From: Halocatena pleomorpha | GTDB taxonomy: Archaea > Halobacteriota > Halobacteria > Halobacteriales > Haloarculaceae | Direction: 5' to 3' | DNA: 64,000 nt | Assembly (NCBI RefSeq): GCF_003862495.1 | Contig: NZ_RRCH01000003.1 | Coordinates: 372,001-436,000 of the forward strand | Shown: piece by piece, positions 1-64,000 of the stretch | How the letters are laid out: the number at the start of each line of letters is the position of its first letter | Numbering within the stretch: the first letter of the stretch is position 1 | The notes under the pieces: generated by a model | The model's database searches: none | Seen by the model: the letters and a program-made list of their open reading frames with translations, nothing else | What the model was told of the DNA's origin: nothing | Program-made: the position numbers and the translations under genes

Positions 1-357
1 ACGACAACTGACACCGGCACCTCAGTCTTCACGAACCGCTCGTTCGATGTGATTTCTACCGAGTGTGGCGCAGGAACAAACGAGAGCAGCGCGTCGTTCG
101 AGACAGCCCGCATCCGCGTTACAGGGACCATTACCGGATCGGACTCGTGTTATACGGCAAAACTAAAACGCGCGACGAGTAAAGCGGGGACACTCACCGT
201 TTCGATACAGTCCTACAAACGCGAGAACGACGGCCCGTGTTCGATGTGCTTAACGGATATCAAATACGACGCCGTCTTCGAGTTCAAAAACGAAGCGCCC
301 CGACGAATCGTCGTCTTACACAACGACACTGAAGTCCTGAACGAATCCCGCGAGTAG
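1..357 (+). CDS. Hypothetical protein, 5'-truncated by window edge
   Basis: The reading frame is open from the first base of the window and ends in TAG at 355-357, so the start lies upstream. The visible 118 residues are rich in Thr, Ser and beta-strand-forming stretches, with a short cysteine pair (GPCSMC) near the middle and two other cysteines. This composition would suit an extracytoplasmic beta-sandwich domain, but no family was recognised. The codon pattern (G/C in third position) is like its neighbours, so it is probably a real gene. No function can be offered. Confidence 0.6.
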   Translation, partial: TTTDTGTSVFTNRSFDVISTECGAGTNESSASFETARIRVTGTITGSDSCYTAKLKRATSKAGTLTVSIQSYKRENDGPCSMCLTDIKYDAVFEFKNEAPRRIVVLHNDTEVLNESRE

Positions 358-397
358 CGACATCGTTTCCGTTCTTACTGCTGTGGACTAATTCCTC

Positions 398-432
398 CGC
401 GACTGATCACACTGTCTCGGTGATCAGTCGCG
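398..432. repeat. Perfect 13-bp inverted repeat, 9-nt loop
   Basis: CGCGACTGATCAC (398-410) is followed by a 9-nt loop and its exact reverse complement (420-432). It sits about 40 nt after the stop of the first gene and 57 nt before the metal box upstream of dpsA. The position suits a transcript 3' end or processing signal. It is not followed by a clear T-run, so calling it an archaeal terminator is inference. Confidence 0.7.
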
Positions 433-488
433 CTATCGATGTAAGTTTTCCATATGTGCGTTATTGATCTCAATCATGAAAATGGAGT

Positions 489-502
489 TTTGGTTAGCCG
501 AA
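489..502 (+). promoter_or_regulatory. DtxR/Idr-like metal box upstream of dpsA
   Basis: TTTGGTTAGCCGAA matches 12 of 14 positions of the palindrome TTAGGYTARCCTAA that I recall for haloarchaeal DtxR-family (Idr/SirR) regulators. It lies 57 nt before the dpsA ATG and just upstream of AT-rich TATA candidates at about 503-530. Iron-responsive control of dpsA is plausible; binding is inferred. Confidence 0.5.
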
Positions 503-558
503 GATTATTTTCTGTCTCACGAAGATTTAAGTGATAGGCGCGAGTATAACCGACTGAG

Positions 559-1107
559 ATGAGCACACAAGAAGGGCGGATCCGTCAGAAGCAAGGAACC
601 GTGACCGAGAACGATCTCCGGATCGATACTGATCGATCCGAGCAGATCATCGACGCGTTGAACACCGATCTTGCGAACGCTTACGTTCTGTACCACCAGC
701 TGAAAAAGCATCACTGGGACGCCGAAGGCGCTGAGTTTCGGGATCTCCACCTATTCCTCGAAGAGGCCTACGAGACAGTTGAGCACGGAGCCGATGAGAT
801 CGCAGAACGCGCTCAGGCACTCGGTGGCGTGCCGGTCGCTGGCCCGACCACTCAAGCAGAACGGGCTACGGTTTCGTTCGAGGGCGAAGACGTGTACGAC
901 CTCCGACTCTCGCTCGCGAACGACCTCGAAATGTACGGCGACATCATCGAATCGCTCCGTGACCACATCGAGCTTGCGGATAACCTCGGTGACTACGCGA
1001 CTGGGGAGCTACTGCGGGACATTCTCGTAGAGGTCGAAGAGGACGCTCACCACATCGAACATTACCTCGAAGACGATACGCTGGTCCTTGAGGAAGCAAC
1101 CCACTGA
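559..1107 (+). CDS. dpsA: DpsA-family ferritin-like DNA-protection protein
   Basis: This 182-residue protein belongs to the Dps/ferritin superfamily, which oxidises and stores iron in a 12-subunit shell and protects DNA from peroxide. The first ferroxidase helix shows LYHQLKKHHWDAEG, the usual Dps HxxHW-like region, followed by DLHLFLEEAYE and a later GDIIESLRDH helix; the C-terminal helix carries EEDAHHIEHYL. Length matches haloarchaeal DpsA. The ATG at 559 lies a short distance after a TATA-like stretch, so the leader is very short, as is common in haloarchaea. A metal box upstream (489-502) suggests control by iron or manganese. Confidence 0.93.
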   Translation: MSTQEGRIRQKQGTVTENDLRIDTDRSEQIIDALNTDLANAYVLYHQLKKHHWDAEGAEFRDLHLFLEEAYETVEHGADEIAERAQALGGVPVAGPTTQAERATVSFEGEDVYDLRLSLANDLEMYGDIIESLRDHIELADNLGDYATGELLRDILVEVEEDAHHIEHYLEDDTLVLEEATH

Positions 1108-1226
1108 TCGCTCCGATTTTTCCGTCCGACTGTCGACACGCGGACCTTCCCGTCCGAACTCCAGACAGCAGCAATTACTCCGCTCGTTTCACGGTTTATG
1201 GAAAAACGAGACTGCGGCGAACAGAA

Positions 1227-1370
1227 CTATCGTTCGAGATCGACGACTAGATTCGTTGCGATCCACGCGTCGTGATTGCCGGATTCGACGAACACCGTTT
1301 TCTCGGGCGCAGTCGCGTGTGCGGTAACGATCGCCTCGGCGGACTCCACTGCGGGTTCGGACGTAGCCAT
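1227..1370 (-). CDS. Small conserved haloarchaeal protein, 47 aa
   Basis: The reverse strand reads ATG at 1370 to TAG at 1227: MATSEPAVESAEAIVTAH, then a short strand-rich segment, ending DAWIATNLVVDLER. It resembles small haloarchaeal proteins ending in a DAWIATD-VDLER-like tail, but I cannot name the family with certainty. No catalytic motif is visible. Its core promoter is bracketed by two metal-box-like palindromes (1380-1393 and 1406-1419), so it may be part of an iron or manganese response together with dpsA. It is convergent with dpsA. It is easy to miss because of its length. Confidence 0.65.
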   Translation of the reverse strand: MATSEPAVESAEAIVTAHATAPEKTVFVESGNHDAWIATNLVVDLER

Positions 1371-1379
1371 TACCGTTGA

Positions 1380-1393
1380 TTAGGCGCACCTAA
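1380..1393 (-). promoter_or_regulatory. Metal-box palindrome TTAGG-N4-CCTAA
   Basis: TTAGGCGCACCTAA has perfect 5-bp arms around a 4-bp centre and lies 10-23 nt before the ATG of the 47-residue gene, downstream of its TATA-like region. It fits DtxR/SirR/Idr-type operators of haloarchaea. At this position a bound regulator would block initiation. Confidence 0.6.
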
Positions 1394-1405
1394 ATCTAAA
1401 AATGT

Positions 1406-1419
1406 TTTGGTTGGCCTAG
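1406..1419 (-). promoter_or_regulatory. Second metal-box-like site
   Basis: TTTGGTTGGCCTAG matches 11 of 14 positions of TTAGGYTARCCTAA and shares GTTTTGGTT and GCC with the site before dpsA. It lies upstream of the TATA-like segment of the 47-residue gene and touches the stop codon of the next gene, so the promoter is framed by two boxes. Confidence 0.4.
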
Positions 1420-2045
1420 ATCCTCAGCCAGCCGGTTTGGATGTCATCATCGAGGAGGTGCCACCGGTGTTTGCCGCCCCGGAGTTCGACGTGTACGTCG
1501 AACCGATCGATGAGTGTTGAGACGATCGTTCGCTCGGGATCGACGGGAAGATGGAAATGACCCATCCCCTTCGTTTCGTGGACGCGTTCGGTCGTGCGAT
1601 CGATGAACTGTGTGATGGTCCCGGAGCGATGGGTGTCGAGGAGTGGCTGAAGCGAGTCAACGCAGAGCCGAAGCTCGCCGGGGGCCAGTCCATTGGCGTC
1701 GCTGTCGAATTCATCGATCGTTACGGAAACGTCGCGTGCCACCCGCCCGAGATCGACCCGTGAGGAGCGCGCACAGACCGCACTGCTTCGTATCGCTGGT
1801 CGACGGTCAATGATTCGGTAGCGGTGTGTCTCGGCCCGCTTCGGACAACGGGTTTCGATCCCCTCGGTGTCGGTCGCCACGATCACCCGCCAGCGTCGGT
1901 CTGTGTCGATATCGCCCAGCAAGCGCCGGGAGAGTCGGAGGTGAGAGCCATCACGGACCGGGCCAGTGATGAGTAAGCTACATCCCTGTCGTTTGAGCGC
2001 AGCGAGTGAGCGAGCAAAGGCTCTGGTTGTATTCTCCCCATCCAT
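1416..2045 (-). CDS. DUF7504-family protein (RecA-like, haloarchaeal)
   Basis: A 209-residue protein with the haloarchaeal DUF7504 layout: an N-terminal segment LAALKRQGCSLLITGPV followed by SRRLLGD and a strand RWRVIVATDT, a middle helical region (GELRLCVDSLQPLLD), and a C-terminal HFHLPVDPERTIVSTL / FDVHVELR segment. This looks like a degenerate P-loop fold without an intact GxxxxGK(S/T). It is a paralogue of the protein at 10727-11455 (shared LK-x-GC, LLG, HFHLP and HIEL/HVEL blocks). The biochemical role is unknown; relatives sit beside Bat-type regulators. Its promoter region contains TATATATTATAAAG just upstream. Confidence 0.75.
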   Translation of the reverse strand: MDGENTTRAFARSLAALKRQGCSLLITGPVRDGSHLRLSRRLLGDIDTDRRWRVIVATDTEGIETRCPKRAETHRYRIIDRRPAIRSSAVCARSSRVDLGRVARDVSVTIDEFDSDANGLAPGELRLCVDSLQPLLDTHRSGTITQFIDRTTERVHETKGMGHFHLPVDPERTIVSTLIDRFDVHVELRGGKHRWHLLDDDIQTGWLRI

Positions 2046-2147
2046 CCCAATATTGTATGATACTATCTGTATATATTATAAAGCTTCTGGCAATCTCAAT
2101 CACCGAATCTCCGACACGTGTTTCACGTCGGAGCCCGGAGTTGCGGT

Positions 2148-2768
2148 ATGGCCAAACAGGACGAGGATCTCGAAGAACTGCTCACAGAGCTTTCGACGAC
2201 GCTCTCGGAGCTACAGGACACGCTCGCCGATGAGCACCAGCCTCGATCCCGTCGTCTCCCATCGCCCGGTCGCTTCCTCCGGTTTACCGAAGAGCATACG
2301 ATTCCGACGCTCATCTCCCTGCTAGAGACACACATCCGCGCGCTCGAACTTCTCCAAGGGGTACTCGGGTTGGTCAACGGACAGGAGCAACAGGGAACGT
2401 CTCGACAACGGGAAAATCGACGCGTTCAGGAGACTGGCCGTCGAACGCTCGACGCGCTCGATGGCGCCTTATCGGATCTTCAGGGAGCGCTCCACGGAGA
2501 GCCATCGAACGACGACGCACGAGCATTGCTGAACGACGCCCGAACGCTCCGCGAGGAGATCGATGATCGACTCACGAATTCGACCGAAACCAGTGAAACG
2601 AACGGGACGGAAGACACCACCGACGAGCAGCCCATAGAAGACGGTGCGATCAGGATCGATGTGAGCGAGCCAGATACGGATCCGAGCGACGACGGGATAG
2701 ACGTGGACGAGGAATTAGATACGATAAAGCGAGAACTCGATGACGACGAGGACGACAATACCGATTGA
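2148..2768 (+). CDS. Conserved haloarchaeal helical protein (DUF7547-like)
   Basis: From ATG 2148 this encodes 206 residues, beginning MAKQDEDLEELLTELSTTL. The first 140 residues are heptad-rich helices with a hydrophobic patch around TIPTLISLLETHIRALELL, and the last 60 residues are an acidic low-complexity tail (DDDEDDNTD). I chose 2148 rather than the in-frame ATG at 2118 because coding composition and the typical MAK/QDEDLE start begin here. It resembles a haloarchaeal family of unknown function; membrane association through the central patch is possible. It is divergent from the DUF7504 gene. Confidence 0.7.
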   Translation: MAKQDEDLEELLTELSTTLSELQDTLADEHQPRSRRLPSPGRFLRFTEEHTIPTLISLLETHIRALELLQGVLGLVNGQEQQGTSRQRENRRVQETGRRTLDALDGALSDLQGALHGEPSNDDARALLNDARTLREEIDDRLTNSTETSETNGTEDTTDEQPIEDGAIRIDVSEPDTDPSDDGIDVDEELDTIKRELDDDEDDNTD

Positions 2769-2961
2769 TCCTGCCTATCTTTAACCAGCGAGAGAATCTC
2801 CCCCTTTAGGGCGGGCGTGAATCGCGTCACTCGACTACGCAATCGTATCGCTTAGTAGCGTCTTCAGCCCGATACGATTCACAAAATCCTAATATCTTGC
2901 TCAGAAAGCGGAAATCAATGGTTTCCCAGACAACGCGGCGACAGTCGAGAGTGACGGTACC

Positions 2962-4359
2962 GTGATCGACCGGTGGCAGCTATCACGTGGGGGCGTTCGA
3001 TCAGCGCTCTCTCGCAACCGACTCCGTGCCGTGTTCGTGGTTGCGCTCCTTTTTTCGGCCGCGGTGCTCGCTACTGCGGCCTCAGGCGGTGTTTCGACCG
3101 CGTCCAAGGAGTCCACACCGAACGCACCGCCGACTGACAACCACACGGTCGTTACCGAATCGGGGCGGCACGGAACAATCACCGCTTACGCTCCGAACGG
3201 TGAAATCGTATATTACAACGACACTCACACGAAGTACTTCGATGTCGATCCCGTCGCGGAGAATCCGATGGTCGTTGAGTACACCGCGACGGACACGATC
3301 CACACCAAGGGGCCGACGTGCAGCGATCCGCCGTGTGCGAAAAACGTCCTTGAGCGTGTCAACCTCAAGACCGGCGAAGTCGACGTGCTCTATGAGCGCT
3401 ACGACCACCAGGAAACTGCCGGTGAATGGCATGACGCCGTCCGGATCAACGGGACACACGTTCTGATCGCGGACATCCTCGACGATCAGGTGTTCATTGT
3501 CGACACCGAAACGGAGATCATCGAGTGGTTGTGGGACGCCCAAAGCGACTACCCTGTCGATGGCGGTGGGCCGTATCCCCACGACTGGGCGCACATCAAT
3601 GATGTCGAGTACATCGAGAACGGGACGAACGCGGGGAAAATCATGGTCAGCCTCCGGAACCAGGACCAAGTCGCCTTCATCGATCCCGAGACCGGACTGC
3701 AGGAGAATTGGACGCTCGGAGCGGAAGACAACTACAGCACCATGTTCGAACAGCACAACCCCGACTACATTCCTGCGTCACGGGGCGGACCTGCTGTGGT
3801 CGTCGCTGATTCGGAGAACGGACGGATTCAGGAGTTCCAGCGCAACAACGGCAGTTGGGTCCGGAGCTGGGAGTGGTCGGACGAACAAATGCAGTGGCCA
3901 CGAGACGCCGACCGCCTGCCGAACAGCAACACGCTCGTCACCGACACCCACGGCAATCGTGTGATGGAGATCGCTCCGAACGGGGCGATCGAGTGGCAAG
4001 TCGAATCGACGTTGCCCTACGAGGCCGAACGGCTCGAAACGGGTGTTGAGAGCACGAAAGGAAAAAGCGCAGAAACACTCGGTTATGAGTCCCGGACGGC
4101 CGACAACGCAACCGCTGGTGATGGTGACGGATTCAGTCCTCTGGATACGATTGCTGATGGCGTCCAGTCCGTCGTTCCCCACCGGATCACTAACGGGATC
4201 CTGTTCGTCAGTCCAGTATGGATGGGTACTCAAGAGTTCGCTGTCGTCGCTTTCGGTCTTCTCGTGGGTCTCACGTGGATCACGCTTGAGATCAAATGGC
4301 AGCTACACGATCGGCGGATCGGCTTCCGGTTCCCGCTCTACCGAGACGAGAAAAACTGA
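2962..4359 (+). CDS. Arylsulfotransferase (ASST)-like membrane-anchored protein
   Basis: This 465-residue protein has a TM segment at about 23-43, a large extracytoplasmic domain, and a second TM near 426-441, with a short basic cytosolic tail. The domain carries repeated beta-propeller-like blocks: NGEIVYYND, TGEVDVLYERYDHQE, HDWAHINDVEYIENG, GKIMVSLRNQDQV, HNPDYIP, and DRLPNSNTLVTDTHGNRVMEI. These are typical of the arylsulfotransferase (AssT/Arylsulfotran_2) family of haloarchaea. The substrate is unknown; sulfotransferase activity is assumed from family only. GTG at 2962 is the only sensible start, since the ATG at 2918 is out of frame. Confidence 0.75.
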   Translation: MIDRWQLSRGGVRSALSRNRLRAVFVVALLFSAAVLATAASGGVSTASKESTPNAPPTDNHTVVTESGRHGTITAYAPNGEIVYYNDTHTKYFDVDPVAENPMVVEYTATDTIHTKGPTCSDPPCAKNVLERVNLKTGEVDVLYERYDHQETAGEWHDAVRINGTHVLIADILDDQVFIVDTETEIIEWLWDAQSDYPVDGGGPYPHDWAHINDVEYIENGTNAGKIMVSLRNQDQVAFIDPETGLQENWTLGAEDNYSTMFEQHNPDYIPASRGGPAVVVADSENGRIQEFQRNNGSWVRSWEWSDEQMQWPRDADRLPNSNTLVTDTHGNRVMEIAPNGAIEWQVESTLPYEAERLETGVESTKGKSAETLGYESRTADNATAGDGDGFSPLDTIADGVQSVVPHRITNGILFVSPVWMGTQEFAVVAFGLLVGLTWITLEIKWQLHDRRIGFRFPLYRDEKN

Positions 4360-4389
4360 GTCGACGGGCGTTCACCGAACGCGGTCGGA

Positions 4390-5982
4390 CTATCCGTCCG
4401 TTTTTCCACTGCGGCGATCTCGGTCTCGGGCGCGGGGATCGCGGTCGGCCGGCGCACCGTGGCCGCCGCCGCCGGGAGTGTGAACGGTAACCGTCGTTCC
4501 GGCGTCGACATCGATCGTCGTTTTCGCCGGAACACGCTCACCGTTGATACGGTTCTCACCGGTCGCACCGTCGTTGCCCCCCGCGATACCGCTCGGGCGC
4601 GTGCGTCGTCGTTCGGTGAGAAGGGAGACCGTGGCCGGTTGTTCGACAGTCACCGATCGTTCGAGTCCGAGTCCGCCGCGATAGTGGCCGTCACCTCCTG
4701 TTCCGGGGCGAAGCGCGTAGCGTTCGACCCGGAGCGGATATTCGGTTTCGAGCACTTCGACAGGCGTGTTCAACGTGTTGGTCATTCCCACTTGTACGCC
4801 GTCAGGTCCGTCCCGTTCGCTGGTCGCGCCGGCACCGCCGCCGATCGTCTCATAATAGACGAATTCCCCGTTGCGCGAGCCGATGGTGAGATTGTTCATC
4901 GTTCCCTGGCCCTGTGCGGGCACCCGACTGGGAATCGTCTCCGCAAGCGCCGTGAACACTACGTCAGTAATGCGCTGGCTCGTCTCGACGTTTCCGCCTG
5001 CGACGGCCGCAGGGGGCTGTGGATTGAGCAGTGATCCGTCCGGAGCGGACACCGTGATGGGATCATAACAGCCCTGATTGGGTGGGATTTCCGGGTCGGT
5101 CAGACACCGAATCACGAAGTACACCGCACTTTTGGCGACGGCGAGCGGCGCGTTGAGGTTGCCAGCCACTTGGTCGGCCGTGCCTGTAAAGTCTACGTCA
5201 AGCGTCGACCCGTCGACCGTAACTGTCGCCGTGATCGGGATCGCGTTGTCGGTAACGCCATCACCTTCGAGTACGTCTCTGGCTTCGTAGACACCGTCAG
5301 GAACGTCAGCAAGTTCCACTTCGATCCGCTGGCGGGAGTAGTCGATGACCGCGTCGAAGGCGGTTAGCAGCGTTTCACCGTGTTCGCTATGAAGATCACC
5401 GAGGCGGCTTTCAGCCCGATCGTGGGCAGCCAGTTGCGCACGGAGATCCGCTCGGCGCTCGTCCGGCGTTCGAACGTTGGCGAGAACGAGATCCAGAACG
5501 TCGTCAACGATCTCGTGTTCTTGAACGAGGCGGACACAGGGGAGGCGGAGACCTTCCTCGTGAATGTCACGGCTCCCAGCGGGCATGCTTCCGGGTGTCG
5601 CGCCACCGATATCAGCGTGGTGAGCGCGTGAGACGGCGTATCCCACGATCTCGTCGCCCGGGGCGAGCGGCGAGACGAGCGTTACGTCCGGGAGATGGGT
5701 TCCGCCCATGAACGGATCGTTGAGCGCCCACACCTCGCCGGGGGTGGGATCGTGCTGGCGCACGGCGTCGACAGCCGCGGGCATCGCACCGAGGTGGACC
5801 GGGATGTGTTCTGCCTGTGCGACCAGCCGACCGTCGGCGTCGAACAGCGCGGTCGAACAGTCCCGGCGTTCTTTGATGTTCGGGGAGTACGCGCCACGAA
5901 CGAGCACGTGGCCCATCTCCTCAGCGACTCCTTCGAGCTGATTTCGGAGGATTTCGAGGGTGGCTGGATCGATAGACATCAT
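4390..5982 (-). CDS. hyuB: Hydantoinase B / 5-oxoprolinase beta-type subunit
   Basis: A 530-residue HyuB-family subunit. N-terminus [21 protein letters not shown], then [44 protein letters not shown] and HHADIGG are all family signatures; later [15 protein letters not shown] and GGGGHGAP near the end. Together with HyuA it would hydrolyse hydantoins, N-methylhydantoin or 5-oxoproline in an ATP-dependent way; which one cannot be read from sequence. It begins 4 nt after hyuA, so the two are translated from one message. The tail after the GGGGHG motif is short and rich in Asp/Arg. Confidence 0.92.
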
Positions 5983-5986
5983 TGAA

Positions 5987-8017
5987 TCACTCCGTGAGGA
6001 TAATCGTTCCGTCCGAGTGGACTTGAGCGTCCCACGTCGGTGGAATCACGACGGTACTCTCCGGTTGTTCGACGATGGCAGGGCCGCTGAGCGTCCGGTT
6101 GACTGAAAGCCCGGATCGTTCATACACCGGCGTCTCCTCGCTTTCCGCGTCCTCGAAGCGGACTTCACGAACGCCGATCTGTGCGTCGCCGTCCGCTTCG
6201 TGGGTGACCGTCGGCCCGGAGCGGGGGGAAGAGACCCGAACTCGGAGGTTGACGAGATCGATCGGCTCATCCATCCGGTATCCGGCGGCCGACTCGTGGG
6301 CGTCGTGGAAGCGTTCGGCAACCGTTTCCGGATCGAACGGCGACCCGACTGCTACGGTGTGTTCAAAACCTTGTCCGGTGTACCGAAGGTCGGCCTGCCG
6401 TTCGACCGTGGCCGTATCGGGATCACGGGCGTCCGTGCGTGCTTGCGCAGCGAGATCGGCATACCGGTCCTCAATGACCGTCGGATCGGCCGTGGCGAGT
6501 GTAGTGCGATGCGTCTGGACCGCGTCGTGTGTTTCGTCGGCCGCAAGCAGGCCGTACGCCGACAGCACCCCACACGCCGGCGGAACCAAGACCGTCTCGA
6601 TGCCGAGCGCAGCCCCGAGTGCCCCCGCGTGCAGCGGTCCAGCACCGCCGAACGCCACGAGACCGAACCGGCGGGGATCGTGGCCGCGTTCGACCGTCGC
6701 TCCCCGAATGGCCCGTGCCATATTCGCGTTGGCAACGCGATAAACACCGCGTGCAGCCGCGATCGGACCTGAGAGACCGGCTTCCGCAGCCAGAGCAGTG
6801 AGGGCAGCGTGCGCCGCGTCGACATCGAGCGAGATGTCACCCCCGAGCGTCGTGTTCTCTCCCATGTAGCCGAGCAGAAGGTAGCTGTCGGTGACGGTCG
6901 GTTCAGTTCCCCCCTTTCCATAGCAGGCGGGACCCGGAGTGGCACCGGCTGACTGGGGACCAACGCGGAGGGCACCACCCGCGTCAACCCACGCGATTGA
7001 GCCCCCACCCGCGCCGACTGTTGTTACATCGACCGCCGGTGTCCGAATCGGTCGGCCACCGATTTCTGTGTCCGTCGTGCGCTCGATCGAGCCATCGCTG
7101 ACAAGGCTCACGTCGGTCGATGTCCCGCCCATATCGAACGTGACGACGCCACGGAGTCCACGGCCAGCAACGAGACCGCTCGCGGTCGTCTTCGCGCCGA
7201 CAACGCCTGCAGCCGGGCCGGACAGCGACGTGGTAACCGCGTGTTCCCGGATCGCCTCCGCCCCGGCAACGCCGCCATTTGCCTGCATCACGAGCGGCTC
7301 TGGCAGTCCCATCTCGGTCGCTTCGTGGGTGAGTCGCTTGAGATAGCTGTCGATCGTCGGTGTGACGTAGGCGTCCACAACGGTCGTAGAAGTCCGCTCG
7401 TACTCCCGAAACTCGGAAAGCACTTCGTGCGACGCTGAAACCGGGATATCGAGCTCATCCGTGAGGAGCGCAACGACTCGCTGCTCGTTGCTGGGGTCGG
7501 CGTAGGCATGCAGCAGACAGACCGCGACGCTTTCAGCCTCGCTATCGCGGACGCGGCGGGCGATCTCACGAATAGCTGATGTCTCCACGCCGTCCGCTCG
7601 CCCTGAGGGGGTCGTCCGTTCTGACAGCTCGAACCGTCGGTGCCGGGGGACGAGTGGCTCTGAAGGCGTCCGCGAGAGATCGTAAAGGCTCGGTCGGGTC
7701 TGCCGACCGATTTCGAGCACGTCACCGAATCCCTCGGTGGTGACGAGTGCCGTTTTCGCACCCGTCCCTTCGAGGAGGGCGTTGACAGCGACGGTCATCG
7801 CGTGAGTGAACTCGTCTACGTCTTCGAGCGCGACAGCCGCTCTGTCACAGACCGTCCGAATTCCCTCAACAACGCCGGTGCTTTGATCGGCTGTTGTTGG
7901 GACTTTCGCGGTGAAGAGGTGGGTCCCGGTCGATAAAACGATATCCGTGAACGTTCCACCGACATCAGTCCCGAGTCGCAACCGACTGGACTCACACATC
8001 GAAATCACGTCCGACAC
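5987..8017 (-). CDS. hyuA: Hydantoinase A / 5-oxoprolinase alpha-type subunit
   Basis: A 676-residue HyuA-family subunit with the actin-like ATP-binding start LGTDVGGTFTDIVL (about 16-29), a Hydant_A_N domain to about residue 190, and the hydantoinase A core with TFDMGGTSTDVSLV, VDVTTVGAGGGSIAWVD, and FGGAGPLHAGALG. The ATP-binding glycine-rich loops are intact. GTG at 8017 or ATG at 7999 (MCESSRLRL) could be the start; the ATG sits closer to the conserved domain. It is transcribed ahead of hyuB. No transporter or regulator dedicated to hydantoins is next to it. Confidence 0.92.
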   Translation of the reverse strand: MSDVISMCESSRLRLGTDVGGTFTDIVLSTGTHLFTAKVPTTADQSTGVVEGIRTVCDRAAVALEDVDEFTHAMTVAVNALLEGTGAKTALVTTEGFGDVLEIGRQTRPSLYDLSRTPSEPLVPRHRRFELSERTTPSGRADGVETSAIREIARRVRDSEAESVAVCLLHAYADPSNEQRVVALLTDELDIPVSASHEVLSEFREYERTSTTVVDAYVTPTIDSYLKRLTHEATEMGLPEPLVMQANGGVAGAEAIREHAVTTSLSGPAAGVVGAKTTASGLVAGRGLRGVVTFDMGGTSTDVSLVSDGSIERTTDTEIGGRPIRTPAVDVTTVGAGGGSIAWVDAGGALRVGPQSAGATPGPACYGKGGTEPTVTDSYLLLGYMGENTTLGGDISLDVDAAHAALTALAAEAGLSGPIAAARGVYRVANANMARAIRGATVERGHDPRRFGLVAFGGAGPLHAGALGAALGIETVLVPPACGVLSAYGLLAADETHDAVQTHRTTLATADPTVIEDRYADLAAQARTDARDPDTATVERQADLRYTGQGFEHTVAVGSPFDPETVAERFHDAHESAAGYRMDEPIDLVNLRVRVSSPRSGPTVTHEADGDAQIGVREVRFEDAESEETPVYERSGLSVNRTLSGPAIVEQPESTVVIPPTWDAQVHSDGTIILTE

Positions 8018-8171
8018 TGGCGTTATTGTCTCGTCTTTTCTCGCCCGAAGGCGGCGTGCTGTCTGCAGAGAACTGCTCGCGCGGTCGGTCGTCGGACCAC
8101 CCGAGCCGGCACCGCTTCGGGTGGGTGTCAGAACAGACGATCCGTCCCTGTTCGGTGATGTTCCTGTGCAT
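7992..8171 (-). CDS. Possible 59-residue protein upstream of hyuA
   Basis: An open frame from ATG 8171 to TGA 7992 reads MHRNITEQGRIVCSDTHPKR and onward, Arg- and Asp-rich, with two cysteines. Third codon positions in the first 40 codons are strongly G/C, as in neighbours. Its stop overlaps the second candidate start of hyuA (ATGTGTGA), which would suit coupling. I recognise no family, and the composition could be chance in GC-rich DNA. Confidence 0.25.
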   Translation of the reverse strand: MHRNITEQGRIVCSDTHPKRCRLGWSDDRPREQFSADSTPPSGEKRRDNNASVGRDFDV

Positions 8172-8381
8172 GTTGGAACCTACCGATATCCGTCGGGTGG
8201 AATCAGAAAAGGGTTTGTGAGACTATTCGGCTGGAGACGACAGTCGTTTGTGGCTGTCGAACAACGACACCGAACGAGTGAGGTTCCGTGCACGGTGCCG
8301 CCCCACTGTTCTCATCCGACAAATTCTTATTAAAAACGATCAGATAAATATTTTGTTAGTTGGTCCATTTATAGAAACGTC

Positions 8382-8513
8382 ATGTCCGATAGTATAATCG
8401 TGGAACGGCTGGCAGAACATCCGAAACTAACGACTGCGATCTTCACGGTCCTGGTAGTGCTCTCCCAGAGCGGCGTCGCAGTCGCTCGCAATGCCACCTT
8501 TCCGGGACCGTAA
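8382..8513 (+). CDS. DUF7503-type microprotein, 43 aa
   Basis: ATG 8382 to TAA 8511-8513 encodes 43 residues: MSDSIIVERLAEHPKLTTAI, then a hydrophobic segment FTVLVVLSQSGVAVA and a short polar end. The pattern (acidic N-terminus, helix, one TM-like or signal-like stretch ending in AxA) matches the haloarchaeal DUF7503 microproteins that commonly sit near DUF7504 genes. It may be exported or membrane-anchored. It is convergent with the CHAT gene, 33 nt apart. Function is unknown. Confidence 0.7.
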   Translation: MSDSIIVERLAEHPKLTTAIFTVLVVLSQSGVAVARNATFPGP

Positions 8514-8546
8514 CCCAGTTTGCGGTGAGGCCTAACCGGCGGCGCG

Positions 8547-10730
8547 TCATTCGATCGAATCGAGAGAAACCGCATCACTCCACGCAAACGATCCCGCAAT
8601 CCGAACGGGGAAGCGATCGTGGTGAAGATACTCTTTAATTTCTGAGCGAGAAGCGGTCACTGTTGTCATGTGGCCACTGTTGAGGTAAAACGTCTCTTCG
8701 TCTATGGCTGGTGCGTAGAGCATACCGACGGGTGAGCGGATCGTCGGATAGCCGTGAATATCCACTCGGAGCTCGTCGTTGTCCGAGGCGGGTGTGATTT
8801 CAGCGAGGATCGAGGTGGCGTCGTGTCGTTGGACGACCGCTCTACTGGGATCACCCACGATCATATACTGTTGTCCGGTGAGAAAGTCCTCACTGATGAT
8901 GTCGAGGACGCCACTGAGGCTGAAGCCGCCGTTGAGCAGTCGCGCAACGGTCCGACCGATCTGGGTAGCCGGCGTGTTTCCGACGTTCGCCAGCGTACAC
9001 AGCCCGCTGACTGCACCGCGTTCGACCAACGCCTCGCCTTGTTCGTAGGATCGACAGCCGTTGAGAACGAATATCCGGGTATTGACCGCGTCGAGCGTCC
9101 GAACGTCTAACCAGCCATCGGCACACTGGAGTCCGTCTGCGTCGACGTGTCCCACGTAGTGGACGAGATCGTACTCCTCGGTAAACAGCTCTCGAAGGTT
9201 GGCACGAGACAGTTGTTCGCGTATCGTCACGTCGAAATCCATTCGTTCGTGTTGTCCGTACAGTTCGGCAACATCCGATTCAGCTTCCATCTGTGCGTCG
9301 TTGCTGATCACTACCACTTCGTACTCTGTCGCCGTGATCGGATCGAACCGACGTTCGAACGCGTCCAGCGTCGGCTTTGTCCCCTGCATCGGATACCCAT
9401 CAGCGAGCCACAGGTGGGCGATGCTGTCTGCGGTTGGGGGATTGTGAATGACCGATGACATGGCACTGTCGAACCCGTTTTCCGAGGATCGGGTGGGGGG
9501 ACCCGAGACGGAGGACGTACCAGTCCCGTTGTCTGCCCCATCGTTGCGGGCGGCTTCCTGCCCCGCTCGATAGAACGCCTCGATTTCGGGCGCGTCTGAG
9601 GGCGGTGACCACGGACAACTCATCGGGAGACACCGGATGGTGCCGAGACTTGCAACGACGAACGGGAGATACGGAAGGTAGTTTCCAACCGGTCGAACGT
9701 CAGCAGTCAGCGGCCAGCGCGGAACGATGTCTTCGACGCGATCGAACGGGATCGAGAGATACGTCTGTACCTGTTCGGCAAGAGATCGCTCGTAGAGCGT
9801 CGCAAAATCGATTGCGATGGAATCCGAATGGCGTTGTTCGAGTGCTGTGCGTTCACCGAGCGTGATCGGATAAAACCCCTCCGTTCGCGCGATGCAATCG
9901 AGCGTAAAGACGTGTTTGAGGAGTTGCGCTCCACCCTGTTCGACGCCATCACCGCGGTCGAGTGGAATAGTACTGTCCCCGGCGACGAGACACGGGGTGT
10001 CTCCTGGAACGACAACGGCGTTCAGGTAGTAGGCCAGTGGCGCGACCGGATAGATCATCTCAAGCGTCGGTGGAACCTCAATGCGGAGACTCGCTGTCTC
10101 CGTGGTCCGCTCCAGATCTCCAGGGACCTGAAAGCGCTCGCCTCGTTCGAACAGCGGGGGGTGCCCCCGAAGCGTCGGAAACGACCGCTCACAGGAGGTG
10201 GTTTTCAGCGCCGATCCCAGACAGGACAGCGCACGCATGACATCTCGGGGCTGGTCGGTCGTCGTCACCGTCGCTGCCGGCACCTCATGAAACGACCGCA
10301 GCCCCAGCTGGACTGTCTCAGCCCCTCGGCAATCGATGATCCGGCCCCGATCGTCAGTGTGAGAGATTTCTACCTCTCCTTCGACGTACAGATACACTTT
10401 CAGACCCAACGAGGTGATATCAATGGTGTACTGTCCTGCCGACAACGAGGCGCTTTCGTGGTGCATGAGTTCGGCACAGACAAACCCACCATCATCCTGC
10501 ACGAGTATCGGATTGGACTGGTGTGTCCAGACCGCAAGCGGCGACAGTTCATATGCCACGTCCACAGGGAATCGAAACTGAGTGCTCGAACAGCGTGCTG
10601 GCCGAACGCGCCGGCTCGTCGAAAGCTGTGCCCGAATTCCCTCGATATCGTCGACGAGATCGATCATTGGTGGCTTGGATCCCGACTGGGGAACAACGCG
10701 AACGGCGTCGTTGAGTACGGCTTGACTCAT
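8547..10730 (-). CDS. CHAT-domain (caspase-like) protein
   Basis: From ATG 10730 the product is 727 residues. The C-terminal third is a CHAT peptidase fold: EEYDLVHYVGHVDADG gives the His (about residue 528) and IFVLNGCRSYEQG the Cys (about 559), followed by the typical ALVERGAVSG and LLNGGFSLSGVLDI blocks. The first 400 residues form a haloarchaeal N-terminal region of unknown fold with several beta-rich blocks, and a Gly/Ser-rich linker lies near residue 390-420. The start overlaps the stop of the DUF7504 gene (ATGA at 10727-10730), implying translational coupling. A role in proteolytic signalling or cell-death-like responses is inference; no substrate is evident. Confidence 0.85.
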   Translation of the reverse strand: MSQAVLNDAVRVVPQSGSKPPMIDLVDDIEGIRAQLSTSRRVRPARCSSTQFRFPVDVAYELSPLAVWTHQSNPILVQDDGGFVCAELMHHESASLSAGQYTIDITSLGLKVYLYVEGEVEISHTDDRGRIIDCRGAETVQLGLRSFHEVPAATVTTTDQPRDVMRALSCLGSALKTTSCERSFPTLRGHPPLFERGERFQVPGDLERTTETASLRIEVPPTLEMIYPVAPLAYYLNAVVVPGDTPCLVAGDSTIPLDRGDGVEQGGAQLLKHVFTLDCIARTEGFYPITLGERTALEQRHSDSIAIDFATLYERSLAEQVQTYLSIPFDRVEDIVPRWPLTADVRPVGNYLPYLPFVVASLGTIRCLPMSCPWSPPSDAPEIEAFYRAGQEAARNDGADNGTGTSSVSGPPTRSSENGFDSAMSSVIHNPPTADSIAHLWLADGYPMQGTKPTLDAFERRFDPITATEYEVVVISNDAQMEAESDVAELYGQHERMDFDVTIREQLSRANLRELFTEEYDLVHYVGHVDADGLQCADGWLDVRTLDAVNTRIFVLNGCRSYEQGEALVERGAVSGLCTLANVGNTPATQIGRTVARLLNGGFSLSGVLDIISEDFLTGQQYMIVGDPSRAVVQRHDATSILAEITPASDNDELRVDIHGYPTIRSPVGMLYAPAIDEETFYLNSGHMTTVTASRSEIKEYLHHDRFPVRIAGSFAWSDAVSLDSIE

Positions 10731-11455
10731 CGTTGGAGTGGAAGCCAATCGGTCACGTGATCAGTTTCGGACAGACGCCATCGGTGCTCGACAGATCCAT
10801 TTGACTCACGAAGTTCGATGTGGATATCTATCAGAGGATCCAGCGCAGCCAGTGTTTCGGAGCCGGGTGAACACGGAAGATGAAAATGAGCCATACCCCC
10901 GACGGCCAGCACATCCGCACGGAGGGCGCGGACGAACGCTTCAGTTGCTGAGAGACCGTCGGTATCGAGGAGCACACACAGGGTTGCAATACCCAAGCGG
11001 AGTTCGCCCGGAACCGTCTGCCCGGCTCGAATAGTTTCTTTGATCGAGTCGTACAGGAGGTCCCCGAGATTGCCCATCGAATCCGACGGCTCCGAACTGG
11101 CAGCTGTCGGGGGCAACTCAGCCGTCGGATCAGCCGTACTTGCGATATCACGCACGACGCCAGTGTAATTGAGCGTGGTCACACTCGAATGGGCTGGTGT
11201 TATGCTCTCGGGAAGATACTGGGCGTCGAGATCCGACGTTGCGTCGGTAAGCGTTAGTACGCGTTGTCGAGACGTCTCACGCTCACCGAAAAGCCGACGC
11301 GACTGTGCAGCCCGAACCCGTTCATCTACCTGACCGGTCACGAGCACACAACAGCCACGACGTTTGAGTCCCATGAGTGTATCGGTGAACGATTTCTCAG
11401 TCTGTCTCGATCCCGAAGCGTTCGAACCGCGTGATGCGTGTTTCATGTTATTCAT
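10727..11455 (-). CDS. DUF7504-family protein, coupled to CHAT gene
   Basis: A 242-residue paralogue of the protein at 1416-2045: LMGLKRRGCCVLVTGQVDE, then SRRLFGE and RVLTLTDA, a helical GELRLGIATLCVLLD block and C-terminal GGMAHFHLPCSPGSE / IDIHIELRE. The P-loop-like start lacks a full Walker A. It is the first gene of a two-gene unit with the CHAT protein, sharing ATGA. It is divergent from the TrmB-type regulator at 11593. The association suggests that this pair forms a sensor/effector unit, but the partner function has not been established from sequence. Confidence 0.78.
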   Translation of the reverse strand: MNNMKHASRGSNASGSRQTEKSFTDTLMGLKRRGCCVLVTGQVDERVRAAQSRRLFGERETSRQRVLTLTDATSDLDAQYLPESITPAHSSVTTLNYTGVVRDIASTADPTAELPPTAASSEPSDSMGNLGDLLYDSIKETIRAGQTVPGELRLGIATLCVLLDTDGLSATEAFVRALRADVLAVGGMAHFHLPCSPGSETLAALDPLIDIHIELRESNGSVEHRWRLSETDHVTDWLPLQR

Positions 11456-11592
11456 AGCATTCCATCAAAGTATCAACCTATCGGAATTCAGATTTATATT
11501 CAGCATTATGGTGTGGGAAATATATTCCCGATCGGGACGAACACGGGAGATGCACGTACTTATGTGTGCGACGGAAGAATCTGCGATCGGTG

Positions 11593-12663
11593 ATGGAGAC
11601 CGACGAACTGATTACTGTTCTCGAAGACGCTGGGATGTCTCCATATCAAGCGGACGCATACGCAACGCTGCTGGACCGTGGCTCTGCGGCTGCGAGTGAG
11701 ATCGCGTCTGTGAGCGGCGTTCCCCAACCTCGAATTTACGACGTACTCCGCGCGCTCGAAGAGCAGGGATACGTCACCATGTACGATCAAGATCGCCTCT
11801 ACGCTCGGGCGAACAGTCCGAATGACGCGCTTGCCGGCCTCAAAACGGCTGTTCAGCGGTACGAAGCCGCTATCGAAGAGATCGAAACGCGCTATCAGGA
11901 GCCAGAAGTCACCGACAGCAACGTGAGTTTGGTTCAGCAGCTACGAACGGTGTTTGACCACGCGCGTGACGCCATCGAGACGGCACACGATCACATCCAG
12001 TTGGCAGCCACCCCCAGTCGATTCAGGGCGCTTCAGCCACTGCTAGCGGAGGCCTATGACCGTGGTGTTCACGTCCATCTCTCGCTCTACTCACCCGCTG
12101 ACGAAGCGCTTCCGGTCGATAGGGCCGCGTTCGATGGGGTCTGCACCGAAGTTCGGCGGCGCGAACTCACCGGTCCGTTTCTCGTGTTGGTCGATCGGGA
12201 GCAGGCGTGTTATGCAACGCCAGACAGGCAGACAGAAGAATACGGCGTCCTCATCGATGATTACACGACGGCGTACGTCTTTCACTGGTATTATCTGACA
12301 CGGCTCTGGGAGGTGTACGAGACGATTTACGCTGATCGGAACGACCAGCCGCCGTTCTCGTTCGTCGAGATCACCGAATGCATTCGTGCCCTCGAACCGC
12401 TCCTCGAATCCGATGAACGAATAGCAGGACGGATCCGGGGGATTTTCACAGAGACCGGCCAAGAGTGCCAGCTCACAGGGGAATTCGTCGCCGTAAACTA
12501 CACCGGTTCGCAGACCGATGGTGAGGGACCGTCGCTCGTGAAACTCGCTGCTGAGGCACAGATCCGCTTTCACACGGAGGAGACTGTCTACACCGTCGGT
12601 GGACGGGGCGCACACGTCGAAGACATCGCCGGCAAACGCTTCACGATTGACCGGATCGGGTAG
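11593..12663 (+). CDS. TrmB-family transcriptional regulator
   Basis: A 356-residue regulator starting METDELITVLEDAGMSPYQAD, with a winged HTH in residues 10-75 (ASEIASVSGVPQPRIYDVLRALEEQGYV), a short coiled linker, and a C-terminal TrmB sugar-binding-like domain (LAEAYDRGVHVHLSLYSP, LVDREQACYATP). ATG 11593 gives the usual N-terminus of the family; the in-frame ATG nine codons earlier has no support. TrmB proteins sense sugars or metabolites in archaea. The neighbouring, convergent MFS gene is the obvious candidate target. Confidence 0.88.
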   Translation: METDELITVLEDAGMSPYQADAYATLLDRGSAAASEIASVSGVPQPRIYDVLRALEEQGYVTMYDQDRLYARANSPNDALAGLKTAVQRYEAAIEEIETRYQEPEVTDSNVSLVQQLRTVFDHARDAIETAHDHIQLAATPSRFRALQPLLAEAYDRGVHVHLSLYSPADEALPVDRAAFDGVCTEVRRRELTGPFLVLVDREQACYATPDRQTEEYGVLIDDYTTAYVFHWYYLTRLWEVYETIYADRNDQPPFSFVEITECIRALEPLLESDERIAGRIRGIFTETGQECQLTGEFVAVNYTGSQTDGEGPSLVKLAAEAQIRFHTEETVYTVGGRGAHVEDIAGKRFTIDRIG

Positions 12664-12691
12664 AGGTATGCGGTGTTCGAACTGGAAACCA

Positions 12692-13954
12692 TCACGCGGG
12701 TGTCTCAGCGTCAGCAACTGATCGGGCAACGGTCGGGAGCAGTCCCGTGACTGCGACGAGGAGAACGATCAAGACGAGAGCGGGAACGAACGCGACGCGC
12801 AACGATGTCGCTTCCGCGATGAGACCGATCACCACCGGACCGACTGCGAATCCGCCGTAGCCCGCTGTCGAAACGGCGGCGATCGCCTGTTCCGGTGGTG
12901 TCTCGGGGTCGTGGGTTGCTGCGATGCTCAGCGCAACCGGCATCATACCAGCGAGTCCGAGTCCCAACACCGCGAATCCGACCACGGCGACGAGTGGCCG
13001 AGCTAGGAGCGTCAGTCCGATACCCACGGCGGCAACGAGCGCGGCGAAACGGAGAAATCGCTTCGGATTCGTCCGCTCGACGGCGTGATCAGCGAGGAAC
13101 CGTCCAAGCATCATCGTACCGGAAAATGCTGCGAAGCCGAGCGCACCGATGGTTTCGGTGCCACCGGCGCTAGTTTCGAGGAACACGGCGCTCCAATCGT
13201 TGCCGACGCCTTCGATGAACAGCGCACAGAAGCCGATGACACAGAAGGCAACGAGCGTCCGGGATGGCAACACGACGGTCGGTCCCGTTCCCGCGTCTGG
13301 AGATTTCGGGAGCAGCCAAACGCTCGCTGTGAGTCCTGTAACGAACAGAGCAGTGCCGACGAGCGTGAAGTGGGTCTGAACGGACAGGCCGACGCTGGTC
13401 GCAACCGCTCCGAGTCCCGCACCGACCAAGCCACCGCCACTGAACAAAGCGTGGAAACTCCCCATGATTTGGCCGGGATAGGCCCGTTCGATCCGAACGC
13501 CTTGGGCGTTGGCGGCGACATCAATCACACCCTTCCCGAATCCGAACACGAGAACCGCGCCGATGAGCGCAACAAGCCCCTTCGTGAGTGTGATTCCCAC
13601 GAGTGCGACGGTGTAAACACCGAGTCCACCGCGGATGACCCACCGGCCACCGTAGCGCGAGACGAGAACGCCGCTTGTCATGAGTCCGAAAATACTCCCG
13701 ATCGCGAGTCCGAGCAACGCAAGCCCGATCTCTCCCTCCGAGAGGGAAAGCGCTCTGCTGACAGCAGGAATACGTACCGCCCACGTCGAAAACACTACTC
13801 CGAGGACGGTGAAGATGACTGAATCTGCGAGACGGGCGCGCCGCGGCCGCTCGTTCCCCGCCTGAGACGACGCAGACTGGTAACTGCTGGTCTCCTCGTT
13901 GTCGCTACCGAATACCTCCATCACCGAGTCCAGAAGCCACGTTCGAAAACGCAT
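12692..13954 (-). CDS. MFS transporter (YbjJ-like)
   Basis: A 420-residue, twelve-helix permease. Residues 1-45 are a polar N-terminal extension, then helices with MFS motifs: FSTWAVRIPAVSRAL, LGLAIGSIFGLMTSG, SRYGGRWVIRGG and a conserved MGSFHALFSGGGLVGAGLG that is typical of the YbjJ group. The substrate is unknown (sugars or other metabolites are likely for the group). It ends 29 nt from the TrmB-type regulator stop, in convergent orientation. ATG at 13921 is an alternative start. Confidence 0.88.
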   Translation of the reverse strand: MRFRTWLLDSVMEVFGSDNEETSSYQSASSQAGNERPRRARLADSVIFTVLGVVFSTWAVRIPAVSRALSLSEGEIGLALLGLAIGSIFGLMTSGVLVSRYGGRWVIRGGLGVYTVALVGITLTKGLVALIGAVLVFGFGKGVIDVAANAQGVRIERAYPGQIMGSFHALFSGGGLVGAGLGAVATSVGLSVQTHFTLVGTALFVTGLTASVWLLPKSPDAGTGPTVVLPSRTLVAFCVIGFCALFIEGVGNDWSAVFLETSAGGTETIGALGFAAFSGTMMLGRFLADHAVERTNPKRFLRFAALVAAVGIGLTLLARPLVAVVGFAVLGLGLAGMMPVALSIAATHDPETPPEQAIAAVSTAGYGGFAVGPVVIGLIAEATSLRVAFVPALVLIVLLVAVTGLLPTVARSVADAETPA

Positions 13955-14035
13955 CGTCGGACGATCAACGCTAAGACCTAATAATAATTATCAACTTGTT
14001 TAACAATACCTGTTGTTACACGCGACATCACTGCG

Positions 14036-14064
14036 GTCCGGCACTGTTCGGATCAGTGCCGGAC
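14036..14064. repeat. 11-bp inverted repeat in divergent promoter region
   Basis: GTCCGGCACTG (14036-14046), a 7-nt loop and CAGTGCCGGAC (14054-14064) form a perfect hairpin between the MFS gene and the small membrane protein. Because both flanking genes read away from it, it is not a terminator. It could be an operator or part of a leader RNA. Confidence 0.6.
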
Positions 14065-14204
14065 TAATCAGACAGATTCAATAAATGTTCCACAACAAAT
14101 AATATGTGTGGTGTTTCTAATAAGAAAATATGAGGGAGTAGCAACCCGAATAATCAGTGTTACAGGCGACCAATTTATTTACCATCAGATAATAATACAC
14201 TACA

Positions 14205-14477
14205 ATGAGTCGACCCGAGACCAACACCGAATCACTCACCACGCTTCACTGGATCGCTATCGGACTCACAATTATCACCGGTGTAATACATTTGGTGTTG
14301 GGGATCATGGCCTTTCCGGGCGTGCTCCCCACCGCGTTCTTGCTCGCGGGGATCGGCTTTTTCGCGGGGATCGGGCTGCTTTTGTTGGGCTACCGTCGTT
14401 CGCTCTACATAGTTGGCGTTCCGTTCGTCGCCGTTCAAATCGTGCTGTATCTCTGGATCAACCAGCGCGCGGGGTAG
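14205..14477 (+). CDS. Small three-TM membrane protein
   Basis: This 90-residue protein starts MSRPETNTESLTTLHWIAIG and has three hydrophobic helices at about 14-37, 41-64 and 67-86. A short polar N-terminus lies in the cytosol or outside. It resembles small haloarchaeal membrane proteins of unknown function. It is convergent with the operon that ends at 14510. No catalytic residues are apparent. Confidence 0.7.
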   Translation: MSRPETNTESLTTLHWIAIGLTIITGVIHLVLGIMAFPGVLPTAFLLAGIGFFAGIGLLLLGYRRSLYIVGVPFVAVQIVLYLWINQRAG

Positions 14478-14509
14478 CCGCTGTCTGCAGCCCACAGAGA
14501 GACACCAAG

Positions 14510-15058
14510 CTACAGGATTTTCTCGAACTGGTCCGCGAGTCGTTTCCGGGCGAGCGTGTACGGAAGGGCGACGACGACCGTCGAAACAGCGATCCACCGA
14601 GGAAGCCCCTGAAAACAGACAGCGACCGGCGTTGAGAACGCCACTGTGAGCACGAAATCCTCGGGTGCTCCGTCGTACCGGACGACGTACCGAGCGCGGA
14701 GCCACTGTCCCCGGAGGTGGTCGTAGACGGCGTCCGTATTCGTTCGTTCCCACGGCCGGAGTTCCTCCCCGGCACCGAGCACATCGCTCACCGAATGGAC
14801 AGCCGCGGCACTGACGGCGACTGCAGCCACGACGACGATGGGAATCGCAACCAGCGCGACCGCCGTGAGCGCAATCGCTGGCAGCCAGTACAACACGGGA
14901 AAGTGGAGCGTCCGCCGGTGATCACCGACGAGGAGATCCACGTCGGGGACGGCTCCACCGATCGCTCCGCCGATAGCGGTGGCGGTAGCGAATTCGGGCG
15001 CGACGGCCGCCACTGGTAGCGACAGGGCCATCCCAACGGCGATGTGGGTAAGAACCAT
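14510..15058 (-). CDS. YdjM/LexA-binding-type membrane hydrolase-like protein
   Basis: A 182-residue membrane protein starting MVLTHIAVGMALSLP. It shows the family hallmarks THIAVG, VPDVDLL (about 38-44), and AAVHSVSDVLG (about 85-95), with four or five TM segments. Such proteins are annotated as metal-dependent hydrolases because of conserved His and Asp residues at these places; the reaction is unknown. It is the last gene of the 18276-14510 operon, with its start overlapping the methyltransferase stop (TGATG). An in-frame GTG lies one codon upstream. Confidence 0.75.
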   Translation of the reverse strand: MVLTHIAVGMALSLPVAAVAPEFATATAIGGAIGGAVPDVDLLVGDHRRTLHFPVLYWLPAIALTAVALVAIPIVVVAAVAVSAAAVHSVSDVLGAGEELRPWERTNTDAVYDHLRGQWLRARYVVRYDGAPEDFVLTVAFSTPVAVCFQGLPRWIAVSTVVVALPYTLARKRLADQFEKIL

Positions 15059-15885
15059 CACGGCTCGGGCGTCTGATAAAGGAAATCGTACTGGTGTGTG
15101 GTGTAGCTCAGCGTTCCGGCGTCGAGCTGTCGCCGTCGCGTTTCAAGCCAGTCGTTCGCCTCGGGATGGTCGTTGACAGCGTCTTCAACGAATCCGAGAA
15201 TCGCAGCGAGAAACGTTTGTTCCTCGCCGGGATACGTTCCATCACGCGGTCGAACGATCCAATCGGAGGAACCGACCGAGAGCAGGCGGCCGTCCCGCTT
15301 TCGGAGGTGATCGAGCACGTGTCGGCCAGCGTGCGCGTCGCGTCCGGATCGCTCGTCGATAGCGGCGTGGTACGCCGCCTCGATCGCCGCATCGGCCGGG
15401 TGGTCTGGCTGGAAGATCGTGCTGCCGTCGAACGTGAGCGGTGCGTAGACGAATCCAGACGCTCTCAGGGCGGCTTCGAAAGCGTCGAACGCCCGACGAA
15501 CCGGAACGAGATCGAGGAAGGACGCCGCGATGAGAAGATCGGCGGTCTCCCCGTCGAACGCCGAGAGGGCATCTCCTTGCTCGAACCGGGCGGACAGCTC
15601 CGCGACCCGAAACCCCTCATCGAGCGGTTCGGCGTCGAGTTCGGTCGTCAACCGGTCCCGGGCGTGTTCGAGCACAGTCAGCGACCGATCGACACCTCGG
15701 TACGTTCCGGCGTCGACGCCCCATTCATGGAGCCGAGCGACCATCGTGCCCGTGCCACACCCGGCTTCAAGAACGCGCGGATCGTCCGGAAGCACAGTCA
15801 GCAGTCGCTCCCGGACCCGTGATGAAAGCGCCCGGCGATCGATCGACCGCTTCGCGTCGAGATACTGGGGATCAGCGTGGGTCAT
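15058..15885 (-). CDS. Class I SAM-dependent methyltransferase
   Basis: A 275-residue enzyme. Motif I is VLEAGCGTG (38-46) followed by GVDRSLTVLEHARDR, an acidic motif II and DLLIAASFLDLVP as the post-core strand. A longer C-terminal region (GSTIFQPDHPAD, YPGEEQTFLAAI, TTHQYDFLY) is not part of the Rossmann core and should bind the acceptor. ATG 15885 was chosen because it overlaps the stop of the preceding PTPS-like gene (ATGA); the longer frame starting at 15915 would overlap it by 34 nt. The acceptor is unknown; the operon suggests a pterin, lipid or polar headgroup. Confidence 0.85.
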   Translation of the reverse strand: MTHADPQYLDAKRSIDRRALSSRVRERLLTVLPDDPRVLEAGCGTGTMVARLHEWGVDAGTYRGVDRSLTVLEHARDRLTTELDAEPLDEGFRVAELSARFEQGDALSAFDGETADLLIAASFLDLVPVRRAFDAFEAALRASGFVYAPLTFDGSTIFQPDHPADAAIEAAYHAAIDERSGRDAHAGRHVLDHLRKRDGRLLSVGSSDWIVRPRDGTYPGEEQTFLAAILGFVEDAVNDHPEANDWLETRRRQLDAGTLSYTTHQYDFLYQTPEP

Positions 15886-16286
15886 CGATCCAGAGAGCGG
15901 TGGTGGCTTGCCCACGCCGATTCGCCCTCCCAGAGACGGACGAGAAACTGCGTCGGATTTGGTTCACTGATCGCGTTTTCGACGCGGTCACCGAGCAGTC
16001 GGGCAAACCGCTCAACGCTCGGGTTGGTCCCTTCGAACTCCGGGAGATCGTTGAGCGTGGCGTCCCGGTATCGTTTCTCGATACTGTCGAGAGCAGCGTT
16101 CACCGCGTCAATATCGACGAGGTAACCGTACTCGTCGAGCGTCGGTCCGGCGAACCGTAGTTCGACAGCGTACCGGTGGCTGTGAACGTTTCCTTCCGCT
16201 CCTGGATCGGGAACGGTGAGATAATGCTGTGCGACGAAATCCCGCGTGACCGCGAGTTCATACATGTGATTCGTGTTCGTCATCAT
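15882..16286 (-). CDS. 6-pyruvoyl-tetrahydropterin synthase/QueD-like enzyme with Glu in place of Cys
   Basis: The 134-residue fold matches the PTPS/QueD family: RDFVAQHYL gives the first Zn-binding His (H21) and VHSHRY the second and third (H35, H37). The family catalytic Cys normally lies four residues before the HxH motif; here that position is Glu31 (AEGNVHSH). Glu at this site is known in PTPS-III, which makes 6-hydroxymethyl-dihydropterin. The usual QueD route is therefore doubtful, and a pterin-forming or other aldehyde-releasing reaction is more plausible, though unproven. It is coupled by ATGA at both ends to the MDR dehydrogenase and the methyltransferase. Confidence 0.85.
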   Translation of the reverse strand: MMTNTNHMYELAVTRDFVAQHYLTVPDPGAEGNVHSHRYAVELRFAGPTLDEYGYLVDIDAVNAALDSIEKRYRDATLNDLPEFEGTNPSVERFARLLGDRVENAISEPNPTQFLVRLWEGESAWASHHRSLDR

Positions 16287-17284
16287 TGTGAGTACGTTAA
16301 GAGCACCTGCAAGGGAGAGCCGGTTCGGTCATCGAGCAGTTGGTACGCCAACGGTGCGTCAGTGAACGGGACGCGGTGAGTGATCAACGAGGCAACCGGG
16401 AGCGCTCGCAGACGAGCGAGCGCGGTGTCGATCCGCCGCGCCTTCGTCCAACGGCCGCGTGATTCGGGCGACAGCGTACTCACCTGACTCGATTCGATGG
16501 TAATGCGGTCGCGGTGGAAGTTCGTTCCGAGATCAAGCGGGGCTCGCTTGATACCGTACCACGATCCGACGACGACGCGGCCATCATACCCCGTCACGGA
16601 GACCGCGTCGTCGAGCACCGACGGACGGCCTGAGAGTTCGTACACGAGATCCATCCCGTCTTCGTTTCTCGTCACTGCTGCTAGTTCGTCGGGGGCAACA
16701 GTCTCGTCGGCGCCCAGTTCCGAGGCGTGTTCACGCCGGTCCGAGAGCGGATCGACCGCAACGAGTCGTTCGAGAGGAAACGTGGACAGCACGCCGATCG
16801 TACACAGACCGACGACGCCCGCGCCGAAGACGGCGACCCGTTCCCCAACACGCGGACGACCGTCGAGTACGAGCGATGTCGCCGTCTCAACTGATGGGAG
16901 TATCGCCACTGTTTCGTCGGTCACGTCGTCGGGAACGGGCACGAGCGCCTCGGGCTGTGTTGCGAATCGAGACTCATGGGGATTGAACGCGAAAACGCGC
17001 TGTCCAACGCGGTCGTCGGAGATCGTTTGGCCGGACGAGACGATCTCACCGACCGCTGCGTATCCATACCGGAGTGGGAACGAGAGATCACCGTCAAGCG
17101 CGTCAATGGTCTCATCAGCCGGAAGCTCCGGCGGGACCTCACCGCGATAAACGAGGAGTTCGGTCCCGCGGTTGATGGCTGAGACACGCGTTTTAACAAC
17201 CACCTCGTCGGCGGCCGGCTCGAACGTTGTTCGCCGGAGTTCGGTCTCGTGTGGCGCGGTGAAATAAAGCGACTGCCGGTTCAT
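16283..17284 (-). CDS. Zinc-less MDR-family dehydrogenase
   Basis: A 333-residue medium-chain dehydrogenase/reductase. The NAD(P)-binding domain has AVFGAGVVGLCTIGVL (about 150-165) and VVGSWYG; the N-terminal domain carries SAINRGTELLVYRGEVP, where zinc enzymes have a GxCGTDxH-type metal site. The single cysteine in the protein is in the Rossmann helix, so neither catalytic nor structural zinc can be bound in the usual way. The NRGTELLVYRG segment recalls BchC-like dehydrogenases. It shares ATGA with both neighbours. Substrate unknown; probably an intermediate of this operon. Confidence 0.85.
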   Translation of the reverse strand: MNRQSLYFTAPHETELRRTTFEPAADEVVVKTRVSAINRGTELLVYRGEVPPELPADETIDALDGDLSFPLRYGYAAVGEIVSSGQTISDDRVGQRVFAFNPHESRFATQPEALVPVPDDVTDETVAILPSVETATSLVLDGRPRVGERVAVFGAGVVGLCTIGVLSTFPLERLVAVDPLSDRREHASELGADETVAPDELAAVTRNEDGMDLVYELSGRPSVLDDAVSVTGYDGRVVVGSWYGIKRAPLDLGTNFHRDRITIESSQVSTLSPESRGRWTKARRIDTALARLRALPVASLITHRVPFTDAPLAYQLLDDRTGSPLQVLLTYSQ

Positions 17285-17490
17285 CGACCGATCCCCTGTG
17301 GTGCGTCCTGTAGTCGTGTCCGTAGCGCCCCAAGCACCGTTGAGAGGGGCCTCACACCGGTTTCATCGGCGTCCCGAACGCGAACGATCTTTTCAAGAAG
17401 TATCTTCCACGGATCAAGTGTGTCAATCGCCCGACTGATTAGGGGTGGCGGAAGCGAGACCACGTGGTTGCCTGCGGTGTTCACACGCAT
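17281..17490 (-). CDS. Small hypothetical protein in pterin/lipid operon
   Basis: A 69-residue frame, MRVNTAGNHVVSLPPPLISR onward, lies between the CDP-alcohol phosphotransferase (12 nt gap) and the MDR gene (ATGA overlap). Its position in a coupled operon and normal codon use support expression. I recognise no family; it ends with a basic stretch LRTRLQDAPQG. It could also be a remnant of a larger gene deleted in this lineage. Confidence 0.5.
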   Translation of the reverse strand: MRVNTAGNHVVSLPPPLISRAIDTLDPWKILLEKIVRVRDADETGVRPLSTVLGALRTRLQDAPQGIGR

Positions 17491-17502
17491 TGTACATCTC
17501 GA

Positions 17503-18276
17503 TCAATAATGATCCTTCTGTCGGCCGAGGTGGCACGCCACGACGAGGTAGTCCCGCAAAAACACGATCAGTGACGGTGGAAGCACGACGGCGGCGAGCG
17601 TTTGAATCGTCTCAGGTGAGAGCACAGGTGCCAGCGCGACCGTAATGAACACCATCTGTACTCCCGCAAGCGGCCGTCGAACTACGCTTGGTGGAAGCTC
17701 TGCGATCGGTTTCCCGCGTTGTCGTCGTAGTCCGCGGCCGGCTTTGAAGAGATATCGCGCGGCCGAAAGCGACAGATACCAAACGGGCAGCCGTCCCCAG
17801 AGCACGGCGACGATCGGGGCGACCAGAACGCCGAGCGTGTCAAACGCCATGTCCAATTTCGTCCCGAGCACCGTCGTTCGTCCCAGAATGCGGGCTGTGA
17901 ACCCATCCACCCAATCGAGCAGACAGCCCGAGCCGTAGAGCAATGCTGGCATCCACGCCAGAGCGGGCGTCGGTTCGACGACGGCGAACCCAGCGACGGC
18001 CGCGAAGGCCGCGCCACGGGTGAGCGTCACCGCGTTTGCGAATCCGAGAGAATCGTACAACCCCTCTGTCCCTACTGGATGATTCGTGTCGAGATGCTGC
18101 CGGAGGTATCGAAGCTCAACAGTCCCGACGACAGTTGTGAGAACGAGCCACTGCGTCGCCAGCTGAGGGGCTGTAACCACGGCAACGCCGCTGGCTCCGG
18201 CGAGCAGCACGAGCATGAAGAGGGCGACGACGAGAATCCAATCACGCTGAAGACTGGTCGTTGTGGTCGCTGTCAT
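17503..18276 (-). CDS. CDP-alcohol phosphotransferase, membrane-bound
   Basis: A 257-residue membrane enzyme with the full family signature D121-x2-DG-x2-AR-x8-G-x3-D142-x3-D146 (LLDWVDGFTARILG, then TKLDMAFD). The four aspartates that bind Mg and CDP are present, so the enzyme should be active. About six TM helices surround the motif. It transfers a phospho-alcohol from CDP-activated donors to an alcohol, as in phospholipid headgroup synthesis (archaetidyl or related lipids). The acceptor is not known. It is the first gene of the operon that runs down to 14510, and is divergent from the glycosyltransferase at 18448. Confidence 0.9.
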   Translation of the reverse strand: MTATTTTSLQRDWILVVALFMLVLLAGASGVAVVTAPQLATQWLVLTTVVGTVELRYLRQHLDTNHPVGTEGLYDSLGFANAVTLTRGAAFAAVAGFAVVEPTPALAWMPALLYGSGCLLDWVDGFTARILGRTTVLGTKLDMAFDTLGVLVAPIVAVLWGRLPVWYLSLSAARYLFKAGRGLRRQRGKPIAELPPSVVRRPLAGVQMVFITVALAPVLSPETIQTLAAVVLPPSLIVFLRDYLVVACHLGRQKDHY

Positions 18277-18447
18277 AGGAGTCGCCCAGACGCCGGATCT
18301 TCAAGCGACAAGTCAGAGAGACCAGCTACACACTTCCCCGCGACCGATCCCGCACCAACGAACACACACGTCACGACGCGTCTTTCGATCGGAAACACAA
18401 AAAAGTAGAGGGCGTAGGGTTATTGAGAAACGACACGAACGCCGCAT

Positions 18448-19569
18448 ATGGCCCGCGTCGCTGTGCTCCACAACACGCTTGATTTCCATGGCGGTGCTGA
18501 CGCTGTCTGTCTCGCTGCTTGTGAAGCGCTCCAGACCATCCACGATGTCACGTTGATCACCGTTTCGGGGACGAACCCAGCAGTTCTCGCGGACCGCTTT
18601 GGTGTCTCCATCCCGGATATCGCTGTGAGGATGCCCCGTGGTGCACCGGCAATCTCGGGGACGCTTTCGGCTGGTGCTCCGTGGATCGGTCCACAACTCG
18701 CGTTCCGGAGTGTCCTGCTCCACCGCTTTTTCCGATCATTTGCTGGTGAATTCGATCTCGCGGTGAGCACGGCAAACGAGTTCTCGCTGTCGCTTCCATC
18801 GGTCCAGTACGTCCATTATCCGCAGTTCAATCTCCATCGGCTTTCTGACGCTGCTCCGGGTCGTCTGAACCGTCTCTGGAGCCGCCTCGCCGGTCCCACC
18901 CGTGCTGAGGCGACTGCTCCCGGTGTCACACTGCTCTCGAATTCCTCGTGGACAGCGTCAGTGGTCGAGGAGATTTACGGCGGTCGGCCGACGGTGTGTG
19001 TCCCACCTGTCGATCCGGTCCCGTGTGACCGTCCGTGGTCGGACCGTGAGGAAGGAATCGTCGTGGTCGGGCGACTCGCGCCGGATAAACGAGTGCTCGA
19101 CGCGATCACGGTGATCGACCGTCTCCGCGAACGAGGATACGATCTTCACCTCCACATCGTTGGCGCGACACCGCGGGCGTACCGAAATTACGCCGCTCGG
19201 GTCACCGCCGCCGCCCGCGAACGATCGTACGTCGTGGTGGAACGAAACGTCACACGAAGCCGTCGTGAACGGTTGTTGTGCACCCACAAGTACGGCCTGA
19301 ATATGAAACCGAAAGAGCATTTTGGGATGACCGTCGCTGAGTACGGCACGGCCGGAATGATCGCGTTCGCTCCCGCGAGTGGGGGCCAACAGGAAGTGCT
19401 CGACGGTCGTTCCGATCGGCTGTTCGATTCCCTCAGAGAGGCCGTCACACTCATCGCACGTGCGGTAGACGCCGACGAATCTCCGGCGTTCTCCACAGAA
19501 CGGTTCTCCCGAAAGACATTCCAGAGATCACTTCGATCACACGTTGAGCGACTCCTCGAAGCACAGTGA
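18448..19569 (+). CDS. GT4-family glycosyltransferase
   Basis: This 373-residue enzyme has two Rossmann halves: an N-terminal acceptor domain (VAVLHNTLDFHGGADAV) and a C-terminal nucleotide-sugar domain (GIVVVGRLAPDKRVLDAI, LHLHIVGATPRAY). The catalytic E-x7-E motif is KPKEHFGMTVAEYG, followed by the usual AP-GGQQEVL loop. It probably adds a sugar to a lipid or cell-surface precursor on the cytosolic face. It stands divergent from the CDP-alcohol phosphotransferase operon by 171 nt, which suggests shared pathway or promoter region. Confidence 0.88.
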   Translation: MARVAVLHNTLDFHGGADAVCLAACEALQTIHDVTLITVSGTNPAVLADRFGVSIPDIAVRMPRGAPAISGTLSAGAPWIGPQLAFRSVLLHRFFRSFAGEFDLAVSTANEFSLSLPSVQYVHYPQFNLHRLSDAAPGRLNRLWSRLAGPTRAEATAPGVTLLSNSSWTASVVEEIYGGRPTVCVPPVDPVPCDRPWSDREEGIVVVGRLAPDKRVLDAITVIDRLRERGYDLHLHIVGATPRAYRNYAARVTAAARERSYVVVERNVTRSRRERLLCTHKYGLNMKPKEHFGMTVAEYGTAGMIAFAPASGGQQEVLDGRSDRLFDSLREAVTLIARAVDADESPAFSTERFSRKTFQRSLRSHVERLLEAQ

Positions 19570-19604
19570 ACCCGGCATTCGCAAGTAGCCATCTCTCTGC
19601 AAGT

Positions 19605-21398
19605 TTACACGACGTAGTAGTCGTTGGCCGATTTTTGTTCCCGATCCTTCTGGCTCCCAGGTTTGTTCGCTCGCGGGCGGCCAGTGGTTGGATCCTTCCG
19701 GAAGGTTACGCCCACGGTCTGTAAAAACCGGTTTATTCCGTGGTGGACGGGCTGCGGAGACCGCCCGATCCCTCGCGTTCCGGGGTCGCCCTCGAACACC
19801 ACGGCCCGGTCGGAAACGTAATCAAGAAGGAGTAAATCGTGCTCGATAACGAAGCAGTACACGTTCTCTCGCGTGACGAACTGGCGCAGCGTCGCACCGA
19901 ACGCCGTTCGTTGCTGGGCGTCGAGATACGCAGACGGCTCGTCCAACAGATACAGCTGTGCGTCTCGACCGAGCGCGAGCGCGATGCTCACTCGCTGTAG
20001 CTCACCGCCGGAGAGATCCGCCACTGTTCGTTCCGACAAAGAATCGAGATCGAACGACTGCCGCAGATCGGTTTCGACCGTTCGACTGGAGACATCAAGG
20101 GCGCTGGCGAACAACTCTTCTACCGTCCCTTCGAAGGCGGGTTGCAGATACTGGGGTTTGTACGAGACCCTGACATCGGTGCCGATCTCTCCCTCGTCTG
20201 GCGTGAGAACGCCTGCAAGCAGCTTTGCGAACGTCGTTTTTCCCAGCCCGTTTCGACCCAGAATGCCGAGAACTTCACCGTCCCGGAGCGTTCCCGGTTC
20301 GACGCGCAGTGAAAACGACTCGAATGACGTTTTCAGCGTCGGAAATTCGAACGCGTCAGTTCCGCGATCGGCGGGGCGTGTAGAGTCCTGAAGGAAGTCG
20401 ATCGCCTGTTCCCGGATCCGGACGTTTTCATCGCGCAAATAGCCATCGAGAAACTGATTGATCCCGCGCCGGGTTGAAAGCGGCCGTGAGACAACCCCGA
20501 ACCCCGCCGGTTCACCGTACACCACATGAACGCTGTCAGCGACGACATCCAGCGTGATGAGGTCGTGATCGACAACAAGTGCCACCGAGTCCCCTGTGAA
20601 CTCCTGTATTGTTTGGGCGACCGTCAGCCGTTGATCGACATCGAGATACGACGACGGTTCGTCGATCAGATACGTGTCGGCGTCAGCCACGAGCGTCGCA
20701 GCGACCGCAACACGTTGTAACTCGCCGCCGGAAACGTCATCGACGCGCCGGTCGGTGAGCGCAGTGAGATCGAGGCGTTCGAGGAGCGCATCACCCACGC
20801 CTCGTTCGTCGCGGTCACCGAGGAGATCCCCAACGGTGCCGTCGTACTGATCGTGAATCCGATCGATCCGCTGGGGTTTGTACGCCGTTCGAACGGTTCC
20901 GTCCCGGAGCCGTTCGAGATACGTCTGGACAGCAGTACCGCGAAATTCACGAACGATGGTGTCCCACCCCGGATCAGCCGCGGCGTCTCCGAGATTTGGT
21001 TTCAACGATCTGCTGAGAATGCCGAGCGCAGTCGATTTGCCGACGCCGTTCGGACCGAGCAAGCCGACGACACGCCCCTCGGACGGTCCGGGCAGTTCGT
21101 AGAGGCGAAAGCCGTTGTCTCCGAACTGATGGACCAACTCACCGCGTTCAGCGGGAAGCTGCACGATCTCGATCGCGTCAGTGGGAATCTTGTTTGCAAC
21201 GATCTTGTGCTCCTCGATCACTACCTCGTCGTTGATGTGTAACTCCCCGTCGTCTGTCAGGTGAAACCCCTCATCCTGCCCCGTCTGATTCAGGGGATCG
21301 TATTTCAGCGCGATGTCTCGAACCTCGTCGGTGACCATCTCCTGATCGATCACCGCCACGTACTTATCTTGTTGCGCTGATGTGGTGGGGTCTCCCAT
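19605..21398 (-). CDS. ABCE1/Rli1 paralogue lacking all Fe-S cysteines
   Basis: A 597-residue twin-ATPase protein. Both nucleotide-binding sites look intact: Walker A GPNGVGKST (115-123) and GRNGLGKTT (381-389), SGGELQR signatures (223, 463), Walker B LIDEP and LLDEP, and H-loops VVDHD and VIEHD. The N-terminal region aligns with Rli1 (YVAVIDQE, YDPLN, IVANKIPTDAI), but every cysteine of the two [4Fe-4S] clusters is replaced; the only cysteine is in the second ATPase (C515). True ABCE1 splits ribosomes in termination and recycling; this copy may act on ribosomes in another way, or regulate. ATG 21398 gives the conserved N-terminus. Confidence 0.9.
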   Translation of the reverse strand: MGDPTTSAQQDKYVAVIDQEMVTDEVRDIALKYDPLNQTGQDEGFHLTDDGELHINDEVVIEEHKIVANKIPTDAIEIVQLPAERGELVHQFGDNGFRLYELPGPSEGRVVGLLGPNGVGKSTALGILSRSLKPNLGDAAADPGWDTIVREFRGTAVQTYLERLRDGTVRTAYKPQRIDRIHDQYDGTVGDLLGDRDERGVGDALLERLDLTALTDRRVDDVSGGELQRVAVAATLVADADTYLIDEPSSYLDVDQRLTVAQTIQEFTGDSVALVVDHDLITLDVVADSVHVVYGEPAGFGVVSRPLSTRRGINQFLDGYLRDENVRIREQAIDFLQDSTRPADRGTDAFEFPTLKTSFESFSLRVEPGTLRDGEVLGILGRNGLGKTTFAKLLAGVLTPDEGEIGTDVRVSYKPQYLQPAFEGTVEELFASALDVSSRTVETDLRQSFDLDSLSERTVADLSGGELQRVSIALALGRDAQLYLLDEPSAYLDAQQRTAFGATLRQFVTRENVYCFVIEHDLLLLDYVSDRAVVFEGDPGTRGIGRSPQPVHHGINRFLQTVGVTFRKDPTTGRPRANKPGSQKDREQKSANDYYVV

Positions 21399-21549
21399 GC
21401 GAACGAGTAGTGGACCGGACCACAAGTGAATTTCTGCGGCTCCGCGCTCGGACGGCCATCGATGACCCGATCGGAGTGCAGTAGTTGTAATTGAAGGGGA
21501 ACCGGGTAGCTATGGCGATCGATACTGCATGTTGAGCACACCGGTGGGA

Positions 21550-22359
21550 CTACAGGGACAGCGTCGACGCGGGGGCTGTTGGCGAGACGGACGACGTTTC
21601 GATGAGCGTGGATCTGATGAGCGTGTCGTGCCCCCGGCGCAACCGTTCGGAAAGGGCCTGGTGCGAGACGCTCATCTTGTCCGCCAGTTCCTCAAGCCCG
21701 ATTTTCCGGGGAACGTCGAAATACCCGTGTCGACACGCCTGCGTGAGAACCCGGTGCTGTGCCGGTGTCAGTCCACACTGGACCATCCGATCGGAGTCAA
21801 GTGAGCGAATCGTATCGATCGTAACGGAAAGCCCGTAGCGCTCACAGCACTCCGTCGCGGTTCGAACATCCTCACGGGTGGGATAGAGAACTTCGACGGC
21901 CCATCCTGACCGGGTGCCGCGGTTGCTGAGCAGGATTCCCTGCGATTGAAGAAGGATTTCGATGCAGCGGTGAACGTTGTGAGTCCACTCCACCCGATAT
22001 AAGCACCGATCGTCAGATTGACACAGCTCTTTAGCAGCAAACACGGTCGGGTCATCATTCAAGATGCCTGTCAGATCAGCTTCGTCAGTGCTGGCCCACA
22101 ACATAGACATGTTGGCTGTCTCGCCCGCCGCTACAAGCGGAGCACACTCGACGGTGAGATCCGGCACCGTGGCAAACGTTTCGTGCAACCCGAACGCTTC
22201 GGTCGGAAGCCGCCCACACACGAGCGTGCTTTCGTCTCCTCGGCCGATCCCAGCGATCTGGTTCGCGTTTCGATCCGTTCGAATGCCCATGTCCGTCTGA
22301 TCGGGTGACTCGCCGGTAAGTATTTCCTTGATCATCTTACTATTAATTCTCTCTTCCAT
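21550..22359 (-). CDS. Bat-type HTH-10 transcriptional regulator
   Basis: A 269-residue haloarchaeal regulator with an N-terminal sensory region containing several cysteines and a C-terminal HTH-10 domain: LTPAQHRVLTQACRHGYFDV, then LEELADKMSVSHQALSERLRRG and a short helix ending IRSTLIE. This layout is shared with the bacterioopsin activator Bat and its many paralogues. Signal and targets are unknown. It is followed by 65 nt and a second, paralogous regulator upstream, so the two probably arose by tandem duplication. Confidence 0.88.
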   Translation of the reverse strand: MEERINSKMIKEILTGESPDQTDMGIRTDRNANQIAGIGRGDESTLVCGRLPTEAFGLHETFATVPDLTVECAPLVAAGETANMSMLWASTDEADLTGILNDDPTVFAAKELCQSDDRCLYRVEWTHNVHRCIEILLQSQGILLSNRGTRSGWAVEVLYPTREDVRTATECCERYGLSVTIDTIRSLDSDRMVQCGLTPAQHRVLTQACRHGYFDVPRKIGLEELADKMSVSHQALSERLRRGHDTLIRSTLIETSSVSPTAPASTLSL

Positions 22360-22424
22360 CCTGTATAATAATCGTCGGTGTGACTAATTACTCAACCACC
22401 CTTCAGTAAGAAAGGTGTCAGCAG

Positions 22425-23102
22425 TCACTCCTCGCTCGCCGCGCTGTCGCTTGTTGTGTTCGAAATGAGCGTTTCCCGGACCAGCACGGAGAGACCACGA
22501 CGGAGGCGCTGTGACAGCGCGGAATCGCTGATATCCATCGCGTCAGCGAGGTCAGTTACGGAACTGTCTCGGGGGACGTTGAAGTAGCCCTGTCGATACG
22601 CCTCCGTGATCGCTTCTCGTTGTTTGGTTGATAACGACGGGTCGTCGGTCGATTCGGCCGAACTGTGCAACTGCCGGAGCAACAGGGGGATACCATGATC
22701 GGTAACGGCTTGATTGAACGCCGTGAGATCCTCGTGAGTCGCAAAGCGAAGCCGAAACCGCCACTCCTCGGCGGTGCCTTCGGCTTTAAGCAGACGGGCA
22801 TCCGTGTCGATCATGATCCGGATGAGTCCACCGATTTCCGTTTGCCAGTGGACTTCGAACAGTTCCTCATCGTTCGCCGTCGAAATGGTTCGAACGAGTT
22901 CCGTCTGTGAATGCTCCTGAAGCGCCGCTTGCACCGCCGATGGATCGTCGTGTGATAGCCACACCAACGGCAACGGCTCGGAGCGGAGTGGCACGACCCG
23001 CTCAAGCCGAACGCTAAGACCCTGAAACTCACTGAACACCCGTCCCAGTTCGAAACTCTCAGCAGGGATTGTGATATCAACGACGATGTTTGTATCAGTC
23101 AT
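22425..23102 (-). CDS. Bat-type HTH-10 transcriptional regulator (second copy)
   Basis: A 225-residue regulator from ATG 23102 (MTDTNIVVDITIPAESF). The N-terminal 150 residues form the Bat HTH-associated sensory domain (GRVFSEFQGLSVRLERVVPL, FEVHWQTEIGG), and the C-terminus is HTH-10: REAITEAYRQGYFNVPRD, LADAMDISDSALSQRLRRG, LVRETLI. It shares the spacing of these motifs with the adjacent protein at 21550-22359. The upstream ATG at 23141 would lengthen it by 13 residues with no conserved content. Confidence 0.88.
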   Translation of the reverse strand: MTDTNIVVDITIPAESFELGRVFSEFQGLSVRLERVVPLRSEPLPLVWLSHDDPSAVQAALQEHSQTELVRTISTANDEELFEVHWQTEIGGLIRIMIDTDARLLKAEGTAEEWRFRLRFATHEDLTAFNQAVTDHGIPLLLRQLHSSAESTDDPSLSTKQREAITEAYRQGYFNVPRDSSVTDLADAMDISDSALSQRLRRGLSVLVRETLISNTTSDSAASEE

Positions 23103-23313
23103 GTGTTCGGAGTGTTGCTGTATGGTTGCTACTGATAACAAAGAATATAGAACCTTCGATATTCAAGGATTATATAAAATATGCCGCCGTACCACTCCGG
23201 GGTCTCGGTGGCGACCGGGGCTGGATCCTGCCGTCCCCGCGTGTCTCGACAGGTTGCTTTCGATTACTCACCGAGCGGACAGTATTTACGACTCGGCGTC
23301 GTAGTCCCCGTCA

Positions 23314-23748
23314 ATGTCCCGGAACATTCTCGTTCCGATCGATAGCTCCGAGCAATCGCGCGAGGCATTGGAGTACGCGCTGACCGAACACGCTGAGGAC
23401 GACATCACGGTCATTCACGTTCTGGATCCTGTCCAGCAGCACGCTTACGGCGGAATCGAAGGGGGTGGGATGGTGAGTTACGAAGCCATTCAAGAACAAC
23501 GACAGCAAGAGGCCCAACAGCTGTTGGCGGAGGCGACCGAACGGGCCGACGCCCACAACGTTGGCATTGACACCGAAATACAAACCGGATCAACCAAACG
23601 CGCCATCGTGGCGTACGCTGACGACCACGGGATGGATCACATCGTTATTGGAAGCCACGGCCGTTCCGGTGCGAGTCGTATCCTCCTCGGAAGCGTCGCC
23701 GAAACGGTTGCTCGCCGGTCATCAGTGCCAGTTACCATCGTTCGGTAA
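23314..23748 (+). CDS. UspA-family universal stress protein
   Basis: A single-domain 144-residue Usp: MSRNILVPIDSSEQSREALE, ITVIHVLDP, and the ATP-binding G-x2-G-x9-G-(S/T) motif GSHGRSGASRILLGSVAETV close to the C-terminus. The motif suggests nucleotide binding. It lies 25 nt upstream of a MOT1-type transporter, and these small Usp proteins often accompany transporters. Divergent Bat-type regulators sit on the other side. Confidence 0.9.
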   Translation: MSRNILVPIDSSEQSREALEYALTEHAEDDITVIHVLDPVQQHAYGGIEGGGMVSYEAIQEQRQQEAQQLLAEATERADAHNVGIDTEIQTGSTKRAIVAYADDHGMDHIVIGSHGRSGASRILLGSVAETVARRSSVPVTIVR

Positions 23749-23773
23749 GCATCGCACAGTGAGACGCTGAACA

Positions 23774-24916
23774 GTGACGATCCCTGCGCCGCAGGCCAGG
23801 AAACACAGGGGTGTTCGAACGGTGTCTTTCCTGAATCGGATCGACCATCAACGACTCGCCTTCGGTTCGAACGAGATCACAGGAGCGATCGGTGATTCGA
23901 TCACGGTGTTGCCGATCGTCGTCGCTCTCGGACTCGTGACCGATGTCTCGGTGCCACACGTGCTGGTGGCCTTCGGCGTCTTCCAGATCATCTGGGGAAT
24001 CAGATACGGCCTGCCCGTTTCGGTCGAACCGATGAAGGCGTTGGCCGCCCTCGCTATCGCTGGAACGCTCACATACGCTGAACTCGCCACCGCCGGGGTG
24101 ATACTGGGCGTCGTGCTCCTCGTGATCGGTCTCGGGGGCGTCTTAGCAGCCGCCGAACGCTGGATCGGAACGCCGGTCGTCCGAGGCGTGCAGTTCGCAG
24201 TCGGGTTGCTCCTCGTTGAAACCGGTCTCCACCTCGCCAGCGACCGGTGGGTTCTCGCCGGCGTGGGGGCGCTGATCGTCGTCGTGCTCATCTGTGCAGG
24301 TTCGAAAAACGTGAGCGCGCTCGCCGTCCTGACCGTCGGGATAACGATTGCCATCGTGACAGCAGGACTACCGGCACCCCACTGGCCGGGACCGCCGCCA
24401 ACGCCGTTCACAACTGGGATCACGTGGACTACTGCGGACGGCGTGGTTGCGCAGTTGGCGATGACGATTGGGAACGCGGCACTCGCAAGTTCGCTGTTGA
24501 TCGCTGATCGCTTCGGAGAAGATGTCACACCCGACGAACTGTCGACGAGCATGGGGATGACGAATCTGGTGGCGATTCCAGTCGGTGGAATCCCGATGTG
24601 CCACGGCTGTGATGGGATCGCGGGAAAACACGCGTTCGGCGCGCGAACAGGCGGTGCGAACGTCGTCGTCGGGTTGTTTTATCTTGGGATCGCGCTTTTC
24701 ACGACAGCACCGCTGCTACGCGCGTTTCCAGTGGCGATGCTCGGCGTATTGCTCGTGATCATCGGGGCGTCGCTGGCGACGAGCGTCCTGCGCTCCTCGA
24801 ACCGTCTGCTCTCAGCAGGTATCGGAGTGGTGGCGATCCTCGTGGGTCTCGGCGTCGCGTTCGCTGTCGGAATCCTCGTGCACCTAACCCTGGAACGAAC
24901 GACCGCTGAAAACTGA
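23774..24916 (+). CDS. MOT1-type sulfate/molybdate transporter
   Basis: A membrane protein of 380 residues from GTG 23774, or 364 from GTG 23822 (MSFLNRIDHQRLAFG), which starts closer to the conserved region. It has the internal two-fold pattern of the MOT1/SulP-related group: GDSITVLPIVVALG, YGLPVSVEPMKALAALAIAG in the first half and NAALASSLLIADRFGE, PMCHGCDGIAGKHAFGARTG in the second. Ten or so TM segments are visible. The family transports molybdate or sulfate; the substrate here is inferred. It is in an apparent operon with the UspA gene. Confidence 0.85.
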   Translation: MTIPAPQARKHRGVRTVSFLNRIDHQRLAFGSNEITGAIGDSITVLPIVVALGLVTDVSVPHVLVAFGVFQIIWGIRYGLPVSVEPMKALAALAIAGTLTYAELATAGVILGVVLLVIGLGGVLAAAERWIGTPVVRGVQFAVGLLLVETGLHLASDRWVLAGVGALIVVVLICAGSKNVSALAVLTVGITIAIVTAGLPAPHWPGPPPTPFTTGITWTTADGVVAQLAMTIGNAALASSLLIADRFGEDVTPDELSTSMGMTNLVAIPVGGIPMCHGCDGIAGKHAFGARTGGANVVVGLFYLGIALFTTAPLLRAFPVAMLGVLLVIIGASLATSVLRSSNRLLSAGIGVVAILVGLGVAFAVGILVHLTLERTTAEN

Positions 24917-24963
24917 TTCCTGTTCGGGTATATTGCTGTTGGTTATGTGTAGTATCATCCCTT

Positions 24964-24985
24964 ATTACAAGCATACGCTTGTAAT
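24964..24985. promoter_or_regulatory. Intergenic palindrome, copy A of four
   Basis: ATTACAAGC - ATAC - GCTTGTAAT, a perfect 9-bp inverted repeat, in the gap between the MOT1-type transporter and the CBS protein. It shares ATTAC-N4-RTAC-N2-WTGTAAY with copies at 39024, 42338 and 59999, all intergenic. It looks like a dimeric regulator's operator. Confidence 0.6.
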
Positions 24986-25180
24986 GGTCGTGCTTGGAAA
25001 TGTCTGGGTTGGCTGTAATACAGATAGATCGGCTCCGGACCGTACTGTATCGGTTCTGCGCGAATTGTCTGTGATCGAATATTTATTGGAATCGAGCGGG
25101 GACCGCCCGTGAGAGAGGACGCGCAACGGCAGTCATTGCAACCACACGGCTTTTCTCTCACGGTAACACATCTTCTAGCG

Positions 25181-26413
25181 ATGGACATCTCGGAGGCTGT
25201 TATGACCGAGCACGCATCGTTCGATCCAGAGACGCGGGTGTCAAAGCTCCGAGGGGCGTTCGATCGGGAGGTGTTGACGAACGCCATCCTCGTAGAGGGC
25301 GAGGAAGTCGAAGGGGTTATTCCGCGAAAGGAACTGCTCGGCTCCCACCACGACCCGGGGGAGAAGTTACGGTCGATCGTTCGGAGTCCACCCCGGGTCA
25401 GTCGGACGGAGGATGTCCGAGAAACGGCGCGGTTGATGGTTGAGAGTGAACTGAAACTGCTGCCCGTCTACGAGGGAACACAGTTCTATGGGGTTATCAC
25501 CGACCACGCCATTCTCGATCTCGTGTTGGAACATTTAGACGCACTCAGTGTCGAGGATGTCTTCACCCGAGATCTCATCTCGGTCAAACCGGACGATACG
25601 CTGGGCCGGGTCATCAACGTGCTCCGGGAAAACGACATCTCTCGCGTGCCAGTGATCGAAGAGACGGAAGCGATCGGTCTCATCAGCGTCTTCGACCTCG
25701 TGGAGTTCATCGTCCGGAAGATGGACCGCAATCGAAGCGGTGCACCCGACGGCTTCGACGGCCACGGCGGGGCGGGTTCGTCTCCTGGCTTTCGCAGCAA
25801 CCGCAGCTTTGGCGAGCGCGTTGGCGAATCTGCCCGGATGCTCGACCTCCCAGCTCGGGATGTAATGTCGACGCCTGTCCGCACTGTTGCCCCCGAGACG
25901 CCGCTTGATGAAGCCGTTGCGGAGATCCTCGGCACTGAGTACTCATCGTTGGTTGCCATCAACTCGAACGGCACACCGATCGGCATCATGACGACGACTG
26001 ACGTTCTGCGCGCGCTGACGGTCGACGAAGAGAGCCACATGGACATACAAGTGTTCGGTGTCGAACATTTGGAAGGAAATCTTACCCGTACCGACATCGC
26101 CTCCCGAATCGAACGGATCGACCAGAAATACCAAGACATGGATATTTTGGAAGCGAACGTCGTGTTCCACGAGCATCAGGAGCGCCAGCGCGGCACGCCG
26201 TTATTGCTCGTAACCGTTCGGCTGTTCACCGATCAAGGGCGGTTCGTGGGATCGGCCGAGGAGTACGGTGCCCGCCCGGCGTTCAAGGAGGCGGCCGCCG
26301 TTGCGGAAGGAAATGCCCTTGAAGATAAATCCCGGAAGCACCCCGGTGAACGGCGGAATCGTTCCTCCTCACAGGCCAAAAAGCTGCTCAGCTGGTGGCG
26401 TACAGCCGAATAG
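25181..26413 (+). CDS. Four-CBS protein with HPF-like C-terminal domain
   Basis: From ATG 25181 (MDISEAVMTEH) the product is 410 residues. Four CBS motifs are visible at about 1-55, 66-118, 124-178 and 225-280, with a Gly/Ser-rich linker at 188-210. The last 120 residues (DIQVFGVEHLEG, IERIDQKYQDM, RGTPLLLVTVRLFT, FKEAAAVA) have the beta-alpha pattern of a ribosome hibernation-promoting-factor fold, then a basic tail. CBS domains bind adenine nucleotides, so it may couple energy state to ribosome activity; archaeal CBS proteins have been reported as hibernation factors, but this assignment is inference. Confidence 0.8.
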   Translation: MDISEAVMTEHASFDPETRVSKLRGAFDREVLTNAILVEGEEVEGVIPRKELLGSHHDPGEKLRSIVRSPPRVSRTEDVRETARLMVESELKLLPVYEGTQFYGVITDHAILDLVLEHLDALSVEDVFTRDLISVKPDDTLGRVINVLRENDISRVPVIEETEAIGLISVFDLVEFIVRKMDRNRSGAPDGFDGHGGAGSSPGFRSNRSFGERVGESARMLDLPARDVMSTPVRTVAPETPLDEAVAEILGTEYSSLVAINSNGTPIGIMTTTDVLRALTVDEESHMDIQVFGVEHLEGNLTRTDIASRIERIDQKYQDMDILEANVVFHEHQERQRGTPLLLVTVRLFTDQGRFVGSAEEYGARPAFKEAAAVAEGNALEDKSRKHPGERRNRSSSQAKKLLSWWRTAE

Positions 26414-26431
26414 TGAGACCGATCGGGAGGC

Positions 26432-26698
26432 TCAGGAAGTCCAGACGAGTTCGAGTGACAGCTTCGCGGTGCAGATCGGATCGAGAAGCTGTTCGTCCTC
26501 GGTTGTGGACTCTGCCTCCTTCGCGTCCAAATATCCTGAGCATCGGCCTTTGTTGAGTATCCGAGAGATCGTTGTGGTCGAACCACACTGTGGGCAGTCG
26601 AGAAAGAGTTCGTCCTCTCCCTCGTGCAACGCGTCGGGTTCGATTATCATTCGGGCTTTCGTGGGCGTTTTTTCGTTCTCTGGTGAGGTGTCTGACAT
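26432..26698 (-). CDS. Small zinc-binding protein (DUF7837-like)
   Basis: An 88-residue protein starting MSDTSPENEKTPTK. A zinc-finger-like CPQCGSTTTISRILNKGRC segment gives four possible cysteine ligands with a later PICTAKL cysteine, and the end reads KLSLELVWTS. This matches a haloarchaeal zinc-binding family of unknown function. The upstream ATG at 26728 adds ten residues without conserved content. It is convergent with the CBS gene. Confidence 0.75.
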   Translation of the reverse strand: MSDTSPENEKTPTKARMIIEPDALHEGEDELFLDCPQCGSTTTISRILNKGRCSGYLDAKEAESTTEDEQLLDPICTAKLSLELVWTS

Positions 26699-26749
26699 TG
26701 CTGTTGTGTGTACGGCAAGCGCGGGCAAAAGTCCGCGGACCGCCCTGGT

Positions 26750-27022
26750 TCACGATTCGAGTTTCTCAACGATCTGTTGGGCCTGTTCTTTTGCGCTATC
26801 CTCGTCCATCCCTTCGGTCGGGATCAGCACACTCTCTACCAGCCAGTCGTCCGACCCCGCCGTTTGCCCGGTGCGAACCTCGCTTCCCTCCGATACCGAT
26901 TCTGCCGCGTTTGCCGCCCAGTCCGGTGTGCGGATCGTATCGAACTGATCCGGATCGTTGTATCTGACGTGGTAGTAGTTATCGCTCTGTTCGATCATAT
27001 CCGGGTCTGGTGTCTCGGCCAT
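26750..27022 (-). CDS. Conserved small haloarchaeal protein, 90 aa
   Basis: From ATG 27022 the sequence reads MAETPDPDMIEQSDNYYHVR, then NDPDQFDTIRTPDWAANAAE and a C-terminal helix EDSAKEQAQQIVEKLES. The YHVR-YNDPDQFDTIRTPDWA block is conserved in a haloarchaeal family without a named function. It is very acidic and shows no TM or metal motif. It lies 51 nt upstream of the zinc-binding protein, on the same strand. Confidence 0.65.
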   Translation of the reverse strand: MAETPDPDMIEQSDNYYHVRYNDPDQFDTIRTPDWAANAAESVSEGSEVRTGQTAGSDDWLVESVLIPTEGMDEDSAKEQAQQIVEKLES

Positions 27023-27148
27023 ACTCGATGGAAAACGATCCAGCATTGAAAACGCCGTCCCGGAATTTGCAGCTATCACCGAGACGTTTCGACGCCCGTC
27101 TTGCCCCGGTTCATTCGGCAGAATTCGACGCAGAAGGCGGCACAGAGA

Positions 27149-27508
27149 TTACATCCCGACGACCCCGACGGCGTCGGGCGCGACGATTCCCAACGCCGCA
27201 AGCACGTACAGAATGATCAACGAGGCTACCCACGCGATCAGCGCGATCCCGATGGCACTGATCCAACCGCCGGGATACCGCCAGTTGATTACGCCGAGAT
27301 ACGCCAGCAGCCCGAGGAGTGGACCGAGAAACGGGATCCAACCGAGGAAAAGGGCAACAATGGCCCACACGACTGAGGCGATAAGCGCTGTGATGATCGC
27401 ATACGTGAAGCTTTCCGTATCGGTGATGATACGGGCACCGATGTAGATACCAGTTGCTCCGACGAGCAGACTGATCACGAATACGACCAGTGTGTCGATG
27501 ACTGCCAT
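27149..27508 (-). CDS. Four-TM membrane protein
   Basis: A 119-residue protein starting MAVIDTLVVFVISLLVGATG. Four hydrophobic helices are visible, with FLGWIPFLGPLLGLLAYLG and INWRYPGGWISAIGIALIAW blocks. It resembles small haloarchaeal membrane proteins of unknown function. The upstream ATG at 27553 is less likely because the added residues are basic and not conserved in type. Confidence 0.7.
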   Translation of the reverse strand: MAVIDTLVVFVISLLVGATGIYIGARIITDTESFTYAIITALIASVVWAIVALFLGWIPFLGPLLGLLAYLGVINWRYPGGWISAIGIALIAWVASLIILYVLAALGIVAPDAVGVVGM

Positions 27509-27802
27509 GCGTAAGGTAAGGATCCTCTGGACGCTACTCGTTCTGTCTTCCAATACAAGGTTGTGGATCGCAGTGCAGTCCTCGGGGGGTAAGAAGACGC
27601 GTGCGTAAACCGTTCACCGACAACAACGCGCGACAGTCGATTTTCCACCACCGTGGGCGACGACGAACGTTACCGGACAGTTGCTTTTGCAAGCATGAAT
27701 CATTACAGGAGAGTTCATATCTACCGACACCAGTACAAATTTGACCGTTCGAATCGTAGTGACGATTACCCTGCCCGCTCGACCGCAGGGGGAGGGAGAC
27801 AA

Positions 27803-28015
27803 ATGACCCAGAATGGTGGTCTCACACCGGCGGAAAGAACAGGCTCGTCAACAACGGTGACGATCACCTGCAATGAATGCCAACACCGCCAGTCGGTCGG
27901 ACTGTCCGCTCCAGCCACCCTCTCCGACCGGCGTCCCGACGGCGTCGTCGAAAGCGTTTGTCCGACGTGCGGAGAGATAACCGTCACTGGATTCCGGTAC
28001 ATCGATGACCGATGA
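27803..28015 (+). CDS. Small zinc-ribbon protein, 70 aa
   Basis: From ATG 27803 (MTQNGGLTPAERTGSSTTVT) the product has two CxxC knuckles, ITCNECQHRQS and VCPTCGEI, separated by about 35 residues, so it should bind one zinc. The family is not recognised. The upstream part of the frame, starting at 27653, is Arg/Tyr-rich and looks non-coding. It is convergent with the DUF389 gene. Confidence 0.6.
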   Translation: MTQNGGLTPAERTGSSTTVTITCNECQHRQSVGLSAPATLSDRRPDGVVESVCPTCGEITVTGFRYIDDR

Positions 28016-28057
28016 ACAACGTCCACACTCGACGACAAATGGGAGTAAACACTGCCA

Positions 28058-29386
28058 TCACGTCCCTAACGGGGACGGTCGACTCGGGACGTTCACGCGA
28101 CTGGTGTTTGAATACTGGTAGCTATCGAAGCGAACGCGGACAATGGGAGTCTCGTCGGTCGATTCGGTGATTCGTCTATCCAACGTTTCTGCCACCTCCG
28201 GAGGGGGACTATCGCCATCCGTGCGGCTCACGACAACCGTGACCGTCTCAGGGGAACTGAACGGACCGGGACCAGTGTACTCGGTTCGCACCGTGACCGG
28301 TTCAAGAGACGCGTATTCGGGAGCAGCGAGCGTTGTTTCCACTTCGTGATTGACTGTTTGTTCGAACGAGCTTTGTTCATAAAAGGCTCCCGCCGTGAGA
28401 ACGGTGAGTGCAATCAGAACGATCCCCGTCACAACAACGAGCCACGTTCCGGAGTCGGCTGAAACCAGCCATCCCTGACGTTGAGGACGGTACTGGAACC
28501 ACCACAGTACGGCGAAGGCGCTTGCGTTGATCAGGAGGAGCGTGAGCACCAACAGCAACAACGAACCGACGGCCAGCCGGGACGCGCCCCACATGGCGGC
28601 GATCCCGACGGTCGCGGCCGCAGGAATGAGTGCGGCCGCGATCATCACGCCGACGAGCGATGTGGAGCCTTTGGTCGTCAACGCGAAGGCACCAGCGGCA
28701 CCGGAGGCGATCCCGATCAGAGCAGTGAACCAGTTCGGTGCACTCCGGAGGGAAATCAACTCGACCGTCGAAACGTCTAGCGAGTTCGGTGCGATCCCGC
28801 CGAGCTGCAGGCCGACGCTGCACAACATTGCTCCGAGAATCGCCACTCCGAAGCCGAGCGCCTGATTCCGAAGGCTGTGTAACAGCATTTTCCGATCCCC
28901 AGTGGCAGCACCGACAGTGGCAGTCATCACCGGACCGATAATGGGGGCGATGACCATCGATCCCACGACGACCGCTGGTGAGTCCATGAGTAGCCCCACG
29001 GTTGCGACGATCGCGCTCAGAAAGATCATCACGAGAAACGATCGGAGATCGTAGCTGATGTCTCGCGCTTTCGATTTGAGTTCGAGGCGGGTCAGCGTGT
29101 CGAAATCACTCGCAAACCGATCGAGAAGCGACTCCGATCGAGGCGTTGACGCTCCTTCGAGGCTTATGACGGTGGTGTACTGCTCCTCATCGATCCCCAT
29201 ATCGATCAAGCGATCGAACACGTACCCGATCGCGTCGGTCGGCACCGGGAATTCGATGAGCCACTTCGTGGTATCAGGTTCGTTCGTCCGGACCCGCCGT
29301 CGGATGTAGTCGATCCCCTCCGAATCGAGGAAGTCGGTGACGGTGTCGTGTTGTCGATCGGAAACGAGTAGCTGAACGAGACGCAC
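28058..29386 (-). CDS. DUF389 / TIGR00341-family membrane protein
   Basis: GTG at 29386 gives VRLVQLLVSDRQHDTVTDFL, the standard N-terminus of the family, and a 442-residue protein. A cytosolic regulatory domain (1-130) is followed by the DUF389 membrane core with six TM segments (SPAVVVGSMVIAPIIGPVM, TKGSTSLVGVMIAAALIPAAA) and a C-terminal soluble domain. The longer open frame upstream overlaps the glycosylase gene and is Arg-rich, so it was rejected. Function of the family is unknown. Confidence 0.85.
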   Translation of the reverse strand: MRLVQLLVSDRQHDTVTDFLDSEGIDYIRRRVRTNEPDTTKWLIEFPVPTDAIGYVFDRLIDMGIDEEQYTTVISLEGASTPRSESLLDRFASDFDTLTRLELKSKARDISYDLRSFLVMIFLSAIVATVGLLMDSPAVVVGSMVIAPIIGPVMTATVGAATGDRKMLLHSLRNQALGFGVAILGAMLCSVGLQLGGIAPNSLDVSTVELISLRSAPNWFTALIGIASGAAGAFALTTKGSTSLVGVMIAAALIPAAATVGIAAMWGASRLAVGSLLLLVLTLLLINASAFAVLWWFQYRPQRQGWLVSADSGTWLVVVTGIVLIALTVLTAGAFYEQSSFEQTVNHEVETTLAAPEYASLEPVTVRTEYTGPGPFSSPETVTVVVSRTDGDSPPPEVAETLDRRITESTDETPIVRVRFDSYQYSNTSRVNVPSRPSPLGT

Positions 29387-29433
29387 ACCGGATTGACGAC
29401 GGGCAATAAGAAAAATGTGCCCCGTGATCGTCT

Positions 29434-30000
29434 CTATGAGGTGCGCTCTGACTGTACGTTCTCTGCTGCTAAACGGAGATCCTCTGCGAGGGCATCGAGG
29501 GTGCTGTCGTCGTAAAACGACGCCGCTGGGTGGTACGTTGGCACGACAAGTCGACTGTTCCGCTCGTAGGCCTGTCCACGCAGCGCTGAGATCGTCCGAT
29601 CGGTATCGAGCAGCTCGCGGGAGGCAAACGTTCCCAGCGGCACCACGACAGTGGGATCGACGCGTTCGAGTTCCGCGTCGAGAAGCGGTTTCCACGCGTC
29701 GATCTCCTCCCGACGGGGATTGCGATTCTCCGGTGGTCTGACCTTCACGAGGTTCGTGATGTACGGCTCCACCCGGTCGAGACCGACATCCTCGAACAAC
29801 GAACGGAGCCGTGTCCCCGCCGGTCCGACGAACGGCTCGTTCTGTTTGACTTCCTGTTCACCAGGGGCTTCCCCGACGAGCACGATCTCCGCGTCGAGCG
29901 ATCCGCTGCCCGGAACGAACCGAGAACGGTCGTACTGATCTTCGGGAACGTTCGTAAGCGCTTCGTCGAATTCGGTGTCGAAATCGGATTCGATGGTCAT
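29434..30000 (-). CDS. Family-4 uracil-DNA glycosylase, cysteine-less
   Basis: A 188-residue glycosylase removing uracil from DNA. It shows VLVGEAPGEQE (motif A, 41-50), PFVGPAGTRL, ITNLVKVRPPENRNP and VPTYHPAASF (motif B His). Family-4 enzymes bind a [4Fe-4S] cluster through four cysteines; here the protein has no cysteine at all (V87 and W103 stand where two ligands occur). Either the cluster has been lost in this haloarchaeal branch or the fold is stabilised otherwise. It is monocistronic, next to the DUF389 gene. Confidence 0.85.
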   Translation of the reverse strand: MTIESDFDTEFDEALTNVPEDQYDRSRFVPGSGSLDAEIVLVGEAPGEQEVKQNEPFVGPAGTRLRSLFEDVGLDRVEPYITNLVKVRPPENRNPRREEIDAWKPLLDAELERVDPTVVVPLGTFASRELLDTDRTISALRGQAYERNSRLVVPTYHPAASFYDDSTLDALAEDLRLAAENVQSERTS

Positions 30001-30098
30001 AGTGTGGGTAACCGGACGGGACTACGGGGAGACGTATCAATCACTCCCATTCGTGTTCTGGGGGACGCCAACGCCGGTGGTGGGCACCGCGTGATCGG

Positions 30099-31676
30099 TC
30101 ACGTGCTGTCCGATCGGTCGCCCTGAAGGAGATGGTCGTACCGGTCAAGCTCCGTGACCGCTGGCGTGTCGAGGACAGTGCCATCGATGTCGAACCGAGA
30201 GCCGTGACACGGACAGTCCCAAGACTTCTCGCCGTCGTTCCACCTGAGGAGACATCCCATGTGGGGACAGATGGCCGAGACGGCGTGGAGCCGTCCCGAC
30301 TCATCGCGGTAAGCTGCGACGGGATCTTCTTGTTCGGTGACAACCACCGCCTCGTCCCGATCGAGTTGCGAACGGTCGAACCGAGGGGGACTCCCGATCC
30401 GATCCCCGATTCGGTGTTTCGCGGCGGGGACGTTGTGCGACAACAACTGTCCAGCCGAGGCTCGTAGATTGAGTCGCGTCGGCTGATACACCGACCGATA
30501 CGGGTTCTCCCGGTCGAGAATCAGATCACTGAGGAGTCGTCCGGCAGCAGTCCCGTTGGTCATCCCCCAGCCACCGAATCCGGTCGCCACGTACAGGTGG
30601 CGCATCTGGGGTGCGAGCCGACCCACGAACGGAACGTGATCGATGGCGACGTAATCCTGTGTTGCCCATCGATACTCGATCGATTCGACGTCGAACCGTT
30701 CGCGGGCTTGGCGCTCCAGTCGACGGTAGTGCTCTTTTGTGCTGTTGCCGTGGCCCGTTCGGTGATTCTGACCGCCGATCAACACCATCGACGCGTTGTC
30801 ATCGGGATGTGGTCGAACCGAAAAGTACGGCTCTTCGGGATCGTAGTACAGACCCTTCGGAGGCTCGGTGGCGAGGCGCACACCGAGGACATACGAGCGT
30901 TTCGGGGAGAGCCGGGCGAAATAGAGGGCGGGATCCCGAATGGGGAAATGCGTCCCGATCACGACGTCGTTAGCGATCACCGCACCGTGATCGGTTGTCA
31001 CGCGACACGGTGTGCCGTCCGTAACGTCTCGGACCGTCGTCCGTTCGAAGACGTGGCTGTCGTCGCCGGGAATGGTTCGTGTGAGTTCCAGCAGATACCG
31101 TCGGGGGTTGAACCGCGCTTGGTCGGTGAACTCGACGGCTGCTTCTACGTCGTATGGTAGGTCCGTCGATTCGACGTAGGACACAGGAAGCCCGAGGCGG
31201 CGCGCAGCGTCGACTTCTTCTCGTATCTTCTGGCGACCGGTTTCGGATTCGACGTACGTGTACGCCGGCGTGCGCACGAACTCACAATCGATTCCCTGCG
31301 CTTCGATGGTCGTCTCGACCTGATCGATGGCTGCCTCGTTGGCGTTGGCGTACTGGCGAGCGTGCTGCTGGCCGAAATGATCACAGAGGTGTGCGTACAA
31401 CAGGCCGTGTAACGACGTGAGCTTCGCGGTCGTGCGTCCAGTGACGGCACACAGGATTCGATCGCGTTCGATCAGGGCAACCGACTGACCGGCGTTTCGG
31501 AGTTCGTACGCCGTCGTGATGCCCGCGATCCCGCCACCGATGACGGCAGTGTCGACGCTCACCTCGCCATCGAGTGCTTCGTACCCCGTTTCGGGTGTGG
31601 TATCGAACCAGATCGGCTTGTGTCGTCCTGCCTGTCCGGCCGGGGAGCTGTCGTCCGGAGTGTTGGTGTTATCCAT
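30099..31676 (-). CDS. FAD-dependent oxidoreductase with C-terminal Rieske domain
   Basis: From ATG 31676 the product is 525 residues. The N-terminal DAO/DadA-type domain has the FAD-binding VDTAVIGGGIAGITTAYELR and a closing GFGGWGMTNGTAAGRLLSD. A [2Fe-2S] Rieske domain follows with both motifs: CPHMGCLLRW and CPCHGSRFD. The upstream part of the frame (to 31997) looks non-coding. Such fusions are predicted to oxidise amines or similar compounds; the substrate is unknown. Confidence 0.85.
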   Translation of the reverse strand: MDNTNTPDDSSPAGQAGRHKPIWFDTTPETGYEALDGEVSVDTAVIGGGIAGITTAYELRNAGQSVALIERDRILCAVTGRTTAKLTSLHGLLYAHLCDHFGQQHARQYANANEAAIDQVETTIEAQGIDCEFVRTPAYTYVESETGRQKIREEVDAARRLGLPVSYVESTDLPYDVEAAVEFTDQARFNPRRYLLELTRTIPGDDSHVFERTTVRDVTDGTPCRVTTDHGAVIANDVVIGTHFPIRDPALYFARLSPKRSYVLGVRLATEPPKGLYYDPEEPYFSVRPHPDDNASMVLIGGQNHRTGHGNSTKEHYRRLERQARERFDVESIEYRWATQDYVAIDHVPFVGRLAPQMRHLYVATGFGGWGMTNGTAAGRLLSDLILDRENPYRSVYQPTRLNLRASAGQLLSHNVPAAKHRIGDRIGSPPRFDRSQLDRDEAVVVTEQEDPVAAYRDESGRLHAVSAICPHMGCLLRWNDGEKSWDCPCHGSRFDIDGTVLDTPAVTELDRYDHLLQGDRSDST

Positions 31677-31904
31677 ATCGATCACCGGGTGCTGTGACAG
31701 AAGTAAGCCGACGCGCCCAGCGGGGAAGGCCGTTCGCCCGGTATTTACCGGGGAGTTGATGCTCATCCACGGCGGCACGAGTAGCCCCCTGATGGAGGCG
31801 CTGGATCGGTGGCGCAAAGCGCACCAGCCACAGCTAACGGGGGTCCTGAAACGCCTGCCAGTTCCTGCGTGATCGTTACGGTTACGGAGGACAGATCTCA
31901 GGCC

Positions 31905-32183
31905 ATGACGAGAGAAACGTCTACAGAGGGCGTGAGATCCGAGGACACGGGGCTGCCGATCATCGACGAGAGCGGAACCGAACTCGGCGTTATCCATGGC
32001 GTCGTGGCCGAGGACGTGACAATCGATCCCGCCGACACCCTTGACGACGCCACGATGACGACACTCGGATGGGATGACCCGAACGCGCTCCAGACGCTTC
32101 CGCGCGCCATGTTAGAGCGTGTTCCGTCCGGCATCGGGGCGTACGTCACAGTGTTTCGATTCCAGACGGGGACACACGAGTGA
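31905..32183 (+). CDS. PRC-barrel-like small protein
   Basis: A 92-residue protein starting MTRETSTEGVRSEDTGLPII. The core, DESGTELGVIHGVVAEDVTID, then LGWDDPNALQTLPRAMLERV, has the short beta strands of PRC-barrel-like haloarchaeal proteins. The start at 31905 follows a more usual N-terminus than the ATG at 31809. Function unknown. It is divergent from the FAD/Rieske gene. Confidence 0.55.
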   Translation: MTRETSTEGVRSEDTGLPIIDESGTELGVIHGVVAEDVTIDPADTLDDATMTTLGWDDPNALQTLPRAMLERVPSGIGAYVTVFRFQTGTHE

Positions 32184-32352
32184 TCGACGCGCCCAAACGA
32201 TGACCGGTCACAGTCGGCCGAACCTTCTTGTATAATGCCGTAGTAGATACCGATGCAATCAAACAGACGACCACGCTAATGCCGATGGGAGCCGCCGGAA
32301 CGATCCGCTTTCGTCGACCATCCCCTGTTTCGGGATTGCGCTCGGCAGTCAT
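32146..32352 (-). CDS. Possible small single-TM protein
   Basis: A 68-residue frame with one hydrophobic helix (PAAPIGISVVVCLIASVSTT) after a short polar head MTAERNPETGDGRRKR. The positive-in charge pattern suits a membrane protein. It overlaps the 3' end of the convergent PRC-like gene by 38 nt, and no family was recognised, so support is weak. Otherwise the gap 32184-32530 holds nothing I can identify. Confidence 0.3.
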   Translation of the reverse strand: MTAERNPETGDGRRKRIVPAAPIGISVVVCLIASVSTTALYKKVRPTVTGHRLGASITRVSPSGIETL

Positions 32353-32530
32353 CTATGAGCAGCCATGGCTCAGGGATCCACCGACCAGCAGAGCAGCACG
32401 GAGAGATCAACCGACGCAGCCAAATTAGAACGTCCCGTCCGAAGATGTCATGTCCACCCGTTTCCGAGTTCGACGACGCACAGCCAACCAACCGTCCGAC
32501 GCGTGCCGTCACGAGCCGGAGTGATCAGCC

Positions 32531-33478
32531 GTGACGAACATCGGATACACACTCAGTAGCGAGGAACGGGGACCGAACACGCTGGTCGAGAACGCGGTTC
32601 GCGCACAAGCGGCCGGCTTTGGGTATGCCCTCATCTCGGACCATTTTCATCCGTGGACCTCGACACAAGGAAACGCGCCGTTCGTCTGGAGCACGCTGGG
32701 GGCTGTCGCTGAGGCAACCGACTCGTTGGATGTCGGAACGGGCGTTACGTGTCCGACCGTGCGGATGCATCCAGCAGTGACAGCCCACGCAGTCGCCACC
32801 ACGGCGGCGATGTTCGACGGCCGCTTTTTCTTCGGCGTCGGCACGGGTGAGAACCTCAACGAGCACGTGACCGGCGACCGGTGGCCGCCGTTCGATGTCC
32901 GCTTGGAGATGCTCATAGAGGCGGTCGAAATCATGCGGAAACTCTGGACCGGCGAGAACGTCACCCACCGCGGGGACCATTACACCGTTGAGAACGCCCG
33001 GCTGTTCACGCTCCCAGAAGAACCACCGCCGATCTACGTCTCCGGAACAGGACCAAAATCGACTCGGGCGGCACGGGACATCGGTGACGGACTCGTTAGC
33101 ACCGCTCCCAAAGAGTCGCTGGTTGAGACGTTCACGGAGACGAACGATGGCCCGCGCTACGGACAGATGACGGTCTGCTATGCTGAATCGGAATCCGAAG
33201 CCCGCGAGATCGCCCACGAGTGGTGGCCGAACGTCGCGCTCGCCGGCGAGGTCGGACAGTTGCTCCCGACGCCCAAACAGTTTGAGCAGGCCGTGGAGAT
33301 GGTCACCGAGGACGACGTTGCCGAACTCGTCGCCTGTGGTCCCGATCCGGACGACCACATTGAGCTGATCGAAGCGTACGCCGATGCGGGGTTCGATCAC
33401 GTGTATGTTCATCAGGTCGGTCCCGATCAGGAGGGATTCTTCGATCTGTACGAGAACGAGATCCTTCCATCGTACTAA
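32531..33478 (+). CDS. F420-dependent LLM-family oxidoreductase
   Basis: This 315-residue TIM-barrel enzyme is of the luciferase-like, F420-dependent G6PD/TIGR03557 type. It carries ISDHFHPW (Asp, His, Trp of the F420 pocket) and GVGTGENLNEH with the catalytic-site Glu, plus GTGVTCPTVRMHPAV and PPPIYVSGTGPKS. The start is GTG 32531 (MTNIGYTLSSEERGP). The substrate is not known; members oxidise sugars, alcohols or other compounds with coenzyme F420, which haloarchaea make. Confidence 0.88.
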   Translation: MTNIGYTLSSEERGPNTLVENAVRAQAAGFGYALISDHFHPWTSTQGNAPFVWSTLGAVAEATDSLDVGTGVTCPTVRMHPAVTAHAVATTAAMFDGRFFFGVGTGENLNEHVTGDRWPPFDVRLEMLIEAVEIMRKLWTGENVTHRGDHYTVENARLFTLPEEPPPIYVSGTGPKSTRAARDIGDGLVSTAPKESLVETFTETNDGPRYGQMTVCYAESESEAREIAHEWWPNVALAGEVGQLLPTPKQFEQAVEMVTEDDVAELVACGPDPDDHIELIEAYADAGFDHVYVHQVGPDQEGFFDLYENEILPSY

Positions 33479-33499
33479 CGTATCGGTACCCATATCCGT

Positions 33500-34210
33500 T
33501 TATTCCTGCGCTGTCCGCTCCCAATGTTTGCTGGGTGTTGTCGTCACCTCGATACTGGGACTGTAATAACACACCGGCTCGGTGTCGGGGTGATCGAACC
33601 CGTTTGCCTGAAAGAGCGCGTTCTCAGTCGTCTCGACGCGTGCGTCGTACAGCGTCCACGACTCGTGTTCAATATCAGTGTACCGGATGTCTCCGTTCTG
33701 TGACTGGGTGTAGAGGCGGTGACGGTCGGTCAAGAACCCACTGAGCGAGTCTGGACCGGCCGTGAATGAGGACCCGGTCGGGCGGTACGTGGCGTCGTAA
33801 CTCGCTGGGCGGCTGCCTGGATGCCGTCGTCGACTCCGAAACCGGATCCCGTTCGTGCCGTTGTCGACGGACATCTGCGCGTAGTAGTACGGCAGGCAGT
33901 GAGTGAACCGCGCTCCGAGTACGGCGAGCACGCTGGGGGCGTCGAGGCTGAAAAAGTACACGCCAGGATCGCTGTCGTGAACGACGTACGTCCGTAGATT
34001 CAATTCCGGGAGATCAACTCCAAGGCGTCGGGGGACGCCGAGCGGTCGCGTCTCGGCGTTGACGAACGGAACGATCGTCAGCCACCCCGTACCGTCGTAC
34101 GTGTGAACGGCGAACGGCCCCGGAAGGTGAGAAGCGAGTAGCTCCGCTTCGACGGGCCAGTTAATGAACACAACGCGACGCCAACTGAACGCGAACGACG
34201 CGCTTACCAT
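33500..34210 (-). CDS. DUF2071-family protein
   Basis: A 236-residue protein starting MVSASFAFSWRRVVFINWPV. It contains the DUF2071 blocks FAVHTYDGTGWLTIVPF, LPELNLRTYVVHDSDPGVYF and PYYYAQM. The family is widespread in haloarchaea and actinobacteria and has no known activity. The ATG at 34210 fits the conserved WR-VLFANWPV-like start; the longer frame to 34372 overlaps the opposite promoter. Confidence 0.85.
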   Translation of the reverse strand: MVSASFAFSWRRVVFINWPVEAELLASHLPGPFAVHTYDGTGWLTIVPFVNAETRPLGVPRRLGVDLPELNLRTYVVHDSDPGVYFFSLDAPSVLAVLGARFTHCLPYYYAQMSVDNGTNGIRFRSRRRHPGSRPASYDATYRPTGSSFTAGPDSLSGFLTDRHRLYTQSQNGDIRYTDIEHESWTLYDARVETTENALFQANGFDHPDTEPVCYYSPSIEVTTTPSKHWERTAQE

Positions 34211-34385
34211 ACTGAACCACGCCGAAACCAGTTCATCACTCACAGAAACAAGCGTGTGGCCGATAGGGGCTTTGGTTGCAAATGGGCGTCCGTGCAGAGA
34301 CGTCTCAGTTGCGGAGACGCACGGTCGCACGCAGCAAGGGAATACAGGCCTCGTGACTAAGCCGACGGTCATCCGAGGAACGCCT

Positions 34386-34685
34386 ATGATCGATCAACTT
34401 TCGGTCGCCCGTCGGTCCGTTCAGCGGGCGAGTGAGACGACTGACAACGCAGTCGTCCGTGAACAACTCGCTTCGATCGATGAGGGTCTGATGGAACTCA
34501 CCGACGGTCAAACGACACAGGACACTGATCCCGGGATGGAAGTCGAGCGGCTCACGCCGATCGAGGAAAAGCTCACTGGACTCCTCGATACAGCAAGCGG
34601 TGATACCGAAACTCAAATCGCTGAGGCACGGGACGCGATCGACATCTTCCGGCAGGAACACACGGAATGGAACGCGGAGGAGTAA
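34386..34685 (+). CDS. DUF7553-like helical protein
   Basis: From ATG 34386 (MIDQLSVARRSVQRASETTD) a 99-residue, three-helix acidic protein follows the pattern of haloarchaeal DUF7553 proteins: SVQRASETTDNAVVREQL, RLTPIEEKLTGLLD, IAEARDAIDIFRQEH. No function is known. It begins a group of stress/metal-associated small genes running to 41.7 kb. Confidence 0.6.
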   Translation: MIDQLSVARRSVQRASETTDNAVVREQLASIDEGLMELTDGQTTQDTDPGMEVERLTPIEEKLTGLLDTASGDTETQIAEARDAIDIFRQEHTEWNAEE

Positions 34686-34771
34686 CCACGCGACAGAGAA
34701 CCGAACGTAGCTTTCGACTGCTGGTGGTCTGTTTATGGAACTAGCCGGTGATCTGTTAGCTGGTGATTGCA

Positions 34772-35254
34772 ATGACTGCCAACCAACTCGATGAAATGTT
34801 CGAGGATGGCCTGAAAAACATCTACTACACCGAACAGCAACTCGTCGATACGCTCTCAGAGCTTGAACAGCAAACCGCCGAAGACACGTTGCGAGAGGCC
34901 TTCTCGGAACACCGCTCGGAAACCGAAGAGCACGTCCACCGACTTGAAGAGGTGTTCGGGATGATGGATATGGAACCGGAGGGGAAACCGGATAGAGCAG
35001 TGGAGGGACTGATCGAGGATCACGACGAATTTGCCAGCAGAGATCCCGAGCAGCAGGTTCTCGATCGGTTCAACCTCTCGGCCGGACAGAAGACAGAACA
35101 TTACGAGATCGGTGCCTACGACACGCTCATTCCCACCGCTTCCGATCTCGGAATGGACGAGGCCGCCGATCTACTCGAACAGTCCCGGCAGGAAGAGGAA
35201 AACGCGTTGAATAAGCTGTCCGACATCAGCCGTGAGACTCGATCGCCGGAGTGA
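34772..35254 (+). CDS. DUF892 (YciE/YciF-like) ferritin-like protein
   Basis: A 160-residue four-helix protein of the ferritin-like YciE family: LDEMFEDGLKNIYYTEQQL, EHRSETEEHVHRLEEVF and YDTLIPTASDLGMDEAADLL. Metal-binding Glu/His residues (E, E-x2-H) are present. The family is stress-induced and may bind iron. ATG 34772 was chosen; a GTG lies three codons upstream. Confidence 0.85.
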   Translation: MTANQLDEMFEDGLKNIYYTEQQLVDTLSELEQQTAEDTLREAFSEHRSETEEHVHRLEEVFGMMDMEPEGKPDRAVEGLIEDHDEFASRDPEQQVLDRFNLSAGQKTEHYEIGAYDTLIPTASDLGMDEAADLLEQSRQEEENALNKLSDISRETRSPE

Positions 35255-35276
35255 TATCGGTCAATAGTCACACGAA

Positions 35277-35612
35277 CTACACAGACTCGTCTTCGTCCTG
35301 CTGATCGACGGGTTCGGTTTCTTCGGGGGCCGAACCACCGCGGTCGGAGTACCCCTCACGACCAACTGATTCTTTTGGCATCAGATTGAGAATCATCTGT
35401 CGAACTTCCGAGGGCGACTCGAACGTGGTCTCGCCCATCGGATCGAACAGTTCATCGATCGTGATCGGCTCGGCGTTGGTCCGGTTCACTTCGTGGTCGC
35501 CGTGCTCGTCGACCAACTCCTCGACTGTCATCGGATACGACGCCTCCTTAAGGATCGGCATGGTGTCTGTGAAGTCGACACCACCCACACGATCGGTCTC
35601 ATCTTCGGGCAT
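35277..35612 (-). CDS. DUF5789-family protein
   Basis: A 111-residue acidic protein. The block EASYPMTVEELVDEHGDHEV, then EPITIDELFDPMGETTFESP and SEVRQMILNLMP, is typical of haloarchaeal DUF5789 proteins, which have no assigned role. It is convergent with the ferritin-like gene and divergent from the DUF7130-like gene. Confidence 0.75.
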   Translation of the reverse strand: MPEDETDRVGGVDFTDTMPILKEASYPMTVEELVDEHGDHEVNRTNAEPITIDELFDPMGETTFESPSEVRQMILNLMPKESVGREGYSDRGGSAPEETEPVDQQDEDESV

Positions 35613-35722
35613 ATCCCTCCTTGGAGTCGGCGGCGGTATACGTCTTTACCACGCATATCCAGTTTGCAGAAAACAACGGAACCGGGCGGAGGTTTAAGTG
35701 ACTAGGCAGCGAGTAATCGAAC

Positions 35723-36055
35723 ATGAACGGGGAAACGCCACCAGACGAGGAGCAACCAAACACCGGATCAGGCGGACAGACACTCGGAGTCGGACAGACA
35801 GTGTACACCGAAGACGGCAATCCGATCGGAACGATCCGTGGAATCGGAGAAGGAGGCGTTTTCGTGACCACGCGAGCGGGGGCCCAGAGTCTGACGGTCG
35901 AACACGCTCGTTCCGGCCACGAATTTGGCGAAGGAGAACTGATGTGGCGGTGTACGGAGTGCGGCGAGATGGGACAGATCAAGTCGGGGCTCCCGGATCA
36001 GTGTACCGGGTGTGGCGAACCGAAAGAGGCGCTGATGTACTGGACCGAGGATTGA
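35723..36055 (+). CDS. DUF7130-like rubredoxin-type zinc protein
   Basis: A 110-residue protein: an N-terminal beta-rich segment (GQTVYTEDGNPIGTIRGIGE) of PRC-barrel type and a C-terminal rubredoxin-like knuckle pair, WRCTECGEMGQ and DQCTGCGEPKEA, which should bind one metal ion. It matches a haloarchaeal rubredoxin-like family. It may be a redox or stress protein; no partner was identified. Confidence 0.75.
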   Translation: MNGETPPDEEQPNTGSGGQTLGVGQTVYTEDGNPIGTIRGIGEGGVFVTTRAGAQSLTVEHARSGHEFGEGELMWRCTECGEMGQIKSGLPDQCTGCGEPKEALMYWTED

Positions 36056-36136
36056 CGGGGAACGTTTCTCGACAACACACCGTGGCAGATACAGGCGTGA
36101 TGTTTAGGCTCGATTGGGTGATACTACTGGTGAAGC

Positions 36137-36562
36137 ATGTCTGTAAGAGAAATCGCAAACGATCCGATAACAGCATCGAAAAACGACGCCGTGAGCGACT
36201 GTGCCAAGCAAATGAGTCAAAGAAACGTCGGATCACTCGTCGTCGAAGACGACGGCAAGGTGGCGGGGATCCTCACGGACCGCCAAATTGCTCTCGCAAC
36301 GGGTGATCACGACGGCAACCTCTCGGATGTGACTACAGAGGAGATAATGACTGAAGGAATGGTGACACTGCAAGAGGACGAGGATAGTCTCGCCATCTCA
36401 CGAACGATGGCCGAAAAAGGAGTGCGGCGGCTTCCCATCGTCGACAGTTCCGATTCGCTCGTCGGTGTCGTGTCGCTCGATGATGTCGTCTCATTAGTTG
36501 GAGAACAGTTGGCGGATGCTTCGACAATCATCGAAAAGCAGTCGCCAGGCTATGAACCGTAA
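36137..36562 (+). CDS. CBS-pair protein
   Basis: A 141-residue protein made of two CBS motifs: VREIANDPITASKNDAVSD with VGSLVVEDDGKVAGILTDRQ, and EIMTEGMVTLQEDEDSL with VRRLPIVDSSDSLVGVVSLDD. Such pairs bind AMP/ATP or S-adenosylmethionine and act as energy sensors. It stands 14 nt from the convergent sdhB-like gene. Confidence 0.9.
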   Translation: MSVREIANDPITASKNDAVSDCAKQMSQRNVGSLVVEDDGKVAGILTDRQIALATGDHDGNLSDVTTEEIMTEGMVTLQEDEDSLAISRTMAEKGVRRLPIVDSSDSLVGVVSLDDVVSLVGEQLADASTIIEKQSPGYEP

Positions 36563-36576
36563 TCGACGAGGGCGAC

Positions 36577-37449
36577 TCACCAGAATTTGAGTGACTGCTT
36601 GACGCCCTCGCGTTTGAGTTCCTGTATGTGCTGAGTCAGGGGGATGTCTTTCGGACAGACTTCAGTGCAGGAGAACTGGGTTTGACACCGCCACACCCCT
36701 TGTTCTTCCTCCATCGTTTCGAGTCGTTGTTGCTTGATCTCCTCACCTTCGCGTTCGTCCATCAGAAATCGGTAGGATGTGTTGATCGCCGCCGGGCCGA
36801 GATAGTTGCCGCCAGACGCGATGTTACAGGAGGACGTACACGCGCCACACCAGATACAGCGCGTGCTCATCTTGATCTTCTCGCGGTTTTCCGGTCGCTG
36901 GCGCTGTTCTTCGAGCGCGTCATCTGGTTTCTGTTCAGTCTGAAAGTACGGGTTGACAGCCTTCATCTGGTCGTAGAAGTGTTCCATTTCGACGACAAGA
37001 TCCTTTATCACGTCCTGGTGTGGGAGCGGTTCGACCTGTATCGGTTCTGAAAGACCCTCGATCTGCGTCCGACAGCCGAGGCGCTGCCGACCGTTGATGA
37101 AAAAGGCATCAGAGCCACAGATCGCCTGACGACAGGAGTGTCGGAAGGTCAACGACGGATCGAACGTGTCACGAGCGTGAATCAGTGCGTCCAACACTGT
37201 CATTCCCTGTTCGAACGGGACGACGAATTCATCGAAACGCGGCTCGCGCTTGTCCTCGACACCGGGATCGTAGCGGAACACTCGGAGTCGAACCTGATCC
37301 TCCGGCCGGTCACTGGTCGCTCTCTTGGACTGTTGGGTCGTCCTCTCCGCCGTTCGTTGCTGCTGCGGAGACCGCCCTGCCAACATTTCACGGGATGGAA
37401 TTCTCTCCGAATCGTCCTGTGTGTCCGCGGTCGTCTCTTGTTGGCTCAC
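36577..37449 (-). CDS. sdhB: Orphan succinate dehydrogenase iron-sulfur subunit
   Basis: A 290-residue SdhB: [2Fe-2S] loop C106-x4-C111 with Asp at position 114 (as in E. coli SdhB) and C126, then 4Fe-4S/3Fe-4S motifs CIWCGACTSSC and CTEVCPKDIP near the C-terminus. A 50-residue polar N-terminal extension is usual in haloarchaea. No sdhA, sdhC or sdhD lies nearby. It could be a second copy used by another flavoprotein, or a translocated gene. GTG at 37449 was chosen; GTG 37458 adds three residues. Confidence 0.9.
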   Translation of the reverse strand: MSQQETTADTQDDSERIPSREMLAGRSPQQQRTAERTTQQSKRATSDRPEDQVRLRVFRYDPGVEDKREPRFDEFVVPFEQGMTVLDALIHARDTFDPSLTFRHSCRQAICGSDAFFINGRQRLGCRTQIEGLSEPIQVEPLPHQDVIKDLVVEMEHFYDQMKAVNPYFQTEQKPDDALEEQRQRPENREKIKMSTRCIWCGACTSSCNIASGGNYLGPAAINTSYRFLMDEREGEEIKQQRLETMEEEQGVWRCQTQFSCTEVCPKDIPLTQHIQELKREGVKQSLKFW

Positions 37450-37606
37450 GCGTATCACCTAGAGGATCGTACGGCGACTATGACAATAAGTCCCACTGGT
37501 GCTATCGATCAGGACGGGCGTCGGATTCCGGTACGATCGTGGGTTTCGGACCGGTAGCTCTATCAAACTGGCTGCTGATATTGGCAGTCATCGGTGACAG
37601 AATCCC

Positions 37607-38104
37607 ATGCTTTCGAACGTCCTCAAAGCCACCGGGCAGGACTGCTCCGAACGGCCACCACAGACGGTAGCAGACGGACTCGACGCCGTCCGAGTGGGAG
37701 GAAAAGGCGGACTCATCGGAACCCTCGTGATGACTGCGTTTCGCGTCCCGATCACACGCTCGCTCCCACCAACGGCGAACTTCTGGGCGAAGTACATCGC
37801 CGGAGGGTCGTCAGAGGAACACACGGTTCACGGAATCATCCTCCATTTGGTGTACGGCACTGTGGGCGGCGTCGCCTTCGTCCTGTGCTGTGCTCCCGGT
37901 GGAACCGGCTCGGACGTTGCCGACGAATGGCAGGGCATCGTTCGGGGGACCGCGTTCGGGTTGTTGCTGTCTGTCTTCGGGGTACACATCGTGTTAAAGT
38001 GGCTGTTGGACATGGATCTCGAAGCGAACGAGCGGCTCATTTTTCACGTGGGTCATATCATCTACGGCCTCACGCTCGGGACGTGGGTCGGATCCAACCG
38101 GTAG
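37607..38104 (+). CDS. Multi-TM conserved membrane protein
   Basis: A 165-residue protein with four hydrophobic helices: KGGLIGTLVMTAFRVPITR, HGIILHLVYGTVGGVAFVLC, GTAFGLLLSVFGVHIVLKW and HVGHIIYGLTLGTWVG. Several His residues lie in the helices (HGIILH, HVGH). It belongs to a haloarchaeal membrane-protein family without known function. It is divergent from sdhB. Confidence 0.7.
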   Translation: MLSNVLKATGQDCSERPPQTVADGLDAVRVGGKGGLIGTLVMTAFRVPITRSLPPTANFWAKYIAGGSSEEHTVHGIILHLVYGTVGGVAFVLCCAPGGTGSDVADEWQGIVRGTAFGLLLSVFGVHIVLKWLLDMDLEANERLIFHVGHIIYGLTLGTWVGSNR

Positions 38105-38201
38105 CGCTCAGGAATGAACCCGAAATAACCATAGCCCGCTTGTCGTGTTGCTCGGAATATGCTGCAGTCAACGTTATCCGAACGAATGTACTAGCCCATT
38201 C

Positions 38202-38954
38202 ATGGCACACATCACTATCAAATCACCAGACATCACGCTCGACGAACCGACGTTGATCGATGGGCTACCAGGGAAGGGGTTGATCGGGAAGCTCATCACC
38301 GACTACCTCGTCTCCACGCTGGAGATGGAGTACTACGCTGGCGTGTACTGCGAGAGCATTCCTCCCGTCGCTGCCTATCGCTCGACTGACCCCCGCGTTC
38401 GACCACCGCTTCAGATTTACGCGGATGAAACGCGGAACCTGTTGGTGTTAGTCAGTGACATCCCGATACCAGCGTCCAACGCTCCGGATTTCGCCGGTTG
38501 CATCACCGACTGGCTCAACGAGGAGGGGGTGACGCCGATCTACATTAGTGGGTTTTCCGAAACGATCGAACAGAACGAAACGGACCATCCCGAACGGCTG
38601 TACGGACTCACGACAGGACGGGGCGAAGCCCACCTTGAGAAGGCGGAAATCGCGTCGCCACACCATGCCGGGATCGTTACCGGACCGACGGGAACGCTTC
38701 TCAACCAGGCGTCAGACGACGGCCTCGACAGCGTCGGACTCCTCGTCAAGAGCACCGATACACTACCCGATTACGAAGCGGCCCGGATCGTCATCGATCA
38801 GGGGATCGAACCGATCACCGGAATCGAGATCGACACGGAACCGTTCGTCGAGCAGTCGATCGATATCTCTCCTGTCGCTGAATCAGCGCTACAACAACTC
38901 GGAGAATCGTCCGACGGGAGCACCCGTGCACAGCCCACTGCGACGTTCCATTAG
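38202..38954 (+). CDS. PAC2-family protein
   Basis: A 250-residue protein starting MAHITIKSPDITLDEPTLID. The DGLPGKGLIGKLITDYLV motif is the PAC2 hallmark, followed by PVAAYRSTDPRVRPPLQIY and a TGPTGTLLNQA block. PAC2 proteins are related to proteasome assembly chaperones of eukaryotes; the archaeal role is uncertain. ATG 38202 replaces the ATG at 38145, whose extra residues look non-coding. Confidence 0.85.
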   Translation: MAHITIKSPDITLDEPTLIDGLPGKGLIGKLITDYLVSTLEMEYYAGVYCESIPPVAAYRSTDPRVRPPLQIYADETRNLLVLVSDIPIPASNAPDFAGCITDWLNEEGVTPIYISGFSETIEQNETDHPERLYGLTTGRGEAHLEKAEIASPHHAGIVTGPTGTLLNQASDDGLDSVGLLVKSTDTLPDYEAARIVIDQGIEPITGIEIDTEPFVEQSIDISPVAESALQQLGESSDGSTRAQPTATFH

Positions 38955-39023
38955 CAGCAGAATAACGGAGCGATGGGAAGCAGTGAGTGAGTCGAGCAGA
39001 CACGTCAACACAGCGGCCCTGCT

Positions 39024-39045
39024 TTTACAGGGGTACGAATGTAAT
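39024..39045. promoter_or_regulatory. Intergenic palindrome, copy D of four
   Basis: TTTACAGGG - GTAC - GAATGTAAT keeps the TTAC, RTAC and WTGTAAY positions of the other three copies, in the 252-nt gap before the Mn-catalase gene (162 nt upstream of its ATG). It has weaker outer symmetry than copy A. Confidence 0.45.
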
Positions 39046-39206
39046 GGGAACACGACTCGGAGCGCGCCGTGAGACGCCCCACCGAACACCCACGCGGAGC
39101 CGAGTTTGGTCTCACACTTCATTTCTATATATTTTAATAATAACTACTTGTGTATGAAGGCAGAATAAACACTAGTACCGGCAGGCACCGTCATACTGGG
39201 AGACAG

Positions 39207-40022
39207 ATGTTCCATCACAGTGAAGAACTTCAGTACGAGGTGCGTGTCGAAGAGCCGGATCCGGAGTTTGCGAAGATGCTTCAACAAGCGATCGGGGGTG
39301 TCGAGGGAGAAATGCGTGTTGCACTCCAGTATATGTTTCAGGCATTCGCAGTACCCAAAGAACAGCACCAGTTTCGGATGATGCTGATGGAGACGGCCGC
39401 CGAAGAACTGGGACATATTGAGATGCTTGCAACTGCCGTGGCGAAGAACTTAGAGGGGGCCTCTGCGGAAGATCGTGATCAAGCGCGAAAGGACCCGGTC
39501 ATCGCCACCATGATGGACAGCGGGCAGCCCCGACAGGCGCTTTCGGCAGGACTGCATGCGATGCCGGTTGACAGTAACGGCGTTCCGTTCAACGGTAGCT
39601 GTGTCGTCGCAAGCGGCAATATGGCCGCAGACATGTACGCGAACGTAATGGCCGAATCGACGGGCCGCCTCTTAGCAACCCGTCTGTGGGAGGTGACAGA
39701 CGATCCCGGAATGAAAGACATGCTCTCGTATCTCATCGCCCGTGATACCATGCATCAGAACCAGTGGCGCGTTGTGCTCGAAGAGTCCTTTGAGGAACCC
39801 ATGCCGATCCCAGGAAGCTTCCCACAAGAAGAAGAAAACCAGAAGCACAACTACGCATTCATGTCTACGTTCAGTGGCGACCGTGAGGATCCGGAACAGC
39901 CGTGGACGCAGGGCGAATCTCCCGACGGAAAAGGCGAGTTCTCCTTCCTGTCTGAACAGCCTGGCGGCGGGAAGCCAGATCTCGAAAAGGTCATCGAAGA
40001 GATGTACAACGAAGTGAACTGA
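39207..40022 (+). CDS. Manganese catalase
   Basis: This 271-residue dimanganese catalase breaks down hydrogen peroxide. The family residues are present: VEGEMRVALQYMFQ (first Glu), AAEELGHIEM (Glu and His), NVMAESTGRLLA (Glu) and IARDTMHQNQW (His). The start at 39207 (MFHHSEELQYEV) is the usual one; an AT-rich promoter (TATATATTTTAATAA) lies in the preceding gap. It fits with the other oxidative/metal stress proteins nearby. Confidence 0.95.
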   Translation: MFHHSEELQYEVRVEEPDPEFAKMLQQAIGGVEGEMRVALQYMFQAFAVPKEQHQFRMMLMETAAEELGHIEMLATAVAKNLEGASAEDRDQARKDPVIATMMDSGQPRQALSAGLHAMPVDSNGVPFNGSCVVASGNMAADMYANVMAESTGRLLATRLWEVTDDPGMKDMLSYLIARDTMHQNQWRVVLEESFEEPMPIPGSFPQEEENQKHNYAFMSTFSGDREDPEQPWTQGESPDGKGEFSFLSEQPGGGKPDLEKVIEEMYNEVN

Positions 40023-40302
40023 AATATCTCACTAACGCACCCATCTGAACGTTCGCGCCGAGATAGCCCTAACGTGACCGGTCCTGTGAACGTCGGGCCA
40101 TGGGGCTACTCCGCGACACCAATATGGCTGTTGAAGCCGCGAACGAAGGCGAGACCCAGCAACTCGCACGATTCTTTACGGAGCACGCAAAGAACAATTT
40201 GATACCGCTTCTCTATCGTCGAACAAAACGCTGTTGCGGACGCTCGGTGACCGACCGTCGCTGTGACGCTCGATCGGAACTGGTGCGTCCGGACTCGTCC
40301 GA

Positions 40303-40659
40303 TCAGGCACTCATCGCGCGACAGCTTTCAGCACAGTCGGGGAGCACTTCTGCACACACCTGACAGTGGTCGTGGTCGTGACGGCTACACTCCTCAGCGC
40401 ATTCCTCACACAGGTCAGCACAGATTCCAGCGAGTTCAGAGCTGTAGCCGGAATCGCGGGCCATGAACCGGGCGTGAAGCGACGCGATATCGACAACATC
40501 CCGACAGAGGCGGAGACACCGCGCCATTTCCTCACCGTGGTCTGCACACTCATCAGCGCACCACTCACAAACCTCGGTTGCCTCCTGACACTGCTCGATA
40601 CACTCTCGTTGTTGGTCATTCAGCCGGTCGATCTTGGAGACGGTTTCTGCAAGAGCCAT
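40303..40659 (-). CDS. Csp-like (DUF326) four-helix copper-binding protein
   Basis: A 118-residue all-helical protein with 15 cysteines in CxxxC and CxxC spacing (RECIEQCQEATEVCEWCADEC, written here as its first block; then ICADLCEECAEEC and HCQVCAEVLPDC). This is the pattern of the copper storage proteins (Csp/DUF326), which hold Cu(I) inside a four-helix bundle. It has no signal peptide, so it should be cytosolic. The gap 40023-40302 on the other side of it shows no convincing gene. Confidence 0.9.
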   Translation of the reverse strand: MALAETVSKIDRLNDQQRECIEQCQEATEVCEWCADECADHGEEMARCLRLCRDVVDIASLHARFMARDSGYSSELAGICADLCEECAEECSRHDHDHCQVCAEVLPDCAESCRAMSA

Positions 40660-40736
40660 TGCATTTCATCAGAAGACAATAAACGGGATCACGACTGTGC
40701 CTGCCTTTGCCGTGTCGTCCCTTCGATGGGCTGTCG

Positions 40737-41687
40737 TTAGCTCTTGGGCGGCGTTTCGAACGATGGCAGATGAGATTCGATCTCTGCGCGTTCGTGTTCT
40801 AACCACTCCGGCAGCGCAAGGTCGGTACCGAGTTCGTCCTCCGTTTGATCAACAGTGAAGCCGGGTCCCGTTGTTGCGATTTCGAAGAGCACGCCGCCCG
40901 GTTCACGGAAGTAGATCGACTGGAAGTACGTTCGGTCGATGATTTCAGAGACGCGAAGGTTCTGGTCGATCAGGTGTTCGCGCCACCGTTGTTGTTCGGT
41001 CGTGTCTTGGGCTTTGTAGGCGACGTGGTGAACGGTGCCAACCCCGGATCGGCCGCGTGTGCGGTCTGTTTCGAGGAGATCCACAGCCGAACCAGGTCCG
41101 CCACCAGCGGCTCGGTATCGGTGTCGTCCGTCCTCCTCAGTCTCGAATTCGTAGCCGAGTCCCGTGGTCAGTACGTCAGCAGTCGGTTCGATTTCATTGA
41201 CGGCTAGGGTGACGCTGTTCAAACCGCGCAGTTGGTGGCTCTCCGGGACGGGACTCGCTTCCCAAGGACGGGCAGGGGGTGCGTCGTCGGTCGCGACGAG
41301 AGCGAGCGAGATCCCGTCTGGATCATCGAACGCAATGACTGTCTCCCCGAACCGTTCGGTCGGTTCCGTCACGTCGACGCCGTGTGATTCCAGTCTGTCG
41401 ATCCAGTAACCGAGTGAGTCCGGCGGAACGGCGTACGCCGTGGTCTTCGTTTGCCCCGCGCCGAACTGTCCCGACCGGCCTCGATCGCCCCACGGAAAGA
41501 ACGTGAGGTTCGTCCCCGGCGTTCCCTCGCCGTCACCGAAGTAGAAATGGTACGTGTACGTGTCGTCGTGGTTCACCGTCTTTTTCACGAATCTGAGACC
41601 GAGCGTGTCGACGTAGAACTCCGCGTTGACCTGTGGATCGCTTGCGATCGCAGTCACGTGGTGAAGCCCAGGCGTGGTCGGTGCCAT
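40737..41687 (-). CDS. VOC-family ring-cleaving dioxygenase-like protein
   Basis: A 316-residue protein with two glyoxalase/VOC modules: TPGLHHVTAIASDPQVNAEF starts the first and LRGLNSVTLAVNEIEPTA with VGTVHHVAYKAQD the second, and VLFEIATTGPGF provides the metal-binding Glu. This is the arrangement of hydroquinone/aromatic ring-cleaving dioxygenases of the MhqO/LinE type. The metal triad His-His-Glu is complete. The substrate is unknown. ATG 41687 is the first ATG (a GTG precedes it). Confidence 0.85.
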   Translation of the reverse strand: MAPTTPGLHHVTAIASDPQVNAEFYVDTLGLRFVKKTVNHDDTYTYHFYFGDGEGTPGTNLTFFPWGDRGRSGQFGAGQTKTTAYAVPPDSLGYWIDRLESHGVDVTEPTERFGETVIAFDDPDGISLALVATDDAPPARPWEASPVPESHQLRGLNSVTLAVNEIEPTADVLTTGLGYEFETEEDGRHRYRAAGGGPGSAVDLLETDRTRGRSGVGTVHHVAYKAQDTTEQQRWREHLIDQNLRVSEIIDRTYFQSIYFREPGGVLFEIATTGPGFTVDQTEDELGTDLALPEWLEHERAEIESHLPSFETPPKS

Positions 41688-42090
41688 CACCGTTTGGTAG
41701 GAGCAGGGAGCTATTTATAGCTCAGCTACCCCTTGGATCACCAGGTGACACCACTGTTACCTCGTTTCGGAAGGGATTGGTCGGTTATTGATGGATAACT
41801 ATACTGAACACACAAACGTGCCGTTAGTTCAGTATTAGGATGGAAACGTCGAATCCTCAGATCTGTCGTATGAGACACTGGGCGCTGAATATGTTAGTAG
41901 GCCGATAGAAAGATGAAAAGAGTCTGTAGAGATCCCTATAGTTGATTTCCTATATAAATCAGCGTCGTGAGTCAAATCTCCTCCAATCATCTCGGATAAC
42001 ACTTACACATCGCAAACGAATACGTCTGTTTGGTGGGACTAATCACGGCTCTGATTCCCTCAGCGTTCGATGTCATCGATCGTACGCCAT

Positions 42091-42123
42091 CGGCTACCTG
42101 GCGCGCGTCGCAAGCGGTAGCCG
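42091..42123. repeat. 8-bp inverted repeat with 17-nt loop
   Basis: CGGCTACC (42091-42098) and GGTAGCCG (42116-42123) enclose a GC-rich loop. A stem of this type in an otherwise AT-rich non-coding interval could be part of a small RNA, but nothing else supports that. Confidence 0.4.
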
Positions 42124-42337
42124 TGATACTCGTCGTTTCCGGCGTACAGTTGAAATTCTTCCATAGAGAACACAGGACGTATCTTCACTGTGATCGGAAC
42201 TGACTGTCGAGATCGAACGCCAGCTATCGGTGCGCTCACAAAAGCGTCTCAATCACGGATCACCTCGTCTTAGGATCAATAAATCCTGTCTCGACGACTG
42301 TACGGAGGTGGAGGACTGTCACGACCGATCCGAACCC

Positions 42338-42359
42338 ATTACAATCGTACCCTTGTAAC
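42338..42359. promoter_or_regulatory. Intergenic palindrome, copy B of four
   Basis: ATTACAATC - GTAC - CCTTGTAAC, 244 nt before the GH3 gene. It conserves the ATTAC, RTAC and TTGTAA elements and the 22-nt spacing. It may take part in control of the xylan-degrading genes. Confidence 0.55.
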
Positions 42360-42602
42360 ACCATATAGTCCCGTCGAGACAACAAAGCGAGTGCCGATTT
42401 TGTTCTGTATCAATGAATAACAATGGAATCCACATCCCCTGACGGTGTTCTCGGTATGGCCGTCTCGTAGATGTAAGCAGCAAAGCGGCGTTGTGCTTGT
42501 TTATGGACGATCAAGCCAGACCAAATTATTCTCTTGTAGAGAACAATAGGGAGAGCCGTCGCCAGACGTTTTTCACAGCCGACACCCGAATCGTTAAGAC
42601 TC

Positions 42603-44951
42603 ATGATCGAAACAACTCTGGTGATGGAACCAGACGCAGACAGTGGCGGGAGTGGAACGACCAACGAGCGAGTGGAACAGCTCCTCGAACGGATGACGCT
42701 CACAGAAAAGGCGGCACAGCTCGGATCGGTGAACGCCGGCGCGCTCTTCGACGAACAGGGCCATCTCGACGAAGCAGCACTTGACGACCACCTCTCGAAC
42801 GGCATCGGTCATCTGACGCGCGTCGGTGGTGAGGGAAGTCTGTCACCGCAGACGGCCGCCGAACGCACGAACGAGATACAGGAGTATCTTCGAGAGGAGA
42901 CGCGCCTCGGTGTTCCAGCGATCCCCCACGAGGAGTGTCTGAGTGGCTACATGGGTCCCGAAGGAACGACGTTCCCGCAGATGATTGGGGTGGCGAGCAC
43001 GTGGTCGCCAGATCTTCTCGCAGCGATCACCGACAACATTCGGCGTCAACTGGAGGCGATCGGCACAGCACACGCCCTGTCCCCGGTTCTCGATGTAGCG
43101 CGTGATCTCCGCTGGGGACGCGTCGAAGAAACGTTCGGAGAGGATCCGTATCTCGTCGCGTCGATGGCGTGTAGCTACGTCGACGGACTGCAGGGCGATG
43201 GTGATGGGATCTCGGCAACGTTGAAACATTTCGCTGGCCACAGCGTCGGTGCTGGCGGAAAGAACCGGAGTTCGGTGTCGGTCGGTCGGCGCGAACTCCG
43301 CGAGACCCACCTGTTCCCCTTCGAGGCAGCGGTCCGAACAGCGAACGCCGAATCAGTGATGAACGCCTACCACGACATCGATGGGGTGCCGTGTGCCAGC
43401 GACAGCTGGTTACTGACCGACGTGCTTCGGGAGGAGTGGGGCTTTGAGGGGACCGTGGTCTCCGACTACTACAGCGTCGAATTCCTCCGGAGCGAGCACG
43501 GCGTTGCGGCCGACCGGCAGGAAGCGGGGATTACCGCACTCGAAGCTGGGATCGATGTCGAACTTCCGTACACGGACTGCTATGGTGAACACCTCGTTAC
43601 CGCTGTCGAGGAGGGCCAACTCGATGAAGAAACGATCGATCAGGCCGTTCGTCGTGTCCTGCGCATGAAGGCCCGAAAGGGACTGCTTGCTGACGCGTCG
43701 GTCGATCCCGAGACGGCGAGCGAGCCGTTCGGCACCGAGACGGCGACGCAACTCACCGCACAGGCAGCACGCGAGTCGATGACGCTGTTGAAAAACGACG
43801 ACGACACACTCCCACTTTCGGGTGAGGAACTGGAGACGCTCGCGGTCGTCGGTCCGAAAGCCGACGATCCCCAAGAGCTGCTGGGTGATTACGCTTACCC
43901 CGCCCACTACCCCGAAGAGGAAACCGACTTCGAGGCGACGACCCCCCTTGATGCCGTCCGCGCTCGGAGTGGTGATCACGGATTTGACGTGTGCCACGAA
44001 CAGGGGTGTGCCACGACCGGCCACGATACCGACGGGATCGATCAAGCTGTCGACGCCGTGGCCGCGGCTGATGTCGCCATCGCGGTCGTCGGTGCGCGTT
44101 CTGCCGTGGACTTCTCCGACGCCGAGGGAGACGATGACAGACCGAGCGTCCCCACGAGCGGTGAGGGGTGTGACGTGGTGACGTTGGGACTGCCCGGCGT
44201 CCAACAGGAGCTTGTCGAGCGGTGCCACGAGACAGACACGCCGCTCATCGTCGTTGTCGTGAGTGGCAAACCACACGCCATCGAGTGGATCGCTGAGGAA
44301 GTCCCGGCTGTGCTCCAGGCGTGGCTTCCCGGCGAACAGGGTGGAGCGGGGATCGCTAGCGTGCTATTCGGTGAACACAACCCCAGCGGCCATCTCCCAG
44401 TGTCTATCCCCCGCACCGTCGGACAGCTCCCAGTCCATTACAGTCGCAAGCCCAACACCGCGAACGAGGAGTACGTCTACACGGAGAGTGATCCGCTGTA
44501 CGCGTTCGGTCACGGATTGAGTTACACGGACTTCGAGTACGGTGATCTCTCGGTGTCGACCGATGAGCTTCGGCCGTCGGGAACGGTGACCGCTGAGGTA
44601 ATCGTCGGGAACACTGGTGACCGAGCGGGCCACGACGTTGTGCAGTTGTACGCCAGCGCGCAGAATCCGGATCAAGCGCGTCCGGTTCAGGAACTCGTCG
44701 GGTTCGAACGCGTCCACATCGACGCGGGCGACGCCAAGCGGGTCCGTTTCGAGGTCGACGCCTCACAACTCGCCTACCGCGACCGAAACCTCGATCTTGC
44801 TGTTGAGGCGGGTCCGTATGAGTTCCGAGTCGGCCATTCGGCAGCCGACATCGTTGCATCAGCCTCGTTCGAGGTGACGGAAACAAAACCCGTGCCGTTG
44901 CCCGAACGAACGTACTTCACAGAGACTGGCGTGTCGGACGCCGAACGCTGA
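42603..44951 (+). CDS. GH3 beta-glycosidase (beta-glucosidase/beta-xylosidase)
   Basis: A 782-residue GH3 enzyme that releases beta-linked glucose or xylose from oligosaccharides. Residues 20-320 form the GH3 N-domain with IPHEECLSGYMGPEGTTFPQ, KHFAGH (208-213) and the nucleophile in TVVSDYYS (D288). The C-domain (about 390-620) and the FnIII-like domain (about 660-760) follow. No signal peptide is present, so it acts in the cytosol on imported oligosaccharides, which fits the adjacent ABC importer. ATG 42624 is another possible start. The companion genes argue for xylo-oligosaccharides as substrate. Confidence 0.9.
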   Translation: MIETTLVMEPDADSGGSGTTNERVEQLLERMTLTEKAAQLGSVNAGALFDEQGHLDEAALDDHLSNGIGHLTRVGGEGSLSPQTAAERTNEIQEYLREETRLGVPAIPHEECLSGYMGPEGTTFPQMIGVASTWSPDLLAAITDNIRRQLEAIGTAHALSPVLDVARDLRWGRVEETFGEDPYLVASMACSYVDGLQGDGDGISATLKHFAGHSVGAGGKNRSSVSVGRRELRETHLFPFEAAVRTANAESVMNAYHDIDGVPCASDSWLLTDVLREEWGFEGTVVSDYYSVEFLRSEHGVAADRQEAGITALEAGIDVELPYTDCYGEHLVTAVEEGQLDEETIDQAVRRVLRMKARKGLLADASVDPETASEPFGTETATQLTAQAARESMTLLKNDDDTLPLSGEELETLAVVGPKADDPQELLGDYAYPAHYPEEETDFEATTPLDAVRARSGDHGFDVCHEQGCATTGHDTDGIDQAVDAVAAADVAIAVVGARSAVDFSDAEGDDDRPSVPTSGEGCDVVTLGLPGVQQELVERCHETDTPLIVVVVSGKPHAIEWIAEEVPAVLQAWLPGEQGGAGIASVLFGEHNPSGHLPVSIPRTVGQLPVHYSRKPNTANEEYVYTESDPLYAFGHGLSYTDFEYGDLSVSTDELRPSGTVTAEVIVGNTGDRAGHDVVQLYASAQNPDQARPVQELVGFERVHIDAGDAKRVRFEVDASQLAYRDRNLDLAVEAGPYEFRVGHSAADIVASASFEVTETKPVPLPERTYFTETGVSDAER

Positions 44952-44963
44952 ACACCTTCCCGT

Positions 44964-45848
44964 TCAAACGACGACGGTGTCGTTGACGAGTCGTCCGATG
45001 CGATCGATGTCGATTGTGACCTGATCCTGCTCGTGGAGCGTGAACGTCTCCGGTGGAACGAGCGCGGTGCCGGTGAGAAGAACGAGCGTTTCTGGAAGGC
45101 TGTTGTGCTGTCTGAGATATTCGACCAACTGATCGCAGGTGGTCACCATCTCGCTTGTCGACGTAGTTTCCTCGTACACCACCTCGTCGTCGCGTTCGAT
45201 GGTGAGCGACATCGTGAGGTCGTGAGGGTCTCCGACGACGTCCGGGCTGGCGACGCAGGGACCGAGCGAGCAGCAGCGATCGTACACCTTCGCCTGTGGA
45301 AGATACAAGGGATTTTCGCCCTCAATGTCACGACTCGACACGTCGTTACCGATCGTGTAACCGACCACCTCCCCGCGATGGAGGACGATGCCCAGCTCCG
45401 GCTCTGGAACGTCCCACTCGGAGTCGCCTCGAACGCCGATAGCGTCTCCGGGACCGACCGTCCGCGAGGCCGTCGCCTTCAAGAACAGCTCAGGGCGTTC
45501 ACTGTCGTACACGTCGATGTACACTTCTGGCTTGCCACTCTCAGCCGTGCGAGCCTGTTCGCTGATCCGGTACGTGACGCCCGCTGCCCACACTTCATCC
45601 GGGACAACTGGCAGAAGAGCGTTCGTATCGATGGTGTCGAGATCACGAGGATCGGCGTCGGAGATTCGGCTTCGGGCAATGGCGTCGATCGACTGATTGC
45701 AGGCGTTCGCCGCGCGCGCGAGTTCGGTGAACGAGCCGAGATCGTCCGACGCCGTCGTCAAGTCATACGCGTCGTCATCGTCGTCAATGACGACGAGAGA
45801 TCCAGAGCGCGACCCATGCTCCTCATCTGAGAGTCGATAATACCGCAT
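44964..45848 (-). CDS. FAH-family enzyme, candidate 2-keto-3-deoxyxylonate dehydratase
   Basis: A 294-residue fumarylacetoacetate-hydrolase-fold protein. The core metal-binding pattern is VPEPELGIVL (E-x-E) and VGYTIGNDVSSRDIEGENP, with YLPQAKVYDRCCSLGP. FAH-fold enzymes act as 2-keto-3-deoxy-acid dehydratases in the oxidative pentose pathways of haloarchaea (XacE in Haloferax), and this one has the same start (MRYYRL) and length. Its place between GH3 and GH67 genes supports the xylose-pathway assignment. The reaction is inferred. Confidence 0.75.
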   Translation of the reverse strand: MRYYRLSDEEHGSRSGSLVVIDDDDDAYDLTTASDDLGSFTELARAANACNQSIDAIARSRISDADPRDLDTIDTNALLPVVPDEVWAAGVTYRISEQARTAESGKPEVYIDVYDSERPELFLKATASRTVGPGDAIGVRGDSEWDVPEPELGIVLHRGEVVGYTIGNDVSSRDIEGENPLYLPQAKVYDRCCSLGPCVASPDVVGDPHDLTMSLTIERDDEVVYEETTSTSEMVTTCDQLVEYLRQHNSLPETLVLLTGTALVPPETFTLHEQDQVTIDIDRIGRLVNDTVVV

Positions 45849-45997
45849 ACACGTTGATGCACTGATATCGTTAAAAGAGTATCGCCAGAGGACGAAGGCG
45901 AACGGATCGCCCGTCTGGAGGATGTCGTCATCGCTTAGTGCAGGGGCGTAGACGGACGATCCCGTACGTATTTACTTCACGCTGCATAGATGCTGGT

Positions 45998-46903
45998 ATG
46001 ACCGCGGATTCCCCTGCGCCGCTCGATGGGATCGCTCCCGAGTCGGTTACGCCTCGTGATGTCACGGAGGCTGACGTGCGTGTTGCACTCTCCTCGTCGG
46101 ACCCGCTGATCCGACAGCGGGGCGTGAACGTCTGTGAAGCGCTCGCAGAACAGAACGTCGGTGCTGTGGTGCCGCTTCTCGACGTGATCGCACCGTTAGC
46201 TGGTGTGGACAAGCCACCGATTGCGCTCCGTGCGATCGCCACGCTCGACGCCGTCGTGGAAGAGGAGCCGAACGAACTCGACGGGAGAGTGTCGGGTCTC
46301 ATCGATGCGCTCGATAGCGAGGTCGTCGACGTGCGACTGACCGCTGGGACCGTCCTCGGGAAACTCGTCGTAGAGCGACCGGAACTGGTCGCGCCCTACA
46401 CACGGTCGCTGATCGACTGCCTCAGCGACACCGAACCGGACCGCACTGCCACAGATTTCAGCGTCGTAGGCGACCGTGCGACCCGTCGGACGCTGCAAGA
46501 GCACGCGGAAGCCGAGCGGAGCCGGCAGATCGCTGGACGACAAACACTGATCAACGTCGTCGTTGCGATCACCGAAACGGAACCACGAGCGGCGTTCGAC
46601 AGCGCCAGCGATCTCGGCGCACTGTTAGACGACGTGGATCCCATCGTGTCCGGAGGTGCTGTCGACGCACTCGCTGAACTCGCGGCCGTGGATCCGGCGG
46701 TCGTCACACCCCTTGGGGACGAACTGATCGACTGCCTCGACCGTGAGAGCACGATTGTCCGTGCGCGTGCCATCCGTGCGCTCGGGCACCTCGGTGACGC
46801 CGCGGCCGTCCCGAAACTGCGAACTGTTGCCGAAACGGCGTCCGACGAAACCGTCCGAGCGATCGCAACGAAGACGGCGAACTTCCTTGCTGACTCCGCA
46901 TAG
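45998..46903 (+). CDS. HEAT/ARM-repeat protein
   Basis: From ATG 45998 (MTADSPAPLDGIAPE) this encodes 301 residues with repeated helical hairpins, for example ALSSSDPLIRQRGVNVCEAL, IDALDSEVVDVRLTAGTVLG and DRESTIVRARAIRALGHLGD followed by AVPKLRTVAE. Such solenoids bind proteins. No catalytic domain is present. It is not obviously related to xylan use; it may be a regulatory or scaffold protein. The longer frame from 45938 is less likely. Confidence 0.75.
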   Translation: MTADSPAPLDGIAPESVTPRDVTEADVRVALSSSDPLIRQRGVNVCEALAEQNVGAVVPLLDVIAPLAGVDKPPIALRAIATLDAVVEEEPNELDGRVSGLIDALDSEVVDVRLTAGTVLGKLVVERPELVAPYTRSLIDCLSDTEPDRTATDFSVVGDRATRRTLQEHAEAERSRQIAGRQTLINVVVAITETEPRAAFDSASDLGALLDDVDPIVSGGAVDALAELAAVDPAVVTPLGDELIDCLDRESTIVRARAIRALGHLGDAAAVPKLRTVAETASDETVRAIATKTANFLADSA

Positions 46904-46921
46904 CGGAGCAGACACCGACGG

Positions 46922-47155
46922 TCACTCGTCCATCGCTCGCTTGGTGCAGTACCAATAGGCCGTGCTGAAAAAGACGAAGCAACCGACGACGAGAACGATA
47001 TCAACGACGAGGATCGGAAACGACGCGTCGCCAGGTTCAATAAACAGGACCGACAGCCCGACAAACAGTCCCGAGGCGATCAAGAGCGCGAGAAGGAACT
47101 TCATCTGTCGACGCTGGGCACAGACGAGATCGAGCAGCACGGAGCGGTTCGACAT
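46922..47155 (-). CDS. Small two-TM membrane protein
   Basis: A 77-residue protein: polar start MSNRSVLLDLVCAQRRQMKF, TM1 LLALLIASGLFVGLSVLFI, a short loop, TM2 FPILVVDIVLVVGCFVFFST and an end with CTKRAMDE. It is conserved-looking in composition, but I cannot name the family. It lies convergent with the HEAT-repeat gene and upstream of nothing on the same strand within 50 nt. Confidence 0.6.
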   Translation of the reverse strand: MSNRSVLLDLVCAQRRQMKFLLALLIASGLFVGLSVLFIEPGDASFPILVVDIVLVVGCFVFFSTAYWYCTKRAMDE

Positions 47156-47209
47156 AGGGTGAGATCGGTTGGATCGGTGAAAAACACAGCGGTGGGCAGG
47201 CGGACAGCG

Positions 47210-49279
47210 CTACTCGTCTTGAACGCGACCGTGTTCGTCGGGAACGCCTGACTGCTCATAGAAGTACGACGTGAGCACCGTCTGCCACCGCTTGGCGTGT
47301 GCGAGTTGCTCGTCGAACCGCTCTGCAACGTGGTGATACCGCCTGTCGTCGATGTCTCCCGCAAGGTTGTGCCACAGCTCCCGCAGCCGCTTGATCTCCG
47401 CAACGCCCGCGAAACAGTTGTCGTACAATCGCTGAACAACCGTCGTGCCGTCCGCCAGTTCGTACTCCCACGGGAGGTGGTGGAAAAAGAGGAGGTACTG
47501 TTCGGGACACGTCTCCACGGAGTTGTACCGATCCGCGATCGGTGATGGATACTGCGCGGCGTAACCGCTTCCGGTCTCGGTCCGGTCGACACCGATCCCG
47601 TCGGTACTCGCGCCGTGGTAGCCGGGCCACTCCGCCGGCGATGGGTGATAATGGTTTTCGAGATACTCCTCGCCGTTGTGCATCATATGCATGAGACCGA
47701 GTCCGCCGGTTTCGTAGTCGATGCAGGCCTCCCAAGAGTCCTGAAGGATCTCACACACCGTATCGACGACATCCTCGCCGGTTCCGAACGTCTGGCGGAC
47801 CCACTCCTCGGTGATCGCCTCGGTGGACCGATCGGGAGACCACGCGACACGGCCAAAGGCGTACAAGTTCGCTTGCGCGAGGTACTGACCCGTCCAGCTG
47901 TGATCTTCTCCGACGTTTCCAACGCCCACGATCCCCGCACCGTCGTCGTCGAACAGCGACCGCACCGGCGTGTCCTCGCCGTCGGCGTGAGTGTCGAAGT
48001 CGAGTACTTCCTTCCACAGCGGGAGGTGGTAGGTCGCGTGAACGCCTTGGCCGGTGTACTCTCCGGTGATCTGTAGCTCCAATCCGAGACTCGTCTCCGC
48101 CATCGCGCCAAACAACGTCGATACTGGCTCACGGGGTTGGAAGTCAATCGGGCCGTTCTTGACCTGAACGGTGACGTTGTCAGCGAACGCTCCATCCAGC
48201 GGTTCGAACGTTTCGTACGCTTGTACCGCCCGGTCCTCGTGTGAGCCGTACACGAACGCTCGCCACCAGACCCGTCCGCCGTGTGGCTGGAGCGCCGCCG
48301 CGATCGCGTTCGCTCCCGCCACGTGATCACGGTCGTAGTCGTACGGACCGGGTTGGCCTTCGGAGTCGGCCTTAATCAGGAACCCACCGAAATCCGGAAT
48401 GAGGTCGTATATCTCGTCGGCTTTCTCCCGCCACCACGCTCGAACGGCCGGATCCTCGGGATCGGCGGTGTCGAGATCCCCAACGAGCATCGGTGACGCG
48501 AAGTTAACCGAGAGATACGTCCGGATCCCGTACCGTCGGAACAGCGACGCGAGTCCGGTGAGATCTTCGAGGCGGCGCGATTCGAGCAGCTGCCACCCCT
48601 CGAACGCCTCGAACGCGTCGTTTGCGCTCGCTCGTGAGGGCTTGGTCGTGTTGACGTTGTTGAGGACGATCCCGTTGATCCCGACGGAGGCGAGCAGCCG
48701 AGCGTAGTCCTCGTATCTCGGTCGAAGATCGGGCAATCGTTCCCAGTCGAAGATCGATTCACCACCGTATCCGCGCTCAACCGACCGGTGAAACGGGGTG
48801 TCCCACTGGTTGAGCAACCGGTGTTCGTACGCCGGCTCCTCGCGGATAGCCAACTCCTCAATCGACTCACCGGTCTGTAACAGCCGGAGCAGATGGAACG
48901 TTCCGTACACCAACCCCCGATCAGTGGGCGCGGTGACGACGAGACAGTCCATCTCGTTCCAACGCACCGAACGGATGAGATACCCTCCGTCGTTGAGATC
49001 GTGAACGGCATCGACTGGTACCGATCCGGCGATCATCTCCATGTCCGCAGGAGTCCCGATGGCGAGAAACCCCTCAACCGTCGTCGGCGGATGTTGCCAG
49101 AGGTGTGGATCGGTCCCGAGAAGTTCGGGGAGTGCCCGCCGGAGTTCGTCCCGAACCGCGCTCAGTTCCGGTGCCGTTTCGGCAACGTACGCGTGCGCAC
49201 ACCGCCGTCGATACGAATCCAAGCGCTCGCTCTCAACGACACAGTCGTATCGGAGCCAGCAATCGTCGTACTGGTGCAT
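47210..49279 (-). CDS. aguA: GH67 alpha-glucuronidase
   Basis: This 689-residue enzyme removes 4-O-methylglucuronic acid from xylo-oligosaccharides. The three GH67 domains are visible: an N-terminal alpha/beta domain (to about 140), the TIM barrel with LASVGINGIVLNNVN, GGFLIKADSEGQPGPY, VQVKNGPIDFQPREP and LELQITGEYTGQG (general acid Glu), and a helical C-domain with GWLWxx-type aromatic segments (FFHHLPWEYELADG). No signal peptide, so it is cytosolic. Its presence beside the importer strongly suggests glucuronoxylan use. Confidence 0.93.
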   Translation of the reverse strand: MHQYDDCWLRYDCVVESERLDSYRRRCAHAYVAETAPELSAVRDELRRALPELLGTDPHLWQHPPTTVEGFLAIGTPADMEMIAGSVPVDAVHDLNDGGYLIRSVRWNEMDCLVVTAPTDRGLVYGTFHLLRLLQTGESIEELAIREEPAYEHRLLNQWDTPFHRSVERGYGGESIFDWERLPDLRPRYEDYARLLASVGINGIVLNNVNTTKPSRASANDAFEAFEGWQLLESRRLEDLTGLASLFRRYGIRTYLSVNFASPMLVGDLDTADPEDPAVRAWWREKADEIYDLIPDFGGFLIKADSEGQPGPYDYDRDHVAGANAIAAALQPHGGRVWWRAFVYGSHEDRAVQAYETFEPLDGAFADNVTVQVKNGPIDFQPREPVSTLFGAMAETSLGLELQITGEYTGQGVHATYHLPLWKEVLDFDTHADGEDTPVRSLFDDDGAGIVGVGNVGEDHSWTGQYLAQANLYAFGRVAWSPDRSTEAITEEWVRQTFGTGEDVVDTVCEILQDSWEACIDYETGGLGLMHMMHNGEEYLENHYHPSPAEWPGYHGASTDGIGVDRTETGSGYAAQYPSPIADRYNSVETCPEQYLLFFHHLPWEYELADGTTVVQRLYDNCFAGVAEIKRLRELWHNLAGDIDDRRYHHVAERFDEQLAHAKRWQTVLTSYFYEQSGVPDEHGRVQDE

Positions 49280-49462
49280 CGATCGATCGACCTATTGACG
49301 GCGATCTGTAAAACTGTGCTGGTCGGGAAGATATCTGAGTGTGCTGTCCGTCCTCGATCGCCGGGCGCGATCCGCTCATGCCGGAACAGTATTAAATATC
49401 ACATCAAGACGTGATTATCATCCACAATGTTTATTATCAACCATGGTTACGTATCCCATGTT

Positions 49463-51190
49463 ATGAAATCTAACAGCGGTTTGAGCGACTACGACGGCTT
49501 GATTAGCCGTCGAGAACTACTAGCCGTAGCTGGGGCATCCGGAATGGCAATGCTTTCCGGCTGCACCGGAGGAAATCAATCCAGTGACAGCGCCACATTT
49601 CGAAACGCCTACACCGGTAATCCTGTCGATCTCCACTTCAACACCTCTGGGATCCAAAACTACGCGTGGCCGGCGGGCAGAGCGGTTTTCGCGCCATTTT
49701 TGAAATACTCGTTCAACAAGGAGAAGTTCCTCCTTGGTGCACTCAAAGATCTGCAGATCAACGACAAAGAGGTCACGCTCACCTTCCGCGATGATCTGAC
49801 GTGGGATAACGGCGATGATTGGACGACCGAGGATCTGGATGTTCAACTCCAACTGGCGAAGAAAACCGGAACGTCGCTGTGGGGCTATCTCGACGACTAC
49901 AAGATCGTGGATAAGAAGACCGCCCGATTGCTGCTTTCAAACACGACGAACCCACAGATCATCAAGTTCGAACTCACGAACTTCTTCGTAGACACGAAAA
50001 AAGAAACCCACGAGAAATTCCTCGACAAAGATGTGTCCGAGTTTCTACAATGGGCGTGGGAAGATCCCGTCGCCAGCGGGATGTTCTCGTTCGTAAGCAA
50101 GGACAAACAGGCGTTCGAGTTCGAACCCAACCCCGAGTTCTACAACGCCGACAACGTCGACATCGACACGTATCTGCTCCAGAGCTTCGGCGGGAACACC
50201 GCCCAACACCAGGCGTTGGTCTCGGGCGATAAGATCGATGCGGCGACGAGCCTGTTCGTGCCGCCGGAGATCGTCGATCAGTTTAAAGATCACGTGGTGG
50301 AGGTCAACATTCCTGCGAAGTGGGGGTACGGCGTCGTGTTCAACCACGACGATCCGCATTTCGGTAAGCGTGCAGTCCGGCAAGCGGTCGCCCACGTCAT
50401 CAACCGGCAGGCGATCGTCGACAACGCCGGGCCGCGCTCGAAGTTCGTCAGTCAGACGCCGTGTGGGATCGCGCCCAAAGATCAGGAGTACTGGCTTGGT
50501 GACTGGATGAGTGATTTCGAGACGTACGGACCCAAGTCAAGCCAAACCCAGAAAGCGACCAAACTGCTCCAAGACGCCGGCTACTCCAAGCAGAACGGGA
50601 AATGGCAGAGCTCAGACGGCACCATCGGCGGGGAGTACTACTCGCCGGCAGGTTGGTCGGACTGGACGACGATGACTAGCACGGTCGTCGATCAGCTGAA
50701 CAACTTCGGCTTTGACTTCTCGATCAGCACGCTGCCGACCAACGACTGGTTCAGCCACTATTCCAACAGCAACTTCACGATGGGGAGTCTCTACTGGCTG
50801 CCGGGTGGCTCACGGTCGACGTTCCCGTATTTCCCGTTGCGCTACCAGCTGTGGGAGGAGGAGATCGGTGGCGGTCACAACTACCGGGAGAAAGCCGAAT
50901 CCGAACAGACGATTCCCGGACGAGGCGGGGGCGAGATGACGATCACTCCCTTAGAGGAGACCGAGAAAATCGCACAACAACCCAGTGATGACAAGTCACG
51001 CCCGTTCGTCCAACGGGCCGCGTGGCACAGCCACATCGAACTCCCGTTCCTCGGACTCGTCTCAAAATACGAACAGTCATGGATGACTAACGACAACTGG
51101 ACGATCCCCCCGAAGGAGAACGTTAATCGACGCGTCAAATGGCCGCCGTACTGGTGGACCCACGAAGGCGAACTCCAGCACGACGCATGA
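49463..51190 (+). CDS. ABC transporter substrate-binding lipoprotein, family 5 (Opp/Dpp type)
   Basis: A 575-residue solute-binding protein starting MKSNSGLSDYDGLISRRELL. The twin-arginine motif SRRELL and lipobox AMLSGC indicate a Tat-exported lipoprotein. Family-5 blocks include VTLTFRDDLTWDNGDDWTTED, FEFEPNPEFYNADN and WGYGVVFNHDDPHFGKRAVR. Such proteins bind peptides or, in xylan loci of other organisms, xylo-oligosaccharides. The neighbours point to oligosaccharides. It opens the importer operon. Confidence 0.92.
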   Translation: MKSNSGLSDYDGLISRRELLAVAGASGMAMLSGCTGGNQSSDSATFRNAYTGNPVDLHFNTSGIQNYAWPAGRAVFAPFLKYSFNKEKFLLGALKDLQINDKEVTLTFRDDLTWDNGDDWTTEDLDVQLQLAKKTGTSLWGYLDDYKIVDKKTARLLLSNTTNPQIIKFELTNFFVDTKKETHEKFLDKDVSEFLQWAWEDPVASGMFSFVSKDKQAFEFEPNPEFYNADNVDIDTYLLQSFGGNTAQHQALVSGDKIDAATSLFVPPEIVDQFKDHVVEVNIPAKWGYGVVFNHDDPHFGKRAVRQAVAHVINRQAIVDNAGPRSKFVSQTPCGIAPKDQEYWLGDWMSDFETYGPKSSQTQKATKLLQDAGYSKQNGKWQSSDGTIGGEYYSPAGWSDWTTMTSTVVDQLNNFGFDFSISTLPTNDWFSHYSNSNFTMGSLYWLPGGSRSTFPYFPLRYQLWEEEIGGGHNYREKAESEQTIPGRGGGEMTITPLEETEKIAQQPSDDKSRPFVQRAAWHSHIELPFLGLVSKYEQSWMTNDNWTIPPKENVNRRVKWPPYWWTHEGELQHDA

Positions 51191-51224
51191 ACTTATAAAA
51201 TTGTTCCATATATAACGAGACACC

Positions 51225-52223
51225 ATGAACTACTATCTCAGACGCACACTCAGGATTCCACTCACCGTGTTCGCGGTTGCGACGCTCAGCTTCGGCTTGA
51301 TCCGCCTGCTGCCCGGTGGTCCGTTCACCCAGTTGCGAGTGCAACTTCTCCGGCAGGGTGTTCCGGCCGAACAGGTCGACGCACGCATTCAGGCACTCCA
51401 GAACATTCGGCCCGACGCGCCGCTGTGGCAGCAGTACCTCGATTATCTCGTCGGTGTCGTACAGTTGGATTTGGGAGAATCGATATCCTACGGAACGCCT
51501 GTTCTCGAAATCATCGCCCGAGCGCTCCCGTGGACGGTGCTTCTTGTTGTCGTCTCGACGGTGCTGATGTTCGTCATCGGCGTGCTGATCGGTGCCGTTC
51601 AAGCGTACTGGGAGGGTTCGATTTTTGACACTGTGTTTTCGGGCGGATCGATCTTCCTGATGGCGGTGCCGTACTACATTTTCGCCGTGGTTGGTCTGTT
51701 TTTCCTCGGATACCAGCTCCGCCTCTTTCCGACCGGGAACGCGGTCGCGCGGACGGTCGAAGCAGGCTTTACCCTCCAATATTTCACCAGCGTTCTACAC
51801 CACGCCGCTCTTCCGATCATCGCGTTCACCATCGGCGGGATCGGATCGACGGCGCTCAACATGCGGAGCAACAGCATTCAGGTGCTCGGCAGAGAGTACG
51901 TCGAAGTCGCTCGGCTGCGCGGTCTCTCTGATGGCCGCATCGCGACCCGATACGTTGCCCAGAACGCCATCCTTCCGATGTACACCGGGCTGCTCCTGTT
52001 GCTCGGGTTTCGCCTCGGGGGAACCGTCGTCCTCGAAGAGATCTTTTCCTATCCCGGACTCGGTTACTATCTGATCAATGCCGTCAACGCGAACGATTAT
52101 CCGCTGATGATGGGCTGTTTCCTGGTTATCACGGTCACACTCGTCGTCGCGGTGTGTATTGCGGATCTGACGTACGGACTGATTGATCCACGCATCAGCG
52201 CAGGTGATACCGATGGCTACTGA
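51225..52223 (+). CDS. ABC transporter permease, DppB/OppB type
   Basis: A 332-residue permease with MNYYLRRTLRIPLTVFAVAT, a conserved LRLLPGGP-like loop (FGLIRLLPGGPFTQLRVQLL), six TM helices and the EAA-loop YVEVARLRGLSDGRIATRYV, which contacts the ATPase. It follows the binding protein by 34 nt and overlaps the next permease by 11 nt. Confidence 0.93.
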   Translation: MNYYLRRTLRIPLTVFAVATLSFGLIRLLPGGPFTQLRVQLLRQGVPAEQVDARIQALQNIRPDAPLWQQYLDYLVGVVQLDLGESISYGTPVLEIIARALPWTVLLVVVSTVLMFVIGVLIGAVQAYWEGSIFDTVFSGGSIFLMAVPYYIFAVVGLFFLGYQLRLFPTGNAVARTVEAGFTLQYFTSVLHHAALPIIAFTIGGIGSTALNMRSNSIQVLGREYVEVARLRGLSDGRIATRYVAQNAILPMYTGLLLLLGFRLGGTVVLEEIFSYPGLGYYLINAVNANDYPLMMGCFLVITVTLVVAVCIADLTYGLIDPRISAGDTDGY

Positions 52224-53226
52224 GGCAGATTCCACGGACGACATCGACTGGCGGTCGGAGGCGTCGGCGGTGGAGATGAGCCGCCGTGAACGGTTACGCG
52301 AGTTCGGTCGTCGTTGGGTCTACGAGCCGGCCGTCATCGCGTGGGCGGATATGCGCACCCGGATCGGTCTCCTCATCCTGAGTGTCTACGGACTAATGGC
52401 ACTGGTCGAAGTGTTCGGCCTCTGGCGCAATCCCGGGACTAATCAGGCCGATCCGCTCCTCAAACCCTTCGAGACCATGCAGTTCCCGCTGGGAACGACA
52501 CGGTCCGGCGTCGACCTGCTGGCTCTGATCATCGATTCGACGCCGTTCATGCTGTTGATGGTGTTGGCGGGCGGCGTGTGGGCGACCGGGATCGCGGTCC
52601 TCGTCGGCACCATCTCCGGGTACAAAGGCGGAACCGTCGACAACGCTATTACGTCGATTTCCGATTTCTTCATGGCGATTCCGGGACTGCCGCTCGTCAT
52701 TGTGCTGGCGGTCGCGTTAAAACCGGAAAATCCGATCTTCCTTGGAGTGATCCTCACGATCAACTACTGGGCCGGATTGGGGCGTTCGATCCGGTCGCAG
52801 GTGCTCTCGATCCGGGAATCGAGCTACATCGAGGCCGCCAGAACGATGGGAACGAGCACGCCGCGCATCATTCTCAAGGACGTGCTGCCGAACATCATGC
52901 CGTACGTGATGGTCAACTTCGTGCTCGCCGCGCGCTACACCATCTTCGCGGCCGTCGGCTTGTACTTCCTCGGTGTATTACCGTACACCGGGCAGAACTG
53001 GGGCGTCACGCTGAACTATGGGTACGAAAAAGGCGGTCTGCTCACCATGGAGGCGTTCCACTGGCTTCTCGTCCCGATCGTCGCCATCGTCGGGCTTACG
53101 TTCGGGCTCATTCTGGTAAGCCAAGGACTCGACCGGGTGTTCAACCCGCAGGTCCGTACCCGGCTCACCGGCGAATCGGAATCGATCGAAGAAGAGAACG
53201 AGACCACGACAACGGGGATGATGTGA
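52213..53226 (+). CDS. ABC transporter permease, DppC/OppC type
   Basis: A 337-residue permease from ATG 52213 (MATEADSTDDIDWRSEA). It has a long cytosolic N-terminus, LGTTRSGVDLLALIIDSTPF (the family periplasmic start), and the EAA loop SSYIEAARTMGTSTPRIILK. It overlaps the previous permease and its stop is directly followed by the ATPase ATG, so all four are one transcription unit. Confidence 0.92.
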   Translation: MATEADSTDDIDWRSEASAVEMSRRERLREFGRRWVYEPAVIAWADMRTRIGLLILSVYGLMALVEVFGLWRNPGTNQADPLLKPFETMQFPLGTTRSGVDLLALIIDSTPFMLLMVLAGGVWATGIAVLVGTISGYKGGTVDNAITSISDFFMAIPGLPLVIVLAVALKPENPIFLGVILTINYWAGLGRSIRSQVLSIRESSYIEAARTMGTSTPRIILKDVLPNIMPYVMVNFVLAARYTIFAAVGLYFLGVLPYTGQNWGVTLNYGYEKGGLLTMEAFHWLLVPIVAIVGLTFGLILVSQGLDRVFNPQVRTRLTGESESIEEENETTTTGMM

Positions 53227-55434
53227 ATGTCTACAGATAGTGCAGCTGGAAACCGAGCGGCATCGGACGAGGGCGTCGACGATCCGATCCTCGAAATTGA
53301 CGACGCGAACGTCACCTACAACGATGGAGAAACGTACGTTCTCAACGACGCTAGTGTCAGCATCGATCGACGCGAGATCCTCGGCATCGTTGGCGAGAGT
53401 GGGAGCGGGAAATCGATGTTCGCGTCCGCCCTGCTCGATGCCGTTCCCGATCCGGGAGTGCTCAGCGGACAGATCCGCTATCACCGGAACGACGGATCGA
53501 CCGTCGACGTGTTGGAGCTGAGCGACGAAGAGCTTCGCCAGTTCCGGTGGGAAGAGGTGTCGATGGTGTTCCAGGGCGCGATGAGTTCGTTCAACCCGAC
53601 GATGAAGATCAGGACCCATTTCACGGAGACGCTCAAGACCCACGACAGGAGCGTCTCCGAAGGGATCGATTTCGCTCGGGGACTGCTCGAAAACCTCTAT
53701 CTTGAGCCGGATCGAGTGCTCGATTCGTATCCCCACGAACTCTCGGGTGGGATGCAACAGCGCGCCTTGATCGCCCTGAGTATGGTGTTGAATCCGGAGG
53801 TGCTCGTGATGGACGAGCCGACGGCCGCGCTCGATCTGTTGATGCAGCGATCGATCCTCCAACTCCTTGACGATCTCCAATCGATGTACGATCTGACGAT
53901 CGTCTTCATCACGCACGATCTCCCGCTAGTCGCGTCGCTTGCCGACCGGATGGCGATCATCTACGCGTTCCAGTTCGCTGAGATCGGCCCGCGTGATTCG
54001 ATCATCGGTGACTCAGCCCATCCCTACACACGGAAACTGTTGAACGCGACGCCGAACATCGACGCGCCGTTGGTGGAGATGCAACCCATCGACGGAGAGG
54101 GTCCCGCGCCAGTGAACGTCCCATCGGGCTGTCGGTTCCATCCGCGGTGTTCGCTTGCGACCGAGAAATGTCGGGCCGAAGACCCACAACTCGACGTGTT
54201 CGACGAGTTCGACACCGACCACCGAGCGGCGTGTCACCACTGGCAAGAAGCCCGCGAGGAGATCCCTCTCAACGCCGGAAAGGCGAGCGACTGGTACGAC
54301 GCCAGTGATATGGCGGATCGGACGACGAATACACAGCAATCGAAGACCGACGGCCAGCCCCTCCTATCGCTCACGAACGTCGATGTCCACTTCACGAAAG
54401 AACAAGGGTTGCTTGAGCGGTTCAGCGGCGATCCAGACACTGTCCGAGCAGTTGATGATGTTTCGCTCGACATCCAAGAGCAAGATCTCGTCTGCCTTCT
54501 CGGTGAGAGTGGCTGCGGGAAAACGACGTTGGGCAAGACGATGATCGGACTGCAGCGCCCGACCGGTGGCTCGGTTGAGTATCGAGGACAGGATATCTGG
54601 ACGGCAGACGGGAGCGACAGCACGATCTCACACGACGAGATCCGGTCAGCACTCCAAATCATCCACCAGGATCCGGGCAGCGCGCTCAATCCCAACCGGC
54701 GTATCGTGGACATCCTCTCGGAGCCACTCCGACACACCCACCCAAACGCCAGCACGAACGAATGTCGAAGCCGGATCTACTCGCTGCTCGAACGGGTCGG
54801 TATGACGCCACCGGAGGATTTCATCGACCGGTATCCACACCAGTTGTCGGGCGGTGAGCAACAGCGTGTTGTCCTCGCCCGGGCGTTGTTGATGAATCCG
54901 AACGCGATTCTCGCTGACGAGGCGATCAGCGCAGTTGATGTCTCGTTGCGCATCGAGATCATGGATCTGATGCTCGAACTACAATCGGAGTTCGACACCT
55001 CGTTCCTGTTCATCTCGCACGATCTCTCGAACGCGCGGTATTTCGCTGAACACGGTGATGGACGGATCGCTGTGATGTACCTCGGTGAGATCGTCGAGAT
55101 CGGCTCGGCTGAGCGGCTCATTCACGATCCACGCCATCCGTACACGGAGGTACTCCGGTGGGCGACGCCGAATTTGGATCTCGACGCAATGGAAGCCGAC
55201 GATCCCCCCATCAGGGAGATCGACGTGCCGGATCCGGTCGATCCACCATCGGGTTGTCGGTTCCACACGCGCTGTCCCGTCGCCCGCGAGGTGTGTCGCA
55301 AGGAGCAACCGGAGCTACAGGAGATCAACGACGGAGACGGGAAAGCCGCGTGCTTCCGAGAACATCCCGACCACGAGTACTGGGACAGCGAACCCGTAGA
55401 AGGTGCACAGCGGCGGAACGAACCCCCGAACTGA
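53227..55434 (+). CDS. Fused ABC transporter ATPases (DppD-DppF type)
   Basis: A 735-residue protein carrying both ATPases of an oligopeptide-type importer. Domain 1 has GESGSGKS, LSGGMQQRA and VMDEPTAALD; domain 2 has GESGCGKTT, LSGGEQQRV and LADEAISAVD. Each domain ends with the oligopeptide C-terminal cysteine motif (GCRFHPRCSLATEKC and GCRFHTRCPVAREVC), which probably binds an Fe-S cluster. A linker of about 30 residues joins them. DppD and DppF are usually separate genes; the fusion ensures equal amounts. Confidence 0.93.
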   Translation: MSTDSAAGNRAASDEGVDDPILEIDDANVTYNDGETYVLNDASVSIDRREILGIVGESGSGKSMFASALLDAVPDPGVLSGQIRYHRNDGSTVDVLELSDEELRQFRWEEVSMVFQGAMSSFNPTMKIRTHFTETLKTHDRSVSEGIDFARGLLENLYLEPDRVLDSYPHELSGGMQQRALIALSMVLNPEVLVMDEPTAALDLLMQRSILQLLDDLQSMYDLTIVFITHDLPLVASLADRMAIIYAFQFAEIGPRDSIIGDSAHPYTRKLLNATPNIDAPLVEMQPIDGEGPAPVNVPSGCRFHPRCSLATEKCRAEDPQLDVFDEFDTDHRAACHHWQEAREEIPLNAGKASDWYDASDMADRTTNTQQSKTDGQPLLSLTNVDVHFTKEQGLLERFSGDPDTVRAVDDVSLDIQEQDLVCLLGESGCGKTTLGKTMIGLQRPTGGSVEYRGQDIWTADGSDSTISHDEIRSALQIIHQDPGSALNPNRRIVDILSEPLRHTHPNASTNECRSRIYSLLERVGMTPPEDFIDRYPHQLSGGEQQRVVLARALLMNPNAILADEAISAVDVSLRIEIMDLMLELQSEFDTSFLFISHDLSNARYFAEHGDGRIAVMYLGEIVEIGSAERLIHDPRHPYTEVLRWATPNLDLDAMEADDPPIREIDVPDPVDPPSGCRFHTRCPVAREVCRKEQPELQEINDGDGKAACFREHPDHEYWDSEPVEGAQRRNEPPN

Positions 55435-55506
55435 CACCGCCGTCGACTTCCGACGACCGGAGCAAACAGCGACAACGCTATTAGTGAACGGGTGCACACC
55501 GTATTG

Positions 55507-55857
55507 ATGGCACGGTACGAGCCGGAGTGTGCGGACGAGACGCTGTTTCTCAGTACTGACACCGAGCGGATCGAGATCGGAACGATCGACGACATCGTGG
55601 CCGCGATCGGTGGCGAGACGTACACCATCGAATACGACGAAAAACAACGGACACAGGCGTGGCTGGACACCGACGAGGGGCGCCTCGAAATCGATGTCCG
55701 TGAGACGGTGACGACGCTGCCACACACCGAGGAAACGGTTTCGAAGCTCCGAGAGTACGACATGGAAACTGACCGGTACGGACTACCGACACGGACAGTC
55801 GAGTTTACGAACGAGTTCGTTGACATCCTCGAACAGCAAGGGACAACAACCACGTGA
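55507..55857 (+). CDS. Conserved haloarchaeal protein, 116 aa
   Basis: From ATG 55507 (MARYEPECADETLFLSTDT) this acidic protein is predicted to be mixed alpha/beta: ERIEIGTIDDIVAAIGGETYT, EGRLEIDVRETVTTLPHTEE. No family or function was recognised. It follows the ATPase gene by 72 nt and is convergent with the xylose dehydrogenase. Confidence 0.65.
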   Translation: MARYEPECADETLFLSTDTERIEIGTIDDIVAAIGGETYTIEYDEKQRTQAWLDTDEGRLEIDVRETVTTLPHTEETVSKLREYDMETDRYGLPTRTVEFTNEFVDILEQQGTTTT

Positions 55858-55888
55858 GCTGTCGGTGCACAGCCTCGCCACGGCTGCG

Positions 55889-56980
55889 TCACTGAATTGC
55901 TATCTCGTGGCCGGTCTCGGCCGCCTCGTAAATGGCTGCGAGCGTCCGCATATCCACAAGCGCGTGCTCACCGTCGGGACCGAGCGGCTCATCACGAAGG
56001 ACCCTGTCAGCGAAGTAGTCGAATTCCTCAGTCATCTCGTCACCGAACACATCACGACGGCCATCGTCTATCTCCGCCGTCCGCCCATCGAATGACCGGA
56101 GCGTCAATCGTTGGGGCGATTCACCGAGGAACGTCGGTTCGAGTCGGAGTTCGCCCTCTGTGCCGACGATCCGTAACTGCCCCGAACGATACGCGTTCTG
56201 GCTGGCCGTACAAGCGGCGTACGTTCCGTCGTCGAACTGTATCGTAAACGCGGCGTGCTGGTCGGGCACGTCTTGAAACGCTTCGTTTTCCGAATGCATC
56301 TGTGCGGTCACACTCACCGGATCAGCATTGAGAACGAACCGAGCGGTGTTGAGGGGGTAAATGCCGAGATCCATCACTGTTGCGCCGTACCCGGAGAGTT
56401 CTGGGTCGAGTCGCCACTGATCCGGCGACTCCGACACCGTATCAAGCAACTGCTGACCCATGTGACCGTGGACGACCACCGGATCACCGATAGCGCCTTC
56501 CGCGATGAGTTCACGCATTCGGCGCACTTGAGGGTCGGTCTGCATCCGGTAGGCGACCATCAGCGGAACGTCCTGTGTCGTTGTGACGAGTTCCGTTGCG
56601 CGTTCTTGGGTCGCTTCGATCGGTTTCTCACAGAGGATTGCCTTGCCGTGGTCGGCTGCCGCTGCCGCGTACGGTAAGTGCCGGGCATTAGGTGTACAGA
56701 TGTACACGGCGTCGTACTCCTCGGCTGCCTCGCCGTTCACGAACTCCTCGTAGGTGATCGTTGTCTCCAAACGATCTGTTTTAGCCATCACGTCCGCAGC
56801 TTTCTCCTGACTGTCGCTGACCGCAACAGTGGCCTCACAGAACGCCGCCGACTCGATCGCCGGAATCGCCTGCTCGCGCGTCCACCACCCGAGACCGACC
56901 AAGGCAAAGCGAAGCGTCCCCGATCCCAGCTGTTCCCAATCGCGGTCTCTCATGTTCTGCAGATAGTCGTCGACTAACAT
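55889..56980 (-). CDS. xacA: D-xylose 1-dehydrogenase (XacA-type), Gfo/Idh/MocA family
   Basis: A 363-residue oxidoreductase from ATG 56980 (MLVDDYLQNMRDRDWEQLG). The NAD(P) motif is ALVGLGWWTREQAIPAI (about 27-43), with YICTPNARHLPYA, ILCEKPIEATQERA, LMVAYRMQTDPQVRRMREL and the catalytic-region GATVMDLGIYPLNTARFVL. This is close to the haloarchaeal xylose dehydrogenases (Haloferax/Haloarcula), which oxidise D-xylose to xylonolactone. It is divergent from the XacF-type dehydrogenase. The longer frame to 57079 overlaps the opposite gene and is unlikely. Confidence 0.85.
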   Translation of the reverse strand: MLVDDYLQNMRDRDWEQLGSGTLRFALVGLGWWTREQAIPAIESAAFCEATVAVSDSQEKAADVMAKTDRLETTITYEEFVNGEAAEEYDAVYICTPNARHLPYAAAAADHGKAILCEKPIEATQERATELVTTTQDVPLMVAYRMQTDPQVRRMRELIAEGAIGDPVVVHGHMGQQLLDTVSESPDQWRLDPELSGYGATVMDLGIYPLNTARFVLNADPVSVTAQMHSENEAFQDVPDQHAAFTIQFDDGTYAACTASQNAYRSGQLRIVGTEGELRLEPTFLGESPQRLTLRSFDGRTAEIDDGRRDVFGDEMTEEFDYFADRVLRDEPLGPDGEHALVDMRTLAAIYEAAETGHEIAIQ

Positions 56981-57068
56981 GTATTGCAGTTCGAGGCGAC
57001 TGCCAAAAATGTAGTGGACGGTAGCACGACGACGCTCGAAAAAACCGTAAGAATAGTATGAGTGAACC
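56981..57068. promoter_or_regulatory. Divergent promoter region of xylose genes
   Basis: The 88-bp gap between the xacA-like and xacF-like starts must carry both core promoters. It contains CGAAAAAACCGTAAG and AT-rich patches that can serve as BRE/TATA elements. The short space would allow one regulator to control both genes; the IclR protein at 58790 is the candidate. Confidence 0.45.
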
Positions 57069-58526
57069 ATGAATACCAATCTAATGGTGGAGACACGAGA
57101 GAACTACATCGACGGTGAGTGGGTTGCAACCGAGACGGGAGAGACGCTCGACGTAACGAACCCTGCAGATCCGAGTGAGGTCATCGCACAGTATCAACGA
57201 TCTACCGCGGCCGACGCGTCGACGGCAGTCGAGGCCGCTGCCGACGCACAATCGGAGTGGGCAGCCACTCCCGGTCCCGAGCGCGGGCGCATCCTTCGGG
57301 CGACTGGAGCGCTCCTCGAAGAGCGCAAATCGGAGCTAACCGATCTCCTGATCGCTGAGGAGGGGAAAGCCCGCCCGGAGGCTGCCGGTGAGGTCCAGCG
57401 TGCGATCGACATCTTCTATTACTTCGCAACCAAGGCCGCAGATCTCGGCGGGACGGTGAAAGGGGCAAGCGCGCCCAGTACGAATCTCTACGTCCGAACG
57501 GAACCGGTCGGTGTCGCCGCGCTCATCACACCGTGGAACTACCCGATCGCCATTCCGGCGTGGAAGCTCGCGCCCGCGCTCGCTGCGGGCAACAGCGTCG
57601 TCCTCAAGCCCGCGTCACAGGCCCCTGGCGTCGTCATCGAAATCGCAGCGGCCCTCGATGAAGCGGGACTCCCGGACGGCGTTCTCAACGTCGTGACCGG
57701 TCCCGGTAGCGAGGTTGGCACCGAATTCATCGAAAACGACGGCACTGACCTCGTTTCGTTCACTGGCAGTAGTCAGGTCGGCCAGTTGGTGTACGACCAA
57801 GCGACCGACGCCGGAAAACGCGTCCAAACCGAACTCGGCGGGAAGAACCCGACGGTGGTCTCCGCGTCGGCCGATCCGGCAGAGGCCGCCGACATCGTCG
57901 CTTCAGGTGGGTTCGGAACCACGGGACAGTCCTGTACAGCGTGTTCCCGCGCCATTGTCCACGAAGACGTGTACGACGACTTCGTTGCGGAACTGGTTGA
58001 GCAAGCGGAAACCATCGACATCGGTCCCGGCGACGACCACGAGATGGGTCCGCAGGTAAGCGACGACGAACTGGATTCGACCCTCGAATACATCGACGTT
58101 GCCCAAAGCGAGGGGGCGACGCTCGCTACAGGCGGCGGCGTTCCGGAGGGTCTCGACGATGGGTACTTTGTCGAGCCGACCGTCTTCACCGATGTCGAAC
58201 CCGACATGCGCATCGCCCAAGAAGAGGTGTTCGGTCCCGTCGTCGCCGTGTTGCAGGTCGAGGACTTCGAGGAGGGACTCGACGTGGCTAACGGCGTCGA
58301 GTACGGACTTTCTGCCAGTATCGTTACTGACGATCACACTGAAGCCAACCGGTTCGTCGAAGAGGCAGAGGCGGGCGTCGTGAAAGTCAACGAGAAAACC
58401 ACTGGTCTCGAACTCCACGTGCCGTTCGGTGGGTTCAAACGTTCGTCCTCGGAAACGTGGCGCGAACAGGGCGACGCCGGGCTCGATTTCTACACCATCG
58501 AGAAAACCGTCTACGACAACTACTGA
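57069..58526 (+). CDS. xacF: 2-oxoglutarate semialdehyde dehydrogenase (XacF-type ALDH)
   Basis: A 485-residue aldehyde dehydrogenase with all core residues: N157 in TPWNYPI, K180, FTGSSQVG, E255 in ELGGKNP and the nucleophile C289 in TTGQSCTAC. In haloarchaeal xylose/arabinose catabolism this enzyme converts 2-oxoglutarate semialdehyde to 2-oxoglutarate. The context supports that role. Start at ATG 57069 or ATG 57084 (MVETRENYIDGEW), the latter being nearer the conserved domain. Confidence 0.85.
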   Translation: MNTNLMVETRENYIDGEWVATETGETLDVTNPADPSEVIAQYQRSTAADASTAVEAAADAQSEWAATPGPERGRILRATGALLEERKSELTDLLIAEEGKARPEAAGEVQRAIDIFYYFATKAADLGGTVKGASAPSTNLYVRTEPVGVAALITPWNYPIAIPAWKLAPALAAGNSVVLKPASQAPGVVIEIAAALDEAGLPDGVLNVVTGPGSEVGTEFIENDGTDLVSFTGSSQVGQLVYDQATDAGKRVQTELGGKNPTVVSASADPAEAADIVASGGFGTTGQSCTACSRAIVHEDVYDDFVAELVEQAETIDIGPGDDHEMGPQVSDDELDSTLEYIDVAQSEGATLATGGGVPEGLDDGYFVEPTVFTDVEPDMRIAQEEVFGPVVAVLQVEDFEEGLDVANGVEYGLSASIVTDDHTEANRFVEEAEAGVVKVNEKTTGLELHVPFGGFKRSSSETWREQGDAGLDFYTIEKTVYDNY

Positions 58527-58789
58527 ATCCGGAATCCGCTGTTTCTTCTTATTCTGCGTCTCCTCCGTCGGTGCTGTTTCGACGCGTATCCGCAGACATG
58601 TCGGTGGCACGTAAACTGTGGGGACAACGCAGGAACACACCGTCACCCAATTCTGAAATGCAGAACAGCTGTGGCTCCCGTACAGTGATGACAACGCGTC
58701 CAAACGCCCGTGTTCGACCCATCTACGTTAGAGAGCGTCCAAAACAGATTGAAGATCAAATCAGTAATCGTCCAAGATGACAGAACAGA

Positions 58790-59545
58790 CTAGTAGTTGA
58801 TATTGAGTTCAATGACGTTCGCCGCGCTGAGCACTTTCTCGGGAAGGTCGCCGTGGAGGTCTTGATCGCTGACGCGACTCGCAGGGGCCGAGACGCTGAT
58901 CGCCCCTAATACTTCTCCCGAGGACGTTCTGACGGGAGCGCCGAGACACCGAAGCCCTTCAAGACGCTCGCCGTCGTCAATAGCATACCCACGCTCGCGG
59001 ACAGCATCAAGCGCTTGAAACAATTCCTCGCGCGTGCTGATACTCTTTGGCGTCTTCTGCTGGAGACCGTGCTGATCAAGTATTTCTGTGACTCTCGACT
59101 CCGGAAGATAAGCGAGAATCGCCTTTCCGAGTGCCGTCGTGTGGAGGCGTGTCCGAAGACCAGCGTACGTATCGAGATCCACCGCATCTGCCCCTTTCGC
59201 TCGCATCAAATAGACGCCCATTCCTTGCTCTTCAATGAGTATGTTGGCGAGTTCGCCAGTCTCTGCTGCGAGTGACTTCACTTCAGGCTCGGCCACTTGG
59301 TACAGTTCCATTGACTTACGAATTCGACCGCCGACTTCAAGAAACTTCAAACTGAGTTGGTATTCGTCATCGATCTGTTGCACGTAGCCGTGCTTTTGAA
59401 GCGTTGTCAAATGGTTGTGCACAGCGCTCTTTCCCATATCGATATCACTCGCCAGTTCGGTCACACCACAGGGACCGCCCTCCATCAACTGTTCGATCAG
59501 AGCAAGCGTCTTTTCCGTAGTCCGCACCGGATATTTGGCGTCCAT
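58790..59545 (-). CDS. IclR-family regulator (XacR-like)
   Basis: A 251-residue regulator. The N-terminal winged HTH (about 1-70) is [20 protein letters not shown] with [20 protein letters not shown], followed by an effector-binding domain ([40 protein letters not shown]). In Haloferax the IclR-type XacR controls xylose genes; the present gene lies beside them. The ligand is probably a xylose-pathway acid. The gap to the ALDH gene (58527-58789) shows no gene. Confidence 0.85.
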
Positions 59546-60694
59546 GCGTTCTCCTTTAGTGTCTTTCCGAATAAACGTTCTGTTCTATAGAACAATATAG
59601 GCAGCGAAAATAACCAGTATAGTGGTGATCGACGCGGGACGCCCACCTGTCATCATTCATCCAGAGCAGTGCTGATCGTGGTCACCGTAGCCTCCCTCGT
59701 GGTGTCAACACACAGTCTACCGGCCGTTTTGAGACTATCAACCGGTGACGACGCGAACTGCAACAGTGTGTCGGATCGCCGTGCCCCCTGCAATCGCATG
59801 TCATCGCGGGCTTCTCGTCCCGAATTGCGATAGAGCAAGAGGCTGGCTCAAAGCCGAGCGCGTCGCTCGTTTTCTGGTGAAGAACATTGCAAGACATTTA
59901 TTTTCACACACCTAACAGTAATACTGAATCGTCTGAACTATAGACGATGCTGTTGTCTGTGGCTCTCTCCCGCAAATAAGACACTGGAGCGCTTGTCCAT
60001 TACGGCCATACGTTTGTAATGACATCTATCATTACCAAGCACGCTATGTCAGTGGGTGGCTATATACTGAACATATCCGAACTGATTTCTATTGTCCATA
60101 CGACATCCAGATAGGAGCTAGTTCCGGTAGCTATACCGGTAGAATAGTTTACTCATACGAAAGTAGCTCCACCGACGCCGAGGGGGCGTCAGATATCGAT
60201 GTGATACTATCTAGTCAGAATGTTATCCAGCAAAGGCATACGATTTTAGCTGATTATAACAGTTTATAGATTCGATATTGTCCGGACAGCTGATCCAGTG
60301 CGAACTAACAGTTTCACCGTTTCTTGCCACGCGGAGCCGCGACTGGACACATCAATATTACGAGAGTAATGAATATCAAACGCTGATTTGATCGAGTTAT
60401 TACTTCTAATGATTACGTTTTGGACACCTCATTCAGTGTCGGAACAGATAGCAATGGCTTTTACGATGTTGTTCGGTCGCCTCCCAGTATCATCACCGAT
60501 CTTTTTGGATATTCGGCGGTTGAACCACTGTACGGAGTGCAATCAGACCGAAACATGCTGTCAGTCGGTGTGAGTGACATTCGCACGCCGCTTATTCACC
60601 AGAACAGCAATCGACACCCACGGATCTGTCGATAGCACGGTAAACGATCGGTGATTCACAAAACATATAGTACGTTGTGCTGGAAGCTTATCGT
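59546..60694. other. Long AT-rich non-coding interval
   Basis: About 1.15 kb without a credible gene; the sequence is clearly more AT-rich than coding DNA here. It holds motif copy C (59999-60020) and a perfect 6-bp repeat CCGGTA-GCTA-TACCGG at 60124-60139. Small frames on both strands lack conserved content. It includes the promoter of the deacetylase gene and the upstream region of the IclR gene. Confidence 0.6.
59999..60020. promoter_or_regulatory. Intergenic palindrome, copy C of four
   Basis: ATTACGGCC - ATAC - GTTTGTAAT has the same 22-nt frame as copies A, B and D. It lies about 450 nt upstream of the IclR gene and 675 nt upstream of the deacetylase gene, so the target is unclear. Confidence 0.5.
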
Positions 60695-62020
60695 ATGGGA
60701 AAAGAATCTACTCGCCGTGCATTTCTCACGACGATGGGTGTCACTGGGGTAGTGTCCTTAGCTGGGTGTTCGTCTCTTCCGGGGGGAGGAGGTGGAAATA
60801 AACCCGCCGATCCTAGTGGGACCGACAACGGCACTGCGACCACCACCGCGACCACCACCACCAGCGGCGGTAGCAGTGGCGGCTCCGGTGGCAACAACGC
60901 ACCGGGCCAATCGGTCGTCGATTTCAGTAGTGTTAAGGATTGGCAACCCGCTGCAGGCAAGCTATCGACCACTACTAAAGACGTGTTTCAAGGGAACCAG
61001 TCCGTGGCGCTCGAACCGAAAGGGGGGGAGAACGTCGCCAAGATCACCAAAACGTTCTTCTCCGATTCAGGCGGTGAGAACGCGCTCGATCTCACCAAAC
61101 ACGATCTCTCGCTGGCAGCGAAAATAAAGAAGCCAAATCTGAAGCTTCAGGACACCCGCATGAGGATCGCGGTGAACGTCATCGCTCCAGCTGAGAGCGC
61201 CATGGTTACTGCGATTCGTCAGTTCCCGCGTGAACTGGATGGATGGGTTCGGTTCGATCTCGGCTACACGGACAAAACAGGGAATCCCAAGCTAGGGAAC
61301 GTAACGAAGATCGAGATACAAGTCGGACCACGGCAGGACGGTAAGAAGTTCAAAGTGTTAGTCGACGACCTCCGGAAAGTTCCCAAAGGGAACAAAGGAA
61401 AGGTGATGCTCCAGTTCGATGACGGATTTTACACCACCTATGAGAACGCCTTCCCAATGTTAAAAGAGCGGGGATGGCCTGGATCGGTAGCAGTCATTCC
61501 GAATGCAGTCAACTCCGAGGAGTACGTGACCTCCCAACAGATGCGCGAGATGTCGAAAGCAGGATGGGACATCGTCGGTCACTACGGCCAACCCCTGTCA
61601 ACAATGAAGGCTGAACAGCAAAAGCAGGCTCTTCAACAGGTCCAGCAGTACCTCAAGATACAGGGGTTCAAGCAAGGAGCAAAGCACTTCGTTCTCCCGA
61701 ACCATCGCCTGAACAACGCGGCACTCAAAAACATCGATGAGCTGTTCGAGACAGCGTACCTGCAGGGAGGATGTCCGAACAACGCGAAATATCCGAGTAA
61801 TCCATCATTTATCTCTAGAATAAACGGGGAATCCATCCGAGGATCCCGTCGGATCATCGATATGGCCGCCGAATTCAACCAGCTCGCTGTTCTTTACTTC
61901 CACGAGATTGGTGACGGTGATGGATGGCTGCCGAAAGCAGACTTCAAGAAACTCCTCGATTATATTGAAAAGAAGAATGTCGATGTCATCACACCAACGC
62001 AACTAACCAAGAATAAGTGA
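60695..62020 (+). CDS. Tat-exported lipoprotein with polysaccharide-deacetylase domain
   Basis: A 441-residue protein from ATG 60695. TRRAFL plus lipobox SLAGC gives a Tat lipoprotein. A Thr/Gly/Ser-rich linker (about 30-70) leads to a beta-sandwich-like region and then a CE4 NodB-type domain: VMLQFDDGFYTTYENAFPML (metal Asp) and AGWDIVGHYGQPLS. CE4 proteins normally have H-x3-H at this place; here the second His is absent, so activity may be altered or metal-independent. It could bind or deacetylate a cell-surface or plant polysaccharide such as xylan. AT-rich flanks set it apart from its neighbours. Confidence 0.8.
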   Translation: MGKESTRRAFLTTMGVTGVVSLAGCSSLPGGGGGNKPADPSGTDNGTATTTATTTTSGGSSGGSGGNNAPGQSVVDFSSVKDWQPAAGKLSTTTKDVFQGNQSVALEPKGGENVAKITKTFFSDSGGENALDLTKHDLSLAAKIKKPNLKLQDTRMRIAVNVIAPAESAMVTAIRQFPRELDGWVRFDLGYTDKTGNPKLGNVTKIEIQVGPRQDGKKFKVLVDDLRKVPKGNKGKVMLQFDDGFYTTYENAFPMLKERGWPGSVAVIPNAVNSEEYVTSQQMREMSKAGWDIVGHYGQPLSTMKAEQQKQALQQVQQYLKIQGFKQGAKHFVLPNHRLNNAALKNIDELFETAYLQGGCPNNAKYPSNPSFISRINGESIRGSRRIIDMAAEFNQLAVLYFHEIGDGDGWLPKADFKKLLDYIEKKNVDVITPTQLTKNK

Positions 62021-62218
62021 TAATACGGAATCTATCGGTCCTGTTCCCTAAATAACGTCGTGTGGTTTTTTAATTTTATTTTATCATCTTGAGATATTAT
62101 AATCAACCAACGCCCATTGTTCACGTCGGTAGATACCGGGGGGATATGCGCCTATATTTGGAGTAACTGATACAATATACAAATAAAACTATATTAATGA
62201 TTCGTAGTGGTTTGGATT

Positions 62219-62500
62219 TTAGGCCACAGGATCAACGTACTGTGCTTGCCAATCGGTACGGGCGTCGATCTCGCGCTGACCCCGGCGCGTGACCGTGTAG
62301 TAGTTCGTCCGTCGATCCCGATGGCCCTTCTCGATTAACCCTTTCTCTACCAATGTGTCGAGATTCGGGTACAGTCGGCCGTGATGAATCTCCTTCTCGT
62401 AGTACGTTTCGAGTTCGTCTTTGATCGCAAGTCCGTGTGGATCGTCGCTACCTGCAATGACGTATAACAAGTCTCGTTGGAAACCAGTCAAGTCATACAT
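62219..62500 (-). CDS. PadR-family transcriptional regulator
   Basis: A 93-residue winged-HTH regulator: LTGFQRDLLYVIAGSDDPHG, EIHHGRLYPNLDTLVEKGLI and DRRTNYYTVTRRGQREIDAR. The HGRLYP recognition helix is typical of PadR/PhoU-linked haloarchaeal regulators. Effector unknown. It probably regulates itself or nearby genes. Confidence 0.9.
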   Translation of the reverse strand: MYDLTGFQRDLLYVIAGSDDPHGLAIKDELETYYEKEIHHGRLYPNLDTLVEKGLIEKGHRDRRTNYYTVTRRGQREIDARTDWQAQYVDPVA

Positions 62501-62762
62501 ATCTATCTATGACTAAGATATCATGTCACATATCTCTTTCCCATAACTTCACAGGTATTATTAGTAAGGGAATATGGGTTCGGCCCGGGTCATCACACGC
62601 GCTGTGGCGGTTAGGGCACCATGGGACGGCCAGGGGATGATTCCCTCTTTCCGTCGCGCTGGCACAACGCGAGTGTTCCCACTCAGCAGTCGTAACCGGT
62701 GTCCGGACCAATTAGTACGGAGAACGGCGAGACAGCTCCGCCTGACGAAGGCGACTAACGGT

Positions 62763-62795
62763 CCCCTGTCCTTCAGGACGCAGGAGAAGTCAATA
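62763..62795 (+). mobile_element. Possible IS200/IS605-type right-end remnant
   Basis: CCCTGTCCTTCAGGACGCAG, followed by GAGAAGTCAAT, resembles the hairpin (GTCCT-TC-AGGAC) and trailing end of haloarchaeal IS200/IS605 elements. Upstream (62574-62760) the frames are broken and no TnpA or TnpB motif is recognisable, so this is at most an eroded fragment. The assignment rests on remembered end sequences. Confidence 0.3.
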
Positions 62796-62800
62796 CTATT

Positions 62801-62950
62801 TTATATTTCATCACCTGTTTTAAAAAGTGTCAGCTCCGTCGCCTGATAGATGCTGATGAGTTCGGAGACGATCTCATCGTAGCTTTCGTCCTCAACTCGA
62901 AGCGCGTCGAGTTGTTCGATTGTCTCTTGGTCAAGGGTAACGTCAGGCAT
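62801..62950 (-). CDS. DUF7557-like small protein, 49 aa
   Basis: ATG 62950 to TAA 62801 encodes MPDVTLDQETIEQLDALRVE, DESYDEIVSELISIYQATEL and a short tail. This matches the small haloarchaeal DUF7557-type proteins with the DESYDEIV block, which look like ribbon-helix-helix/antitoxin-like folds. It lies 106 nt downstream of pstB on the same strand, so it may be co-transcribed with the phosphate genes. Function unknown. Confidence 0.7.
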   Translation of the reverse strand: MPDVTLDQETIEQLDALRVEDESYDEIVSELISIYQATELTLFKTGDEI

Positions 62951-63055
62951 CACTGGCTATTGGGGATGTAACCGGATAAATACTGTCTACGCAGGCAGGA
63001 GAGTATGACGCTGTGGTGAGAAACGACTATTAGTGGTGCTCTCGTGTCACGACGA

Positions 63056-63967
63056 TTATCCGAATTTGCCGGTGATGTAGTCTTCGACCCGCTGGCTATT
63101 GGGATCTTCAAAGATCGTGTCCGTGTCGTCATATTCGACGAGTTCGCCGCCAGTGAGAAAGACTGCCGTCTGATCCGAGATTCGTGCGGCCTGTTGCATA
63201 TTGTGCGTGACCACAACCACCGTGTACTCTTGGGCCAGCGATTCGATGAGATCCTCAATCTTCGAGGTGGCGATCGGATCTAGCGCCGAAGCTGGTTCAT
63301 CCATCAGGATGATCTCAGGATCGACCGCAAGACACCGAGCAATGCAGAGCCGCTGTTGCTGTCCACCCGACAGACCGAGCGCGTTGTCGTCCAATCGGTC
63401 GCTGACCTCCTCCCAGAGGGCCGCCTGCCGAAGCGATCGCTGGATCAAATCCTCTTCTTCCTCGGGGTTTGCGTCGCCCAGCAGGCGCGCGAGTAGACCG
63501 GTGTCGATGTCGCCGTGTTTGCGCGGCCCGTAGGCGATGTTATCCCTGATGGATTTTGGAAACGGATTGGGGGCCTGAAACACCATTCCGACGCGTTTTC
63601 GTAGCTCGACGAGGTTCACGCCGTCTTGGTATATCTCCTCACCGTCAAGCGTCACCGATCCCTCGACCCGAGCGCTGCTGACGCGGTCGTTCATCCGGTT
63701 GAGACACCGGAGGAACGTCGATTTCCCACACCCCGATGGCCCGATGAGCGCGGTAACGCTCTTCTCGGGAATGTCCATTGACACCCCCCGCAGTGCCTGA
63801 TCGCTGCCGTAGTAGACATCCAGATCTGAGACGGAAATCTTGGTCTGGCCGTCGAATTCGTACGCCGACCACTCCGACTGAAGTTCCTCCTCGGTCTCAC
63901 CAACCGTAGTAGTCGTCCGCTGTTCGTTTGATTCTGCCCGTGTTTGTTTCATATCAATGTCACTCAT
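63056..63967 (-). CDS. pstB: Phosphate ABC transporter ATP-binding protein
   Basis: A 303-residue PstB with a 45-residue polar N-terminal extension. ATPase motifs: [21 protein letters not shown] (Walker A and PstB-specific LRCLNRMND), [20 protein letters not shown] and [14 protein letters not shown]. It energises phosphate uptake with PstS, PstC and PstA. Its ATG overlaps the pstA stop (ATGA, 63964-63967), so it is translationally coupled to it. Confidence 0.96.
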
Positions 63968-64000
63968 GCTGGAGCTTCCTCTGGAAGTAAAGCCTGGTTG
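63964..64000 (-). CDS. pstA: Phosphate ABC transporter permease PstA, 3' end only
   Basis: Only the last codons are inside the window. On the reverse strand they read [11 protein letters not shown] and a TGA that overlaps the pstB ATG. The assignment to pstA rests on pst operon order; the rest of the gene continues beyond 64000. Confidence 0.6.

Follow-up and report, generated by a model that had tools for sequence, protein, structure and literature searches.

A cysteine-free homologue of ABCE1/Rli1 encoded by an accessory, mobile gene in Halobacteria

Judged by its sequence, a 597-residue protein of Halocatena pleomorpha is an ABCE1/Rli1 homologue by descent and architecture that lacks the Fe-S feature by which this family is defined. 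Its gene lies in the 64,000-nucleotide stretch of DNA analysed here (the window) and belongs to a cysteine-free type of Rli1 that is accessory and mobile, unlike canonical Rli1, which is universal. The gene and its parts are located in the window as follows, with residue numbering of ABCE1 positions (Sso) referring throughout to the Sulfolobus protein (6tmf chain d):

19605..21398 including the stop, minus strand: cysteine-free ABCE1/Rli1 homologue, 597 aa (RLI model and PDB matches)
21159..21371, minus strand: N-terminal domain, ~residues 10-80, at the place of the Fe-S cluster domain (alignment to 6tmf chain d and 88 relatives)
20499..21140, minus strand: NBD1, ~residues 87-300, with Walker A GPNGVGKS, Q-loop, signature SGGELQR, catalytic Glu and H-loop present (alignment)
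20889..20981, minus strand: ABCE-specific helix-loop-helix (HLH) in NBD1, ~residues 140-170 (alignment; motif role according to PMC7196836)
19779..20366, minus strand: NBD2, ~residues 345-540, with Walker A GRNGLGKT, Q-loop, SGGELQR, catalytic Glu and H-loop present (alignment)
19608..19757, minus strand: hinge 2 and C-terminus, TFRKDPTTGRPRANKPGSQKDREQK..YY (alignment; rRNA contacts according to PMC7196836)

The open reading frame runs on the minus strand from an ATG at 21398 to the stop at 19605; an alternative TTG start at 21425 would lengthen the protein, and relatives begin at the same ATG as 21398. The protein matches the NCBIfam RLI model NF009945 with 700.8 bits (E 1.5e-210; cut-off 469 bits) and its top PDB relatives are the archaeal ABCE1 structures 3j15 and 3bk7. 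This score and ranking rule out membership of another ABC family, which the initial annotation had named as an outcome that would overturn its assignment. Both ATP sites are complete with respect to Walker A and B, signature, Q-loop, H-loop and catalytic Glu, as had been read from the sequence before. The ABCE1/Rli1 hallmarks outside the ATP sites, the HLH insertion and hinges 1 and 2 with their rRNA-contact residues, are likewise present: hinge 2 retains R565, R572, R574, K577, S580 and R584 (Sso numbers), and the HLH retains R144, with E147 replaced by Ala.

What is missing is the set of eight cysteines that characterizes ABCE1/Rli1. The single cysteine of the window protein lies at about residue 515 in NBD2, residues 1-115 contain none, and the positions of Sso C11, C16, C20, C24, C51, C54, C57 and C61 are occupied by V, V, A, D, V, H, V and I, respectively. 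The earlier observation that none of the Fe-S cysteines is kept thus holds in the alignment (0/8), and neither the Pfam model Fer4_RLI nor Fer4 matches the protein. Among 45 aligned proteins, Fer4_RLI matches 31, which equals the count of canonical and one-cluster proteins (described below), while Fer4 matches 27, the count of canonical proteins alone. The replacements recur throughout the cysteine-free set of the alignment, which comprises 22 distinct, intact sequences drawn from numerous assemblies. All 22 carry A for C20, D for C24, H for C54 and I for C61; V stands for C11 and for C51 in 21 of 22 each, V or I for C16, and I or V for C57. Whole-gene dN/dS of the cysteine-free proteins is 0.08-0.19; for the N-terminal domain, 10 of 11 compared pairs give 0-0.13, usually below the values of the NBDs. 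The domain is thus retained by strong purifying selection and is not decaying. The initial annotation had allowed that the protein might be the only Rli1 of its genome, stripped of its cysteines by sequencing errors. An in-frame stop in one chromosomal copy (G281) and a frameshift in another (G080) could be cited in favour of such an artefact or of a decaying gene, but the window copy is intact, dN/dS is far below 1, and the sharing of replacements by 22 different intact sequences excludes chance or sequencing error. We therefore regard sequencing error or pseudogenization as ruled out, with a probability next to nil.

Nor is the window protein alone in its genome. An eight-cysteine Rli1, for which the initial annotation had suggested a search, is encoded on the same contig (G000:C23:107168-108967) and is ~47% identical to it; a further Fer4_RLI match in the genome (G000:C22) falls within a short ORF other than an Rli1 gene, which presumably encodes a Tsr3-like protein. 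A second Rli1 of the cysteine-free type occurs in 13 of the 292 sampled genomes of the class, spread over four families, with carriers such as Haloferax denitrificans, Haloferax sp. Q22, Halorubrum amylolyticum, Natronomonas sp. LN261, Halosimplex aquaticum and Halobacteriales archaeon YIM A00010. Canonical Rli1 turned up in every carrier that was either queried for it with a canonical sequence or displayed in the phylum search. Eight plasmid records also hold the cysteine-free gene (Natronococcus, Haladaptatus, two Natrinema, two of Haloarcula sinaiiensis, Haloprofundus and a Haloferacaceae isolate), where its annotation reads just "ribosome biogenesis/translation initiation ATPase RLI"; two additional plasmid matches at 44% identity look canonical by identity. 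The two copies of Haloarcula sinaiiensis are near-identical and lie on separate plasmids, NZ_CP073368.1 and NZ_CP073371.1 (L097, L098). Phages and IMG/VR viral contigs gave no match to the cysteine-free type at the sensitivity used. The two broken chromosomal copies are what would be expected of an accessory gene.

The closest phylogenetic neighbours of the cysteine-free proteins come from four genomes of two deep-branching sister families, each with a single Rli1 match (G021 of one family; G218, G286 and G605 of another), the INTERMEDIATE set, with loci L064, L057, L058 and L120, respectively. A canonical N-terminus used as query in three of these four genomes retrieved no other Rli1. C11, C16, C20 and C61 persist in all four proteins; C24, C51 and C54 are lost from every one of them, and C57 from three. 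In the ferredoxin pattern, cysteines 1-3 of motif 1 together with cysteine 4 of motif 2 hold one cluster. In yeast, cysteine 3 of motif 1 and cysteine 3 of motif 2 belong to different clusters (PMC4523923; positions mapped in this analysis). The retained residues fit the ferredoxin pattern, which suggests that exactly one cluster has been kept and one lost, and these Rli1 proteins thus appear to have ligands for a single [4Fe-4S] site. They share the replacements of C24 by Asp, C51 by Val and C54 by His with the cysteine-free proteins. As no canonical Rli1 was found in their genomes, this one-cluster form may be more striking than the cysteine-free protein itself. A DUF502 gene adjoins the one-cluster Rli1 of G218 (L118:5965-6720), and the Natrinema DC36 plasmid has another (L153:22725-23402) at a distance of ~1 kb from its cysteine-free Rli1; these are the only two DUF502 cases.

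A tree built from the NBDs only places one-cluster and cysteine-free proteins in one clade (100/100), with canonical haloarchaeal Rli1 set apart (100/99), a grouping to be read with the caveat of long stem branches; a stem branch of 0.49 was measured, and identity to canonical haloarchaeal Rli1 is ~45%. This grouping indicates that cluster loss was probably stepwise. The cysteine-free proteins form a single clade in 52% of bootstraps (AU p 0.526), so that either one or two losses of cluster I are conceivable. In the aEF2 tree, the four one-cluster genomes form the sister group of the remaining sampled Halobacteria; taken together with the NBD clade, this would fit acquisition of the gene from this sister group or from one of its relatives, or else an old duplication that was sorted differently. 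The initial annotation's term, an Rli1 paralogue, is right as to family, and the tree gives no support to the window gene being a simple duplicate of the resident one. We also rejected vertical orthology with the canonical gene, given the separate clade shared with one-cluster Rli1, the patchy distribution and the plasmid-borne copies.

ABCE1 is anchored via hinge 2 and the HLH, and closure of the NBDs pushes the Fe-S domain against h44 (PMC7196836). The key positions of Walker A and B, signature, Q-loop, H-loop and catalytic Glu are invariant in all 22 cysteine-free proteins, as are R565, R572, R574, S580 and R584 of hinge 2, N305 and N316 of hinge 1 and R144 of the HLH; K577 is retained in 17 of 22 proteins, among them that of the window. 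The N-terminal residues that face h44 or h5 are altered, K15 to Glu (22/22), N17 to Arg (20/22) and R2 to Tyr (22/22), the last being already Ser in canonical haloarchaeal Rli1, and E147 of the HLH is lost. AlphaFold models, calculated from alignments built without the rows of plasmid-record proteins, give the cysteine-free N-terminal domain a pLDDT of ~70-89 in blocks 11-80, and the corresponding domain of a one-cluster protein modelled without its cluster ~46-70. The window model aligns with full-length ABCE1 structures such as 3bk7, 3jag and 7o80 at TM 0.85-0.93, and with the two ribosome-bound ones (3jag, 7o80) at ~0.9 over the whole model. The cysteine-free N-terminal domain is thus predicted to fold into a wedge without the help of a cofactor.

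The surroundings of the gene differ between two clades of cysteine-free Rli1, A and B. In the window, which represents clade A, two regulator genes lie upstream on the same strand:

21550..22359, minus strand: HTH_10/BAT-type regulator (Pfam; synteny with L005)
22425..23141, minus strand: second HTH_10/BAT-type regulator (Pfam; synteny with L005)

This pair is conserved only in the closest relative and was discarded as a general partner of cysteine-free Rli1. A universal stress protein gene and a MOT1-type molybdate transporter gene are found nearby (23314-24916, plus strand), and no denitrification genes were found near these two. Apart from the universal stress protein gene, the immediate neighbours include no genes of the clade B islands, and the window genome gave no match to DUF2249 or NirK at the thresholds used. 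In clade B, DUF2249 genes lie within 10 kb of the cysteine-free gene in 6 of 13 carrier genomes, with 0.27 expected (P ~6e-8, for cases that are not independent, two being sister Haloferax species); canonical Rli1 is not near DUF2249 wherever both positions are known. All DUF2249 genes of Haloferax mediterranei go up under denitrification (PMC11218638). The plasmid islands further contain a ric Fe-S repair gene or hemerythrin/DUF542, metal-dependent regulators, TusA, DsrE, cupins and a truncated haemoglobin, the ric/hemerythrin Fe-S repair genes lying 12-15 kb from cysteine-free Rli1 on two plasmids. Neither NirK nor ScdA_N/RIC qualifies as general context: NirK lies within 20 kb of the cysteine-free gene in two genomes only (G190 and G173), and ScdA_N/RIC, present in 4 of 13 carrier genomes, is near it (~13 kb) only in G238. 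The published denitrification motif CGAAYATDKTYG is not enriched upstream of cysteine-free genes over canonical ones. On the whole, the clade B neighbourhoods point to anaerobic or denitrifying islands rather than to iron starvation or oxidative stress, a context that clade A lacks. Other features of these regions include a tryptophan--tRNA ligase gene 5-9 kb from cysteine-free Rli1 on the Haloprofundus and Natrinema zhouii plasmids (L152:26672-27847, L155:10249-11430) and repeated genes for CGCGG family rSAM-modified RiPPs, together with DUF2249 genes, in the plasmid islands L152 and L153. Three NirK-family matches contain one internal in-frame TGA (G102:C2:1369184-1370119, G016:C22:8153-9088, G167:C6:101720-102655).

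We lean slightly towards the reading that the gene encodes a mobile, accessory, cluster-free ABCE which still acts on ribosomes and serves as an Fe-S-independent backup of recycling under stress. A divergent Rli1 lineage would have lost the second [4Fe-4S] cluster first and the first one afterwards, while the N-terminal domain was rebuilt such that it folds without iron. Alongside ordinary Rli1, the protein would then most likely perform ATP-driven ribosome splitting and 30S anchoring, and it could sustain recycling in conditions that destroy clusters or prevent their assembly, such as nitrosative, oxidative or iron stress. Since [4Fe-4S] clusters are destroyed by nitric oxide, a cluster-free Rli1 in denitrification-linked islands would make sense. 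Against this stand the partly altered 30S contacts of the Fe-S domain (K15, N17, R2) and the loss of E147, and, as to the stress role, a denitrification-linked context that is confined to clade B and absent around the window gene. Moreover, cluster-free splitting is not a given, since loss of one ligand of both clusters is lethal in yeast whether oxygen is present or absent (PMC4523923). The fuller claim, that ABCE splitting can dispense with Fe-S clusters, such that a stepwise-evolved, plasmid-spread and iron-independent recycling ATPase keeps translation going and a sister lineage lives on one-cluster Rli1 alone, is put forward tentatively and falls somewhat short of an even chance.

A competitor or parking factor, which would bind 30S or idle 70S via hinge 2 and the HLH without productive splitting, is a serious rival, even if we consider it rather unlikely. 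Such a protein could slow recycling or initiation, protect idle subunits under stress or serve its carrier plasmid. It would account for retained hinge 2 contacts next to an h44-facing residue of switched sign (K15 to Glu, 22/22), for a canonical Rli1 always alongside where both were sought, for the accessory, plasmid-borne nature of the gene and for its two broken chromosomal copies; it is harder to reconcile with the invariance of both catalytic glutamates and the ATPase motifs, with an N-terminal domain, the moving part in splitting, that is constrained at least as strongly as the NBDs in most pairs, and with closest relatives that are the sole Rli1 of their genomes. Function as a neofunctionalized ABC ATPase away from ribosomes seems improbable: the ~45% identity, the stem branch of 0.49 and variable monitoring residues in NBD1 would allow it, but nearly every residue by which hinges 1 and 2 contact the ribosome is invariant. 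A shade more improbable still is a domain that binds another metal or cofactor, in which Zn or Fe would be held by the Asp (for Sso C24) and the His (for C54) that occupy the site of the lost cluster II and are invariant in 26 of 26 cysteine-free and one-cluster proteins; these are just two potential ligands, which may form a mere salt bridge, whereas the other cluster II positions are mostly V, I, M or S and the cluster I positions V, V/I, A and I.

ABCE1 ranks with the most highly conserved archaeal and eukaryotic proteins, and its clusters have been called essential, yet without a redox role (PMC8153317). The proteins reported here provide a natural series of two, one and no cluster ligand sets in an otherwise intact machine, which makes it directly testable why a translation ATPase depends on oxygen-sensitive clusters; nature may already have run a test of the need for these supposedly essential cofactors. 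The RLI database label conceals proteins that are unable to bind clusters, and in the open-access papers searched, which cover part of the literature, we found no report of a natural ABCE1 without one or both of them. ABCF proteins, such as EttA and the antibiotic-resistance ABCFs, are also twin ABC ATPases that work on ribosomes, but their similarity to the window protein is much weaker (best ~1e-27, versus 1e-163 for ABCE1), and it falls far under the cut-off of the ABCF models (EttA, ribosomal protection). Plant ABCE2 is likewise encoded by a second ABCE gene of its genome (PMC9618717; PMC7839781), though its function as a silencing suppressor needs the Fe-S domain (PMC7839781), for which the cysteine-free protein lacks the ligands. 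One-cluster Rli1 stands nearest in phylogeny and differs in keeping C11, C16, C20 and C61 and in being the sole Rli1 found in its genomes. With canonical ABCE1/Rli1 (NF009945; PDB 3bk7, 6tmf, 3ozx) the window protein has in common the twin NBD motifs, the HLH, the hinges, the C-terminal signature and the predicted fold, and it departs from this family in its rebuilt N-terminal domain with none of the eight Fe-S cysteines and in being accessory and mobile instead of universal.
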